Of a DNA stretch of 49,771 bases, positions 1 to 49,771 are shown one piece after another; within the stretch, counting starts at the first letter, position 1, and each line of letters starts with the position of its first letter. The notes under the pieces were generated by a model, which saw nothing but the letters and a program-made list of their open reading frames with translations, ran no database searches and was not told where the DNA came from. The position numbers and the translations under genes are program-made. The stretch lies in NCBI GenBank assembly GCA_029261965.1, contig JAJDAH010000145.1:1-49771 (forward strand), in the 5' to 3' direction. The stretch comes from Polyangiaceae bacterium (GTDB lineage Bacteria; Myxococcota_A; Polyangia; Polyangiales; Polyangiaceae).

Positions 1-76
1 ACCCGTGCACGGCCCGGAATGGAATGACTTCGTGCAACAAGTCGAGCGAATCCTCACCGAACCGATGACACGATGA
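1..76 (+). CDS. 3' end of an unidentified gene (partial)
   Basis: Frame 2 is open from the left edge to a TGA at 74-76 and encodes about 24 residues ending ILTEPMTR. The stop overlaps the ATG of the next gene in an ATGA arrangement, which is typical of translational coupling and is the main reason to believe this frame. Too little is present to name the protein. It is probably co-transcribed with the leucine-rich-repeat lipoprotein downstream. Confidence 0.55.
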   Translation, partial: PVHGPEWNDFVQQVERILTEPMTR

Positions 77-1122
77 AACGGCCCGCAGCACGAACAGCGC
101 CGTATGTGCTCGCGCCACTACTGCTCGCGTGTGGCGGCCCATCGGGCGTGGCGGCAACTCCAGAATCGCACGAGCCTCCGCGGCCGCCGAGCTCGTCGAC
201 AGCTTCGCCGCTCGCCGAGGTTCCTGTCGCAGCGCCACCCGAAGAGCTGCCTGCGGCGCCGGTGGTCTACTGCGGGCGCGAGCATTCCGCCGATACGAAG
301 GTCGTCGAATGCAACGGCGAGGCGAGTGGTGCCGACTTGAATCCCCTCGCCGCGCTACCGCTTCTCGAAGAGCTTCGCGCCGTCAACATCGGAGCGCTCG
401 GTGACTTGACGCCGCTCAGGGGGCTCGAGCACCTACGCGCGCTCGATGTGGGCCCGTCGAAAGTCGGTGATCTGCGGCCGCTCGCCCAGTGCAAGAAGCT
501 CGAGAAGCTCGGTCTGTTCGGCACACGCGCCAGAGACCTGAGCCCGCTCGCCGGGCTCTCACGACTTCGTGAGCTCGAAGTCCGCAGCACAAAGGTCACG
601 AATATCAGCGTGGTAGCGCACTTGAAGCGGCTCGAACGACTGGGCGTCGCGGGCAACCAGATCGAGTCTTTCGAACCGATCTCCCAACTCACCGAGCTCG
701 AGCGTCTCGATCTCGAGGACACCCCCGTCGCGGATCTGACGGTGATCTCCAAGCTGAGTCGCCTCGAAATTCTCGGCTTGAAGCGCACCAAGATCACAAA
801 CATCCGGCCCCTCGCCAAGCTCGAGAACCTCACGCACGTCGACATCCGGCACACTGGAGTGTCCGATCTGAGCCCGCTCGCCAGCCTGGGCAAGCTGCAA
901 ACGCTGCACATCGATGGCACTCCGGTCGACTCGCTCGCGCCCCTCGCTTCGATCGGGAGCTTGTTGAACCTCTACATGGACGACACCAAGGTGAGCGATC
1001 TGAGCCCGCTCCACGGACTGAGCTCGCTCGGCGTTGTTTACGTTCGCAACGTCCGCGTGAGCGACGCCGAGGTAGCGAGGCTGAAAAAGGCAAACCCGAA
1101 GCTCAGCATCGAAGGACCGTGA
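73..1122 (+). CDS. Leucine-rich-repeat lipoprotein
   Basis: The 349-residue product starts with a lipoprotein signal peptide (hydrophobic stretch then LLLACGG, lipidated Cys about residue 20), followed by a Pro/Ala-rich linker to about residue 65. From about residue 95 to 335 there are roughly eleven 22-residue leucine-rich repeats of the SDS22/internalin type, with recurring DLSPLA and L-x-x-L-x-L patterns. Such repeats form curved protein-binding surfaces, so an envelope-anchored protein-protein interaction role is likely; the partner is unknown. The ATG overlaps the stop of the preceding gene by four bases. The family call is firm and the role is inferred. Confidence 0.85.
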   Translation: MKRPAARTAPYVLAPLLLACGGPSGVAATPESHEPPRPPSSSTASPLAEVPVAAPPEELPAAPVVYCGREHSADTKVVECNGEASGADLNPLAALPLLEELRAVNIGALGDLTPLRGLEHLRALDVGPSKVGDLRPLAQCKKLEKLGLFGTRARDLSPLAGLSRLRELEVRSTKVTNISVVAHLKRLERLGVAGNQIESFEPISQLTELERLDLEDTPVADLTVISKLSRLEILGLKRTKITNIRPLAKLENLTHVDIRHTGVSDLSPLASLGKLQTLHIDGTPVDSLAPLASIGSLLNLYMDDTKVSDLSPLHGLSSLGVVYVRNVRVSDAEVARLKKANPKLSIEGP

Positions 1123-1155
1123 TCGCTCTCGGAACCTGCCCGAGGCCACGTCGCT

Positions 1156-2094
1156 CTACCCGGTCTCTTCGCCGAGCCGTGGGACCACGTAACGATGGTA
1201 GAGGAGCGACGCGGCGAGGAGCGCGGCGGCTAGGCCGACCAACGAGCTGACCCGATAGAGATCGGCGAGTCGTGACGAGTCGTAGGCGAAGACCTTGATG
1301 CACGTGACGACGAGGATGACGAGGCTGAGCTTTCGAAGCGCCGCCGAGCGGCGGAGGGTCCCGAGTACCAAGATTGCGACGCCGAAAAGCGCCCACGAGA
1401 GCGAGAGAGCGAGGTCCCGCGCGGGAAGCCTGTCCAACGAGAGGCGGAAAATGGACGAGGTCGTGAAGAAGTCCAAGATCGCGAAGTTTAGAGCGACGAA
1501 CGCCAGCAGAATCGCCGCGGCGCCGAGCGCGAGCGCCCGCCGTGAGCTCGTCGAGCGCGATTCACCGCGGGAGGCGACGCGGAGGCTCAGCCCAGTCGCG
1601 ATAGCGAGGGCGGCTGGCACGAGGGCGACGGCGCTTTGGCCGAGGCTTCGCTCGAACACGACGACCAAGACCGGGAGAAACAAGACGGGGCAGACGGCGG
1701 CGCTCACCCATGTGGAGGTGGAGCTTCGGCCGGACCGAAGCTGAGCGAGCGCGCCGATCAAGACGGCGCCGACGCTAGCGACACCGAGCACCGCAGGGGC
1801 GGCAGCTCGCTCGGACTCGAGCACCCAGCGGAGCTGAACGAGCCAGGCGACGACTACCGACGCACCGAGCCATCGACCAGGTGTTGCGTCGCGGGCGAAC
1901 ATTGCGCCGAGACCCGCGAGCACCACTGCGAGCAGCACCGCGCTCGTGCAGAGTGCGCCAGCCTCCACGAGCACGAGGCTCGATGCACACACTAGCGGGA
2001 GCAAGGCGGCAGCATGGTTGCTCCAACGCCCGGACCAATCGAAGCGCAAGGAGGCCAATCGGAAAGCGACCGCTACAACTAGAAAAGAACGCAA
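1156..2094 (-). CDS. DUF2339-type membrane protein, C-terminal part
   Basis: This 312-residue, very hydrophobic product has around ten predicted membrane helices. Its C-terminus (VFAYDSSRLADLYRVSSLVG, then an aromatic/Arg-rich end) matches the terminal signature of DUF2339 multi-helix membrane proteins. Family members are normally well over 600 residues, so only the last third is here. The only start at the 5' end of this frame is TTG at 2094. A short ORF in another frame just upstream looks like the family's N-terminus, so this is probably the larger piece of a gene with an internal deletion or frameshift. It may not be functional. Confidence 0.6.
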   Translation of the reverse strand: MRSFLVVAVAFRLASLRFDWSGRWSNHAAALLPLVCASSLVLVEAGALCTSAVLLAVVLAGLGAMFARDATPGRWLGASVVVAWLVQLRWVLESERAAAPAVLGVASVGAVLIGALAQLRSGRSSTSTWVSAAVCPVLFLPVLVVVFERSLGQSAVALVPAALAIATGLSLRVASRGESRSTSSRRALALGAAAILLAFVALNFAILDFFTTSSIFRLSLDRLPARDLALSLSWALFGVAILVLGTLRRSAALRKLSLVILVVTCIKVFAYDSSRLADLYRVSSLVGLAAALLAASLLYHRYVVPRLGEETG

Positions 2095-2357
2095 GCAAGG
2101 GCCAGAGCGCCAGGGGCCCGGGTTCGCCTGCGTGCTGCAGGGCTCCGCGTTCGCTCGTCGTCATCGCCGGGCGAACCGGCCACTCGGGATTCGAGCGCGC
2201 TCAGTCGAGCTTCGAGCGCCCCGTTCGCGACCCGCAGCGTCCCGAGCTCGTCGCGAAGCGGCTCGAGCTCCTGCAAGGCCGCGGAGCGCGCAATCCCCAT
2301 GCAGCTCAGCAAGAGGACTACGACGACCAGGATGCCGACGACGAGCGACAGGCCCAT
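2079..2357 (-). CDS. N-terminal fragment of the DUF2339-type gene
   Basis: The 92-residue frame starts with an ATG, a single hydrophobic helix (residues 3-20) and a Leu/Glu-rich coiled coil ending in LEARLSALESRVAG. That is how DUF2339 proteins begin. It then runs into Arg-rich sequence and stops at TAG. It overlaps the downstream C-terminal piece by 16 bases in a different frame. Read together, the two ORFs look like the two ends of one gene that has lost its middle. The alternative is a genuine small membrane coiled-coil protein. Confidence 0.4.
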   Translation of the reverse strand: MGLSLVVGILVVVVLLLSCMGIARSAALQELEPLRDELGTLRVANGALEARLSALESRVAGSPGDDDERTRSPAARRRTRAPGALALACVLF

Positions 2358-2647
2358 GAGCAGCCGAGAGCACGCGCCGTGCCACGAGACGGCGTGGCCG
2401 GGCAGGCTCGATCTCGCACCGCGAACGTTTTTGGCGCGCCGCGTTGCCTACGAGAGTGTGTCTGTGATTCACGCCGCTGACACCGCTGTCAGGCGCGCCG
2501 TCGCCCGCCCGCGGCGGAGCTGCCCCTCACCCTTCACGTCGGCCGGGCGACCGCGGAGCGGCTGCCACTCGGGTGCTCATTGCTTTTCTCATCGCCGTGT
2601 GGTGTGGACTGTCGATTCATCGCCTGGCTACGCTGGGAACGTTGCTG
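2358..2647. other. Intergenic, no supported gene
   Basis: This spacer separates the DUF2339 remnant from the first glycosyltransferase. The glycosyltransferase frame stays open back to a GTG at 2573, but the extra residues resemble no part of the family. It presumably carries the divergent promoters; no convincing -35/-10 pair or repeat was seen. Confidence 0.4.
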
Positions 2648-5600
2648 ATGGTCCTTCGTGATTTTCTCGACCGGTTTCGACCCGCGGCTTCGACGTCTCC
2701 ATCGGGCGCCGCGTCGGCGGCCGTGTCGCGAGAGATTTCGGCGTCGGACTCCGACGTCGCGCAGATCCGGAGCTCGGGCCTTTTCGACGAGGCCTACTAC
2801 CGTGCGCTGCACGGCGACTCTCCCGATCCCGTGTTGGATTTCGCGCAGTCAGGCTGGCGCTTGCTCAGGAACCCCAACCCGTTTTTCGACACACGGTACT
2901 ACCTCGAAAAAAACCCCGACGTTCTCGAGAGCGGGCAGAATCCGCTGCTGCACTACATCGAGAGCGGCGAGGCGGACGGTCGTCGTCCCCATCCCGATTT
3001 CGACCCGGCTTTCTACCTCGAGGCTCAGCCGGACGTCGCGAAAGCGAAGCTGCAACCGCTCCGACACTATCTAAAGTACGGCCGAAACGAAGGCCGGGTC
3101 GTCGCGCCGTTTTCGACGACGACTCGACCCTACCCGACGGAAACGCTCGACGACTACGAGAGCTGGCTCAGCGTCAACCGGCTCACACCCAAGGCTGAGG
3201 AGCGCACTCGCTCCCGGCTGGCCGCCGTCGAGAACGCCCCTTTGGTGAGCGTCGTGATGCCGGTCTTCGATCCCCGCATCTCTTGGCTCCGACGCGCCGT
3301 TCTCAGCGTGCAAAACCAGCTCTACGCGAACTGGGAGCTGTGCATCGCGGATGACTGCAGCACGAAGCCCCTCGTGCGCGAGTACCTACGCTCGCTCGAA
3401 GCGGACTCGCGGATCCGCGTTCGCTACCGCACGGTCAACGGTCACATCAGCGAGGCAACGAACGAAGCCGCTAGCCTCGCCAACGGCGCCTGGCTCGTGT
3501 TCATGGATCAGGACGACGAGCTTGCTCGGGATGCGCTTTCGGAGGTCGCGTTTCGTTTGCAAGATGCCCCTGAAGCGGACGTGCTCTACAGCGATCACGA
3601 CAAGATCGACGTCGATGGGCGCCGCTATGCGCCGGAGCTCAAACCCGATTGGTCACCCGAGCTGCTCTTGTCCTTCATGTACATGGGACACCTCTTGTGC
3701 GTGCGGCGCGAGCTGTTCGACGAAGTCGGCAGGCTCCGCTCGGGCTTCGAAGGCGCGCAAGACCACGATCTCGCGCTTCGTTTGACCGAGCGCACGCAAC
3801 GCATCGAGCACATCCCGAAGGTGCTCTACCACTGGCGAGCCGTTGCCGGCTCGACGGCCAGGAGTGGCAGCGACAAGAGCTACGGCTTCGTTGCGGGCCA
3901 GCGCGCCGTGGAAGAGGCGCTAGAGCGTCGCGGCTCGGACGCTCGGGTGTGCCGTCCGGCGTGGGCCGTGAGGGCGGCGTGCGGCATCTACAGCCTCGAC
4001 TTTCCCAACCAAGGGCCCGACGTCGCCGTAATCATCCCGACAAGAAATCGCGCCGATCTCTTGCGTCGACTCCTCCGCTCGCTCGAGCGGACGACGTACG
4101 AGAACTATCGTGTGTGTATCGTCGACAACGGGTCCGACGACGAGGAAACGCTCACGCTGTTGAGCGAATGCGGGCATCAGGTGCTGCGAGTTCCGAGCCC
4201 TCCGGACGGGTTCAGCTTTGCTCACGTGAACAACGAGGCGGTTCGACAGCTACGAGCGCAGTTCTGCCTGTTTCTCAACAACGACACCGAGATCGTGGCG
4301 CCGCGATGGCTGAGCCGGATGGTCGGGTTGGCGCAGCTCCAGGGCGTTGGCGCCGTGGGCGCGCGTTTGCTCTACGAAGACGATACAGTTCAGCACGCGG
4401 GCGTGGTGCATGGCGTGCACGCTGGGCTTCCCGGACACGCGTTCGCTGGGTCCTCCGCTTCGGATGGCGGACACATGTCCCTCGCCAAGGTGACGCGGAA
4501 CTGCGCTGCGGTGACCGCGGCCTGCATGCTCACGCCGCGCGCGCTGTTCCTCCAGATGGGCGGGTTCGACGAAGAGAGCTTCCCGGTCGCCTACAACGAT
4601 ACCGACTACTGCTACCGACTCGGGACCGAGGGGCATCGAGTCGTCTATGCCGCAGACGCGGAACTCTACCACTACGAAGGTCAAACGCGGTCGCACCACG
4701 ACGACCCGCGTGAAGAAGTCGCGTTCTTGAAGAAGTATGCGGACTTCGTCGATCCCTACTACAGCGAACACTTCGCGAAACGCGACCCGACCTTCTCGGT
4801 CGAGGGGCGGTCCGCGGGGCGGGACGACGCCAAGTCGGTTCGTGTGCTGTTGTGCTCGCACAGTCTGCGCCATGAAGGAGCTCCACTGCAGCTTCTCGAG
4901 CTGGCAGGGGGTCTCGTTCGCGCGGGCATCGAGGTCATCGTCGCCTGCCCCGAAGATGGCCCCCTTTCGAGCGAATACGAAACTCTCGGGATCCGCCTCG
5001 AGACCATCCCCGAGCCCGCACTCGAAGAGATCACGTCCGGGGCTCGGAGCGGACCAGAGGTCGTGTCCTGGCTGTCGAACCTCGACTGCGACGTGGTGCT
5101 CGCCAACACCGTGCTGTCGTATTGGGTGATGGATGCGGCGGCGCAGGCGGGTGTGCCGTCGCTGTGGGTGATCCACGAGAGCGAGCCCCCGTTTTCCCAT
5201 CTCCAGCCGTCCGCCGTGGCGGTGGCTCAGGAGGCGCTACGGACGGCCTACCAAGTCGTCTTCGTCGCCGAAGCCACGCGCCGTGTGTATTGGCCCGTGC
5301 GCGCAAAGAACAACATGACCGTCGTCTACAACGGCCCGGATCTCGAGAAGCTCCGTCGGCGTTTCGCATACGATCCCGCGAAGGCGCGCGTCGAGGTTGG
5401 TATCGGTAGGGACGAGCTCTCGTTCGTGATCGTCGGTACCGTGTGCGAGCGCAAAGGGCAGCTCGACCTGGTGCGGGCGGTCGCCGCCATGGAGGACGGG
5501 GCAATCCGCCGCGCGCGCTTCACTATCGTGGGTGACCGTCCGTCCGACTACAGTCAGGCCGTCCACGAGGCGATCGACGAGCTACCCGCCAACCGACGCG

Positions 5601-5971
5601 ATCGCGTTCGCATCGTCGACGAAACCCCGAACGTAGGGTTGTACCTTCGAGCCGCAGACGTGGGCGTCTGTTGCTCGCGCGTCGAGAGTTTCCCGCGTGT
5701 CATCCAAGAGGCGATGTACTGTGGTCTCGCGATCGTGACGACGCCCGTGTTCGGGATCGCCGAGCAGGTGGCGGACGGCCAGAGCGCGCTCTTCTACGCC
5801 CCCGGCGACGCTAGCGCGCTCGCGGCTCGATTCGAGGAGCTCGTCGCGAACCGCTCACTTCGCACCAGACTCGCGAAGAACGCCGAGCTGACCCTCGACC
5901 GGCTGCCAGACTTCGAGGCAATGTGCACTGAATACGAGAGGTTGATTCGCGAAGCGATGTGGCAGCGGTGA
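2648..5971 (+). CDS. Three-domain glycosyltransferase (GT2-GT2-GT4)
   Basis: A large cytoplasmic glycan-assembly enzyme of 1107 residues from the ATG at 2648; an in-frame GTG at 2573 is possible but adds unconserved sequence. Residues about 45-150 hold three repeats of the F-D-x-x-Y-Y ... NPDV ... HY ... G type seen in multi-domain glycosyltransferases. A first GT2 domain (about 198-430) begins VSVVMPVFDP and has the metal-binding DQDDE. A second GT2 (about 458-685) begins VAVIIPTRNR with FLNNDTE. A C-terminal GT4 (about 731-1100) has the ESFPRVIQEAMYCG signature. All three look catalytically intact, so one polypeptide may add three sugars in sequence. It opens the polysaccharide locus. Confidence 0.9.
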   Translation: MVLRDFLDRFRPAASTSPSGAASAAVSREISASDSDVAQIRSSGLFDEAYYRALHGDSPDPVLDFAQSGWRLLRNPNPFFDTRYYLEKNPDVLESGQNPLLHYIESGEADGRRPHPDFDPAFYLEAQPDVAKAKLQPLRHYLKYGRNEGRVVAPFSTTTRPYPTETLDDYESWLSVNRLTPKAEERTRSRLAAVENAPLVSVVMPVFDPRISWLRRAVLSVQNQLYANWELCIADDCSTKPLVREYLRSLEADSRIRVRYRTVNGHISEATNEAASLANGAWLVFMDQDDELARDALSEVAFRLQDAPEADVLYSDHDKIDVDGRRYAPELKPDWSPELLLSFMYMGHLLCVRRELFDEVGRLRSGFEGAQDHDLALRLTERTQRIEHIPKVLYHWRAVAGSTARSGSDKSYGFVAGQRAVEEALERRGSDARVCRPAWAVRAACGIYSLDFPNQGPDVAVIIPTRNRADLLRRLLRSLERTTYENYRVCIVDNGSDDEETLTLLSECGHQVLRVPSPPDGFSFAHVNNEAVRQLRAQFCLFLNNDTEIVAPRWLSRMVGLAQLQGVGAVGARLLYEDDTVQHAGVVHGVHAGLPGHAFAGSSASDGGHMSLAKVTRNCAAVTAACMLTPRALFLQMGGFDEESFPVAYNDTDYCYRLGTEGHRVVYAADAELYHYEGQTRSHHDDPREEVAFLKKYADFVDPYYSEHFAKRDPTFSVEGRSAGRDDAKSVRVLLCSHSLRHEGAPLQLLELAGGLVRAGIEVIVACPEDGPLSSEYETLGIRLETIPEPALEEITSGARSGPEVVSWLSNLDCDVVLANTVLSYWVMDAAAQAGVPSLWVIHESEPPFSHLQPSAVAVAQEALRTAYQVVFVAEATRRVYWPVRAKNNMTVVYNGPDLEKLRRRFAYDPAKARVEVGIGRDELSFVIVGTVCERKGQLDLVRAVAAMEDGAIRRARFTIVGDRPSDYSQAVHEAIDELPANRRDRVRIVDETPNVGLYLRAADVGVCCSRVESFPRVIQEAMYCGLAIVTTPVFGIAEQVADGQSALFYAPGDASALAARFEELVANRSLRTRLAKNAELTLDRLPDFEAMCTEYERLIREAMWQR

Positions 5972-6033
5972 GTCCCGCGCGAAGGGTCCGCCTGCAGAAC
6001 CCGTCGCGCCCGTGCTAGATCTTGGCGCTCCCC

Positions 6034-7659
6034 ATGGCCGCTCACAGGAGAGTTCAAAGCAAGGCCGTCGACGCCGCGATACGCGTCGTGGACGGCCTGC
6101 GCGCCAAGGACGGCATGCTGGGGCGCGCAGCTCGCGCGATGGACGACGAACTCAGCCTCCGCTACCTCGCGGACCGCCTACGGCTCGAGGACGAGCTCAT
6201 CGATCGGTTCGTGGGTTCCGTGCCGGTGCTGGGGGGCGACCGAGTATCGCTCGTCGTGCCCGTCTACGGCATCCCGGTGCCGTATCTGGCGGAGCTCTTC
6301 GATGGCGTAAAGGCGCAGACCTACACCGACTGGGAGGTTTGCCTATGCGATGACGGAGATCCCGACGAGGAAGTTCGACGCTACCTGGAAAAACTATCGC
6401 AGGCCGACTCCCGGTTCCGGTTGTCGCGTCACGCGGACAATCGGGGCGTCTCTGCCGCGACGAACACGGCGCTCGGGTTGGCAACCGGTGAGCTCATTGC
6501 TTTCGTCGACGCCGACGATCTCCTGCACAAACGCACACTGGAAGTCGTCGTCGCGGCGTTCGGGCGAGGCCCCGACGTCGACTTCGTCTACACCGACAAT
6601 GACCACGCGACCGACCTCGGCCACCGCCGCTCGCCGCTCCGCAAACCTGGATGGAGTCCCGAGCTGCTGCAGTGTGTCAACTACGTGAATCATCTCGTCG
6701 TCGTGCGTCGCTCGTGCCTCGATCGGTGCTCGAACCTGTTTGCGCCGAAGACGTCGGGAGGTCAGGACTGGGACCTGTGCCTGAAAGCATCCAAGCAGGC
6801 GCGACGGATCGTTCACGCGCCGCTCCCGCTCTACCATTGGCGCAAACGACCAGGGTCCATCGCCGCTGACTTGGAGGCCAAGCCGTGGGTCGCAAGCGCC
6901 TGCAGGGAGGTGCGCTTGGAAGACCTACGGCAGTTGGATCCGCGTTTGACGCTCAGGCCAGTCGCTGAGACGGAACTCTATCGCCACCACCTCGAGCCCG
7001 ATTTCGACGCCGGATGCGATCTGCCGACGGTTTCGGTGATCGTCGTCGACGCTCCGTCGGATTCGGCCCGACCTTTCCTCCAAGACTACCGCGGGTGGCA
7101 GCGCGTCCAGCATCTGCTCACGGACGCGGCCGAGACGAACGGTGCGCTCATCGAACGAATCACCGCGGCGCTCCGGACTGACGAAGCTGATTTTGCCTTG
7201 TTTCTCGACGGCGGTCGCCCGCCTCCGGAGGGAGAGCTGACTCGGCTTCTAGCATTCGCGGTTCAGCCCGCGATTGGCTGCGTCTGGCCGTTCCACGACG
7301 AGAACCAGCGGCTCGCGTACACCGTAGGCGAAAGAGAGCGGCTCGTTCAGCTGAGCGAGTCGACCACGGTCTTTTCACGATTCAGCGGCAATGTTCTGAC
7401 CGGTCCGCTTCATGGGATGCTTGTCGCGCCGGACCGCTGGCTCGGCGCCGTCGAGTGGCTGGAGCGGCTGGGAGAGCCTGGGGTCAGCTTCCAGGATTCC
7501 CCGAGGAGCAACGACGCGGTTGGAGCGGCCGTCGGTTTGGCGATGCGGGCCAGCGGCCACCGAAACGTCGGATGCCGGGGCATGTGCTGCGGCGTGGACG
7601 ATCTTCCGGAAGTCCTCGTTCCTACAGCACTTTTGGGTGGTCCAGACCCCTACTGCTGA
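6034..7659 (+). CDS. GT2 family glycosyltransferase
   Basis: 541 residues from the ATG at 6034 (a TTG at 6022 is less likely). The GT2 domain starts near residue 70 (VSLVVPVYGIP), carries the metal-binding DADD near 157, and continues through the W-S-P-E-L and YHWR motifs, as in the first GT2 domain of the preceding protein. Residues 335-541 have the layout of a second GT2 domain but with weak motifs (FLDGG where FLNNDTE would be expected), so that half is probably degenerate. It likely transfers a sugar to the same surface glycan as its upstream neighbour. Confidence 0.88.
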   Translation: MAAHRRVQSKAVDAAIRVVDGLRAKDGMLGRAARAMDDELSLRYLADRLRLEDELIDRFVGSVPVLGGDRVSLVVPVYGIPVPYLAELFDGVKAQTYTDWEVCLCDDGDPDEEVRRYLEKLSQADSRFRLSRHADNRGVSAATNTALGLATGELIAFVDADDLLHKRTLEVVVAAFGRGPDVDFVYTDNDHATDLGHRRSPLRKPGWSPELLQCVNYVNHLVVVRRSCLDRCSNLFAPKTSGGQDWDLCLKASKQARRIVHAPLPLYHWRKRPGSIAADLEAKPWVASACREVRLEDLRQLDPRLTLRPVAETELYRHHLEPDFDAGCDLPTVSVIVVDAPSDSARPFLQDYRGWQRVQHLLTDAAETNGALIERITAALRTDEADFALFLDGGRPPPEGELTRLLAFAVQPAIGCVWPFHDENQRLAYTVGERERLVQLSESTTVFSRFSGNVLTGPLHGMLVAPDRWLGAVEWLERLGEPGVSFQDSPRSNDAVGAAVGLAMRASGHRNVGCRGMCCGVDDLPEVLVPTALLGGPDPYC

Positions 7660-7740
7660 GACCAGTGGTCTTGATTCGCCGCCGTCTGTGTAGTAGCCAG
7701 CGACAACTAGATTCTTCTGACTTTCGGCTGGGAGGCCTCG

Positions 7741-8202
7741 GTGACAAAGCGGCGACTGATTGGGCTGGCAGTGTTGTTCATAGCTGCGTGCGGTGGGTCC
7801 GGCTCGGACGGCCTGACGGGCGACGGTGATGGGGATGCGGGCGCGGCCGGCAGCTCCGGATCGTCCAGCGGCTCGGGCGGAAGCGGTGGCGGCACCGGCG
7901 GAAGCGGTGGCTCAGGCGGAAGTGGTGGCAGCGGTGGCTCCGGTGGGAGCGGTGGCTCCGGTGGGAGCGGCGGCTCCGGTGGGAGCGGCGGCTCGGGCGG
8001 CAGCGGTGGCTCCGGCGGAGGACTAGGCGGAGCCGCGGGCATGGCCGGTGGCGCAGGCATGGCCGGTGACGCAGGCATGGCCGGCCAGGCGGGCGCGGCA
8101 GGAGCTGCAGGAGCAGCCGGTCAAGGCGGCTACATGGGCGAAGCTGAAATCCCGGGCGACGGCTACATGGACGGCCGCGCGGGCGACGTCCGATTCGGCT
8201 GA
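7741..8202 (+). CDS. Gly/Ser-rich lipoprotein
   Basis: 153 residues from a GTG. The signal peptide ends in LFIAACGG, with the lipidated Cys at 17. The mature protein is almost entirely low complexity: GGSGGSGG repeats (about residues 40-98) followed by Ala/Gly/Met repeats of the GMAGDAGMAG kind, with a short ordinary C-terminus. Such proteins are common in myxobacteria, usually with unknown function; a flexible surface tether or spacer is plausible. It lies between the glycosyltransferases and the acyltransferase, so a link to the surface layer is possible. Confidence 0.75.
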   Translation: MTKRRLIGLAVLFIAACGGSGSDGLTGDGDGDAGAAGSSGSSSGSGGSGGGTGGSGGSGGSGGSGGSGGSGGSGGSGGSGGSGGSGGSGGSGGGLGGAAGMAGGAGMAGDAGMAGQAGAAGAAGAAGQGGYMGEAEIPGDGYMDGRAGDVRFG

Positions 8203-8211
8203 TCGCGTCTC

Positions 8212-8236
8212 ACCGCCGGAAGTAATTTTCGGCGGT
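8212..8236. terminator. Candidate hairpin after the Gly-rich lipoprotein
   Basis: A 7-bp perfect stem (ACCGCCG at 8212-8218 with CGGCGGT at 8230-8236) around an 11-nt AT-rich loop lies just after the stop codon. No U-run follows, so intrinsic termination is uncertain. Confidence 0.35.
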
Positions 8237-8264
8237 ATCCCCGGCGTACCTGGTGACTCATTTC

Positions 8265-8870
8265 ATGGGCTATCCGCTGCGGTGTCGGGCCACGAGCGCT
8301 GGGTGCGCACTGTTGCTCATCACGACGATGGCGCTACCGGCCTGCCGAAAGGTGAAGACGGGTCCAAAGGGGGGAGCCACGGCGAGCTCGAGCTCCGCCA
8401 GTGCGTCGCCCGAATCGAGTGCGTCACCAACGGCTCAGCCAGAGCCAGCGCTGAGTAAAATCGAGTTCGTGGCGGAAAGACCGCTGGCCTTGGGCAGCTT
8501 CCGACCCGTCGAGGCCGGCTGTTCCGTCGACCGGATTGGCGACCAACCCGCCGAAAAAGCGAGGGTGAGTCGTGACGCGCAGGCGGCGATGGTCGGCTGG
8601 GCCGGCGACATGGAAGCGGGCAATGTGCCCCCGGTAGTGCTCCTGGAGCTCGTGGGCGAATCTAGCTATTTCGTACCTGCGTTCCGAGGGTTCGCTCGTG
8701 GCGACGTCGCCAAGGCGCTCGGTATCTCCGGTCTCGCCGGCTCGGGCTACGGGACGCTCGCAGGCTTCGCCAACGTGGCGCCAGGCCACTACCCGATAAA
8801 AGTCCACCAGGTGTCCTCTACGGGCGACGTCACGGTGTGCGATCCGAAGAGAAGCGTGCAGGTCGATTAG
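8265..8870 (+). CDS. Putative lipoprotein, unknown function
   Basis: 201 residues from the ATG at 8265 (an in-frame GTG lies at 8253). The N-terminus is a signal sequence ending LPACRK, followed by a Ser/Ala-rich linker to about residue 65. The rest is a small domain without a family I recognise; its C-terminal half (GYGTLAGFANVAPGHYPIKV) suggests a beta-sandwich. It sits 51 bases upstream of the acyltransferase in the same orientation. Confidence 0.7.
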   Translation: MGYPLRCRATSAGCALLLITTMALPACRKVKTGPKGGATASSSSASASPESSASPTAQPEPALSKIEFVAERPLALGSFRPVEAGCSVDRIGDQPAEKARVSRDAQAAMVGWAGDMEAGNVPPVVLLELVGESSYFVPAFRGFARGDVAKALGISGLAGSGYGTLAGFANVAPGHYPIKVHQVSSTGDVTVCDPKRSVQVD

Positions 8871-8921
8871 TCCAAGACGAGCGTCCGGTGCTTGGATTTT
8901 TGGAGGCGCGTTCCGACGAAC

Positions 8922-10199
8922 ATGGAGCGGACACCCCCTGAACGGTTTTTGTTCATCGACGGCCTGCGGGCGGCTGCGCTGCTACACGTCCTCGTATTCC
9001 ATTGCGTAATCGCGCTCCGGGACGTCGCTCTCGGAGACAGCGTTCCCGACGGCGTGGCGACGAGTCTCCACAGCTACGGCGGCGCGGCCGTCGCGCACCC
9101 GATGCTCCGGGGAGCCAACGTATCGCTGACCTGCTTCTTCGTGATGAGCGGTTTCGTGCTCTACCTGCCGATGGGCCGCAGCGGCGGCGACTTCGGATCC
9201 GTCGCTCGCTACTTCGCGCGGCGCGCCGCGCGCATCGTCCCGGCGTTCTACTTCATGCTCGCGGCGATGATGTTGATGTGGCCGTTCGTTTTCGAAGCAA
9301 CATCCCCACTAATGTCGCAGGACGGCGTATTGGCGCTGCTCGCTCACCTCTCGTTACTCAACCACGCGTTTCTCGGTCCCACCGAGTGGGGGTTCACGTA
9401 CAACAACGGCTTCGGGCTCAACGGCGCGATCTGGAGCCTCTCCGTCGAGGTCGTTTTTTATGCCGTCCTGCCGCTGGTCGCGCGTCCGTTCTTTCGGCGC
9501 CCCTGGCTGAGCACGGCTCTGGCGCTCGTGTTCAGCCTGGGCTGGCAGTACGTCTGGGTGTGGTCGCACGCCACGGTCGACACTGCGGATAGCTGGCTAC
9601 CTGGTCACCTTTACATCCAAGCCCCGGTCCACGCCTTCGACTTTGCGTGTGGGATGCTGGCCGCTCACACGATCTACGCCAGGCGTGGGGAAAAGAGCAG
9701 CCACGGCCCCTGGTTTTGGCATGCCGTGCTCGCGGCTTCATTCGTCGCCGTTCTGGCATGCATTTACTTTTCGGGTTCCAACGAATCGCCGTATCGCGCA
9801 CCTTTTCACACCGCATCGGCGGCAGCTTTCGGCGTGATGATCATCGCCATGTACCGCAGCTCGAGGGAGGTTCGCTGGCTCGCCGAGAACAAGGTAGCGG
9901 AGTTCCTCGGCGTCATTTCGTACGGCATCTTTCTCTGGCATCAGCTCGTAATCCAGCTCGCTTGGCGCGCTTTGGACCTCCCCTCGATGCACATTTCGCA
10001 GGGGACGCTCGTGCTCATCCCTACCGTCGTCGCCGTATCCGTGGTGATCGGCTGGATTTCCCACCACGTGATCGAGCAACCCGTCATGAAATTCGTTCGC
10101 TCGGAGCTGCGGCGTTCGAAAGAGCTGAAGTCGGCCAAGAGCGCGAACACCCCTGCTGATGCTCGAGTCGCTCCCCCATCGGGGACCGGCGCACCATGA
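8922..10199 (+). CDS. Acyltransferase family 3 (OafA/YrhL-like)
   Basis: A 425-residue polytopic inner-membrane enzyme with about ten helices. It would O-acylate a sugar of a lipid-linked or nascent polysaccharide using cytoplasmic acyl-CoA. Diagnostic motifs are FIDGLRAAALLHVLVFH at the N-terminus (the Arg and His pair typical of the family), SGFVLYLP, ISYGIFLWHQL near the C-terminus and the final IEQP. The ATG at 8922 follows TGGAGG at about 13 bases; a TTG at 8892 is less likely. The stop overlaps the next gene in an ATGA, so the two are translationally coupled. Confidence 0.92.
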   Translation: MERTPPERFLFIDGLRAAALLHVLVFHCVIALRDVALGDSVPDGVATSLHSYGGAAVAHPMLRGANVSLTCFFVMSGFVLYLPMGRSGGDFGSVARYFARRAARIVPAFYFMLAAMMLMWPFVFEATSPLMSQDGVLALLAHLSLLNHAFLGPTEWGFTYNNGFGLNGAIWSLSVEVVFYAVLPLVARPFFRRPWLSTALALVFSLGWQYVWVWSHATVDTADSWLPGHLYIQAPVHAFDFACGMLAAHTIYARRGEKSSHGPWFWHAVLAASFVAVLACIYFSGSNESPYRAPFHTASAAAFGVMIIAMYRSSREVRWLAENKVAEFLGVISYGIFLWHQLVIQLAWRALDLPSMHISQGTLVLIPTVVAVSVVIGWISHHVIEQPVMKFVRSELRRSKELKSAKSANTPADARVAPPSGTGAP

Positions 10200-11902
10200 G
10201 CTCGGGCCACTGCCGCGAGGCAAACGCGACGCCAGGTCGCCCGACGCCGAGCAGGCTCGAAGTCACAATCGCCCTGGCGTGCGCGTTCGCACTCGGCACC
10301 GTCTACGTCAGCTCCCTGATTGGATGGGAGCGCATCCTTCCCACGAGCACGAGCTGGCTCACCGCGGATGCCTCCAGCCACTATCTCGGATGGGCATTCG
10401 TCCGCCAGGATCCGGCTTTGGGCTTCCCGGTCATGATCACGGATCGAGTCGGATTTCCAGAGGTGCTCACCGCCGCGTACTTCGACCCCATTCCACTGCT
10501 CGTCTACGCGCTACTGCCCATTTCTTGGGCCTTGCCTGCGGAGTTTCAGTTCCTCGGACTCTTTCAATGCGCGGCCGCCGCGTTGACCATCTACTTCGGG
10601 TACCGAATCGCCCGCCTCTTCACCGATTCGTGGCTCGCAGGGGCTGGTGCTGGAGCGCTGCTCGCGAGCAACTCGGCGCTGACTCTGCGTTTCGGCAGCC
10701 ACGCCGCGTTGACGGGCCAGTTTTTTCTCGTCGCCGCGCTTTATCTCGTTCTCTCCGCGCCGACCGACCTGCGAGGCCGCGCCGGCTTGCGTCGGCGTTT
10801 GACGGTGCTGCTCGTGTTCGTCTTTTGTGCCCTCGGAGTAAATCCGTACATCGGGGCGATGACGGCGCTCATTGCCCTTGCCGGCGTTTTCCAGGAAGGG
10901 TGGCGCGACCGAAAGACGATTCCCGAGCTGACCGTTGCGGCCGTGATCGGCTTTGGCGTGCTTGCGGTGGGCGCGTGGTCATTCGGCTACTGGGGTAGCG
11001 GACAAGACGCCGCGACGGAGTGGCATGGTCTCTACCGGACGACGGCGGACACGTACTCGAACCCCCGCAGCTTCAGCCTCTTTTTGCCTGGTGCCCCGCC
11101 GGCACGCGTCGAGCTACTCGAGGGCACCGCCTACCTAGGAGTCGTGGGGCTCGCAGCGTTCGGCGGATCGTGCGTGGCGCTCGGTTTTTCCCGATCGCAT
11201 CGAACATTCGTTTCTTCTCACGCCGCCCTGCTGGTGATCGCGGGGTTGGCGTTTTGCGTCGCGCTCGCAGACGGACACGTCGTGCCCGGTCAAACCTCTA
11301 CCGCGAGCCCGCTTCGGGTCGTGGCGTTGTTTCGAGCGAGCGGTCGCTTCTCCTGGATACTCATGTACGTGACGTACGCTCTCGGGGTGGCGACCCTGCT
11401 CCGACTCGCGCCTAGGCGCCTGCACGGCCCGGCGCTCGGGCTCGCCGCGATAATTCAACTCGTCGAGCTCAGCCCACTGCGCAGCGCTGTGGCGGAATTC
11501 GTTCGGAATCCCGCTGAGCCCGCGCATGTTCTTCGCGACGCGCCGTGGGATTCCCTCGGGCAGACTCACGCTCACCTCGTCGTCTTGCCAGCCTGGCAGT
11601 GTGGGGCTCGAGCTAGCCCCGGGGGCAACGCGGGCCACGCGACGTTCGGCCTGCTCGCCGCGCGACAGGGGATGACCATCAACTCCTACTACGCCAGCCG
11701 CTACGACGACGGCTCCCTCGAGCTCCATTGTCACGTCTTGCCAGACCGCCTTCGTCAGATCGGAGCTGCATCGGACACCGCCTACGTGGTCGACGCGGCC
11801 TGGCGCTCGTGGTTCGATCGCCAGGCATCGTCCACGCACCGCTGCGTCGACGCCGATGGCTACTCCCTGTGCGTGGCGCTCGACTCCAGCACGGGCAGCT
11901 GA
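10196..11902 (+). CDS. DUF6311-like polytopic membrane protein
   Basis: 568 residues with a dozen or so membrane helices. The luminal loop with T-A-D-x-S-S-H-Y-L-G-W and the following F-G-S-H-A-A-L-T-G-Q-F stretch resemble DUF6311 proteins, which have a GT-C glycosyltransferase-like layout. The last 100 residues are soluble. A role in transferring a polyprenyl-phosphate-linked sugar is inferred from the fold and from position between an acyltransferase and a GT87-like protein. It starts inside the acyltransferase stop codon. Confidence 0.75.
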   Translation: MSSGHCREANATPGRPTPSRLEVTIALACAFALGTVYVSSLIGWERILPTSTSWLTADASSHYLGWAFVRQDPALGFPVMITDRVGFPEVLTAAYFDPIPLLVYALLPISWALPAEFQFLGLFQCAAAALTIYFGYRIARLFTDSWLAGAGAGALLASNSALTLRFGSHAALTGQFFLVAALYLVLSAPTDLRGRAGLRRRLTVLLVFVFCALGVNPYIGAMTALIALAGVFQEGWRDRKTIPELTVAAVIGFGVLAVGAWSFGYWGSGQDAATEWHGLYRTTADTYSNPRSFSLFLPGAPPARVELLEGTAYLGVVGLAAFGGSCVALGFSRSHRTFVSSHAALLVIAGLAFCVALADGHVVPGQTSTASPLRVVALFRASGRFSWILMYVTYALGVATLLRLAPRRLHGPALGLAAIIQLVELSPLRSAVAEFVRNPAEPAHVLRDAPWDSLGQTHAHLVVLPAWQCGARASPGGNAGHATFGLLAARQGMTINSYYASRYDDGSLELHCHVLPDRLRQIGAASDTAYVVDAAWRSWFDRQASSTHRCVDADGYSLCVALDSSTGS

Positions 11903-11907
11903 AGCAC

Positions 11908-13293
11908 GTGATCGGCCATCGTCGCTCGTTCATCGCGTTTCTGGCGTACGTGATCCTGGCGGTTCTGCTTCGGGCGAGTTGGGGCGGCTATCACCCGGGC
12001 GTGCTCTTTCTCGTCGCGGCGTCGCTACTCGCCGTTTCCGCCTTGGCGCTCAGCCGGAATCCAGATGGTGATTTCAAATCCTCCGGATTGTCCGACCTGC
12101 ACATCGCGATGGCCATCGCGTCGTTCGCGTATCTCGCGTGGGACAACGCCGGGCTGGATTTCGCCGTGGTGGGGTCAGCGAGCCAGACACTGAGTTTGTT
12201 GCTCGGGGGATTGCTCGCCTTGGCACTCCTCGGTTGCATCGCCTTCCTGCTAACAACGCCGTGGAGCACACGCATCGTCTGCTTCATATTCGGAACGATC
12301 GGCCTGGGGTGCATCGTCAGCCGATTCTTGGTTCCCGCAGGGTCGCCGGAGGTGGGAATCGACGTGCTCGTGATCGGGAACCTGGCGAGCGACTATTTGC
12401 TCTCAGGGTTCAATCCGTACACGGCGACCTATCCGGATATCTACAGGGGGCTCTACGACTACCGCCCCGCCGCCGTGTATTGGCCCGCGTACTATCTGTG
12501 GACTGCTCCGTTCTACGGGCTTTTCGGCGATGTTCGCTACGCGACGGCCGCAGCGGACAGTCTCATCGCGCCCGCCATTTTTCTGCTCGCGCGACGGCGC
12601 AGCCTGCCCACGGTCACGTCACTGCTCGTCGCGGTGGCCTGGCTGGCGAATCCGTTGGCCCTCTTCGTGGTCGAACGAGCGTGGGTGGATTCGGTACTGA
12701 TGCTGGGCATTGCGACCGCCGCGCTCGCGTTCGATGCCCGGCGGTGGCTTTTGCTGGGCGTGCTGCTCGGCGTGACCGCGTGCGTAAAACACTACGGCAT
12801 GCTGGCATTCATGTTTGCCGTCGTGCTCTTGCTCGCCAGGCAAAGGGGCGCGCTGAAGCGCACCACGGCCGCAGCGACGGTCACCGTCTGTTGTCTGTTC
12901 GTACCGTTTCTGTCTACCGGCGCGCGAGAATTCTACGATTCGAGCATCGCGCAAGCCTACACCGTGGGCCTGCGACTCGATTCTCTCTCGTTTCCCGCGT
13001 GGTGGGTCAGAGCCATGGGTTTCGAGTACGAACAGCTCGTTTCGGTACCGATCTACGCGTCCGCATTCACACTCAGCGCGTGGTTCGTCTACCGTCGCGG
13101 CGAGCTCGACTTGTCGCACTGGGTGGGGGCGCTACTCGCGACACTGTCGACGGTTTTCCTGTTCGGGAAGCTCGCGTTCTGCAACTACTACTTCTCGCTC
13201 ACATTCCTCGTGCTGCTCTACGTCACGCTCTCGATACGGCGCCCCGCGGCCCGATCGACTGGCCCGCCACGCCTGGGGAATGCGCTCACGTAG
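11908..13293 (+). CDS. GT87/DUF2029-like membrane glycosyltransferase
   Basis: 461 residues from a GTG five bases after the previous stop; the frame is open further upstream but overlaps the neighbour and is not hydrophobic there. It has about eleven membrane helices. The periplasmic loop (GFNPYTATYPD, then YRPAAVYWP) with a preceding D-Y resembles GT-C mannosyltransferases of the GT87/DUF2029 type, which use polyprenyl-phosphate sugars. Its TAG overlaps the TGA of the sulfotransferase coming from the other strand by eight bases, so there is no room for a terminator between these convergent genes. Confidence 0.75.
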   Translation: MIGHRRSFIAFLAYVILAVLLRASWGGYHPGVLFLVAASLLAVSALALSRNPDGDFKSSGLSDLHIAMAIASFAYLAWDNAGLDFAVVGSASQTLSLLLGGLLALALLGCIAFLLTTPWSTRIVCFIFGTIGLGCIVSRFLVPAGSPEVGIDVLVIGNLASDYLLSGFNPYTATYPDIYRGLYDYRPAAVYWPAYYLWTAPFYGLFGDVRYATAAADSLIAPAIFLLARRRSLPTVTSLLVAVAWLANPLALFVVERAWVDSVLMLGIATAALAFDARRWLLLGVLLGVTACVKHYGMLAFMFAVVLLLARQRGALKRTTAAATVTVCCLFVPFLSTGAREFYDSSIAQAYTVGLRLDSLSFPAWWVRAMGFEYEQLVSVPIYASAFTLSAWFVYRRGELDLSHWVGALLATLSTVFLFGKLAFCNYYFSLTFLVLLYVTLSIRRPAARSTGPPRLGNALT

Positions 13294-14152
13294 TGAGGTC
13301 GTAATAGGGCGCGATCTCTTTGCCTAGGCGGTCGCCGATCTCGGCAAGTCGGGGATCCCCCGTACGAGCGGCCAGAGCGGGTCTGCCTGACGACGTCCGA
13401 TGTGAAGAGTTCTGGCGCACCGCCGCCAAGGACCTTTCGACGTTCCCGACGCTCATGAGGCCGAGGTCGTTCAGGACGCGCTCCATCGTGCTTCTCGTTT
13501 GCTGGACGAGTTCTTCGTATTTGATGATGCGAACGTCGTCTCGAGGGGCGAGCCATTCGAGAAACTCGCGCCATCTGGGAACGAAATAATCCCGGAGATA
13601 TTCGTCATCGTCGGCGAAGCCCGCGCGGCCGAAGGACTCGAACCCCCGAGCGCGGTTGAATGCCAAAACCGACTGAAAGACGTCTCGCGGGTCGCGAAGC
13701 AAGACGTAAGCGTGACACTGCCCGAACAGCCTGCGGGCGTCATCCAGCAGGAAGAAGCCGAACTTCTCCACGAAGTAGCGGGGTGGTGGTTTACCCTGCT
13801 GCTGAGCGAGCTCGCGGTAGATCGTAGCGACCATCTGGCCGACGCATTCTCGGTGCGCCTCGAGCCCTTTGCGGATAGCCACATTCTGCGGGCGGTCGTT
13901 CCGTTCGTAGTCCGGGAAAGGGCCTATCAGATTGTCCGGGGGGCCGTGTTTTGGGTAGACGTCGACGTTGCGCGGCGAGCTGAGCACGGCGCAGGTTTTG
14001 ACCAAGTGGTTCGCGACGAACAGCTCGTGCGGGTACTCGGGATCCGAGACGATGTCGTCCAGCCCGAGAAGCAGCTGCGAGAACAGGGTGGAGCCGCTGC
14101 GTCCGAAGGGACTGATCGAGAGAATCGGCGCCGGTGCGGTCGACGTCTGCAT
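13286..14152 (-). CDS. Sulfotransferase (PAPS-dependent)
   Basis: 288 residues, cytoplasmic. The 5'-phosphosulfate-binding loop is FGRSGSTLF (residues 16-24) and the 3'-phosphate-binding motif is LLRDPRDVFQS (about residue 150), which together define PAPS sulfotransferases. The likely role is sulfation of a surface glycan made by the neighbouring enzymes, since the gene lies in a glycosyltransferase locus. The ATG at 14152 shares one base with the stop of the upstream glycosyltransferase (TGATG), indicating coupling; the frame extends further 5' but only as a shadow of that gene. Confidence 0.88.
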   Translation of the reverse strand: MQTSTAPAPILSISPFGRSGSTLFSQLLLGLDDIVSDPEYPHELFVANHLVKTCAVLSSPRNVDVYPKHGPPDNLIGPFPDYERNDRPQNVAIRKGLEAHRECVGQMVATIYRELAQQQGKPPPRYFVEKFGFFLLDDARRLFGQCHAYVLLRDPRDVFQSVLAFNRARGFESFGRAGFADDDEYLRDYFVPRWREFLEWLAPRDDVRIIKYEELVQQTRSTMERVLNDLGLMSVGNVERSLAAVRQNSSHRTSSGRPALAARTGDPRLAEIGDRLGKEIAPYYDLTT

Positions 14153-17100
14153 CACCCCGCCGCCGTTCGTGCAGCGTCGCTTCCCGATCCTGGGGTCGTG
14201 TCCGCCGCAGTTTCCCACGCCAAGGCTTTGCTCACTGTTCGGGCGACCGTGGCAGGGGCGAGAGCTCGTCGCACGGCGTCTCTTGCTTTCGCGCCGATTT
14301 CCTCTCGAAGGCGCGTGTCCACGTGCAGCGCCCGTAGAAGGACCGCAGCGTGGTCGACGTCTGGCTCCGCCCACTCGGTTCCGCGGGGGTATGGGCCGTA
14401 CGCGCGATCCGTCGTGACGAGCTCGAAGTCGACGAGCCGCGCGGTCTGCGCATCCATGAACTGCATGTTGCCGGAGAAGCCCGTGGCGACGACCGGCTTT
14501 CCGAGCGCCATGGCTTCAGCCAGAACAAGTCCAAAGCCTTCCGCACGATGCAGAGAGGCATAAACGTCGACTTTCGCGAGAAGCGCTCGCATTTGTGCTG
14601 GCTCGAGCTTCTGGTCGCGAAGCCAAATGACGGGGAGTCCGTCGGCTAGGGCCTCGAGTCGCCGCATGGCGCGCGGCGCGCTCGCCGCATGGTTGACCTT
14701 GAGCACCAAGGTCACCCGGTCGTCGTTGCGAAAGGCCTTCCGAAAGGCACGCAACAGCGCCGCCGGATTCTTTCGTTCGAGCACGCTCCGCGCGTCCACG
14801 AAGCAGCCGAACAGCGTCCTGTCCTCGGGCAGACGCACCGGTTGATCGACATCTCGCTCTGGCTCCGCGACGTCGAGATCGATGACGTGCGGGATGACCG
14901 ATACCGGCGGCCCGTTTGGTAAGGCCCGTTGGATCGCCAGCTTCGAGAACTCGCTCGGCGTCCAAATCGCGCTCAGGCCCTCCGCCGCCGGCGCCCATTG
15001 CCCCGGAAGACGGGTGGTCTCCCATACCCAGTACCCGATGTGCTTTCGACCCAGCTCGTAGCGCGGTCCGAGGTAGGACCGTGCGACGTCGAAAACGTCG
15101 GCGTTAGCGACGGTGATGGCGACGTCGTAGTCGGGTCGATGCTCGCGAAAATACTCGTTCAAAGACGTGCTGTCGTATCCAGCGGTCATCGTGCTCGGCG
15201 GCACGGGCAGCGAGATGTCGTGATGCGGAATCTGCGCGGCGTCGAGCGTCTTCACCAGAGACCGTACGGAGATGCCGAGACCGGCCGTGTACCCGAAGTA
15301 ACCTGCGACGTTGACGCCCCGTTTCGGACGATAGTTCTGCAAGGCCTCAGCGAGGCTGTCGCTGGCGGACTTCGGGAGAGTGAGCGAAATGCCCCGCGTC
15401 GCCCGATCCACCACTGCCGAGACAGCGGCGGGTGACCGGAGTCCCATCGTCTCGCTGGGCGGGACGTGCGCTGCCAACTGCAGAGCTTCGACCTGCCCAA
15501 GGATCGACACGGCTGATGGAATCTCGTCGTCGAATCGCACGTCGACACCAGCTTCACGCAGACGCGAAGACGCCCAGGATGCGAGCTCCGGCCACCCGAA
15601 GACTGTCGCACCCAGCGGGAACCGGCTGCGCACGCTGTGGTTGCGCAAAGCCGTCAAGAGGAGTCGCTCACTCGGCGACAGCTCGGCGATTCGTGCCTCG
15701 AACCAACGAACTCGCGCAACGGAGATGTCAGTCCGATGGCAGTGGGCCAGCATCCAGTCGACGAAATCTCGATTGGCCGGTAGAAGCGCGAGCGGAAACG
15801 CGGTCTGGAGCTCTGGAGCAGAAAAGTAGTATGCGACCACAGCGTGAAATCCGCTGAAGCCTCCGTCGAGGAATTGCTCGATATCCTCCGCTGTGATCTC
15901 CGTTTCAGATTGCGAGTGTTCGAGGAGCCATTCGCGGAATTCTCGGAGTCCGGCGAGCGACGTGAACGCTTCTGGATAGGCTTCCTCGAGGTCAGGACGC
16001 GCGTCGTACACGTGCCGGACGTAGTCGAATGCGCTTCCGCGCGTGAGGAACTTCGCGAAGCGCTCGTGGAGCGCCTCGAGACCGTGCTCATGCGCTTGCG
16101 TGGCGAACCAGTGCAAAAAACCCTTGTCGGTCGGGCTGCGGCCGGCGTTGGGAAAGGCCGCGCGCACGTCGGAACGTTCGTCGAGAAGCAACTGGACGAT
16201 CGGCGCCACCGCGAAGCCACAAACGGTGGAATTTTGCGTGAAGAGAAATCTGCAAAACTCGTCTGCTTCGGAGATTGGTGGGTGGGGGATCTCATCCTTG
16301 CGCAAACGCCGGATCAAACGTCGAAGTCGATGACCGAGCCGAACACCGTTCGACAGGGCACCGAACGCGTAGGGCGCGGCGCGGGCGGTTTCGAGCCCCT
16401 CGTCGCGGAGAGCCGCAGCGTAGTCGTCGCAAAGCGCGCGCAGCGCGGGCGAGTCCGCCAGATCGTGTCGGGTCTGGTGCTTCGAGAGTCTCCCGGGCTG
16501 CAACGGGTCATAGCCACTGAAGTGAAAGAAGACTAGCGGAGCTCCGTCCACCCGGTGCCCGCCGACCGCTCCTGCGAGCGTTCGCTCGTGGAGGTTCCAG
16601 TAGGCGACGTTGTATGTCGCGTCTCGCAAGATCGTGACGTTCGAGATGAATCCGACCGCGAGATCCATCCACTTCTGGTCGACGAACAGGCCGTTCTCCA
16701 GATCGACGACGCAGTCATGCTCCATTCGTTCTGCCCACCATTCGAGCAGTCGATCCGTGGCCTTTCCTTCGGCGACACCTATGAACCCTAGATTGAACGT
16801 ACCGGAGCGGAGGATGTCGAGGTCCTGAGGGTGCTGCGCATCGTGGAAGGGATCACGCATGTGTGGCGTCAAAACGAGCGAGGAACTTTCGAGCGCCTTC
16901 CAAACGGCATCGAGCGGTGCTTTCACCCAGATGTCCGGATCCAGGTAGACCACGCGGCCGTAGCCGCGTCCGAGCAGCCGCTGCAAGACGAACGGTTTGA
17001 CCGCCGTGTTCGCTTCCAGCACCGAGTACTGGGCGAGGAAGCCCTCGAGATCGCTGATGTTCAGTTGGTCGAGTGTGATGAGCTCGAACGGCTCGTCAAG

Positions 17101-17307
17101 CTGCAAGGGTGCAAGCTCCGCCCGGTCCACGAGAGCAACGAACAGCGAGATGCCCGGATGCACGCGTCGAATGGAACGGCAGAGCACCCGTGCATGCGCC
17201 AAGTAGTTCGACGACACGATCGTCACCACACATCGGTCGTCGCTACTCGGTTGGCTCGGGGGTGGAGGCGGCACTGGGGCTCGCCGATTTCTCCGAAGAA
17301 TGGCCAT
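14152..17307 (-). CDS. Fused GT8-like / GT4 glycosyltransferase
   Basis: 1051 residues. After a Pro-rich N-terminus, residues 27-270 form a GT8-like GT-A domain: TIVSSNYLAHARVL, then the metal-binding DPD in VVYLDPDIWV, then FNLGFIGV. A helical middle section of about 350 residues has no recognised family. Residues about 690-1040 are a GT4 GT-B domain (GYFGYTAGLGISVRSLV; HRAEGFGLVLAEAMALGKPV with the two catalytic-type Glu). It probably adds two different sugars. The gene is coupled to the sulfotransferase and faces the plus-strand glycan genes. Confidence 0.88.
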   Translation of the reverse strand: MAILRRNRRAPVPPPPPSQPSSDDRCVVTIVSSNYLAHARVLCRSIRRVHPGISLFVALVDRAELAPLQLDEPFELITLDQLNISDLEGFLAQYSVLEANTAVKPFVLQRLLGRGYGRVVYLDPDIWVKAPLDAVWKALESSSLVLTPHMRDPFHDAQHPQDLDILRSGTFNLGFIGVAEGKATDRLLEWWAERMEHDCVVDLENGLFVDQKWMDLAVGFISNVTILRDATYNVAYWNLHERTLAGAVGGHRVDGAPLVFFHFSGYDPLQPGRLSKHQTRHDLADSPALRALCDDYAAALRDEGLETARAAPYAFGALSNGVRLGHRLRRLIRRLRKDEIPHPPISEADEFCRFLFTQNSTVCGFAVAPIVQLLLDERSDVRAAFPNAGRSPTDKGFLHWFATQAHEHGLEALHERFAKFLTRGSAFDYVRHVYDARPDLEEAYPEAFTSLAGLREFREWLLEHSQSETEITAEDIEQFLDGGFSGFHAVVAYYFSAPELQTAFPLALLPANRDFVDWMLAHCHRTDISVARVRWFEARIAELSPSERLLLTALRNHSVRSRFPLGATVFGWPELASWASSRLREAGVDVRFDDEIPSAVSILGQVEALQLAAHVPPSETMGLRSPAAVSAVVDRATRGISLTLPKSASDSLAEALQNYRPKRGVNVAGYFGYTAGLGISVRSLVKTLDAAQIPHHDISLPVPPSTMTAGYDSTSLNEYFREHRPDYDVAITVANADVFDVARSYLGPRYELGRKHIGYWVWETTRLPGQWAPAAEGLSAIWTPSEFSKLAIQRALPNGPPVSVIPHVIDLDVAEPERDVDQPVRLPEDRTLFGCFVDARSVLERKNPAALLRAFRKAFRNDDRVTLVLKVNHAASAPRAMRRLEALADGLPVIWLRDQKLEPAQMRALLAKVDVYASLHRAEGFGLVLAEAMALGKPVVATGFSGNMQFMDAQTARLVDFELVTTDRAYGPYPRGTEWAEPDVDHAAVLLRALHVDTRLREEIGAKARDAVRRALAPATVARTVSKALAWETAADTTPGSGSDAARTAAG

Positions 17308-17752
17308 TCCGTGCCGAGCCTACCACGCAAGGACCCGCCCGGCGTCGCGGTGGATTCACACTGGAGTCGGGGCCGCGCGCCTCTCGCGCCAGAGTCGACG
17401 GATGAGCTGGCTCGTAGGCCGCTCCACGAAGGTGAACGACAGCCAGCCCAACTCGAGCGACACCGGGATGACCCAAGCGAGCATCACGAGCGCGCACCCC
17501 GCAGGTATCGCGACAGCGATTTCCCGCTGCCGTCTGCGCGCATGAAGAGCGCGCGACCACCGCTACGCCAGTCGATTCCGTACACGTAGACGGACTCGAA
17601 CTCGCCCTTGGCCGAAGGGCTTCTCGCCACCGGTTTCGGCGGAACGTTCGATGGTCCAGCAAGCGGCGAAACCAGGCGACGGGCATGCGAGTCGCGGTGC
17701 CGGTGAGGCGCCTGGTGATCAGCCTGGTCCCCTGCATTGGGACCACTGGCGT
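17308..17752. other. 445-base spacer with gene debris
   Basis: No intact gene is present. One minus-strand frame preserves the tail of an acyltransferase (listed separately). Another minus-strand frame gives a peptide-like stretch (GEFESVYVYGIDWR) that joins nothing. The spacer lies between two minus-strand genes and looks like the footprint of a deleted gene. Confidence 0.5.
17356..17562 (-). pseudogene. C-terminal remnant of an acyltransferase-3 gene
   Basis: On the minus strand the frame ending in TGA at 17356-17358 reads AIAVPAGCALVMLAWVIP, then SLELGWLSFTFVERPTS, then an Arg-rich tail. That is the terminal helix plus F-V-E-R-P signature that ends OafA-type acyltransferases. Upstream the frame meets a TAG near 17563 and no body of the enzyme remains. 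It is a leftover of a second acyltransferase and would not encode an active protein. Confidence 0.55.
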
Positions 17753-18667
17753 TCAGAGCCCGGTTCGGTACGCAGGAAAGAACGCCGTCTGGGGGTCTTT
17801 GCTCGATGCCACGAGTTCGGCATACGCCGCTCGTTGGAGAACACGTCCGCAGAGCCACGCCGTCCGCACCTCGGTGGACCAACCACGTTTGAACCACTTC
17901 AACCCGCCCGCGCTTCCATCGTCCGCCAGGGGGACGCCGCCGATGTCGCACCACCGGACACGCGAGCTGAAATGTTCGAAAGCGGACCAGTACAGCGCGT
18001 AACCGGCCCCCAGGCGGTAGCCTTCGTCGCTCAACGCCAGAACGTGTCCTCTCGCCACATCGCCGTCGACCATCCAGATCTGCGCGCCCACCGGCGTTCC
18101 GCCCACCTCGGCTCGGGCAACGACGACGCCCGGGATCGTCAATTGCTGGGCAAATGCTCGCGCCGAGAAGGCGCGCAGCCCCCGGATCTCGTGCCGGCTC
18201 ATCAGCGTTCGATGCAGCGCGAGCCATTGGGTAAGAAACGATTCCGGAACACTCGACTCCCAAATCTGCACCCGCACGTCGCGTAGCGCCTGGCGTGAGC
18301 ACTTTCGGTGATGGCGGGTGACGCTCTCTTCGATGGGTCGGCTCATGTCCAAGACCACGTGCTCGTCGTAGGGTCGCGCAAGATCCGGAAACGCCACCTG
18401 AAGAAGCTCTGGTGTCCACTCGCCGAAAGGATCCGCGACCACCGTCACGGTGACTAGCTCCGCGGAGAGCGCCTGGAGGGCGGGTTCGAGGGCGAGCCAA
18501 TCCTCGCAGAGGAAAACGGGATAGGTGCCGATCGCGTCTCGTGAGGAAGAGCCCGGCACGTCGCGGGAAACGAGCCACCCCTCGCACCCAGCGAGATGAA
18601 TGGGATGTCCGAACTCCGAGAGCGACTCCGCATAGCGCGGATGGGCGTAGCCTGTTCTCTTGACCAT
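17753..18667 (-). CDS. GNAT/FemAB-like (GNAT_6) transferase
   Basis: 304 residues, cytoplasmic. The C-terminal half (about 140-300) has the layout of GNAT_6/FemAB-like domains: a central RHHRKCSRQALRD segment, then the GAGYALYWSAFEHF helix and a strand with DIGG, followed by GLKWFKRGW. Members transfer acyl or aminoacyl groups and are frequent in exopolysaccharide loci, so modification of the glycan or its lipid carrier is inferred. The start at 18667 is the first ATG inside the conserved region; the frame is open 300 bases further but encodes only Arg-rich shadow sequence. Confidence 0.72.
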   Translation of the reverse strand: MVKRTGYAHPRYAESLSEFGHPIHLAGCEGWLVSRDVPGSSSRDAIGTYPVFLCEDWLALEPALQALSAELVTVTVVADPFGEWTPELLQVAFPDLARPYDEHVVLDMSRPIEESVTRHHRKCSRQALRDVRVQIWESSVPESFLTQWLALHRTLMSRHEIRGLRAFSARAFAQQLTIPGVVVARAEVGGTPVGAQIWMVDGDVARGHVLALSDEGYRLGAGYALYWSAFEHFSSRVRWCDIGGVPLADDGSAGGLKWFKRGWSTEVRTAWLCGRVLQRAAYAELVASSKDPQTAFFPAYRTGL

Positions 18668-18768
18668 GACAGCCTCGGGGTGGAGACGCCGAGCGCGACG
18701 CCTCAGCTTACAACGGCTTGCTCCAGCGCCCGAACAACAGGCGGAGGGCTGTCGGTTGGACCGCTCTG

Positions 18769-19539
18769 CTAGCGCGTTTGTGCGAGTGACTCGCGCCAGG
18801 CTCGGGAATTCAGCCCAGTGCGTGCGACCTGTCGATAGAGCTGGGCGGCGCCGGCCTCTCGCCGCAGGTAGTCGAGGATGTTGTTGTAGAGAACGAAGCG
18901 AACGTGCCGCGGGCTCATGTCCTTGTCGAGGTCGAAGCCGTTGGTCTCGGCGAACGCGAACCACCAACGTGTCTCACGAAGGAAAATCGAATTGCCGGCA
19001 CCCCTGGCCATCTCGAGCCAAAAATCGCGTTCGAGCTCGGGGAACAGATCTTCGTCCGGGCCGGTCGCCGCATAGTCGTCGAGCATCTTTTGCAATCCGC
19101 CTAGGCGCTCTTTGCTGATGCGCCCTTCGGCCAGATCGAGCAGGTTGCCCACGTGCAGAATGATGCGCTCGGCCAGGTCGTGCAGCTCGCGCTCACCCCG
19201 GGTGGCGAGTTCGTAGCTCAGCGCCACGATGCGAAGGTCTGCGGCCTCGTCGGGATCGAGCACGACGCTCGGCTTTCCTTGGTTGATGGCGACGAGGCCG
19301 AGCTCGTCGAGCTGGTACAGCGCTTGGCGAGCGATGGGCCCGGAGACTTCGAACGTGCGGGCAATCTCTCGCTCGGCCGGCAGTACGCTCCCCGGGGCGA
19401 GCTCGCGACTGAGGATCCGTCCCGCGATGCTACGAAAGACGTGGTCGGCGGCACGTTCGCCTCTGACACGACGTCTCTTGACCCGATTCGGTGTGCCGAG
19501 GCTGTCGCTCGTGACGAGGGCGGGCGCGGCTCCGGTCAT
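18769..19539 (-). CDS. GntR-family transcriptional regulator
   Basis: 256 residues. A winged helix at about 28-95 has the GntR signature (ILSRELAPGSVLPAEREIAR followed by a recognition helix in ARQALYQLDELGLV). The helical C-terminal ligand domain (about 100-250) resembles the FadR/FCD class. The ATG overlaps the stop of the upstream secreted esterase (ATGA), so the pair is one operon and the regulator probably controls its own expression. The promoter of that operon contains a 25-bp palindrome that is a natural candidate operator. The ligand is unknown but is likely a product or substrate of the esterase. Confidence 0.85.
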   Translation of the reverse strand: MTGAAPALVTSDSLGTPNRVKRRRVRGERAADHVFRSIAGRILSRELAPGSVLPAEREIARTFEVSGPIARQALYQLDELGLVAINQGKPSVVLDPDEAADLRIVALSYELATRGERELHDLAERIILHVGNLLDLAEGRISKERLGGLQKMLDDYAATGPDEDLFPELERDFWLEMARGAGNSIFLRETRWWFAFAETNGFDLDKDMSPRHVRFVLYNNILDYLRREAGAAQLYRQVARTGLNSRAWRESLAQTR

Positions 19540-20633
19540 GGTTTGGGGTGAGCCACGAAGAACTGCATGACCTCTCGACCCCAGTGAAAGGAGTTCTGTC
19601 CCTTGCAGCCGTAGCCCATCAACTGTCCCGGACCGGGCACGTGGTCGACGCTTCCCGGGTAACAATGTCCCACGATCGCGACACCGAGAAAGCTCGCATC
19701 GGAGGCGTAGTCGTGCTCGAGGAACTCGAAGGTGGCTCCTTGACCGTTCACGTACCGGGTCCGCCGGTAGCTGGCGTCCCCCGCGACTATTCCGAACTCG
19801 GTGAGTCCCATCGCCATGATGACCGCGTCGCGTTGCACGATGGCCGTGTGGTGTTTGACGAGCGCGTCTTGGGTGCCTTGGAGCTGGAGAAGTGGAATTT
19901 GCCGGGTCGGAACCTGCCCGTTCGAGAAACAGACGGGGCCGACGAGGGAGTCGCCCGCACCCGCTGCGCCCGGGGCGGCCGACGCGAGCCACTCGGAGTG
20001 CGCGCACACGAACCGCCAAGCCATGTACCCGCCCTGGGAGAAGCCAGTGACATGAATGCGTTTGTCGTCGACGTGGAACGCTTCGGCGAGATCTAGAGCG
20101 AAGAGGTGGATGTTGTTGTCGTCGATCCCCGCACGCCACATGCCGCCGACAGCGTTCGACTGGAGCACGATGTAGCCGAACTGGCGCCCAAGCTCTCGCA
20201 TGCCCATGTTGCTGTCTTCTTGAGTGCCGCTCATCGTGGCCCCGTGGATGTCGATCACCAACCCGCAAGCGCTGTCCAGGCATTCGGGCGGCACCTCCAC
20301 GTTGTGCGTGAGATCGCCACACGTGTAGGTGCGAAAACCGGCGCTCACATCCGATACGCAGCCGACCGCTTGTGGTGGCGGGAACACGTCTGGAGGAGGG
20401 GGATCTGGAGGTGGACCACCGGGGGGGCCGGGATCTGGCGGAACCGGCGCGGTGCCCGCTGGCGGCGGAGTGGTTGCTGGCGGCATCGGATCTGGGGTGC
20501 CTGGTGCAGGCGTGGCTCCGGGTGGCGGTGGCTCGCTCGTCGTCGGCTCGCCGAAGCCGTCCCGACCTCCGTCCGGCGCGCCACTGCAGCCAATGACGAC
20601 CCCCGAAATTAGCCCGTAAATAGTTAATTTCAT
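19536..20633 (-). CDS. Secreted PHB-depolymerase/feruloyl-esterase-like lipoprotein
   Basis: 365 residues from the ATG at 20631-20633, preceded by GGGAG at nine bases. It has a lipoprotein signal (VVIGCSG, Cys16) and a Pro/Gly linker to about residue 85. An alpha/beta-hydrolase domain of the LpqC/PHB-depolymerase type follows: oxyanion-hole region VIDIHGATMSG, nucleophile Ser199 in GFSQGGY, a late FHWGREVMQFF segment. It would cleave extracellular esters such as polyhydroxyalkanoate oligomers or feruloylated polysaccharide; the exact substrate cannot be told. It is co-transcribed with the GntR regulator. Confidence 0.82.
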   Translation of the reverse strand: MKLTIYGLISGVVIGCSGAPDGGRDGFGEPTTSEPPPPGATPAPGTPDPMPPATTPPPAGTAPVPPDPGPPGGPPPDPPPPDVFPPPQAVGCVSDVSAGFRTYTCGDLTHNVEVPPECLDSACGLVIDIHGATMSGTQEDSNMGMRELGRQFGYIVLQSNAVGGMWRAGIDDNNIHLFALDLAEAFHVDDKRIHVTGFSQGGYMAWRFVCAHSEWLASAAPGAAGAGDSLVGPVCFSNGQVPTRQIPLLQLQGTQDALVKHHTAIVQRDAVIMAMGLTEFGIVAGDASYRRTRYVNGQGATFEFLEHDYASDASFLGVAIVGHCYPGSVDHVPGPGQLMGYGCKGQNSFHWGREVMQFFVAHPKP

Positions 20634-20656
20634 TGGTTTTCGCTCCCGAGACACTC

Positions 20657-20687
20657 CACATAGTAACTGAGTTACTATGTGTGTCAA
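20657..20687 (-). promoter_or_regulatory. Promoter with embedded 25-bp palindromic operator
   Basis: Reading the minus strand there is a perfect -35 TTGACA (20682-20687), a 16-base spacer and a -10-like TACTAT (20660-20665). An uninterrupted inverted repeat with 12-bp arms (CACATAGTAACT, one centre base, AGTTACTATGTG; 20657-20681) covers the spacer and the -10, so a bound repressor would block RNA polymerase. The transcript would start about 20 bases before the esterase ATG, leaving room for GGGAG. The probable ligand is the coupled GntR regulator. Confidence 0.75.
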
Positions 20688-20831
20688 GCGAGGCCTTCGG
20701 CGACTTGGCGCGGAGGTCTAGAGCGACACCTCGTGAGCGGCGCGGCACCTGCAGAGCGGGCTCCGTGAGCATTCTGTTCACGCCCGGTCAGCGCGATGGG
20801 CAACGCATCGAGCGGGGCCCAGGTTAGGCGC

Positions 20832-21350
20832 TCACCCGGCCGTGCACTTCCCGTCAGAGCAAACACTCGTGTCGGGCACGGCGCACTTGCAACGACTCAA
20901 GGGACAGCTCTTGGTGTAGTCGCTGATGGCCTCGTCGAAGACCGCGGTGTCACCAGTCTTGTTGACGTGTGCCGCGTGACAGTCGAGCTCATCGAAGTCG
21001 CAAAGAACCATGCGATGGACTCGGCAGTCGGCATTCGTTTCGCAAGCCGCCAACTTGCCCGCTTCTGTGATGACGTTCTTTCGCAATTCTCCGCAGTCGG
21101 CCGTTTTAGCCGTGCCCGCGCTCGGCGCCGCCGATGCCGCGCTAGCCGCCGGTGCCGCCATCGCGCTCGGAGCCGGAGCCGGAGCCGGAGCCGCCCCCGT
21201 GTTCTCGCCGGGGGAAGGTTTGCAGGAGAGCGGCGCGAGCAACATCACGCCACACGAAGCCAATACCCACAACGGGCCGGCGCCGATTCGACGCCCGCGG
21301 TGGGCGCTTCTTTGTTGGAAGAGTCGATCTGGTCGGGTCGTCGGTTTCAT
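20832..21350 (-). CDS. Cys-rich lipoprotein, unknown function
   Basis: 172 residues from the ATG at 21350. An Arg-rich N-terminus and a hydrophobic segment end in LLAPLSCKPS (lipobox). An Ala/Pro linker (about 50-85) leads to a C-terminal domain with about ten cysteines in pairs (C-E-T-N-A-D-C, C-x-x-x-x-C-K-C, C-x-D-G-K-C), suggesting a small disulfide-bonded secreted domain. Similar small Cys-rich lipoproteins are frequent in myxobacteria. The frame is open further upstream only as a shadow of the mannosidase gene. Confidence 0.7.
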   Translation of the reverse strand: MKPTTRPDRLFQQRSAHRGRRIGAGPLWVLASCGVMLLAPLSCKPSPGENTGAAPAPAPAPSAMAAPAASAASAAPSAGTAKTADCGELRKNVITEAGKLAACETNADCRVHRMVLCDFDELDCHAAHVNKTGDTAVFDEAISDYTKSCPLSRCKCAVPDTSVCSDGKCTAG

Positions 21351-21440
21351 ACCTGCGTCAGAGTAGGCGCTGGGCGCGCGATCCTCAAAGCGCCATCCTC
21401 TTACGCCCGCTCGTGTAGACTGACCGGCGTGTGGCCAGCA

Positions 21441-23870
21441 ATGTTTGCGTGTCGACGTCGCCGGAGCTTCCAGTTGCCGAAACTGTTGGCGCTGGCCAGT
21501 GTCGTGCTGGCGTGTTCCGAGGGTGGCGCTCGTGATTCGGGAAGCGGGGGAAGCGGGGGGGCTACGGACGCGGCCGGTCCGCCAATGGACCCCCCGCCCG
21601 TCTCGACCGATCCCGGTGCCAGCCCGGCCGCCGAAGTCGACCCCTTCATCGGGACCGGCGACGCGGAGTCTCCTGCCGCGGTCATCAACGGCGCGACCGG
21701 TGCGACCTTTCCCGGAGCTGCTCTCCCCTTTGGCCTCGTCCAGCTCAGTCCGGATACCCCGTTCCTCGAGCCCCATGGCTACCACTACGACGACCGGGAG
21801 ATCGTCGGGTTCAGCGCGACCCATCTGAGCGGCGCGGGCTGTTCGGCCCTGCGCGACGCGCCGCTATTTCCGAGCCTCGAGCCGCCAACGCCGGGCGAAA
21901 CTCAGTCCGCGAGATTTTCTCACGACAACGAGCTCGCGTCGCCCGGCTTCTACCAGGTGCTGCTCGACACCGGGATCCTCGTCGACCTGACGGCAACGCG
22001 ACGTACAGGGCTGGCTAGGTTCACGTTCCCGGAGGGAGAGCGCGGATACGTGACGCTGCTTTCTGGTCACCGTGATCCACTTTCTCAACTCTTCGCGGTC
22101 GACTTTTCGGCGAGGATCGCAACGCCGAACCTCCTCACCGGCTCGCAGACCAACGGGTTCTTCTGCGTGACCGACCCTTCGGCACGAACCTATTTCGCGA
22201 TCCGGTTCGATCGCGATTTCGACGCGTCGGGTCTCTTCGATGCGGAAGGAGTTTTGTCCGGCGTCGACGACGTCAGCGGCCAGCCCACCGGAGCGTTTGT
22301 CGAATTCGACACGGCCGAGCGCCGGGTCGTGCACGCAAAAATCGGCATCTCGTTCGTCAGTGTCGAAGGCGCGCTTTCGAACCTCGACGCGGAGAACCCG
22401 GACTGGGACTTCGACGCCGTGCACCAAGCCGCGATCGACGAATGGAACCGCCACCTCGGACGCATCGAAATCGAGGGCGGATCCGACGCGGATCGCACGA
22501 GTTTCTACACGGCGCTTTATCACACCTTCCTGCAGCCCGCGGTCTTCCAGGACGTCGACGGCCGCTACGTTGGTTTTGACGACCAATTGTACACGGCGAG
22601 TGAAGGCGACACTCGCCGGGCGAATTTCTCCGGCTGGGACGTTTATCGATCCTGGATTCAGCTGGTCAGCGTGCTGGCTCCGACCGAAGCCAGCGAGCTC
22701 GTCCGCTCACTCATCGGCGCGGCCGCTGAAGGGGGTGCTCTGCCGAAATGGTCTCTCGCCAATCGCGAGACCGGCGTGATGGTGGGCGATCCGGCGGATC
22801 CAACCATCGCGAGCGCCTGGGCGTTCGGAGCCCGCGACTTCGACCCACGCGCCGCCCTCGACGCCATGCTCATCGCGGCGCTCGATCCGTCCGCGAACAA
22901 CGGTGGAGTGCCGTCGCGACCAGGACTCCCGGACTACCTCGCGCTCGGCTACGTACCCGACGAGCTCGAGAGCGACTTTCGGGGGATCCCGAACACATTG
23001 GTCTGGGGCACTGCAGCGACCACGATGGAGTACGCCCTCGCGGACTTTTCGATCGCGCGCATGGCAGAATTCGCCGGCGATCCCGCGACTCGCGATGCGA
23101 TGCTCGCTCGCGGTCGCAACTGGCAAAACGTTTTTGATGCGGGCCTCTCCGCGCGCGGTTTCACCGGTTACCCGCAGCCGCGCTTTCGAGCGGACGCTGC
23201 AGGCGCGCCGAGCTTCGATCGCGTCGGCGAGTCGACGACCGACGGCTTCGTCGAAGGCAACGCCACTCAGTACACCTTCATGGTGCCTCACGACGTGCCA
23301 GGGCTCAGCGCTGCCCTCGGGGGTGACGCCGCCGCCATCGCCCGTCTCGACGACCTCTTCTCCGAGCTGAATGCGGGCGTCGACCGGCCGCATTTCTACA
23401 TGGGCAACGAGCCGCAATTCGGCACGCCTTGGCTCTATGCGTTCCTCGGGGCGGCGCCGAAGACCCAGGCGGTGGTTCGACGCATTGCGCGCGAGCTCTA
23501 CACGGCCACGCCGGGTGGCCTCCCCGGCAATGAAGATCTCGGCGCCACCAGCTCGTGGTTGGTGTGGGCGATGCTGGGCATTTATCCCGCCATTCCCGGA
23601 GTGGGCGGTTTTGTCGTGGGCAGCCCGTTGTTTCCACGCACCACCGTCACGCTACCCACAGGCGCCAAAATCGTGATCGAGGCCGAGGGCGCTGGCCCCG
23701 ACACGCCATACGTGAGCAGCCTCACCGTCGATGGTGTTCCAACTGCGCGTGCGTGGATCGACTGGAGCCAGCTCGAGCGGGGCGCGGATCTACGATTCGT
23801 GCTCAGCGACACGCCGAACCCGAGTTTCGGGGCTCGGCCGGAAGATCGGCCGCCGTCGATGTATCCGTAG
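21441..23870 (+). CDS. GH92 alpha-mannosidase (lipoprotein)
   Basis: 809 residues from the ATG at 21441; an in-frame GTG at 21429 is also possible. A lipoprotein signal (VVLACSEGG, Cys25) and Gly/Pro linker precede a full GH92 protein: VDPFIGTGDAES with FPGAALPFG at the start of the beta-sandwich, GFSATHLSGAGC, then in the (alpha/alpha)6 barrel EGNATQYTFMVPHD, GNEPQFGTPWLY and GNEDLGATSSW, which provide the catalytic acidic residues in this calcium-dependent family. It trims alpha-mannosides outside the cell, such as fungal or yeast mannan or host N-glycans, which suits a predatory or saprophytic lifestyle. Confidence 0.95.
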   Translation: MFACRRRRSFQLPKLLALASVVLACSEGGARDSGSGGSGGATDAAGPPMDPPPVSTDPGASPAAEVDPFIGTGDAESPAAVINGATGATFPGAALPFGLVQLSPDTPFLEPHGYHYDDREIVGFSATHLSGAGCSALRDAPLFPSLEPPTPGETQSARFSHDNELASPGFYQVLLDTGILVDLTATRRTGLARFTFPEGERGYVTLLSGHRDPLSQLFAVDFSARIATPNLLTGSQTNGFFCVTDPSARTYFAIRFDRDFDASGLFDAEGVLSGVDDVSGQPTGAFVEFDTAERRVVHAKIGISFVSVEGALSNLDAENPDWDFDAVHQAAIDEWNRHLGRIEIEGGSDADRTSFYTALYHTFLQPAVFQDVDGRYVGFDDQLYTASEGDTRRANFSGWDVYRSWIQLVSVLAPTEASELVRSLIGAAAEGGALPKWSLANRETGVMVGDPADPTIASAWAFGARDFDPRAALDAMLIAALDPSANNGGVPSRPGLPDYLALGYVPDELESDFRGIPNTLVWGTAATTMEYALADFSIARMAEFAGDPATRDAMLARGRNWQNVFDAGLSARGFTGYPQPRFRADAAGAPSFDRVGESTTDGFVEGNATQYTFMVPHDVPGLSAALGGDAAAIARLDDLFSELNAGVDRPHFYMGNEPQFGTPWLYAFLGAAPKTQAVVRRIARELYTATPGGLPGNEDLGATSSWLVWAMLGIYPAIPGVGGFVVGSPLFPRTTVTLPTGAKIVIEAEGAGPDTPYVSSLTVDGVPTARAWIDWSQLERGADLRFVLSDTPNPSFGARPEDRPPSMYP

Positions 23871-23920
23871 TCGTCAGCGGGCGTACCGCGGACGCCACCC
23901 CGTGGGTGTCCGGCGCCTGC

Positions 23921-23940
23921 GCACCCCTACGGCGGGGTGC
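23921..23940. terminator. Hairpin between convergent genes
   Basis: A perfect 7-bp stem (GCACCCC 23921-23927, GGGGTGC 23934-23940) with a 6-base loop lies between the mannosidase stop and the end of the convergent small lipoprotein gene, overlapping the latter's last codons. It may act as a bidirectional terminator. No clear T-tract is present. Confidence 0.4.
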
Positions 23941-24184
23941 AACCCAGCTCACGAATCATTTCTTCGAGCTTTCCCTTCTCGTCCGGCGTCAAGTTCGCCT
24001 CGTTCGCGCAAACTCCCACGGCACGACACGTCCGCTCGGGTGCGAACAGCTCTTCGTTGAGCATCGGCGCACAGTATGCGTGAGCATCCTTTCGATGCCA
24101 CGGATCGCGGCTGCAACATGGCAGCAGCGCCAACGCCACCGTCAGCGCCATCAAACCTCGCCCGAGCTCGTCCGCCACTCGCAT
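23927..24184 (-). CDS. Small putative lipoprotein
   Basis: 85 residues. The hydrophobic N-terminus ends in ALLPCCS, a lipobox-like site, followed by a short mature part with five further Cys (CAPML, TCRAVGVCANEAN, ELGCTPP) and a charged helix. No family recognised. It converges on the GH92 gene and lies just upstream of, and divergent from, the ArsR operon. Confidence 0.55.
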   Translation of the reverse strand: MRVADELGRGLMALTVALALLPCCSRDPWHRKDAHAYCAPMLNEELFAPERTCRAVGVCANEANLTPDEKGKLEEMIRELGCTPP

Positions 24185-24260
24185 GCGGCTCGACTTCTCA
24201 TAGCTCGAACCCCCACTCGCACCACCCGGCGAGCAGGTGTTGACCCGATCGTCGACATAC

Positions 24261-24297
24261 GTTACCTAGAGGTTACCGTAACTTGGTAGTTACCTAA
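24261..24297. promoter_or_regulatory. Triple GTTACC operator cluster upstream of the ArsR gene
   Basis: GTTACC occurs at 24261, 24272 and 24289. The first and third sit in a near-identical direct repeat (GTTACCTA, then A/G-A-G-G) 28 bases apart. The middle one forms an 11-base palindrome with GTAAC (24272-24282). The cluster ends just before the ArsR start codon, as expected for an autoregulatory operator. A TTGACC at 24240-24245 could be a -35. Confidence 0.5.
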
Positions 24298-24301
24298 AGG
24301 G

Positions 24302-24631
24302 ATGGCGATACCTCACAAGAAGGCGGAAAAGGCCCTGGACGCGCTAGGAAACCCAGTGCGACGTCGCATCGTGCACATTCTGTCCAAGGGCCCGAGGGCC
24401 GTCGGGGAGATCGCCGCCGAGCTGCCCGTGAGTCGACCCGCCGTGTCGAAGCACCTGCGCCTGCTCGAGCGAGCCCGGGTCGTGAGGCACGAGAGACACG
24501 GCACGCAGAACGTCTTCGAGCTCGACCAAGCAGGGTTCGACGCTGCCCGACACTGGCTCGAGGGATTCTGGGACGACGCCCTTTCGAGGTTCGTTCTCCT
24601 CGCCGAGAACACCGAAGAGCGCCGACCGTGA
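24302..24631 (+). CDS. ArsR-family transcriptional repressor
   Basis: 109 residues, a single winged-helix domain: ALGNPVRRRIVHIL, the recognition helix VSRPAVSKHLRLLERA and a wing with RHGTQNVFEL. It lacks the Cys metal-binding box, so it is of the non-metal class that regulates SRPBCC operons. The ATG is almost directly after the operator repeats, with AAAGG only about one base away, too close for a normal ribosome-binding site; translation may be leaderless or start slightly downstream. It overlaps the next gene by four bases (GTGA). Confidence 0.88.
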   Translation: MAIPHKKAEKALDALGNPVRRRIVHILSKGPRAVGEIAAELPVSRPAVSKHLRLLERARVVRHERHGTQNVFELDQAGFDAARHWLEGFWDDALSRFVLLAENTEERRP

Positions 24632-25068
24632 GCGACCCCGTTCGTCGGCAGGTCAGAGTCCGGTGCTCGGTGGATCACGCGTTCGAAACGTTCACTAGCC
24701 GCATCGACTCGTGGTGGCCGAAGAGCCATCGCCGCTTCAAAGGGTCGCGCATGAACATCGAAGCGAAGGTCGGTGGCCGGTTCTACGAGAGCACGGGTTC
24801 CGGACAGGAAGCTGCGCTCGGCGAGGTACTGCGCTGGGATCCACCGCGCGCCATCGCGTACACCTGGCACCCGGGAGCGCTCGACAAGCCGACGAAGGTC
24901 GAAGTCACGTTCGCCGACGACGGCACACACACCGTGGTCGAGGTGGTGCACGCCGAGGGAGAAAGCGCCCTCGGCGACGTGTGGCCTGAACGCGTACGGC
25001 TGTTCGAGAAGGGGTGGAGCACCGTCCTGCCGGCGTTCTTGACGGCCAGCGAGGAGACGAGCAAATGA
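24628..25068 (+). CDS. SRPBCC (AHSA1-like) domain protein
   Basis: 146 residues from a GTG inside the repressor's stop codon. It has the START/Bet v1-like fold typical of AHSA1 family proteins: an N-terminal strand with a helix (VDHAFETFTSRIDSWWP), GGRFYE, then GEVLRWDPPRAIAYTW and a long C-terminal helix. Such proteins bind hydrophobic ligands. ArsR followed by AHSA1-like genes is a common operon type; the physiological role is rarely known. The stop overlaps the ATG of a second SRPBCC gene. Confidence 0.85.
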   Translation: MSDPVRRQVRVRCSVDHAFETFTSRIDSWWPKSHRRFKGSRMNIEAKVGGRFYESTGSGQEAALGEVLRWDPPRAIAYTWHPGALDKPTKVEVTFADDGTHTVVEVVHAEGESALGDVWPERVRLFEKGWSTVLPAFLTASEETSK

Positions 25069-25490
25069 AGAAGTTCGAGGCCGAGGCGACCATCAATGCA
25101 ACCCCAGAGAAGATCTGGGGGATTCTCACCGACACCGACAAGTGGCCCGAGTGGGATCCGTTCTGCGAAAAAATCGAAGGCAAGGTCGCTCTCGGACAGA
25201 AAGTCAAAGCGTTCAGCAAGCTCAGCCCGGGGCGCGGGTTCTCCGTGAAAGTGACCGAGCTCGTACCCAACGAACGCATGACGTGGTCGGGGGGAATGCC
25301 GTTTGGACTCTTCAAGGGGGTCCGCACCTACGTGCTGAGCCCGAACGTCGAAGGCGCCGTCGACTTCACCATGCGAGAGGTCTTCAGCGGGCCGATGCTC
25401 GCCCTCATCGGTGGCTCGCTCCCGGACTTGAGCGAGGCGTTCGAGAAGTTCGCCGAAGGCCTGAAGAACCGCGCCGAAACGGCGGACTGA
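25065..25490 (+). CDS. SRPBCC family protein
   Basis: 141 residues, third gene of the ArsR operon, starting at an ATGA overlap. It has the polyketide-cyclase/dehydrase-like START fold: ATINATPEKIWGILTDTDKWPEW at the start, then G-Q-K-V-K, ERMTWSGGMPFGLFKG and a C-terminal helix. It differs clearly from the preceding SRPBCC protein, so this is not a simple duplication. It probably binds a small hydrophobic molecule sensed or processed together with its neighbour. Confidence 0.85.
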   Translation: MKKFEAEATINATPEKIWGILTDTDKWPEWDPFCEKIEGKVALGQKVKAFSKLSPGRGFSVKVTELVPNERMTWSGGMPFGLFKGVRTYVLSPNVEGAVDFTMREVFSGPMLALIGGSLPDLSEAFEKFAEGLKNRAETAD

Positions 25491-25505
25491 CGAAGCAGCA
25501 GCTTC

Positions 25506-26189
25506 TCAGTGCGGGTGCTGTCTTGGAGCCATCATCAACCGTTCATTTCGTCGTTGTTGGTTGACACAATACTGGAGCGCGTCCCTCAGCGTTCGATGGC
25601 TCTGCAAACCATCCAGCAACGTGCCGAGATGGACGAGCGTCTGCGCGATGCTCGGCCCGATGCCGCTCAGCACGCACTCGGCCCCGAGCAAGCTCACAGC
25701 CTTGGCCATGCGGATGAAGTGGTCGGCGGTGGCGGTGTCCATCACTTCGATGCCCGTGATGTCGACGATCACGAACCGCGCCTTGTGCTCACCAATCGCC
25801 GACAACAGCGCGTCGGTCATCTCCGAAGAGCGCATGCTGTCGAGAATTCCGACGACGGGCAGACACAAGACGCCGTCCCAGACCTGAATGACCGGTGTCG
25901 ACATTTCGCGAATGGCCGCCCTTTGGCGGTCGATGGTGCCGAGCTTCTCCTCGAGCTCTCGTTGGTACTCGCGACTCTTCGTGTGCGCGCTCTCGAGCAC
26001 GTCGAGCATCTCGTTGAGACCGGTGACGAGCGCGCCGAAAGGTCCCGTCGTCTCGCTCGCGGTGATCCGCACCGAATAATCTTCTGAAGCCACGTCCGCG
26101 AGAGTCATGAGCACCTCCGAGAGGTTGCTGTAAAACTCCAGCTCCACATCACTCATCTGGCCGTGCGAACCGCCCGGTGCTTCTGTCAT
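25506..26189 (-). CDS. rsbR: RsbR-like STAS-domain stressosome protein
   Basis: 227 residues. The N-terminus (about 15-95) is a HAMP-like helical input (SVRITASETTGPFGALVTGL, then a coiled coil). The C-terminal STAS domain (about 100-215) has the RsbR signature: VIQVWDGVLCLPVVG, IVDITGIEVMDTATADHF with a phosphorylatable Thr after the Asp, and GIGPSIAQTLVHLG. RsbR proteins form the sensory shell of stressosomes with RsbS and release RsbT when phosphorylated. RsbS and RsbT homologues lie in the divergent operon 8 kb away. It is 22 bases downstream of a TIGR02265-like sensor gene, probably its co-transcribed input partner. Confidence 0.85.
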   Translation of the reverse strand: MTEAPGGSHGQMSDVELEFYSNLSEVLMTLADVASEDYSVRITASETTGPFGALVTGLNEMLDVLESAHTKSREYQRELEEKLGTIDRQRAAIREMSTPVIQVWDGVLCLPVVGILDSMRSSEMTDALLSAIGEHKARFVIVDITGIEVMDTATADHFIRMAKAVSLLGAECVLSGIGPSIAQTLVHLGTLLDGLQSHRTLRDALQYCVNQQRRNERLMMAPRQHPH

Positions 26190-26211
26190 CGATCGCCCGT
26201 TACCTTTCCAT

Positions 26212-26775
26212 TCAGTTCCAAGTGACCGTCAGCTCGACGGTCGAAGGCCACTCGACCAGCAGGTCCTCTTTCGTCTTGACGTCGATGTCCTTGCAGCCCA
26301 TCGACCGAAACGCAAACTGAACGAACCCTCTGGCAATGGCGTTGAAGTACGCCAACTCCACGTCGTAGACCTCGTAGGTGACGATGTTCTGATCGAGCTT
26401 CGACCCGTCGGTGCGAAAGCCGCCCCCGCGGTGGTCGCGCTTCCAGATCGCATCGATTTTCGATCCCAAGAGCTGCGGCGTCATGATGCGCATGACCAGC
26501 CGCAAGAATTGGTTGGTCTGAGCTTCGCAAACGCGCTCGCCCAAGCCGATGACGACGTCCGCACGCTCGTTCGGGTCGTCGTAGAGCGCGACGAACGCGC
26601 GGATCAGCTCCGACCAATAGGCGCGTGGGTAGAAGGTGAATCGTTCTGCCACTGGGAGGAGCTCCTGAAGCTCGGGGGACAGTCGAGCCATGACCTCCGG
26701 CATTGAACCTGGGCGCCTCTCTTCGATGTACCTGAGAGTGGTGAGCAAGTTGTAGCCCTTCGACTCGGCACCCAT
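26212..26775 (-). CDS. TIGR02265/DUF2378-like sensor protein
   Basis: 187 residues from the ATG at 26775, with AAGGAG (26784-26789) eight bases upstream; a GTG at 26778 is the alternative. The layout (a GYNLLTTLRYIEERRP helix, F-Y-P-R-A-Y-W, a D-V-V-I-G-L-G helix, L-R-L-V-M-R-I-M-T-P-Q-L-L, a late G-F-V-Q-F-A-F-R-S-M-G segment) resembles the myxobacterial TIGR02265 paralogous family, itself similar to HNOB/V4R ligand-sensing folds. Coupled to RsbR, it is a plausible small-molecule or haem-type input to the stressosome. The family call is moderate; the ligand is unknown. Confidence 0.55.
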   Translation of the reverse strand: MGAESKGYNLLTTLRYIEERRPGSMPEVMARLSPELQELLPVAERFTFYPRAYWSELIRAFVALYDDPNERADVVIGLGERVCEAQTNQFLRLVMRIMTPQLLGSKIDAIWKRDHRGGGFRTDGSKLDQNIVTYEVYDVELAYFNAIARGFVQFAFRSMGCKDIDVKTKEDLLVEWPSTVELTVTWN

Positions 26776-26778
26776 CAC

Positions 26779-26980
26779 CGCAACTCCTTCACGTGGTGAC
26801 TGATATCCATCACTGTCGCATATCCATCAATACCATGAAATCTCTTTTTCATTTAACTTCTTTCGTTACCATGATGAGTTCTGAAGCATTATTATTGTCT
26901 CACCTGGTACATCGCAGATATTTCGTGATTCGAAAATCCGCACACTTACGCACGGCACGACGATTGCTTTGGTTGGACCC
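26779..26980. promoter_or_regulatory. AT-rich divergent promoter region
   Basis: The spacer between the sensor/RsbR pair and the 17-gene plus-strand run is markedly AT-rich compared with everything around it, especially 26800-26960. It contains a direct repeat ATATCCATCA (26803-26812 and 26820-26829, 17 bases apart). No textbook -35/-10 pair stands out on the plus strand. It should drive both transcription units. Confidence 0.5.
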
Positions 26981-28018
26981 ATGGCACCATTCAAACGACT
27001 GAATCTCTGGCGCACCGCGGCAACTGCATCCGCTGGCCTCGTGGCCGCGCTCGCGCTGGGCTCTTCCCCCAGTCACGCGCATCGCCCTGGCACCGTGGTC
27101 CAGGCATCCGCCGGAGACACAGGCCGGGGATTCATGACGCTTCCGCTGTGGCGAGGAGCCGCGGTTCCCGACGAATTTCTAGTCAAAGCGACTCCGGGAA
27201 ACTGCCGACGTCACATCCAGGCCACCTACATCTGGGACGAATCAGCCAACTGGGTGCGGCTGCGACTTCGCGGCCACGGCGTGCTCGAGGCACTGCCGAG
27301 CATCGAGCGGACCGAAGGCGTGGACTACTTTCCGAACCCGTTTTGGCCCGAGCCCGAGGACTTCGAAGATGGCCGCTACCAGTTCTGGACGATCGCTGGC
27401 ACCGACGTGACCACCTTCTACTACAGCGCGGTCACCCTCGAGCTGCTCGGGAGCGAGTGGGATTTCGAGACCGCGCCCGAGGCGGCGATCCCCGTGGAGC
27501 TCCCGACCTTCTCGGCGCTGCCGACACCGTTTTTTCAGCCCGACGAAAACGGCAACGTCGACGTGACCTTCGAGTACGAGTACGACCAAATGCTCCGCGG
27601 GGACCTGCCCGAGTTCGCGCACACCCTCGGCTCGTTCATCCCCCACACCCTCTGCAAGACCGACCCGTTTCGCTACGACCGAACGAGCACTCGTCCTTAC
27701 GCGACGACCTTGCCGGCGTCCGAAGCCAAGTCTTTCCGGGAATTTCTGCGCAACGGTCTGGTCTTCGACCTGACGATCGAGCCTCCGAGCTATCACGCAT
27801 GGCCGCCGCTGACGACGATGGCCGGCGTCTACTCGAACGCCGCCGCCGTTGCCGGCAACGTACCGCTCGGTTGGTCGGTCGATTTCGAAGCCGTCTTCGC
27901 CGGACTCGCGCCTCCGATCCGACGCTTCCCCACCGCGGACACCTGCGTCGATTACTTCAAGCCGAAGCGAGACCGCGACTTCGACGTCTGTGCCCCACCA
28001 CCCGGAGGTGCGCCGTGA
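26981..28018 (+). CDS. Secreted protein of unknown function, first gene of the long operon
   Basis: 345 residues from the ATG at 26981 (an in-frame TTG lies at 26969). A signal peptide (AGLVAALALGSSPSHAHR, probable cleavage after SHA) leads to a roughly 300-residue domain rich in aromatics, Asp and Pro with only three Cys, near positions expected for one disulfide. No family recognised. It overlaps the dihaem lipoprotein gene by four bases (GTGA), so the two products are probably made in fixed ratio and may work together in the periplasm. Confidence 0.8.
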   Translation: MAPFKRLNLWRTAATASAGLVAALALGSSPSHAHRPGTVVQASAGDTGRGFMTLPLWRGAAVPDEFLVKATPGNCRRHIQATYIWDESANWVRLRLRGHGVLEALPSIERTEGVDYFPNPFWPEPEDFEDGRYQFWTIAGTDVTTFYYSAVTLELLGSEWDFETAPEAAIPVELPTFSALPTPFFQPDENGNVDVTFEYEYDQMLRGDLPEFAHTLGSFIPHTLCKTDPFRYDRTSTRPYATTLPASEAKSFREFLRNGLVFDLTIEPPSYHAWPPLTTMAGVYSNAAAVAGNVPLGWSVDFEAVFAGLAPPIRRFPTADTCVDYFKPKRDRDFDVCAPPPGGAP

Positions 28019-29418
28019 ACCGCTCGAGACTCATGCACGCCGCGGCCACCGCCGCCACGCTCGGTACCGCCGCCACGCTCGGTACCGCCTGCCAGCTCTC
28101 GGCACCGGCGGACGAAGAGCCACTTGTCGACCTCGACACCATTCGGTCCGAGCTGCGCCTCGACGCCGATTCGTTTCTCAACACGGGTACTCGAAGCTTG
28201 CACCTCGAACGCAACTTGCGTTTTGCGTCCGCCCGGTCTGGCGCCGACGCCGACAACGGCCGCGCGCTCTTCGGTCTCGCCGCCGACGGCGAGACCATCG
28301 ATACGAGCGGCGCACTCTTCGAGGGGCCGTCGCTAGCCTTCGAAGGACTAGTCGTCAGCAACGGGCGGGCCTGCGCGTCTTGTCACCGCGGACGCTCACT
28401 CTCCTTCGGGATGCCACCCCCACCTATCGATGCTCACATCCCCGACACAGATCCGGTCCTCACTGGGGTCGACGCCGACGCGCAAGGTGATCCAGAAGCG
28501 CTCGAGGTGCTCGTGGACCTCGGGCTCTTCAAGTATCGCCCCAACCGGTTCAACCCAGCCAGACCGGCGGAGGATCCGTACCGACGTGTCTTCTTTTGGC
28601 GCAAGTCTCCGCCGCTCGTGAATGTGGTCTTCAGCCGTGGATTTCTGCTCGATGGGCGCGCGCGGGTCATGTTCGAAGCCGCGCGAGGCGCGGTGTTCAG
28701 CCACACGCAATCCTCCGACCAGAGATTCGACGACTTGTTTTCGCTGCCGGACGCCTTCGACATGGAGGCATTCATGTTCGAGCAGCTGAGCGACCCCCGG
28801 CTCGGAGCCCTGCTGGACGAAAACCACCCCGACCACGACGCCCTGGCCGGCGATCCGTTCCACACGGTGGAGCTCCGGACCCACGCCGCGCGTCGCGGAA
28901 AGCGGGTTTTCATCCGCGATTGCATGAGCTGCCACAACACCCCCAACGTCTTCAACGATCTGGCCAACGTGCAGGGGCTGGGCTCAGACCCAAATCGCCC
29001 GCCGACGTTCCCCGCGTTCGGACCGAACACCGGGCGAGCTTTCAACATTGGCGTTTCGGAACGAAACGCGCACGGCTTGCGCTTCACCGAGCCAGCTTCC
29101 GATGGAAGCTTTGCCCCTGTCGTCATTCCGCTGATCAACGAAAACGGCAGCGTCGACGAGCACACGGTCACGTTCGACATCGGTCTCGCGGCGACTACGG
29201 GCCGTGCCGAGGACATCGGACGCTTCAAAGTTCCTCAACTTCGCAACATCCGGAGCCTCGGGCCGTACTTCCACGACAACTCGGCGGCGACGCTCGCTGA
29301 CGTCGTCGAATACTTCAACAGCGACGCCTACAACGAATCAGCCGACGGGCGCCGCCACCGTATTCGGCAGTCTCGGAGGGAGCGGCGTGACTTGGTGCGG
29401 TTTCTCGAGGCGCTATAG
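28015..29418 (+). CDS. MauG/CcpA-like dihaem cytochrome c lipoprotein
   Basis: 467 residues from a GTG with GGAGG seven bases upstream. The signal peptide has TLGTACQLS, suggesting lipidation. Two haem-binding motifs are present, CASCH (about 120-124) and CMSCH (about 303-307), in the spacing of bacterial dihaem cytochrome c peroxidases and MauG-type enzymes. The late R-N-I-R-S-L-G-P-Y-F-H-D-N-S-A-A-T-L-A-D-V-V stretch is the family's C-terminal signature. It would reduce peroxide or oxidise a protein or small substrate in the periplasm. The frame extends 5' but only as a shadow of the preceding gene. Confidence 0.88.
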   Translation: MNRSRLMHAAATAATLGTAATLGTACQLSAPADEEPLVDLDTIRSELRLDADSFLNTGTRSLHLERNLRFASARSGADADNGRALFGLAADGETIDTSGALFEGPSLAFEGLVVSNGRACASCHRGRSLSFGMPPPPIDAHIPDTDPVLTGVDADAQGDPEALEVLVDLGLFKYRPNRFNPARPAEDPYRRVFFWRKSPPLVNVVFSRGFLLDGRARVMFEAARGAVFSHTQSSDQRFDDLFSLPDAFDMEAFMFEQLSDPRLGALLDENHPDHDALAGDPFHTVELRTHAARRGKRVFIRDCMSCHNTPNVFNDLANVQGLGSDPNRPPTFPAFGPNTGRAFNIGVSERNAHGLRFTEPASDGSFAPVVIPLINENGSVDEHTVTFDIGLAATTGRAEDIGRFKVPQLRNIRSLGPYFHDNSAATLADVVEYFNSDAYNESADGRRHRIRQSRRERRDLVRFLEAL

Positions 29419-29441
29419 GTCCTTGGCCGGGGGAGTGAACG

Positions 29442-30173
29442 ATGAAAAGTGTGCTCGAGCTCATCGAAAAGCGCCGCCGCAAGTACGAAGACCATCCCTA
29501 CATTCGCTACCTGCTCGACGATAGCCGTAGCCCCCAAGAGCGGCTCGCCTACGCGCCCTTCGCCAGCCACTTCGTGCTGACATTTTCCGAGTTCAACCGG
29601 TACTTCCTCCACAGCGAAAGAGGAAGCCGCGATATGCACCAGCAGTCCGTCGACAAGCACGCCAAGGAAGACTCGCGCCACTACGCCTGGTTCCTCGAGG
29701 ACCTGCAGTCGCTCGGCTACGACGCCGAGTGCCGATTCACCGACGCACTCCGGTTCGTGTGGGGTGATCTCGGCCGCAGAACCCGCGAGCTGGGGTACTA
29801 CGCCATCGGCGTCGCAAGGGATGCCGACCCCGAGATTCGGTTGGTCATCGTCGAAGCGATGGAAGCCATGGGTAACGTCTGGCTCCGCGCCACGCTCGAA
29901 GCTGCCAAAAAGCACCCGAACTACGAGCGACTCATCTACTTCGGCCAGTATCACCTCGACCGTGAAACGGGACATGCCATCGGCAGCGAGCACGAAGAAA
30001 TCGCCCGCATCGATCTGGGAGATCGGCGCCGTGCCGGGGCAATCCCCATCGTTCATGGCTTGTTCGACCGGATGGAGGCCTTCAACCAGGAGATCCTCGA
30101 ACGGGTGGGGTCCGCTTATTCGGCGGACGGGGCGGACCCGGGGTCGGCCATCCCGGATTTCATGAAGTTCTGA
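29442..30173 (+). CDS. Haem-oxygenase-fold candidate metalloenzyme
   Basis: 243 residues, cytoplasmic, all-helical by appearance, preceded by GGGGGAG. It resembles the haem-oxygenase-like / iron-containing redox enzyme group (PF14518-like, HDO). Clusters of potential metal ligands occur on successive helices: D-K-H-A-K-E-D-S-R-H-Y-A-W-F-L-E-D-L near residue 75 and YHLDRETGHAIGSEHEEI near residue 170. HDO-type enzymes use a diiron centre for N-oxygenation, desaturation or C-C cleavage. Position directly before two flavin monooxygenase-like genes supports an oxidative role. Fold assignment is moderate and the substrate unknown. Confidence 0.55.
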   Translation: MKSVLELIEKRRRKYEDHPYIRYLLDDSRSPQERLAYAPFASHFVLTFSEFNRYFLHSERGSRDMHQQSVDKHAKEDSRHYAWFLEDLQSLGYDAECRFTDALRFVWGDLGRRTRELGYYAIGVARDADPEIRLVIVEAMEAMGNVWLRATLEAAKKHPNYERLIYFGQYHLDRETGHAIGSEHEEIARIDLGDRRRAGAIPIVHGLFDRMEAFNQEILERVGSAYSADGADPGSAIPDFMKF

Positions 30174-30260
30174 TCTACAGCCCGCCGTGGGGCAAAGACC
30201 CTCCGTGTTCATCCGGAACTACAATTACTTTGAAGTCGTCTAAGCTTGTTGCCAGATCCC
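30174..30260. other. 87-base gap inside the long operon
   Basis: One of the two largest gaps in the 17-gene run; it is AT-richer toward its 3' end and could hold an internal promoter for the flavoprotein and rsb genes, but no clear motif was found. Confidence 0.3.
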
Positions 30261-31910
30261 ATGACCCACGAGATCGTCCAATACTGCATCGTCGGCGCCG
30301 GCCCAGCGGGGCTACAGATGGCGTACTTCCTCGAACGCGCTGGACGAAGCTACGTCGTTCTCGAAGCCAACGAGCTCGCCGGCAGCTTCTTCGAGAGCTA
30401 CCCGCGACATCGCAAGCTGCTCTCGATCAACAAGCGGCACACCGGTCGGTCCGACGCGGAGTTCAACCTCCGACACGACTGGAACTCGCTCTTGAGCGAT
30501 CGCCCCGATCTGCGCATGGCCGAGTTCAGCCGCGAGTACTTTCCGAAAGCCGACGACCTGGTCCGCTACCTGGGCTCGTTCGCGACGAGTCTCGGCCTCG
30601 AGATCCGCTACGGCCAACGAGTCCGAAGAGTCGAACGCGACGGCAGCTCGGGGCCATTCGTCGTCACGAACGAGCGTGGCGAGCGGCTCGCTTGCTCCTC
30701 TCTAATCGTTGGGACCGGGATGGGCGCACCGCACGTGCCCGAGGTTCCCGGCATCGAGCTGGCTGAGGGCTACGAAACGATGAACCTCGCGCTCGAAGAA
30801 TACGAAAACCAGAGCGTGCTCATTCTGGGAAAAGGCAACTCGGCGTTCGAGACCGCCGACCACCTCATTCCAGCGACGTCGGTCATACACGTGCTGAGCC
30901 CGACGCCTCTTCGCCTGGCGTGGGATTCGCGATTCGTCGGCCACCTTCGAGCGGTGAACAACAACCTGCTCGACACTTACCACCTCAAATCCCAAAACGC
31001 CGTCATCGACGCCGAGCTTCTCTCGATCGAGAAAACGGCCGACGGGAAGCTCCGGGTGTGTTTCGCGCCGATTCATGCCCCGAACGAATCCGAGCAAATC
31101 GAATACGATCGGGTGATCCGTTGCACCGGGTTTCGCTTCGAAACGAAGATCTTCTCGGAATCTACCACCCCAAAAATGTCGGCGTGCGGACGCCTCCCCC
31201 AGCTGACTTCGGGGTTCGAGGCCGTCGGCGTCGACGACATGTTCTTCATTGGCGCCCCAATGCAGTCGCTGGACTACAAGCGCACGCAATCGGCGTTCAT
31301 TCACGGTTTTCGCTACAACATCCGCTCGCTCTTTCATTTGCTCGAGCGCCGCTACCACGGGGTCGCTCTACCCGGCGCGCTGCTCGACCCCGAACCGCGC
31401 AAGTTGGCGGCGACAATCCTCGACCGCATGAACGTGGTCTCTTCTCTGTGGCAGCAGGTCGGCTTTCTGGCGGACATGCTGATTCTGCCGCGTGGTGACG
31501 AACGGAAGGTGCGCACGTTGCACGATCTGCCCTACGACTACCTGGTCGAGCACGGGCCCGAGCTCGCCGATGGCCGCGACTTCTACGTTTGCATGTTTCG
31601 AATCGGAAAGAGCCCGGACAACCCCTTCGACTACGCTCGCAACAGCAATCCCTACGAGGGCGACACCAGCACCGAAATCCACCCCAAGCTCGAGCTGTAT
31701 CGGGAAGGACAGCTGGTCGACGAGTTCCACGTGCTCGAGGACTTCCTCGCTGATTGGAGTGGCAACGACTACGTCGAATCCACCGCGGAGTTTCTCGCGC
31801 ACTCGATGCGAGGAGAGCCCGCCCCGAAGAAGAAGCTCGACCGACCGCGGAGCATCGTTCGGGGCGCTGGCATGAGACTCGTCAACACGGGACGGGAGGC
31901 GGAACGATGA
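30261..31910 (+). CDS. FOXRED2/ERFAD-like FAD-dependent oxidoreductase (copy 1)
   Basis: 549 residues from the ATG at 30261. An FAD-binding Rossmann motif GAGPAGLQMAYFL is at residues 12-24, followed by RHRKLLSINKRHTG and LRHDWNSLL. The NADPH-binding motif GKGNSAFETADH is near residue 190, and LRAVNNNLLDTYHLKSQN follows. These blocks are those of eukaryotic FOXRED2 (ERFAD), an ER-lumen flavoprotein, rather than of ordinary bacterial flavin monooxygenases. No signal peptide is present, so it should act in the cytoplasm. It overlaps the second copy by four bases. The reaction is unknown; NAD(P)H-dependent oxygenation or reduction is inferred from the two nucleotide sites. Confidence 0.88.
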   Translation: MTHEIVQYCIVGAGPAGLQMAYFLERAGRSYVVLEANELAGSFFESYPRHRKLLSINKRHTGRSDAEFNLRHDWNSLLSDRPDLRMAEFSREYFPKADDLVRYLGSFATSLGLEIRYGQRVRRVERDGSSGPFVVTNERGERLACSSLIVGTGMGAPHVPEVPGIELAEGYETMNLALEEYENQSVLILGKGNSAFETADHLIPATSVIHVLSPTPLRLAWDSRFVGHLRAVNNNLLDTYHLKSQNAVIDAELLSIEKTADGKLRVCFAPIHAPNESEQIEYDRVIRCTGFRFETKIFSESTTPKMSACGRLPQLTSGFEAVGVDDMFFIGAPMQSLDYKRTQSAFIHGFRYNIRSLFHLLERRYHGVALPGALLDPEPRKLAATILDRMNVVSSLWQQVGFLADMLILPRGDERKVRTLHDLPYDYLVEHGPELADGRDFYVCMFRIGKSPDNPFDYARNSNPYEGDTSTEIHPKLELYREGQLVDEFHVLEDFLADWSGNDYVESTAEFLAHSMRGEPAPKKKLDRPRSIVRGAGMRLVNTGREAER

Positions 31911-33505
31911 CGCATGTTCGAAACATCGTGCTAGGGGCCGGACCAGCCGGGCTTCAGATGGCGTACTTCCTTGCACAGAAGGGAGAGCCCTACGTCGTGC
32001 TCGAGCGCAACGACAACGCGGGCTCCTTCTTCGAAAGACATCCACGGCATCGCACCCTGCTTTCGATCAACAAGCGCTACACCGGATGCAAAGACCTCGA
32101 ATCGCGCCGACGATACGACTGGAACTCGCTTCTGTGCCCTGAAGAGGAGCTCCAGTTCGTCGAGTACACCAACGAGTACTTCCCGGACTCCGCGCACCTG
32201 GTTCGCTATCTCGGCGACTTTGCCAAGTACCATGGCCTGGAGATCCGCTACGGCGCGACGGTCCGGCAGGTGAGCCGCGCGGAAGTTGGATTCTTGCTCG
32301 CCACCGAAGACGGCGAGGAACTTTCCTGTGACCGTCTCTTCGTCGGTACCGGCTTTACGCAGGAGAACCTTCCCGAAATCGACGGGCTCGAGCTTTGCGA
32401 CACCTACGACGGCGTCTCGGTCGACGCGAACGACTTTCTCGACCGGCGTGTGATGATCGTCGGCAAGGGCAACTCGGCGTTCGAAACCGCGGACCATCTG
32501 GTCGGAACCACGCGCAAGATGTGGGTCTGCGGCCCGCGCACCGTACGCTTGGCGTGGGCGTCGCACTACGTCGGCGATCTGCGCGCCGTCAACAACAACT
32601 ACCTGGACACCTACCAGCTCAAAGCCCAGAACAACATTCTCGACGGCGAGCTCCGTTCGGTACGGCGCGACGCCAAGAATCGGGATCTCGTAGCGACCGT
32701 GTACTTCGAGTCACGACAGAGAAGCTACGACTATCACTGCGACCACGTCGTCCTCTGTACGGGGTTTCGCTTCGACCCCGGCATCTTCGCCGAAGGATGC
32801 GAGCCCGAAATGCGACAGTGCGGCCGGCTACCTCTGATGACTTGCGAGTGGGAGTCGACGAACTTGCCCGAGATGTTTTTCATCGGGACGCTGATGCAAG
32901 CCCGCGACTACCGCCGCACGATGTCGGCGTTCATCCACGGATTCCGACACAACATCGAGGCGCTCGACCGCATTCTGGACTGCCGTACCGGAGCGCCCTG
33001 GCGAGCGCGCGGCGTGTTTCCGCAATGCGCAGGGGAGCTCGCCAAGCTGTTGATCCAACGCTTGAGCACTTCGGCGGGGCTGTTGCTGCAACCGGGATTT
33101 CTTTGCGACGCCGTCGTGCTCGACGACGAAGGAGCATCGGTCGAATACCTGCGGGACCTGCCGGTAGACTACGCGCACGAAAAACTGCTGCCGAAGCATC
33201 GCTGTGTCTATCTCGCGGCGCTCGAATACAAGAAGCAGGATCTGTCGATGGACCCCTTTGCGATGCCCCGCGGCGTCGGCGTGGCGGAGGACTACTACAT
33301 TCATCCGATCCTCCGTCGATACGAGGAGGGCAGGCTCACCGGTAGATTTTATCTGCCGGACGACCTCGACAACGACTGGCGGGACGACCCGGAGCACCAC
33401 GCCGCGCTCGAAGCCTGTTTTGCGCGCGAGCTCGGTGGGCCCGACGTCGCAGCGACATCGGACTCGGGCTTCACCGACGTGCCGAGCACGTCGGCCGCCG
33501 AGTGA
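31907..33505 (+). CDS. FOXRED2/ERFAD-like FAD-dependent oxidoreductase (copy 2)
   Basis: 532 residues, ATG in an ATGA overlap and preceded by GGGAGG. It is a tandem paralogue of the preceding protein: GAGPAGLQMAYFL at 10-22, RHRTLLSINKRYTG, YDWNSLL, GKGNSAFETADH near 185 and LRAVNNNYLDTYQLKAQNN. The two copies share these blocks but have diverged over most of their length, so the duplication is old and the two may form a heterodimer or act in sequence. Both nucleotide-binding motifs are intact. The last 30 residues are a low-complexity Ser/Ala/Thr tail. Confidence 0.88.
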   Translation: MTHVRNIVLGAGPAGLQMAYFLAQKGEPYVVLERNDNAGSFFERHPRHRTLLSINKRYTGCKDLESRRRYDWNSLLCPEEELQFVEYTNEYFPDSAHLVRYLGDFAKYHGLEIRYGATVRQVSRAEVGFLLATEDGEELSCDRLFVGTGFTQENLPEIDGLELCDTYDGVSVDANDFLDRRVMIVGKGNSAFETADHLVGTTRKMWVCGPRTVRLAWASHYVGDLRAVNNNYLDTYQLKAQNNILDGELRSVRRDAKNRDLVATVYFESRQRSYDYHCDHVVLCTGFRFDPGIFAEGCEPEMRQCGRLPLMTCEWESTNLPEMFFIGTLMQARDYRRTMSAFIHGFRHNIEALDRILDCRTGAPWRARGVFPQCAGELAKLLIQRLSTSAGLLLQPGFLCDAVVLDDEGASVEYLRDLPVDYAHEKLLPKHRCVYLAALEYKKQDLSMDPFAMPRGVGVAEDYYIHPILRRYEEGRLTGRFYLPDDLDNDWRDDPEHHAALEACFARELGGPDVAATSDSGFTDVPSTSAAE

Positions 33506-33526
33506 CCTCGGTCCGCAAAGGGTTTC

Positions 33527-34153
33527 GTGGACCAGTACGACAGGCTGCTCACCCTGCTCTCCGGATACGTCTCCCCGCTGAACGCACGGAGTGTCCTGAA
33601 CCGCGCGCTGAGCCATCCTCGCATCGAGCGGCACCAGCTCGTCGAGCGGCGTCTCGCAGAGATCGTGCCCCGCATCGGGCGCGCAGCGCAGCTCTTCATC
33701 GATCCCGCGCGGAGCGACAGCCTGGAAAAGGAGCTCCGCGCACTCGTTGGCGACCGCGCGCCACCCACCAGGATCCTCGTCGAAATCAACGGCGAAGCCG
33801 ACATCGTCCGCGCCCGCGCCGCGGGCCGACGCATTTGCGAGACCTTCGAGATCAATGGGTTTTCGGTCCAAAAGGTCGCCACGATCATCAGCGAGCTCAG
33901 CCGAAACATCGCGAGCTACGTCGGTCGCGGTCAGCTCGAGATCGTTCCCATCTCGGGGCGCCCGCCGCGAGTGCAGATTGTCGCCGAGGACGCGGGACCG
34001 GGCATCTCGGGCATCGATCGAATTCTCGCAGGCCAATACAAGAGCAAGACGGGACTGGGTCTCGGCATCTTGGGATCGAAACGTCTCGCCGACAGGTTCG
34101 ACATCCAGACCGGCGCCGGCGGAACCCGCATCGAGGTGGAGGTCATCCTGTGA
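33527..34153 (+). CDS. rsbT: RsbT-like serine kinase / switch protein with N-terminal extension
   Basis: 208 residues from a GTG with AAAGGG five bases upstream. Residues 1-80 are an extra helical segment not found in standard RsbT. The GHKL ATPase part has the N-box ELSRNIASY, G1 box EDAGPGI and G2 box TGLGLGILGSKR, all intact. RsbT phosphorylates RsbS and RsbR in the stressosome core and, once released, activates a downstream partner. It overlaps the phosphatase gene by four bases. The extension might bind an output protein or dimerise. Confidence 0.87.
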   Translation: MDQYDRLLTLLSGYVSPLNARSVLNRALSHPRIERHQLVERRLAEIVPRIGRAAQLFIDPARSDSLEKELRALVGDRAPPTRILVEINGEADIVRARAAGRRICETFEINGFSVQKVATIISELSRNIASYVGRGQLEIVPISGRPPRVQIVAEDAGPGISGIDRILAGQYKSKTGLGLGILGSKRLADRFDIQTGAGGTRIEVEVIL

Positions 34154-34713
34154 CCGTCACCGCCGACGGCGTCTCGTTGCCCAAGCTCGGAGAGGAGCAA
34201 AACGGCGACGCCCTGGTCATACGCATCGAAGGCGACGCCGCTTTACTCGCGGTGGTCGACGCCCTGGGCCACGGCCCATGTGCAGCAGAAGCTGCGCGGT
34301 GTGCCGTCGGCCTACTCGAGGAGGTGGAGCTGGCCAGCAGCCCAGCCGACGTTCTCCGTTGCCTGCACGACGCTTTGAGAGGAAGCCGGGGAGCGGCGGC
34401 CACCATATGCTGCGTGCGGGGATCACGCCTCGATGGATGTGGAGTCGGCAACGTTCAGATGCGAGCGTACGGCGCCCAGGTGCCGATAGTCTCTTCCCCC
34501 GGCATCTTGGGCTCGTCGGTCCGGAGCTATCGAGAGTTTTCGTGCGATCTGGCGGGATCCGCGCGCATCATCCTGTACTCCGACGGCATCGCGTTCCGGC
34601 GATTCGACGACAAACGTGAATCGAGCGTCTGGGAAATGTGCCGGCGGGTCATGGATCGATGTCGCCGCGACCACGACGACGCCACGATTCTGGCGGCCGA
34701 CGTTTTTCTCTGA
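34150..34713 (+). CDS. rsbX: RsbX-like PP2C/SpoIIE-type phosphatase
   Basis: 187 residues, GTG start in a GTGA overlap with a GGAGG upstream. A compact PP2C-like domain: VDALGHGPCAAEAA (metal-binding Asp and GHG), an ILYSDGI strand and C-terminal DDATILAADV with the final metal-binding Asp pair. It matches RsbX, which resets the stressosome by dephosphorylating RsbS and RsbR. At this length it has no sensor domain, consistent with a feedback phosphatase rather than an RsbU-type activator. Confidence 0.85.
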   Translation: MTVTADGVSLPKLGEEQNGDALVIRIEGDAALLAVVDALGHGPCAAEAARCAVGLLEEVELASSPADVLRCLHDALRGSRGAAATICCVRGSRLDGCGVGNVQMRAYGAQVPIVSSPGILGSSVRSYREFSCDLAGSARIILYSDGIAFRRFDDKRESSVWEMCRRVMDRCRRDHDDATILAADVFL

Positions 34714-34723
34714 CGGAGCACTC

Positions 34724-35143
34724 ATGGAAGAACGGTACGAGCGAATTCCGATCATTCAACTCTGGGACCAGCTACTGGTTCCCCTGCAGGGCGACGTCAC
34801 CGATGCGCACGCCGACCGGTTGTGCGACGAAGTGCTCGAACGGCTGAGACGAACCGAAGCGCGAGGCTTGGCCGTCGACATCACTGGTCTGTGGGTCGTC
34901 GACAGCCACCTGTGCGCGACGCTTTCGCGCCTAGCGGCGTCTGCTCAACTCATGGGAACCAAAACCGTGCTCTGCGGCATGAGCCCGTCGATTGCGCTGA
35001 CCCTGCAGACGATGGGTGTCGAGCTCACGGGAGTGAAGATGGCGTTGGATCTCGAAGAAGCGCTCGAGTGGCTCGGGTTCCGCGTCGCGGGGCCCGACCA
35101 CCGACGAGAGCTCGACGGCGAATGGGCTCCGGGCGAGGACTGA
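34724..35143 (+). CDS. rsbS: RsbS-like STAS protein
   Basis: 139 residues. A single STAS domain begins IPIIQLWDQLLVPLQGDV and contains LAVDITGLWVVDSHL, where the Ser after Asp is the expected RsbT phosphorylation site, then LMGTKTVLCGMSPSIALTL. RsbS forms the stressosome core and sequesters RsbT. A polar tail of about 20 residues follows the domain. Ten bases from the phosphatase and directly abutting the next kinase-like gene. Confidence 0.87.
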   Translation: MEERYERIPIIQLWDQLLVPLQGDVTDAHADRLCDEVLERLRRTEARGLAVDITGLWVVDSHLCATLSRLAASAQLMGTKTVLCGMSPSIALTLQTMGVELTGVKMALDLEEALEWLGFRVAGPDHRRELDGEWAPGED

Positions 35144-35560
35144 TTGAGAACCGTGTATCGAATCGCCGAACGCTCGGATCTCGCCGCCCTGCGGGATGGC
35201 GTGCGCCGGCTCAGCAGCGCGACCGGCTTCGATCGGCGGGAGGGAGAAGAGATGGCGTTGGTGGCGACCGAGCTCGGCACCAACATTCTGAAGTACTCGG
35301 CCCCCGGCGAGATCCGCCTGGCGGCCGGAAAGGACTCGCTCGAGATCGTCGCCGAGGACGCCGGTGCCGCAATTCCGGCAATCGCGCTCGAAGACGGGTG
35401 CGATGCTGGCGGGCCCATCGGCCCCGAACACCAGCTCGGCCGCGGGGGCTTCGGCGCAGGCCTCGGGGCCATCCAACGGCTGAGCGACCACTTCGAATAC
35501 CACCGAATCGACGGGCGAAACCGCATCCGGGTGTCGCGCGCGAAGCGAAATGGGGCCTGA
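35144..35560 (+). CDS. Divergent second RsbT-like ATPase
   Basis: 138 residues if the TTG directly after the rsbS stop is used (GAGGA four bases upstream), 135 from a GTG at 35153. It is a GHKL anti-sigma-factor/RsbT-type domain with N-box ELGTNILKY. The G1 box reads EDAGAAIP instead of EDAGPGI, and a Gly-rich GRGGFGAGLGAIQRL replaces the usual G2 box. Nucleotide binding may therefore be altered, or the protein may be a non-catalytic partner. Two RsbT-like proteins with one RsbS is unusual but known in some stressosome loci. Confidence 0.78.
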   Translation: MRTVYRIAERSDLAALRDGVRRLSSATGFDRREGEEMALVATELGTNILKYSAPGEIRLAAGKDSLEIVAEDAGAAIPAIALEDGCDAGGPIGPEHQLGRGGFGAGLGAIQRLSDHFEYHRIDGRNRIRVSRAKRNGA

Positions 35561-35575
35561 TTACATCGATCTGGG

Positions 35576-35587
35576 GCGCCTAGGCGC
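35576..35587. other. 12-bp palindrome in the rsb-to-envelope gap
   Basis: GCGCCTAGGCGC is a perfect palindrome, followed by GATTTT, in the 77-base gap between the second RsbT-like gene and the dikinase-like lipoprotein gene. It could be a weak attenuator or a protein-binding site separating the regulatory and envelope halves of the operon. Confidence 0.25.
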
Positions 35588-35637
35588 GATTTTGGCGAGC
35601 CGTTTCGCCACGTGGGTGACACCTACGAGATCAACAG

Positions 35638-37659
35638 GTGACAACGGCGCGACGACAACGGCTTGGGCTGGCGAATGGCTTCCCCCCGGCCGCGGCCCGA
35701 GTCGGGCGCGGCGCCGTCGTCACGGCGTTGGCGGCACTCGTGGGCGCGTGCGGCGGCGGCGGCGAACGCCAGTGGGATTGCGTGATTCCTGGCGATTCCA
35801 CGCCCGATCATGCCGCACGAGTCGGGTGCCTCGACGACTTCCACAAGCTCGCGTCGCGACCGCTGGAGATGAGCATCCCTGGCGCTCGATCCGCCAAGAC
35901 GATCGTCGACCGCGCTCAGCAGAATCGCCTCTACCTCATCAACAGCAATCTCCATCCACGACACTACCAGTTCGCCGCGGACTTCTTGTCGGAGGATGGG
36001 CTGCCGCCGGTGCCCGACGTGGGCGGATTCAACCAGACGGCCTACTACTCGCCAGAGCGCCGATTCTTGCTCGGCGCCGTTACTCTCTACGAGGGACCGG
36101 ACATCTTTGCATACGAGCTCGCGCCCTACGACACGTCGACGCCGGAGATGCTGCAGACGACCCTCGATCTGCTTCGCGACAACACCTACTTCGGCAGTGA
36201 GCTTCGGTTTCACCCGACGTCGAGCGCTCAGGCCGAGCTCGCGGTGGGGCTCGTAGGGGCGTCCACCGTCACGGAGGCGGAGCTGTTCGATGGCAATCCC
36301 TATCAACCGCTCAACCCTGGAGAAGCCTACGGTCAGCTGAGGTTCTTCACTGCCCGGGAGCTCGAGACTCAATATGTCGGCCCTCGCGACGTCGTCGTGC
36401 TCGACTCGGTGCCGAACGACATTTCGGTCGTCGCCGCGATCGTCACCTCGACCCGCCAGACGCCGCTTTCGCACGTCAATGTGCTTTCTCAGAACCGCGG
36501 AACGCCCAACATGGCCCTCGTCGGCGCCTACGACGATGCCGATCTCCGGGCGCTGGAGAACCAGTGGGTTCGTATCGAGGTCGGCGCGTTCGAGTACTCG
36601 ATGGAACAGGCATCCAAGTCCGATGCGGACGGCTGGTGGAATGCCAACCGACCGCCGCCTCTGCAAGTCCCAGCGCTCGACCTGAGCGTGCTCGACCTCC
36701 GAGACACGGAAAACATTCAGCTCTCCGACGTCAACGCCTTCGGCGGCAAGGCCGCGAACTATGGCGTACTTTCGCGGTTGGGCGACGCGGTCCCTCACCC
36801 CAAGGCCTTCGCCGTGCCGGTGGCGTACTACAAACAGTTCGAGCAACAGCACGGGTTCGACGTTCGCATCGCCGCGCTCATCGCGGACCCGCAGTTCTCG
36901 GACGACCCGAGCTACCGAAAGGCCGAGCTCGAGCAACTGCAGGCAGACATGCTGAGCGCCGACGTCGACGACAACTTTCGTGACCTGTTGTTCGACAAAC
37001 TCGCGACCGATTTTGCTGACACGCGGATGCGGTTTCGGTCGAGCACCAATGCGGAGGATCTCGAATCTTTTTCCGGCGCGGGGCTCTATTCCTCCAAGTC
37101 GGGTGCCCTCGGCGACCCGATGCGTCCAGTGCTCGACGCTGTCCGCTTCACTTGGGCGAGTCTCTGGAACTTCCGAGCCTTCGAGGAGCGCACTCATAAC
37201 GGCATCTCTCAGGACGGCGTGGCGATGGCTCTTTTGGTCCACCACTCATTTCCCGACGAAGAAGCCAACGGCGTCGCGTTGACGAACAACATTTTTGATC
37301 CGAGCGAACCGGCGTTCTTCGTCAACGTGCAAGCCGGCGAGTTTTCGGTGGTCGCGCCCACCAGCGGCGTGACGACGGACTCCTACCTGCACTACTTCTA
37401 CCACCCGGGTCAGCCCACAACTTACTTCTCGAAGTCGAACCTGATTCCCGAAACCCGGACGGTCCTGACGCCGGCACAGATCGGACAGCTCGGCGCCGCT
37501 CTGGACGCCATCCACCAGGGTTTCGCCGAGCACTTCGAGAGACCGAACGCGTTCTACGCGATGGACGTCGAGTTCAAGTTCGACGACCTCGACTCTGGGG
37601 ATGAGCCCCGACTCTGGGTGAAACAAGCCCGCCCGCACCCGGGCTGGGCAGGGAACTGA
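35638..37659 (+). CDS. Lipoprotein with PEP-synthase-type swivel and ATP-grasp domains
   Basis: 673 residues from a GTG. The N-terminus is a lipoprotein signal (ALAALVGACGGGG, Cys38). A swivelling phosphohistidine domain follows with the catalytic-type His279 in TPLSHVNVLSQNRGTPNMA. From about residue 368 there is a PPDK/PEP-synthase N-terminal ATP-grasp domain: AFGGKAANYGVLSR, RMRFRSSTNAEDLESFSGAG, and the closing VKQARP. The usual order is ATP-grasp then swivel then PEP barrel; here the first two are swapped and the barrel is absent. A dikinase-like phosphotransfer outside the cytoplasm would need an unusual phosphate donor, which makes the downstream VTC gene interesting. Confidence 0.82.
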   Translation: MTTARRQRLGLANGFPPAAARVGRGAVVTALAALVGACGGGGERQWDCVIPGDSTPDHAARVGCLDDFHKLASRPLEMSIPGARSAKTIVDRAQQNRLYLINSNLHPRHYQFAADFLSEDGLPPVPDVGGFNQTAYYSPERRFLLGAVTLYEGPDIFAYELAPYDTSTPEMLQTTLDLLRDNTYFGSELRFHPTSSAQAELAVGLVGASTVTEAELFDGNPYQPLNPGEAYGQLRFFTARELETQYVGPRDVVVLDSVPNDISVVAAIVTSTRQTPLSHVNVLSQNRGTPNMALVGAYDDADLRALENQWVRIEVGAFEYSMEQASKSDADGWWNANRPPPLQVPALDLSVLDLRDTENIQLSDVNAFGGKAANYGVLSRLGDAVPHPKAFAVPVAYYKQFEQQHGFDVRIAALIADPQFSDDPSYRKAELEQLQADMLSADVDDNFRDLLFDKLATDFADTRMRFRSSTNAEDLESFSGAGLYSSKSGALGDPMRPVLDAVRFTWASLWNFRAFEERTHNGISQDGVAMALLVHHSFPDEEANGVALTNNIFDPSEPAFFVNVQAGEFSVVAPTSGVTTDSYLHYFYHPGQPTTYFSKSNLIPETRTVLTPAQIGQLGAALDAIHQGFAEHFERPNAFYAMDVEFKFDDLDSGDEPRLWVKQARPHPGWAGN

Positions 37660-37665
37660 GGAGCC

Positions 37666-38604
37666 ATGAAACGTTCGATTCACTTCGCCTTGTTCGCATC
37701 TTGCTTGGCCGCGCTCGGCTGCTCGGGCTCGAGCACAGCGCCCCCGCCGGCGGACTTCGACGTCGTCGTGGACGAGCTCGCGTGCGGCGTGATGGACGCG
37801 CCCGCCGCGGTCATCGACATCAGCGAGCGTACCGACGCCTTCCATTCGGGGGATTTTTCTCGACTCGAAGCGCGCGTGCGAGTCGACGGACCGAATCGAT
37901 TCCACGAGGTGGCCATGAGCGAAGGCTCGTGCCGCTACCTGAAAAAAGTCACGACCGTCTGTGACCCTGGCTGCGGGCCCGACGAGTTCTGCGACGCGTC
38001 GAGCCAGTGCGTCAAGAGCCCCGAGGGGGTCTCGCCGGGCACGCTGAGCATCAAGGGCTTGGGTGAGACAATCCACATCGAGCCGGCGTCATTCGCCAAG
38101 GGCGTCTACGACGGGCCCAGCCCCCTCGACGCGGATCTCTTCGATGAAAACGACGCTATCGGCGCGCGTTTCTCCGACGATACGTATTCGGCGGAGTCGG
38201 TCGGGGTGAACGGTGTCGCCCCGATGGACCGCGAGCTGACGGACGCCGGATTCGAAATGCTCGACGGCGAGGACGCGGTGCTCACTTGGACCGCCGGACC
38301 GAATCCCGACGCCTGCATCCGAGTCGTCATCAACGGGTCCAACATCGTTCACGGCGCGCCCCTCGAAGACATCATCGAGTGCGAAACCACCGACAACGGC
38401 TCGCTCACCATTCCGCGCGCGCTGGTCGAGGCGTTCCCCGGCGGGGAAACGCTCTTGGTGACAGAAGGCTTCGACTGGCCGCACTCCGAGCTCACCCGGT
38501 ACAGCCGCAGCCGCATGTCCACGAAACATGGTGAAGCCGAGCTGCTCGTTCGGAGCAGCACGTTCTTCCGCCCCAACCATCTGAAAACGACAGGAACGCC
38601 ATGA
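37666..38604 (+). CDS. Putative lipoprotein
   Basis: 312 residues. The signal peptide ends CLAALGCSGS (Cys19). The mature protein includes a Cys-rich stretch near residue 105 (CDPGCGPDEFCDASSQC), resembling small knotted modules in myxobacterial lipoproteins, followed by beta-rich sequence. No overall family recognised. Only six bases after the dikinase-like gene, and its stop overlaps the next ATG, so it belongs to the operon's envelope half. Confidence 0.78.
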   Translation: MKRSIHFALFASCLAALGCSGSSTAPPPADFDVVVDELACGVMDAPAAVIDISERTDAFHSGDFSRLEARVRVDGPNRFHEVAMSEGSCRYLKKVTTVCDPGCGPDEFCDASSQCVKSPEGVSPGTLSIKGLGETIHIEPASFAKGVYDGPSPLDADLFDENDAIGARFSDDTYSAESVGVNGVAPMDRELTDAGFEMLDGEDAVLTWTAGPNPDACIRVVINGSNIVHGAPLEDIIECETTDNGSLTIPRALVEAFPGGETLLVTEGFDWPHSELTRYSRSRMSTKHGEAELLVRSSTFFRPNHLKTTGTP

Positions 38605-39281
38605 ACATCTTGAACATTTCCAAACGACTGGCGGCGCTCACCGGCGCGGTTTTCGCTTGCGCCTGCGGCAGTAGCGGCCCACGACAAGTGCCGCCGGAAG
38701 TCGCGGTTTGCAACGAGGCGAACGGACCCTTCAGCGCCACCATCGACAACCCCTACCTCCCCTTCCCCGTCGGAGCGATGCTCGTGCTCGAGGGACTCGA
38801 AGCCGGCGCGCACAAGGCGCGCATCGAGGTCACGGTTCTCGACGAAACCCGTGACATCGTCGGCGTGCCCACCCGGGTCGTCGAGGTCAAGGCCTACGAC
38901 GACGACGTGCTCGTCGAAATTGCCCGCGAGTTCTATTCCCAAACCGCAGACGGCACCGTATGCTTGTTCGGCGAAGAGGAGGAGCTCTACGAAAACGGAA
39001 AGCTCGTCGAAGAAGACGGCTGGGAGCACGGCGAGGACCGCAAGATCCACGCGGCGATTTCGATGCCGGGCACCATCGAGGTCGGTGTGAAGTTCACGGC
39101 TTCGTACGACCCACCCGAGGTGGAAGTCTCGGAGATCACGAAAGTGGCCGAAGAAACCGTGACGCCGGCGGACACCTTCGCCGACACGATTACGGTTCTC
39201 GAGGTCGGTCCGAGCATCAAGAAGTACGCACGCGACGTCGGCCAAATCTTCGACGATGGTGTCGAGCTGATCACCTACTAG
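38601..39281 (+). CDS. Putative lipoprotein with repeat-strand fold
   Basis: 226 residues, ATGA overlap with the preceding gene. Lipoprotein signal with VFACACGSS. The mature part has N-P-Y-L-P-F-P-V-G-A-M-L-V-L-E-G, then V-L-D-E-T-R-D-I-V-G-V-P-T-R-V-V-E-V and a later V-C-L-F-G-E-E-E, the pattern of a recurrent family of secreted beta-rich proteins of unknown function. Strongly acidic. A structural or carrier role at the envelope is inferred from neighbours only. Confidence 0.78.
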   Translation: MNILNISKRLAALTGAVFACACGSSGPRQVPPEVAVCNEANGPFSATIDNPYLPFPVGAMLVLEGLEAGAHKARIEVTVLDETRDIVGVPTRVVEVKAYDDDVLVEIAREFYSQTADGTVCLFGEEEELYENGKLVEEDGWEHGEDRKIHAAISMPGTIEVGVKFTASYDPPEVEVSEITKVAEETVTPADTFADTITVLEVGPSIKKYARDVGQIFDDGVELITY

Positions 39282-39291
39282 GCGGAGCGCC

Positions 39292-40686
39292 GTGTTCAGG
39301 AGGATCGAGGTTGTGAGGTCGGCGGTCGCTGCGCTCCTCAGCGTGGCGATCTCCCTATTGGGGGCGCACGCCACGGGCGAGCAACCGCCCGTGGCGCCGC
39401 CGGCCGAAGCTCCCGCGACTCCCGGCGACACCGCGCCCCCGACCGACACCGCGCCCCCGGCCGACACCGCGCCCCCGACCGACACCGCGCCTCCAGCGGG
39501 ACCACCGGCGGAGGCGCCGCCCGGCACTAAAACTCCGGCAACTCCGCCGACCGAAGGCCGCCCGCCCAGTGCGGGTCGCCCCACTCGACGCCCCTCGGCG
39601 TCACCCCCCCCCGCGTCACCCCCCCCCGCTGCGGAAAACGCCGCGGATCCCCCGACGCTTCCGATCCAAGAGCGGCCGGGCGCCGAACTTTCGACGCCCA
39701 AGTCCGAAAAGAAAAAGAAGAAGAAAAAGTCGAAGAGGAAGCAGGCGTTTCGCATCGGCCTTCACGTTCACGCCCGCTACACGATTCGCGACGAAGACGG
39801 CGCCGATCTCGAACACGAGTTCGGACTCCGCCGCGCCCGCGTGGCGGCACTCTACCGCGCGGACAAGCTGCTCGAGGCCGAGGTCGACTTCGACGTTTCG
39901 GATTCGCCTTCGCTGAAAGACGCCTTCCTCGAGCTCAGGGCGGCCAAATGGTTTCGTGTGCGCGGCGGCCAGTTCAGAAAACCGTTCGGTCGCATTGCGC
40001 TCATGGGGCCGTCTTCCCTCGAGCTCATCAGCCGCGGCCATGTCGACGACCTGCTCGTTCGCGGGCTCGGTTTCGGCGGCCGCGACCGCGGGGTGATGAT
40101 TTCGGGCAAAGCGTCCGCACTTCGTTATTCCCTGGGTGCATTCAACGGCACGGGAACTCTCGACGAGATCGACTCCGGCAAGGACGCGGCGGCGCGTATC
40201 GAGGTCGAGATCGCTGATCCGGTTCGAGTCGGGGCGTCAGGCTCCATGAAGTATCGGAACCCACGCGGTCTCACCCAGCTCCCACAGAAAGCCGTCGGGG
40301 CCGCCGGCATCGACTTTGCGCTCGACTTGGGCGTGTTGGACGTGGTGGCCGAGGGCGTTTGGGCACAGGAGCGCACCCTCGCCGTCGAGCGCGACTCGGT
40401 CGGCGTGGTGGCGTTCGCCGTCGGACACATCGCGCCGCTCGAACGGGTTGGTCTTTATCCGGTGATCGCCGGAGAGATGATCCACCCGGATCTCGACCTC
40501 GACACGGGAACGATCTGGGTCGTTCGCGGCGGACCCACCGTTCGAGTACACGAGACGGTCCGCATCATGCTCCAAGCCGAAGGCGTTTTTGCCCCCGTCG
40601 GCACGCTCGTCGGTGCCGAGCGCTCGGTCACCTTGCAGCTCGCGTTCGACGAAAAACTGAAGCTTGCGCTGGTGGAAAAGGACTGA
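39292..40686 (+). CDS. Outer-membrane porin (OprO/P-like) with Pro-rich and polylysine segment
   Basis: 464 residues from a GTG with GGCGGAG upstream. A signal peptide (to about residue 29) is followed by a Pro/Thr/Ala-rich region with PPTDTA repeats, then a basic run EKKKKKKKSKRK at about 140-152. The rest is beta-barrel-like: short alternating strands such as FRIGLHVHARYTIRD, KWFRVRGGQFRKPFGRIALM and RYSLGAFNGTG, which match phosphate/polyphosphate-selective porins of the OprO/OprP group. It probably forms an outer-membrane channel for anions. The polylysine tract lies on the periplasmic side and could bind polyphosphate or peptidoglycan. Confidence 0.78.
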   Translation: MFRRIEVVRSAVAALLSVAISLLGAHATGEQPPVAPPAEAPATPGDTAPPTDTAPPADTAPPTDTAPPAGPPAEAPPGTKTPATPPTEGRPPSAGRPTRRPSASPPPASPPPAAENAADPPTLPIQERPGAELSTPKSEKKKKKKKSKRKQAFRIGLHVHARYTIRDEDGADLEHEFGLRRARVAALYRADKLLEAEVDFDVSDSPSLKDAFLELRAAKWFRVRGGQFRKPFGRIALMGPSSLELISRGHVDDLLVRGLGFGGRDRGVMISGKASALRYSLGAFNGTGTLDEIDSGKDAAARIEVEIADPVRVGASGSMKYRNPRGLTQLPQKAVGAAGIDFALDLGVLDVVAEGVWAQERTLAVERDSVGVVAFAVGHIAPLERVGLYPVIAGEMIHPDLDLDTGTIWVVRGGPTVRVHETVRIMLQAEGVFAPVGTLVGAERSVTLQLAFDEKLKLALVEKD

Positions 40687-40691
40687 GGGAA

Positions 40692-43622
40692 GTGCGCTTC
40701 AGAAACGATTCCGTTCTCTACCGGTTCTACAAGCTCCGGGCCCGCACCGGCGTCATCTTCTCTCTTCCGCTCGCCGTGGTCGCCGTCTGGTACGCCTGGT
40801 CCGCCTACGCGGGTTTCGACCGGTACCGCGACGACGTCGCACCGAAAACCCCACTCGACCTCGAGCTCTTCCACGTCGCCTTGCACGATGAGCTCAGTCG
40901 TGACCTCCGACGGATGCGTGTCGCCGATCGCCCCGAAGACAGTGCGCTCGACACGTTCTCGATTTCGTTGACCCGAGAGAACCTCGACAACTTGCACGAC
41001 AAGCGCACGAAACCCGGGAACGAGCGCTGGGTGGACGCCTTCATCGAGAAGGACGGCAAGATTCACGACGTCCGCATGCGTCTGCGCGGTGGACGCCACT
41101 GGCACTGGTTGGGCACTCAGAAGTCGATGAAGGTTCGGCTCAAGAAAGGCGATCTCCTCGACGGCACCCGCGTGTTCAACCTCATCAACGGGCCGTCGCC
41201 TTTCGGCATGGAGCAACAGCTCATTTTCACGCTCGCTCGCGAGCTCGGTCTGCTCACACCGGAGCACCGACCGGTTTGGGTCCGGCTCAACAACAGCGAT
41301 CTCGGCGTATTTCAGTACCACGCGCAACCGGAAGAGGGGCTCCTGCGTCGGAGCCAGCGAATGCCAGGCAATCTCTTCTCCGGGGACAGCGAAACTGTCG
41401 ACGAGTCGCGGGGCGTCGGGGATCTGTTTTTCGCCACCACCGGCTGGAAGAAGGTCGCTTGGCGAAACGACGAAGAAAAGGACGATCTTTCGGAGATCGA
41501 ACAGTTGAACCGCTCCATCTCTACATCGAGCCACCGCGAGTTCGCCGAGTTCGCCGCCGCGCACATCAACCTCGACAAGTACGCGACGTTCGATGCGCTC
41601 GACGTCATTTTCGGCGGCAACGACCACGACTACTTCACGAACCACAAGCTCTACGTCGACCCCTACACCGGAAAGATGGAGCCCGTAGCGTGGGCCTTCC
41701 AGGGCTTCCACCACGAAACGCAATTCAATCTGGTCGAGAACCCGCTGCTCCTGCGCCTGAAGATGACGCCGGGGTTCGTCGCTCGCCGCGACGCCGTCAT
41801 CTACAAACTGCTGACGACTGTCGCGTCGGTCGCCGCCATTCGTGAGCGTGTAGAACGCGTGTTCGCGAGCGTGAGCGGCGACTTGGCCGCTGATCCGTAT
41901 TGGGACGCTTACAAGGTCCTTCCGTTCGCCTCGCGTCTTCACCGCTTCATGGTGCGTCCGATGAACCGCCAACGCTGGATGTTGGCGGCACAGGACGATC
42001 TGGACGACTTCGAGCGCCGCTCGAGGTACCTGCTCGACGAGCTCGAACGCCCCGGGCTCAAGGCCTCGTGGAAAGCCGCCCCCGACAGCGTCGTCCGCGT
42101 CGACCTCGTCGTCGATGGCCACGCGGCGTATCGAGTGACTTCGGTTTCGGCTGACGCCGCCTGCCAGGGTCGCTTTCGCATGTTCGCCGATGTGGATGCC
42201 GACGGTCGGATCGATCCGGCCACCGATACACTCGTCGCCGGAGCCGCCATCGGGCGGAGCCAGCCCGTGCTCGGCCACCGAGATCTGACGACCGGGATCC
42301 GCCTCGTGGCGCTCGAACGGCCATCGAAGAAAGCCGGCAAAGTCCGAAGCGTCCCGTCCGCCCGGCACTATTCCTACCTCGTCGCAACTCGAAGAGAGCT
42401 CCTCGAAACCGACGCCGACGCCCGAGACGAAGCCACTCCGAAGAGGAGCGAGCACGACTGCGTGCCGACCCGGGTGACCCTCGAGCTCGAGAACGTCGTG
42501 ACCGGGTTCACCCGACGTCTCGTGCTCGACCCGAGCCACACCGCCGACGACGACCAGTCTCCGCCCGACAAGCCGGATTCGGCCGACGACGTGCCCGCCT
42601 TCGAGCCCGGAGCAAGCACGCCCCACGAGTGGCAGCTGCCCCCGGATCCGAAGCCATCGACCGTCGTGCTCGGCCCGGGCCCGGTGGAAATTTCGCGCAG
42701 CCGAACCTTCTTTCGGCACGAAACGGTCACCATCGAGCCCGGCACGAAACTCGTGCTCGACGCTGGGGTGTCGCTCACATTTCTCGGTCCGGTCCACGCG
42801 CGCGGGACGCGAGCGCACCCCATCGAAGTCGCTCCGAAAAACGAGTCGAAACCGTTTGGCGGACTCAGCCTTCAAGGCCCCGGCACCCGAGGGTCGCGCC
42901 TGCACCACGTGAACCTCCACGGAGGCACGCACCCGAAATCCGGAGCGATCGAATACCCCGCCACGGTCAACATCCACGCCACCTCGGACATCGTGCTCGG
43001 GGACTGGACCATCCAAGGCGGCGGTACGGCCGAAGACATCATCCACGCCAACACCGTGGATGGTCTGACGCTTCAAGAAGTCACGATTCGCGGCGCCAAG
43101 ACCGACGCCGTCGACATCGAGATCTCCACGGCGGAAGCCCGGGGGCTCCGAGTTTTTGGTGCGGGGGACGATTGCCTCGACTTGATGACGACCACCATCC
43201 AGCTCATCGACAGTGTCTTCGTCGGCTGCACGAACAACGGCATCAGCGCTGGCGAAGAAAGCAAGGTCACGGCGCACAGCATCCTGGTCGGCCACGCCAA
43301 AACCGGGCTCCTCGCCAAGAACGCTTCCCAAGTCCTCGTCAGCCGAAGCGTCATCTACGACGCCGAGATCGCCCTTCGGACGAAGCGCCGAGAGATCCAC
43401 TACGACAACATGAGCTTCATCGGCGCGAGCGAGCTGGCCGTCGTCGATTGCGAAGACGTGCGCCGGGCCGGAAAGGGCACGGCGATCGATTCGGAGGGCG
43501 TTCAGCTGCGCATGCCCCAACATGGATCGCTCGACCATCTGCTGAACAACGTGCTGAACCTCCAGACCTGGGGTGACTTGGCGAGCTTCGCCGAAACCGC
43601 CCTCGGGAGGGTCAAGGGATGA
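40692..43622 (+). CDS. Membrane-anchored CotH-like protein with beta-helix domain
   Basis: 976 residues from a GTG five bases after the porin; the ribosome-binding site GAGGGA is very close. A single helix near 20-38 anchors it, with the rest outside the cytoplasm. Residues about 85-470 are a CotH-type atypical kinase domain: FSISLTRENLDNL, LRGGRHWHW, NLINGPSPFGMEQQ, VWVRLNNSDLGVFQYHAQ, then FGGNDHDYFTNHKLY. At the position where CotH proteins have W-D-x-D it reads AWAFQGF (near 334), so metal binding may be impaired. Residues about 660-930 form a right-handed beta-helix. With VTC and DUF4956 downstream this is a known gene association of unclear function. Confidence 0.82.
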   Translation: MRFRNDSVLYRFYKLRARTGVIFSLPLAVVAVWYAWSAYAGFDRYRDDVAPKTPLDLELFHVALHDELSRDLRRMRVADRPEDSALDTFSISLTRENLDNLHDKRTKPGNERWVDAFIEKDGKIHDVRMRLRGGRHWHWLGTQKSMKVRLKKGDLLDGTRVFNLINGPSPFGMEQQLIFTLARELGLLTPEHRPVWVRLNNSDLGVFQYHAQPEEGLLRRSQRMPGNLFSGDSETVDESRGVGDLFFATTGWKKVAWRNDEEKDDLSEIEQLNRSISTSSHREFAEFAAAHINLDKYATFDALDVIFGGNDHDYFTNHKLYVDPYTGKMEPVAWAFQGFHHETQFNLVENPLLLRLKMTPGFVARRDAVIYKLLTTVASVAAIRERVERVFASVSGDLAADPYWDAYKVLPFASRLHRFMVRPMNRQRWMLAAQDDLDDFERRSRYLLDELERPGLKASWKAAPDSVVRVDLVVDGHAAYRVTSVSADAACQGRFRMFADVDADGRIDPATDTLVAGAAIGRSQPVLGHRDLTTGIRLVALERPSKKAGKVRSVPSARHYSYLVATRRELLETDADARDEATPKRSEHDCVPTRVTLELENVVTGFTRRLVLDPSHTADDDQSPPDKPDSADDVPAFEPGASTPHEWQLPPDPKPSTVVLGPGPVEISRSRTFFRHETVTIEPGTKLVLDAGVSLTFLGPVHARGTRAHPIEVAPKNESKPFGGLSLQGPGTRGSRLHHVNLHGGTHPKSGAIEYPATVNIHATSDIVLGDWTIQGGGTAEDIIHANTVDGLTLQEVTIRGAKTDAVDIEISTAEARGLRVFGAGDDCLDLMTTTIQLIDSVFVGCTNNGISAGEESKVTAHSILVGHAKTGLLAKNASQVLVSRSVIYDAEIALRTKRREIHYDNMSFIGASELAVVDCEDVRRAGKGTAIDSEGVQLRMPQHGSLDHLLNNVLNLQTWGDLASFAETALGRVKG

Positions 43623-44167
43623 GCCAATCGTTCCGCCGTAAGCCCGGCGCCGGTTTCGTGCTTCTCGCCACGGTGGCGATCGGCGTGCTCGGGTTCCTCG
43701 CCTGGGGCATGTCCCGCCCGGCACTCGACCGAGCGTGGTGGATCCAAGTCGAGCTCATGGTCGCCCAGCGCGACGCGCTGAGCCACGGCGAGTTCCGTTC
43801 GTTCCAGGAAGTGCTCGCGGCGCACCCGAAGATGGCAAGCGCGATGCTCGACGGTCCCAAGAGCGGGTTCATCAGCGCCAACGCGCGCGGCGTCGTCGGA
43901 AACGGCTACGCCTATCTGGTTCGTACCGACGCTCGGGACTCCGCCGTCGTCGAGGTCGAAGCGTTCGGTGCCACGGAAAAAATTGCCGTCTGCGCTCGAA
44001 CCCTCGATGAGAAACACTGCGGCCCCGCCACCCATCACACTCCATTCTCGTGGCCAACGCCGGACTCCGGGGCCTTCCCACAGCTCATCGAGGTTCGGAT
44101 CGATACGCGTGAGGCCTCGAAACGGCGCCCGGTGAACGCGCTGGTTCGCATAGGCAAGGGAACATGA
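43619..44167 (+). CDS. Membrane-anchored protein of unknown function
   Basis: 182 residues. ATGA overlaps at both ends tie it to the CotH-like gene upstream and the VTC gene downstream. One membrane helix (about 12-30, FVLLATVAIGVLGFLAWGM) is followed by a 150-residue extracytoplasmic domain with two Cys (VCARTLDEKHC), possibly a disulfide. No family recognised. Its tight coupling suggests a subunit or accessory of the CotH/VTC/DUF4956 assembly. Confidence 0.75.
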   Translation: MSQSFRRKPGAGFVLLATVAIGVLGFLAWGMSRPALDRAWWIQVELMVAQRDALSHGEFRSFQEVLAAHPKMASAMLDGPKSGFISANARGVVGNGYAYLVRTDARDSAVVEVEAFGATEKIAVCARTLDEKHCGPATHHTPFSWPTPDSGAFPQLIEVRIDTREASKRRPVNALVRIGKGT

Positions 44168-44910
44168 TCCGACGATTCAATCGCTTCGAGCTCAAGTACG
44201 TCATCCCGAGCCGACTCAGGGACGCGATGCTGCCGGAGATCCAGGCGCAGATGAACCCGGACCCGTCCGGCGAAGAGGGCGTCTACGACGTCACGAGCCT
44301 CTACTACGACACGGACGATTTCGCCTGCTACCGCGCCAAGCTCGACGGCATCAAGTTCCGCCGCAAGCTCCGCATCCGGCGCTACGGCCCCGCCGACGGC
44401 GACGCGAACCCAAAAGTCACCTTCGAAATCAAACAGCGCATCAATCGCACGACGCAAAAGCGCCGCGTGCCCATGCGCCTCGAAACCGCCTACGCCCTCG
44501 CGCGCGGCCAAAGCCCGGAGCTCGACGACGAGCGCGACCGAGCCGTAGTCCAAGAGATCGACTTCCTCATTCGCAGCCGCCGACAGCGCGCGACGTGCCT
44601 CGTGTCCTATCAGCGCCAAGCGTTCATCGGTGGGCAGTACGAAGTCGGGCTGCGCCTCACCTTCGACCAAGCGATCTGGTGCAACTCGAAGGCCAGCCTG
44701 CTCGACGAATCCGGACGGCGCTTCATGTTGCCCCCGGACTACGTGGTCATGGAAGTGAAAGCCAACAACGCCGTCGCGCTCTGGGTGAGTCGCATGCTGG
44801 CCCGGCACGGGGTGTGTCTGACCCGCTTCAGCAAGTACTGCACCGGCGTCGCGTGCCTCGAAAAGACGGGTGCGCTGCACTTCAGCACCCCTGGAGATAG
44901 TCATGGATGA
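44164..44910 (+). CDS. VTC-domain polyphosphate polymerase-like protein
   Basis: 248 residues, the usual size of bacterial VTC proteins. The tunnel fold is supported by FELKY near the N-terminus, SLYYDTDDF, RRKLRIRRYG with the phosphate-binding Arg pair, TFEIKQR, VMEVKAN and a final FSKYC. All the basic and acidic residues expected for the active tunnel are present. VTC domains make inorganic polyphosphate from ATP at the membrane; bacterial homologues are usually next to DUF4956 proteins, as here. It is cytoplasmic, probably docked to the DUF4956 membrane protein whose start codon it overlaps. Confidence 0.9.
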   Translation: MIRRFNRFELKYVIPSRLRDAMLPEIQAQMNPDPSGEEGVYDVTSLYYDTDDFACYRAKLDGIKFRRKLRIRRYGPADGDANPKVTFEIKQRINRTTQKRRVPMRLETAYALARGQSPELDDERDRAVVQEIDFLIRSRRQRATCLVSYQRQAFIGGQYEVGLRLTFDQAIWCNSKASLLDESGRRFMLPPDYVVMEVKANNAVALWVSRMLARHGVCLTRFSKYCTGVACLEKTGALHFSTPGDSHG

Positions 44911-45598
44911 AATGATCAAGGAGCTCGAGCGATTCAAGGACCACACCAGCGCGTTCGGCCTCGCCGACATCGCGTTGATTCTGGCCCTGAGCTTCGCGCT
45001 CTCTTGGATCGTCGGCTGGATCTACGGCCTCACCCACCGCGGAACCTCGTACTCGCAATCCTTCGCGCAGACCCTCGTGATCATGTGCATGGTCACAGCG
45101 CTCATCATGCTCATCATCGGCTCGAACATCGCCCGGGCCTTTTCGTTGGTCGGCGCGCTTTCGGTGATTCGCTTTCGGAACGCCGTCAAAGAGACTCGCG
45201 ACGTCGGCTTCATGTTCCTCGTGATGGCCATCGGAATGGCCTGCGGCACGCGTTTTTATCTGCTCGCCGTGCTGGCCACGGCGGCTTTGAGCGCAGTCCT
45301 GGTCTTCGTCTACAAGGCAGACTCGTTCAGCAAGCGCGTGAGCGAGCGACTACTCCGCGTGCGAATGCCGATCGACCGCGACTTCGAGGAGATTCTCGAA
45401 CCGGTGTTCCGCGATCGCCTCGACGACAGCCGCCTCGTTTCGATCGAGACCGTGTCCGGCGGCGTGCTGCAGGAAGTAGTTCACGTCGTCGTTCTCAAGC
45501 CCGGCGTCGCTCCGCACAGTCTGCTCAACGACATCCGAGCCGTGACGGACAACAACAAGGCAGCTTTGGTGATCGGACAACAAGAAGTCGACCTTTAG
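44903..45598 (+). CDS. DUF4956 membrane protein
   Basis: 231 residues from the ATG at 44903 with GGAG upstream; it overlaps the VTC gene by eight bases. Four membrane helices span about residues 18-140, with the family signature IGSNIARAFSLVGALSVIRFRN, V-K-E-T-R-D-V-G-F-M-F-L and AIGMACGTRFYLLAVL. A cytoplasmic C-terminal domain of about 80 residues follows. DUF4956 proteins are the standard partners of bacterial VTC proteins, and a channel or scaffold for polyphosphate export has been supposed for them; the function is not established. Confidence 0.9.
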   Translation: MDEMIKELERFKDHTSAFGLADIALILALSFALSWIVGWIYGLTHRGTSYSQSFAQTLVIMCMVTALIMLIIGSNIARAFSLVGALSVIRFRNAVKETRDVGFMFLVMAIGMACGTRFYLLAVLATAALSAVLVFVYKADSFSKRVSERLLRVRMPIDRDFEEILEPVFRDRLDDSRLVSIETVSGGVLQEVVHVVVLKPGVAPHSLLNDIRAVTDNNKAALVIGQQEVDL

Positions 45599-45607
45599 GA
45601 GATTGAC

Positions 45608-46297
45608 ATGACGAACGCACTCCATCGATTCGCACTGGTCTTGGCCACCGCCAGCGCTCTCGGCGCCTGCGGCGGCGCACCGGTCGACGCCGGCAACGGC
45701 AACGGCGGCACATCCAACGGCGAGATCGACCTCTTCCCGCTCACCGTCGGCAATAGCTGGACCTACAACATCACCGTCGACTCGAACCTCGCCGGCCAAA
45801 AGACACAAACGGTGCTCAGGACCGACATGCACCCCGACGCCGAGGGCGAGGTCTTCGTGCTCGAGTCGCTCAAACCCAGCGGCTCACGAACCGTGAGCTA
45901 CCAACAGAAGCGCGGCGGCGACACCGTCCGCTACGTCGAAGAAATCCACAAAGCCAGTGGCGGCCCCCCGTCGAGCGAGGTCTACACGCCGTACAAGCTA
46001 CGCGTGTGGAACGACGCCCTCGTCGTCGGTGAGCAACGAGTCGAGTCCTACAGCGAAAACAGCAAGGACCCCGACGGCATCATCACCGGCGAGTTCGCCA
46101 AGACCGAAGAGTGGGTCGTCGGCGCCATCGAAAGCGTCACGGTCCCAGCTGGCACCTTCGACGACGCCGTCAGGATTCACCGAACCACGGTGACCACCGC
46201 GACGGAAAAGACGTACTGGTTCGCCCCTGGTGTCGGCAAGATCCGAGAGGTCGGCAAGGGTCAAACCGAGGAGCTCGAATCGTTCACCGTGCAGTAG
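45608..46297 (+). CDS. Putative lipoprotein, last gene of the long operon
   Basis: 229 residues, ATG preceded by AGGAG. The signal peptide ends ALGACGGAP (Cys21) and is followed by a short Gly/Asn linker. The mature domain begins LFPLTVGNSWTYNI and has V-P-A-G-T-F-D-D-A-V-R-I-H, Y-W-F-A-P-G-V-G-K-I-R-E-V, the pattern of a widespread family of secreted beta-sandwich proteins (T-x-x-x-x-Y-W-F-A-P-G-V-G) of unknown function. The stop is followed directly by repeat DNA, which marks the end of the run. Confidence 0.82.
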   Translation: MTNALHRFALVLATASALGACGGAPVDAGNGNGGTSNGEIDLFPLTVGNSWTYNITVDSNLAGQKTQTVLRTDMHPDAEGEVFVLESLKPSGSRTVSYQQKRGGDTVRYVEEIHKASGGPPSSEVYTPYKLRVWNDALVVGEQRVESYSENSKDPDGIITGEFAKTEEWVVGAIESVTVPAGTFDDAVRIHRTTVTTATEKTYWFAPGVGKIREVGKGQTEELESFTVQ

Positions 46298-46319
46298 CGG
46301 AAGCAACGTGCCGTCGGAC

Positions 46320-46390
46320 CGGCGGGCGAGCGGCGGGCGGCGGGCGGCGAGCGGCGAGCGGCGAGCGGCGAGCGGCGAGCGGCGGGCGGA
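46320..46390. repeat. 7-bp minisatellite (GCGGCGA)
   Basis: About ten near-perfect tandem copies of GCGGCGA with GCGGGCG variants lie directly between the last operon gene and the first REP-like element. Confidence 0.85.
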
Positions 46391-46391
46391 A

Positions 46392-46489
46392 GCATGCTCC
46401 AGAAAATGTTGTCAATCACAACGTTCCGCGGGGCATGCGTACCCATCCGCCATGGAAAGTGAGCCTCACTAACATTTCGCGGGGCATGC
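46392..46489. repeat. REP-like elements, left cluster (one inverted pair plus one)
   Basis: Three copies of a 23-24 base element resembling TCACAACATTCCGCGG plus GGCATGC: an inverted copy at 46392-46415 (diverged), a forward copy abutting it at 46416-46438, and a forward copy at 46466-46489. The first two form an imperfect hairpin with the GCATGC ends at its base. They lie 3' of the transposase gene. This is the layout of BIMEs mobilised by RAYT enzymes. Confidence 0.65.
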
Positions 46490-46499
46490 TTCCGCCCGC

Positions 46500-46632
46500 C
46501 GTCCCCCAGCCGACCGCCGTCCCCCAGCCGACCGCGTCTCCCAGCCGACCGCGTCCCACAGCCGACCGCGCCCCACAGCCGACCGCGCCCCACAGCCGTA
46601 CCGCGTCCGTACCGCGTCCCCCGGCCGTACCG
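46500..46632. repeat. 17-18-bp tandem repeat (CCCCCAGCCGACCGCGT type)
   Basis: About seven copies of a 17-18 base unit (CGTCCCCCAGCCGACCGC and variants with CACAG or CCGTACC) run from the REP cluster to within a few bases of the transposase stop codon. No gene is supported in this stretch. Confidence 0.8.
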
Positions 46633-46640
46633 CCGCCGCC

Positions 46641-47435
46641 TCACCGACGAGGCGTAGCTCGCAACCGAGCGTCCCCCAGGCACAACGCGCCAACGGCGAG
46701 CAAGTCCGGATCCGCGTCGAGACGGTGACGCCACACCGTCTGCGTCGAGACTCCAAGCGCGCGAGCGACGACTCGAACGTCGTGCCAGCCCTGGTGCTCC
46801 GAGAGCTGCGCCACCAACTTGCGATGCACGGCGCGCGAAGACCACCGAGTCGCCGCCACAGCAGCTCTTAGAACTTCGAGCAACGGCACTGCGGATACTG
46901 TGCACTTGTCGGCGGGCGCCATCAGCTCGCGCGCTCGGATGCTGACCGTGGGGTCGCCGACGACATGGTCGTGAAACCACTTCCGAAATCGTCCACTTCC
47001 GCGGTTCCGGCCGAGCGCCGCCGCGAGCCGACGCGCATCCACCCAAGGGTCCAACTCGGCGCCGATCACCCCGCGGTGGGTCGTCCAGGGCCAACCCCGC
47101 GGGTCGTCGACGAGCCCGGCGCGACACGGATTGAGGTGAACGTAGCGAACTTGGCGAAGAAGGTGCTGGGCACCGGCGACTGGATGCGGTCGAGGAACCG
47201 GATCCCACGTTGGAACCGCCCGCCGCGATCGTGTGTGCCCACTGAGCAGCGCACCAAGCCGGGCGTTCGCGTTGCGCGCATCGGCCGCGCGCACCAACAG
47301 GTGCAGGTGGTTCGGCATCAGGCAAGCCGCTACCGCCCGCGGCCAGGCACGACGAAGCATCAACCACAATCGTTCGGCTGACTTCGGGTCGACGAGCGGG
47401 TCGCGGGGAGAACGAGCAACGATATGGACATGCAC
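46641..47435 (-). mobile_element. REP-associated tyrosine transposase (RAYT, Y1/HUH family)
   Basis: 264 residues from a GTG at 47435. The Y1 HUH domain begins HVHIVARSP, has the metal-binding HUH motif in CLMPNHLHLLVR (His43, His45) and the catalytic-type Tyr98 in RYVHLNPCRAGLV. A C-terminal helix-turn-helix (VARALGVSTQTVWRHR) follows, as in many RAYTs. These single-copy domesticated relatives of IS200/IS605 transposases cut and move short palindromic REP elements. REP-like inverted repeats occur on both sides here. All catalytic residues look intact. Confidence 0.9.
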
Positions 47436-47557
47436 CCCGACTCATCGGTCCTCGCGCGGTGAAGTTGCGTCTTTTTTCTCTCGCCACACACGCTCGGCAT
47501 TCTTGGGGGAAGGCTCAGAACGACCAGGTTCGGTGCCTCCCGGCCTACGGCAAGGGT

Positions 47558-47704
47558 TCAGCTCGGCGCCGGCGGGCTCGCACCGAAGAGCACGTCGATC
47601 GTCACGGCGGGACCGTACTGCGCGTTGGCGCACGTGTCCGGGCAGAGCCGGATACTCCCCATCTCGACCAGCCCCAGTTGCACGCCGCACCGAAGTATCC
47701 CCAC
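47558..47704 (-). pseudogene. C-terminal remnant of a vWA-type lipoprotein gene
   Basis: The minus-strand frame ending in TGA at 47558-47560 reads VQLGLVEMGSIRLCPDTCA, then NAQYGPAVTIDVLFGASP. The L-C-P-x-T-C ... V-x-V-L-F-G pattern closes many myxobacterial vWA-domain lipoproteins. Upstream the frame hits a TAG at 47705-47707 within the 55-base duplication, and no vWA domain is found further on. It is a gene tail cut off by rearrangement. Confidence 0.45.
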
Positions 47705-47777
47705 CTAAATGAGAGCGGTCACGAGCAACCAGCTGCACGCCGCACCGAAGTATCCCCACCTAAACGAGAGCGGTCAC
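47675..47777. repeat. 55-base-period direct duplication
   Basis: A 48-base unit occurs at 47675-47722 and 47730-47777 with two mismatches, both C/T transitions. The second copy ends where the right REP-like element begins (shared TCAC). Confidence 0.85.
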
Positions 47778-47820
47778 AACATTCCGAGGGGCATGCCTCC
47801 CCATCTCCTCCAAAATGTTC
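47774..47820. repeat. REP-like elements, right cluster
   Basis: A forward element (47774-47796) differs from the left forward copy at 46416-46438 at only two or so positions. It is followed by a diverged inverted partner ending AAAATGTT (about 47802-47820), matching the inverted left copy. The pair lies 5' of the transposase gene, so the gene is bracketed. Confidence 0.6.
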
Positions 47821-47836
47821 CGCTTTCTCTCATTTC

Positions 47837-47901
47837 GACCGGGATGCTCCCCGCGCGCGGGGTGGGTCGCCAGTGACCGGGATGCTCCACGCGCGCGGAG
47901 T
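47837..47901. repeat. Twin GC-hairpin repeats
   Basis: Two 27-base copies 38 bases apart (47837-47863 and 47875-47901) share GACCGGGATGCTCC followed by a CG-rich palindrome. The first holds the perfect palindrome CCCCGCGCGCGGGG; the second differs at two positions and still folds. Confidence 0.75.
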
Positions 47902-48161
47902 TCCTCGCCGAACGACGACGAGGGCAATGGCCGAGAGCGCCTCGTCTTCGCCGCGGGGCACCTCGTGCTGGCGGCGCTCGCCGTCGTCGGCGATGCGGAA
48001 GCGGCTAGTAGCGGAGGGGCTCAGCGGTGATGGCGTAGGCCCGACCCAGCCGCGTGGAGACGCTGGGAAGAACGTCGAGGAGCGGCTCCGGCGCTTGGAG
48101 CACGCGACAAAACCCTCCCGTCTGCGGCGTCAATCGCCGTGCGGGATGAACGACGAAACGG

Positions 48162-49175
48162 TCAGCTCGCTCGCGCGCGACGTCGAAGTCCGACGAGCGC
48201 TACAGCGAGGAGAGCAACCCAAGGCGCGTGACCGCCAGGTGCCGAGGGGACACGGCAGCCGCAGCCACCCGAGTCACCCGACTCGGACTCCGATCCCGAG
48301 CCAGCAGCGCCGCCCGCTCCGGAAGTGGAGCCACCAGTTCCCGAGGCTCCGCTGCCGCCAGTGCCCGCGCCGCCAGTGCCCGCGCCGCCAGTGCCCGCGC
48401 CGCCGGTGCCCGCGCCGCCGGTGCCCGCGCCGCCAGTGCCCGCGCCGCCGGTGCCCGCGGACCCGCCGGTGCCCGCGGTCCCGCCGGTGCCCGCCCCGGC
48501 GGTGCCGCCAGTGCCCACACCACCAGCTCCCGCAGTCCCCGCAGTCCCCGCAGTCCCCGCAGTCCCCGCAGCGCCGGCGGTTCCACCGGTTCCTACGCCG
48601 CCGGCTCCGGCGTTGCCCGCCGTGCCGGCCGTGCCCGCGCCTCCAGCGTTTCCAGCAGTTCCGCCCATTCCGGCCATCGAGGCGTCGGTTCCGGCATCCG
48701 CGGACATTCCGCCTTGGCCACCAGCGCCGGCGTCGGTCGTCCCGGCTTGCAACACCTGTCCGCGGATCTCTCCGCCGACGTGCGCGGTCGTATGGATGTT
48801 GATGTACCACAGCCCCGCCAGCAAATCGGCCTGCTCGGAATTGCTGATCGTGGTCGACCCCACAATCGGGCTCGTCGAGCCACCGCTGAAGGTGATGATG
48901 TTCACCACCGGGGCTGCCGTCTGAGTCGTCGACGCCGGACCGTGGAAGTGCGCCGCCGTCACGGGTCCCGTCAGGTCTTGGAATGTGATCGTCCAGCTCA
49001 AGAGCCCGGAGCCGTCATCGAGCGAGACCGTCGCGGTGCCCGTCCCGATTTCACTGACCGACGGAACTTCCTTCGAGGCGTCCAAGTCGACGTTGAAGTT
49101 GATGATGGCAGCCCGCGCCGGCGACGACGCGAACACCGAGAAAGCCAAAAACAAAGCAAAGACAAAAAGGCGCAT
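48162..49175 (-). CDS. CHRD-domain protein with Gly-rich repeats and MYXO-CTERM tail
   Basis: 337 residues from the ATG at 49175, with GGGAG eight bases upstream; a GTG at 49184 is possible. A signal peptide (to about residue 24, SSPARAA) precedes a CHRD domain (about 25-145: VPSVSEIGTGTATVSLDD, VTAAHFHGPAS, GLWYINIHT, VGGEIRGQV). Residues about 150-285 are AGTGG/GTAGTAG collagen-like repeats. The C-terminus is a MYXO-CTERM-like signal: GCGC, a hydrophobic helix (WVALLAVALVGL) and RRRAR. It should be exported, then anchored or processed by the MYXO-CTERM sorting system. CHRD domains are small beta-sandwich modules of unclear function. Confidence 0.9.
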   Translation of the reverse strand: MRLFVFALFLAFSVFASSPARAAIINFNVDLDASKEVPSVSEIGTGTATVSLDDGSGLLSWTITFQDLTGPVTAAHFHGPASTTQTAAPVVNIITFSGGSTSPIVGSTTISNSEQADLLAGLWYINIHTTAHVGGEIRGQVLQAGTTDAGAGGQGGMSADAGTDASMAGMGGTAGNAGGAGTAGTAGNAGAGGVGTGGTAGAAGTAGTAGTAGTAGAGGVGTGGTAGAGTGGTAGTGGSAGTGGAGTGGAGTGGAGTGGAGTGGAGTGGAGTGGSGASGTGGSTSGAGGAAGSGSESESGDSGGCGCRVPSAPGGHAPWVALLAVALVGLRRRARAS

Positions 49176-49265
49176 GAGTCCCACTCCCGGGTCGAGGTTT
49201 CTGACGACCCGGGGATGATAACGATCTGGGGGAAATCGTCTACGTGGACGGCTCGCCAGGATTCT

Positions 49266-49771
49266 TCACCGATCCGCGGCGGGCCCTCCGGAAATCAGCG
49301 CGCTCGCCGAGTCGATGTGGCCCAGATGAATCGGGCCATAGACGAACCCGATGTGGCCGAGCCAAAGCGCCCCGACCGCCACGCCGGCTCCTGCCAAAAA
49401 CCACCGTACTGACGCGGAGCGCCGACGGCGCCTTCTCCATTCGATGATGCCGAACGACACGAGCAGCATGCCGGCAGCGATCTTGGCGGCGAGAAACTTT
49501 CGTCGCGCCCCGTTGGACTCCGCACGGAGTGCGGCCGCCACCTCCGGACCCACCTCGCGCCAACTCGGCACGTCTTCCCCCGCTTCGCACCCTGCACCCC
49601 GAGTCGCACCGGCCATCGCGACGCACTCGAACAGATCGAAGTCGACGAGCACGCCGGCGTGATCGCTCAAACGCGACCGCCGACCCCTTGGCAGCAGCAC
49701 GACCTCCTCGAGCACGCGGCGCACACTCGTCGGTCGGAGCGAGACGCTCGACCCTGCGCGAAAGAGCACCG
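49266..49771 (-). CDS. Membrane protein of unknown function (partial)
   Basis: The frame is open to the right edge; the product ends at 49266. About 168 residues are visible. The first half is soluble and Arg-rich (VLVDFDLFECVAMAG, then DVPSWREVGPEVAAAL). Two membrane helices follow (FLAAKIAAGMLLVSFGIIEW and FLAGAGVAVGALWLGHIGFV) separated by an Arg-rich loop. No family recognised. The true start may lie outside the window. Confidence 0.6.
   Translation of the reverse strand, partial: VLFRAGSSVSLRPTSVRRVLEEVVLLPRGRRSRLSDHAGVLVDFDLFECVAMAGATRGAGCEAGEDVPSWREVGPEVAAALRAESNGARRKFLAAKIAAGMLLVSFGIIEWRRRRRRSASVRWFLAGAGVAVGALWLGHIGFVYGPIHLGHIDSASALISGGPAADR

Follow-up and report, generated by a model that had tools for sequence, protein, structure and literature searches.

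The region 29442-33505 of the window (the whole stretch of 49,771 nucleotides analysed, from a Polyangiaceae bacterium) on balance seems to encode one aromatic amino acid oxidation cassette, in which two ERFAD/FOXRED2-like flavoproteins would work as single-component halogenases or oxygenases beside an AetD-like diiron enzyme. Tryptophan or one of its derivatives would be the most likely substrate. The genes of the cassette were as follows:

29442-30173, + strand: AetD-like haem-oxygenase-like diiron oxidase (HDO), 243 aa, identified by phmmer, Foldseek and the kept ligands
30261-31910, + strand: F1, ERFAD/FOXRED2-like FAD/NADP flavoprotein, 549 aa, ATG start at 30261
31907-33505, + strand: F2, second, diverged ERFAD/FOXRED2-like flavoprotein, 532 aa, ATG start at 31907

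The F1 and F2 genes overlapped by the four bases ATGA (31907-31910) and their products were 43% identical, each one carrying the blocks GAGPAGLQ, SINKRHTG or SINKRYTG, WNSLL, GKGNSAFETA and LRAVNNN in the same order, which bears out the tandem FOXRED2/ERFAD-type proteins proposed in the preliminary description. Both matched Pfam Pyr_redox_3 (2.1e-38 for F1 and 5.8e-38 for F2), and they reached 791 and 762 bits, respectively, with a profile made from bacterial ERFAD-like members. The structure model of F1 (AF2) had a pLDDT of 94.1 and a pTM of 0.93. A genome-wide search found F1 and F2 as the sole full-length ERFAD-like copies in their own genome. A related Nannocystaceae MAG (L016) had an orthologue of F1 (55-56%) and another one of F2 (58-59%); the presence of a separate orthologue for each protein, together with the 43% identity, ruled out a recent tandem duplication. 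SpoIIE/STAS/ATPase genes were localised downstream of F2 (33527-35560), and modules of this type also lie close to the AetD-like genes of L138 and L149 and to an ERFAD-like gene of L100.

Family membership was evaluated with a profile built from 11 bacterial members, with no verified eukaryotic sequence among them, which was scored against 107 flavoprotein rows (99 family rows and 8 other, ordinary flavoproteins). Scores were 633-826 bits for 98 of the family rows, 295 for a viral row (L096) and 106-302 for the 8 other flavoproteins. The motif DWN was present in 99/99 family rows, the xNK block in 97/99 and FI[HD]GFR in 96/99, whereas none of them was found in the 8 ordinary flavoproteins. As these profile scores and motifs show, the match of F1 and F2 to this family is neither chance nor generic Rossmann similarity. 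The class B fingerprint FxGxxxHxxx(W/Y/F) just before the NADP motif was found in 0/99 family rows versus 5/8 of the other flavoproteins, and in the tree the ERFAD-like proteins formed a separate group with a branch support of 88. These two results and the profile scores ruled out membership of the ordinary class B FMOs, from which the preliminary description had already set the two proteins apart.

F1 and F2 fit the ERFAD-like family described for sponge OroF and human ERFAD (PMC12833800), with which they share the block order, the two dinucleotide folds followed by a C-terminal part of unknown function, and the lack of a redox CxxC; they differ from these proteins in having no signal peptide or KEEL, in being present in two copies and in sharing an operon with an AetD-like enzyme. 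An unverified human ERFAD sequence, used as a lead only, reached 531 bits against the bacterial profile in an alignment spanning 32-589 and gave 42% to L053, 38.5% to F1 and 35.5% to F2, versus at most 28% over about 200-220 aa to the other flavoproteins.

The nearest solved folds of F1 were YpdA and small FMOs (Foldseek and VIA-align, best 50 each). Among the best 50 of VIA-align, the bacillithiol disulphide reductase YpdA was the closest (Z 28.1), and 4a9w and 3d1c (both Z 26.8) and N-hydroxylases (Z about 20) were also found. The likeness to YpdA and the small bacterial FMOs (4a9w, 7a7b) extended over the FAD/NADP core (Z 27-28), which in F1 comprises residues 3-366, but these proteins do not have the C-terminal part of F1, of ~180 residues. 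A disulphide reductase as the closest fold by Z among these best 50, as well as the family resemblance to ERFAD, would suit thiol/disulphide or quality-control flavoproteins of the kind proposed for ER FOXRED2, with the diiron neighbour being incidental. We disfavour this explanation as very improbable, because CxxC was missing in 99/99 family rows, the two mostly-Cys columns of the family (that of F1 C288 and that of F1 T302) form no CxxC pair, neither a signal peptide nor a KEEL C-terminus was found in F1 or F2, and genes of biosynthetic type are found nearby again and again (ORFs for AetD-like and AetF-like proteins, an AMP ligase, a P450 and a methyltransferase). Both proteins begin at the first Rossmann strand, and their C-termini are GREAER and STSAAE. 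The missing CxxC and signal peptide ruled out an ER-type redox role, and an ERAD-like proteostasis link of these proteins found no support.

The haem-oxygenase fold formerly assigned to the neighbouring protein (29442-30173) was confirmed by Foldseek; its homology to AetD had been overlooked. AetD, the nitrile synthase of aetokthonotoxin, is a diiron enzyme acting on (bromo)tryptophan (PMC11611611, PMC10654658). The gene in the window begins 23 bases past the preceding cytochrome-c-peroxidase-like ORF, and phmmer matched its product to AetD in the PDB with an E value of 2.7e-38, while the top 21 Foldseek chains were all AetD (TM 0.84-0.90), the next one being UndA (E 2.5e-3). With ~32% identity and the same fold, the window protein matched all six iron ligands of AetD (D76, H79, E140, H172, E176 and H179) with a 3-His/3-carboxylate set consisting of D77, H80, E141, H171, E175 and H178. 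H72 and the pocket residues F44, F48 and Y167 of AetD were matched too (F48 and Y166 in window numbering), including the hydrophobic F48 of substrate-triggered HDOs. The neighbour is therefore an AetD homologue, which changes the likely function of the cassette. It differs from AetD in its partners, which are ERFAD-like proteins and not AetF, and at position 142, which is Met in the window protein, Ala in AetD and Thr in SktA (PMC13108848); being unlike both AetD and SktA at this position speaks against the cassette.

ERFAD loci were surveyed for the best 80 of 478 bacterial relatives. In 19/19 of the cyanobacterial loci among them an AetD-like gene was linked to the ERFAD-like gene, being upstream in 15, downstream in 2, fused in 1 and 7 kb off in L041, where the FMO bears a 47-residue HDO remnant. 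Two bacteria had both parts fused in one protein (L052, 890 aa, and L034, 781 aa). These fusions and the conserved linkage support well the earlier proposal of a heteromeric or sequential oxidation together with the haem-oxygenase-fold protein. The operon of L016 had the order AetD-like, F2, AetF-like and F1, with 4-base overlaps, and its AetF-like protein, of the tryptophan halogenase type (E 3.2e-30), had a Lys aligned to the catalytic Lys258 of AetF. Because the AetF-like enzyme sits beside both flavoproteins there, F1 and F2 do not simply replace it in L016, which counts against the cassette.

A cyanobacterial operon (L209) contained an AetD-like gene, a tryptophan 5-halogenase homologue (PDB 8fov, E 2.5e-183, with WVWNIP) and an FMO gene, and the homologous cyanobacterial operons L210, L031 and L037 contained AetD-like, ERFAD-like and FMO genes; the middle slot is occupied by the halogenase homologue in one genome and by an ERFAD-like gene in three. 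In nine genomes the AetD-like gene had no ERFAD-like gene next to it, and none of the nine had such a gene elsewhere either (the control for this search was found in 8/8); five of them had a halogenase-type partner. The residues T139 and T142 of SktA, known from a review, were present in L162/L209; because of them and of the tryptophan 5-halogenase homologue, this cluster, and not the ERFAD cluster, is the likelier skt-type locus. Trp_halogenase-family genes near ERFAD-like genes were weakened as general support, and two of them were not counted: in L071 the gene stands among sugar-type genes next to a TonB-receptor-like ORF, and the one in L100 is 7 kb from the ERFAD-like gene.

Within 1.5 kb of the AetD-like genes of 30 loci, ERFAD-like genes were found in 3/30 and Trp_halogenase-type ORFs in 5/30, and often there was no flavoprotein at all. 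In L208 the AetD-like gene was paired with an FMO alone, and in myxobacteria AetD-like genes were paired with cytokinin-dehydrogenase-like FAD oxidases. This pairing with other flavoproteins, or with none in that distance, counts against the cassette. The ERFAD-like enzyme could also be an NADPH-dependent reductase feeding electrons to the diiron centre, so that fusion and linkage would reflect electron transfer and no second substrate oxidation. The one-to-one fusions in L052 and L034, the reductase YpdA as the closest fold by Z (28.1, best 50), and human ERFAD, which reduces small molecules with thiol reductase activity not shown (PMC5751730), agree with such a role. Nevertheless, we regard it as rather improbable, because 27/30 AetD-like genes had no ERFAD-like neighbour and the window has two ERFAD-like genes per one diiron gene. 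The exchange partner, moreover, is a homologue of tryptophan halogenases of a kind that itself needs a reductase.

The motif WxWxIP of two-component halogenases was found in 0/99 ERFAD-like family rows. Its absence, the flavin monooxygenases among the nearest folds of F1 (4a9w, 3d1c and N-hydroxylases) and the AetD-like gene of L208, paired with another flavin oxygenase alone, would be consistent with N- or C-hydroxylases which, via a flavin hydroperoxide, act on an amino acid shared with the AetD-like enzyme and are not halogenases. This seems unlikely, although less so than a reductase, since ERFAD-like genes occupy the tryptophan halogenase slot of operons that already have a separate FMO, the class B fingerprint was missing in 99/99, and the family member OroF uses FAD, NADPH and KBr to brominate pyrroles, which gives the sole halide-dependent product known in the family (PMC12833800).

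AetF, the single-component tryptophan halogenase that is the partner of AetD (PMC10306068), resembles F1 and F2 in this partnership and in the AetF-like gene of the L016 operon. An invariant Lys shared by F1 and F2 (K243 of F1, conserved in 56/56 sequences), which the F1 model places within an insertion in the NADP domain, is a putative equivalent of Lys258 of AetF. AetF was missing from the best 60 of 262 matches of the family profile and from the best 50 of F1 in both Foldseek and VIA-align, which is still compatible with a likeness to it. To our knowledge, none of the bacterial ERFAD-like proteins has a known activity, which also counts against the cassette.

In the proposed cassette, the substrate would be bound through its amino and carboxyl groups at the iron pair of the AetD-like enzyme, which would oxidise or cleave the side chain to give a nitrile-type or related product. 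F1 and F2 would be single-component flavoenzymes in which NADPH reduces the bound FAD, and the reduced FAD would form with O2 a flavin hydroperoxide. This would halogenate the ring of the substrate shared with the diiron enzyme, which we favour, or oxygenate it, either before or after the diiron step. As old paralogues that have kept the invariant residues of their family, F1 and F2 probably act at two different ring positions or in two successive steps. The AetD homology, the 19/19 cyanobacterial linkage, the two fusions, the exchange of halogenase and ERFAD-like genes in one slot, the nine AetD-like genomes without any ERFAD-like gene, the AetF-like partner in L016 and the brominase OroF argue for the cassette; the missing WxWxIP and the nearest folds of F1 (YpdA and small FMOs) argue against it.

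Tentatively, the ERFAD/FOXRED2 fold might represent an old and widespread family of bacteria whose members act on tryptophan and other aromatic substrates as single-component flavin halogenases (or as oxygenases resembling halogenases), physically coupled several times independently to AetD-type diiron enzymes, with FOXRED2 and OroF as late offshoots. No natural reaction is known for FOXRED2/ERFAD (PMC12833800), and the context of the large bacterial family, which points to tryptophan halogenation or oxidation, offers a concrete reaction to test for it. If true, this would account for a sponge paralogue being a brominase, and would add another, new family to the single-component halogenases and a new type of partner to those of AetD-like diiron enzymes, one-polypeptide fusions included.

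The two overlapping flavoprotein genes of the preliminary description are genuine and have the positions given there; the third gene below is their neighbour, directly upstream:

29442-30173, plus strand: AetD-like gene (haem-oxygenase-like diiron oxidase, HDO), 243 aa; match to AetD in the PDB at 2.7e-38
30261-31910, plus strand: F1, ERFAD/FOXRED2-like flavoprotein, 549 aa, ATG start; Pfam Pyr_redox_3, 2.1e-38
31907-33505, plus strand: F2, ERFAD/FOXRED2-like flavoprotein, 532 aa, ATG start; Pfam Pyr_redox_3, 5.8e-38

The ATGA at 31907-31910 is common to the end of F1 and the start of F2. The five-block order attributed to FOXRED2 was complete and in sequence in both proteins, and their description as diverged copies held, since they share 43% identity and each has a separate orthologue in a sister operon (L016, Nannocystaceae MAG NORP301). 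A third full-length ERFAD-like copy was not found in this genome. Partner-switching genes (ATPase, SpoIIE, STAS, ATPase; 33527-35560) lie directly 3' of F2, and a STAS-looking gene with one further ORF lies upstream on the minus strand (25506-26778); comparable modules were seen close to AetD-like genes at two loci (L138, L149) and to an ERFAD-like gene at a third (L100).

At E 0.01 no Pfam family matched the 243-aa protein; the profile built from 22 of its relatives matched the nitrile synthase AetD at 2.3e-80. Its predicted structure (pLDDT 83.2, pTM 0.83) bore out the haem-oxygenase-fold neighbour proposed earlier: the top 21 Foldseek rows were all AetD (TM 0.84-0.90, 30-33% identity), the next being UndA (E 2.5e-3). 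According to PMC11611611 the AetD ligands are D76, H79, E140, H172, E176 and H179, and the pocket includes F48 and Y167; by manual count on the alignment, these correspond to D77, H80, E141, H171, E175 and H178, and to F48 and Y166, of the window protein. AetD converts 5,7-dibromo-, 5-bromo- or plain L-tryptophan to indole-3-carbonitriles (PMC10654658). Its relative SktA, with 5-bromoskatole as product, differs at positions 139, 142 and 214 (PMC13108848), where the window protein has Met (as in AetD), Met and Ala, the last being less surely aligned.

A tblastn search with the window AetD-like protein returned 331 records, including plasmid records from Escherichia (265) and Salmonella (22), the enterobacterial ones at about 23% identity among the matches listed. 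One of the plasmid genes (L205, E. coli NZ_CP019247.1, 4001-5503), carried by an IncFIB plasmid a few kb from sitCD, encodes a product of 500 aa, recorded as a 'hypothetical protein', in which two AetD/HDO-like domains are present. In myxobacteria, ORFs of about 500-730 aa (L122-L132), some in tandem, bear one or two AetD-like domains, and the two ORFs tested had no Pfam match. Beside myxobacterial AetD-like genes at six loci (L138, L144, L147, L149, L151, L152) we observed a FAD-linked oxidase with a TAT-looking start; the one tested, in L138, was cytokinin-dehydrogenase-like (Pfam 1.7e-30).

ERFAD-like matches at E <= 1e-20 occurred in 9 of 144 genomes, this one included. When 84,980 prokaryote genomes were scanned, 512 pattern stretches emerged, 478 of which encode a relative, and the loci of the best 80 of these were analysed; according to record titles and tree labels they belong to Cyanobacteriota, Actinomycetota, Myxococcota, Planctomycetota, Acidobacteriota, Gemmatimonadota, Pseudomonadota, Bacteroidota, Chloroflexota and Bdellovibrionota. 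When a profile of 11 members was scored on 107 rows with at least 250 aligned residues, 98 rows reached 633-826 bits, a viral contig row (L096) 295, and eight other flavoproteins 106-302. None of the 99 family rows (the 98 high scorers plus L096) contained CxxC or the tryptophan-halogenase motif WxWxIP, and the class B fingerprint was at its proper place in none of them, in contrast to five of the eight other flavoproteins. Residues invariant over 56 aligned members included F1 K58, R71, D73, W74, N75, K243, H474 and P475. The 99 rows separated from the other eight (branch support 88) in a quick tree with several long branches, so that its deep order was not used. In this tree F1 paired with one L016 protein (support 99) and F2 with another (100), which makes F1 and F2 old paralogues. 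The diverged viral protein (IMG/VR contig, 6052-7542; 29-32%) is flanked by dioxygenase-looking ORFs and two Trp_halogenase-like ORFs.

In the AF2 model of F1 (pLDDT 94.1, pTM 0.93), the core 3-366, to which the fold comparison applies (residues past about 402 were barely covered), was closest to YpdA (Z 28.1, rmsd 2.8, 316 aligned), small FMOs being also near (4a9w, Z 26.8, rmsd 2.2, 312 aligned). K243 is at a helix end, within an insertion of the NADP domain after its first part; Lys258 of AetF, a possible counterpart, also sits in an NADP-domain insertion (PMC10306068).

The name ERFAD-like comes from the family described in PMC12833800, which reports that the sponge protein OroF is 43% identical to human ERFAD and uses FAD, NADPH and KBr to brominate pyrroles, chlorination not being seen. 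ERFAD is an NADPH-type flavoprotein lacking the reductase cysteines, for which no thiol substrate is known (PMC5751730), and it ends in KEEL (PMC3040216). An approximate human FOXRED2 sequence, serving as a lead only, scored 531 bits (residues 32-589) against the bacterial profile and was 42% identical to the Nonomuraea protein (L053), 38.5% to F1 and 35.5% to F2, as compared with at most 28% over about 200-220 residues for ordinary flavoproteins.

All 19 loci cyanobacterial by title among the best 80 of 478 had an AetD-like gene, directly upstream in 15, directly downstream in two (L036, L049) and fused in one (L052); in the remaining one (L041) it was 7 kb off and the ERFAD-like protein began with a 47-residue HDO remnant. 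Among the 61 non-cyanobacterial loci of the same 80, two (L016, L034) had one. Both fusions are single ORFs, of 890 aa in Acaryochloris (L052) and 781 aa in Silvanigrellales (L034). In one genome (G008), two ERFAD-like genes precede a haem-oxygenase-like ORF of another type (Haem_oxygenas_2 at 3.4e-5, short of the Pfam threshold). The linkage is looser when counted from the AetD-like side: 23 of 292 cyanobacterial genomes yielded 30 AetD-like loci, and an ERFAD-like gene lay within 1.5 kb in 3 of these; it was a neighbour in none of 16 AetD-like loci taken from myxobacteria. The 21 ERFAD-linked rows did not form a single clade in the AetD-like tree (p-AU 3.5e-5), so that the pairing has been gained or lost more than once.

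Other surroundings were also observed. In L053, L063, L045 and other Streptosporangiales loci, which lack an AetD-like gene, an AMP-binding ligase gene (Pfam 1e-63 in L053, the only one tested) lies directly upstream of the ERFAD-like gene; the sponge oro bundle likewise includes a CoA ligase (PMC12833800). By eye, the ERFAD-like gene of Pseudoalteromonas luteoviolacea (L090, 9983-11623) lies within a large NRPS-looking locus and is followed by a TauD-looking ORF. Amidohydrolase and radical SAM ORFs occur near the ERFAD-like gene in L058, L062, L069 and L079 (Pseudomonas, Aquabacterium and others), with ATP-grasp ORFs in L058, L079 and others and a PLP decarboxylase in L058.

The L016 operon consists of an AetD-like gene (52%), the F2 orthologue (59%), a gene for a 679-aa protein and the F1 orthologue (55%); its first three genes overlap one another by 4 bases at each junction. 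The product of 679 aa is homologous to AetF (E 3.2e-30), with a Lys aligned to AetF Lys258 by manual count. AetF is a tryptophan halogenase whose product is the substrate of AetD (PMC10306068, PMC11611611); thus relatives of both bromotryptophan-pathway partners share an operon with the F1 and F2 orthologues. This supports a tryptophan-type substrate class, and indicates that ERFAD-like enzymes can work alongside a halogenase and not solely as its substitute. An AetF-like gene was found in one of 193 genomes searched (G096) and not in the genome of the window.

An exchange of halogenase and ERFAD-like gene was apparent between operons. In G324 (L209) the order is AetD-like gene, tryptophan 5-halogenase homologue (Trp_halogenase 7.1e-148; PDB 8fov 2.5e-183; motif WVWNIP) and FMO (PF00743, 2.3e-56). 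G449 (L210), L031 and L037 have this order with an ERFAD-like gene in the middle place. Their AetD-like proteins are 52-69% identical to the L209/L162 protein, and the FMOs of L210 and L031 56-58% to that of L209, that of L037 being 78% identical to that of L210. In the AetD-like tree, L031 and L037 formed one clade (100/98) with L162 and L170, the rows for the places of L209 and L210. In four further loci (L163, L168, L171 and L182) another Trp_halogenase-type ORF lies downstream of the AetD-like gene, two being assigned by Pfam (whole ORFs, 1.2e-39 and 6e-37) and two by their resemblance in sequence. Nine genomes with an AetD-like gene but no ERFAD-like gene next to it (G324, G393, G218, G223 and G389 among them) had no ERFAD-like gene anywhere, the control set being positive in 8 of 8.

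Halogenation is the first choice for what the ERFAD-like enzymes may catalyse, in view of the gene exchange with a halogenase, the activity of OroF and the AetF homologue of L016, the alternatives being that they hydroxylate or that they supply electrons. Among the matches listed, only the OroF paper (PMC12833800) was relevant to the family, and no paper covering both ERFAD and AetD was found among those searched; the SktA paper and supplements lay outside that search, so priority is uncertain. That AetD-like and ERFAD-like proteins are functionally coupled is, as a claim of its own, very probable. The best reading of 29442-33505, which as a whole statement we favour by a little, is a cassette in which the AetD-like protein, F1 and F2 would oxidise a tryptophan-type substrate, the two flavoproteins being read by preference as halogenating enzymes.
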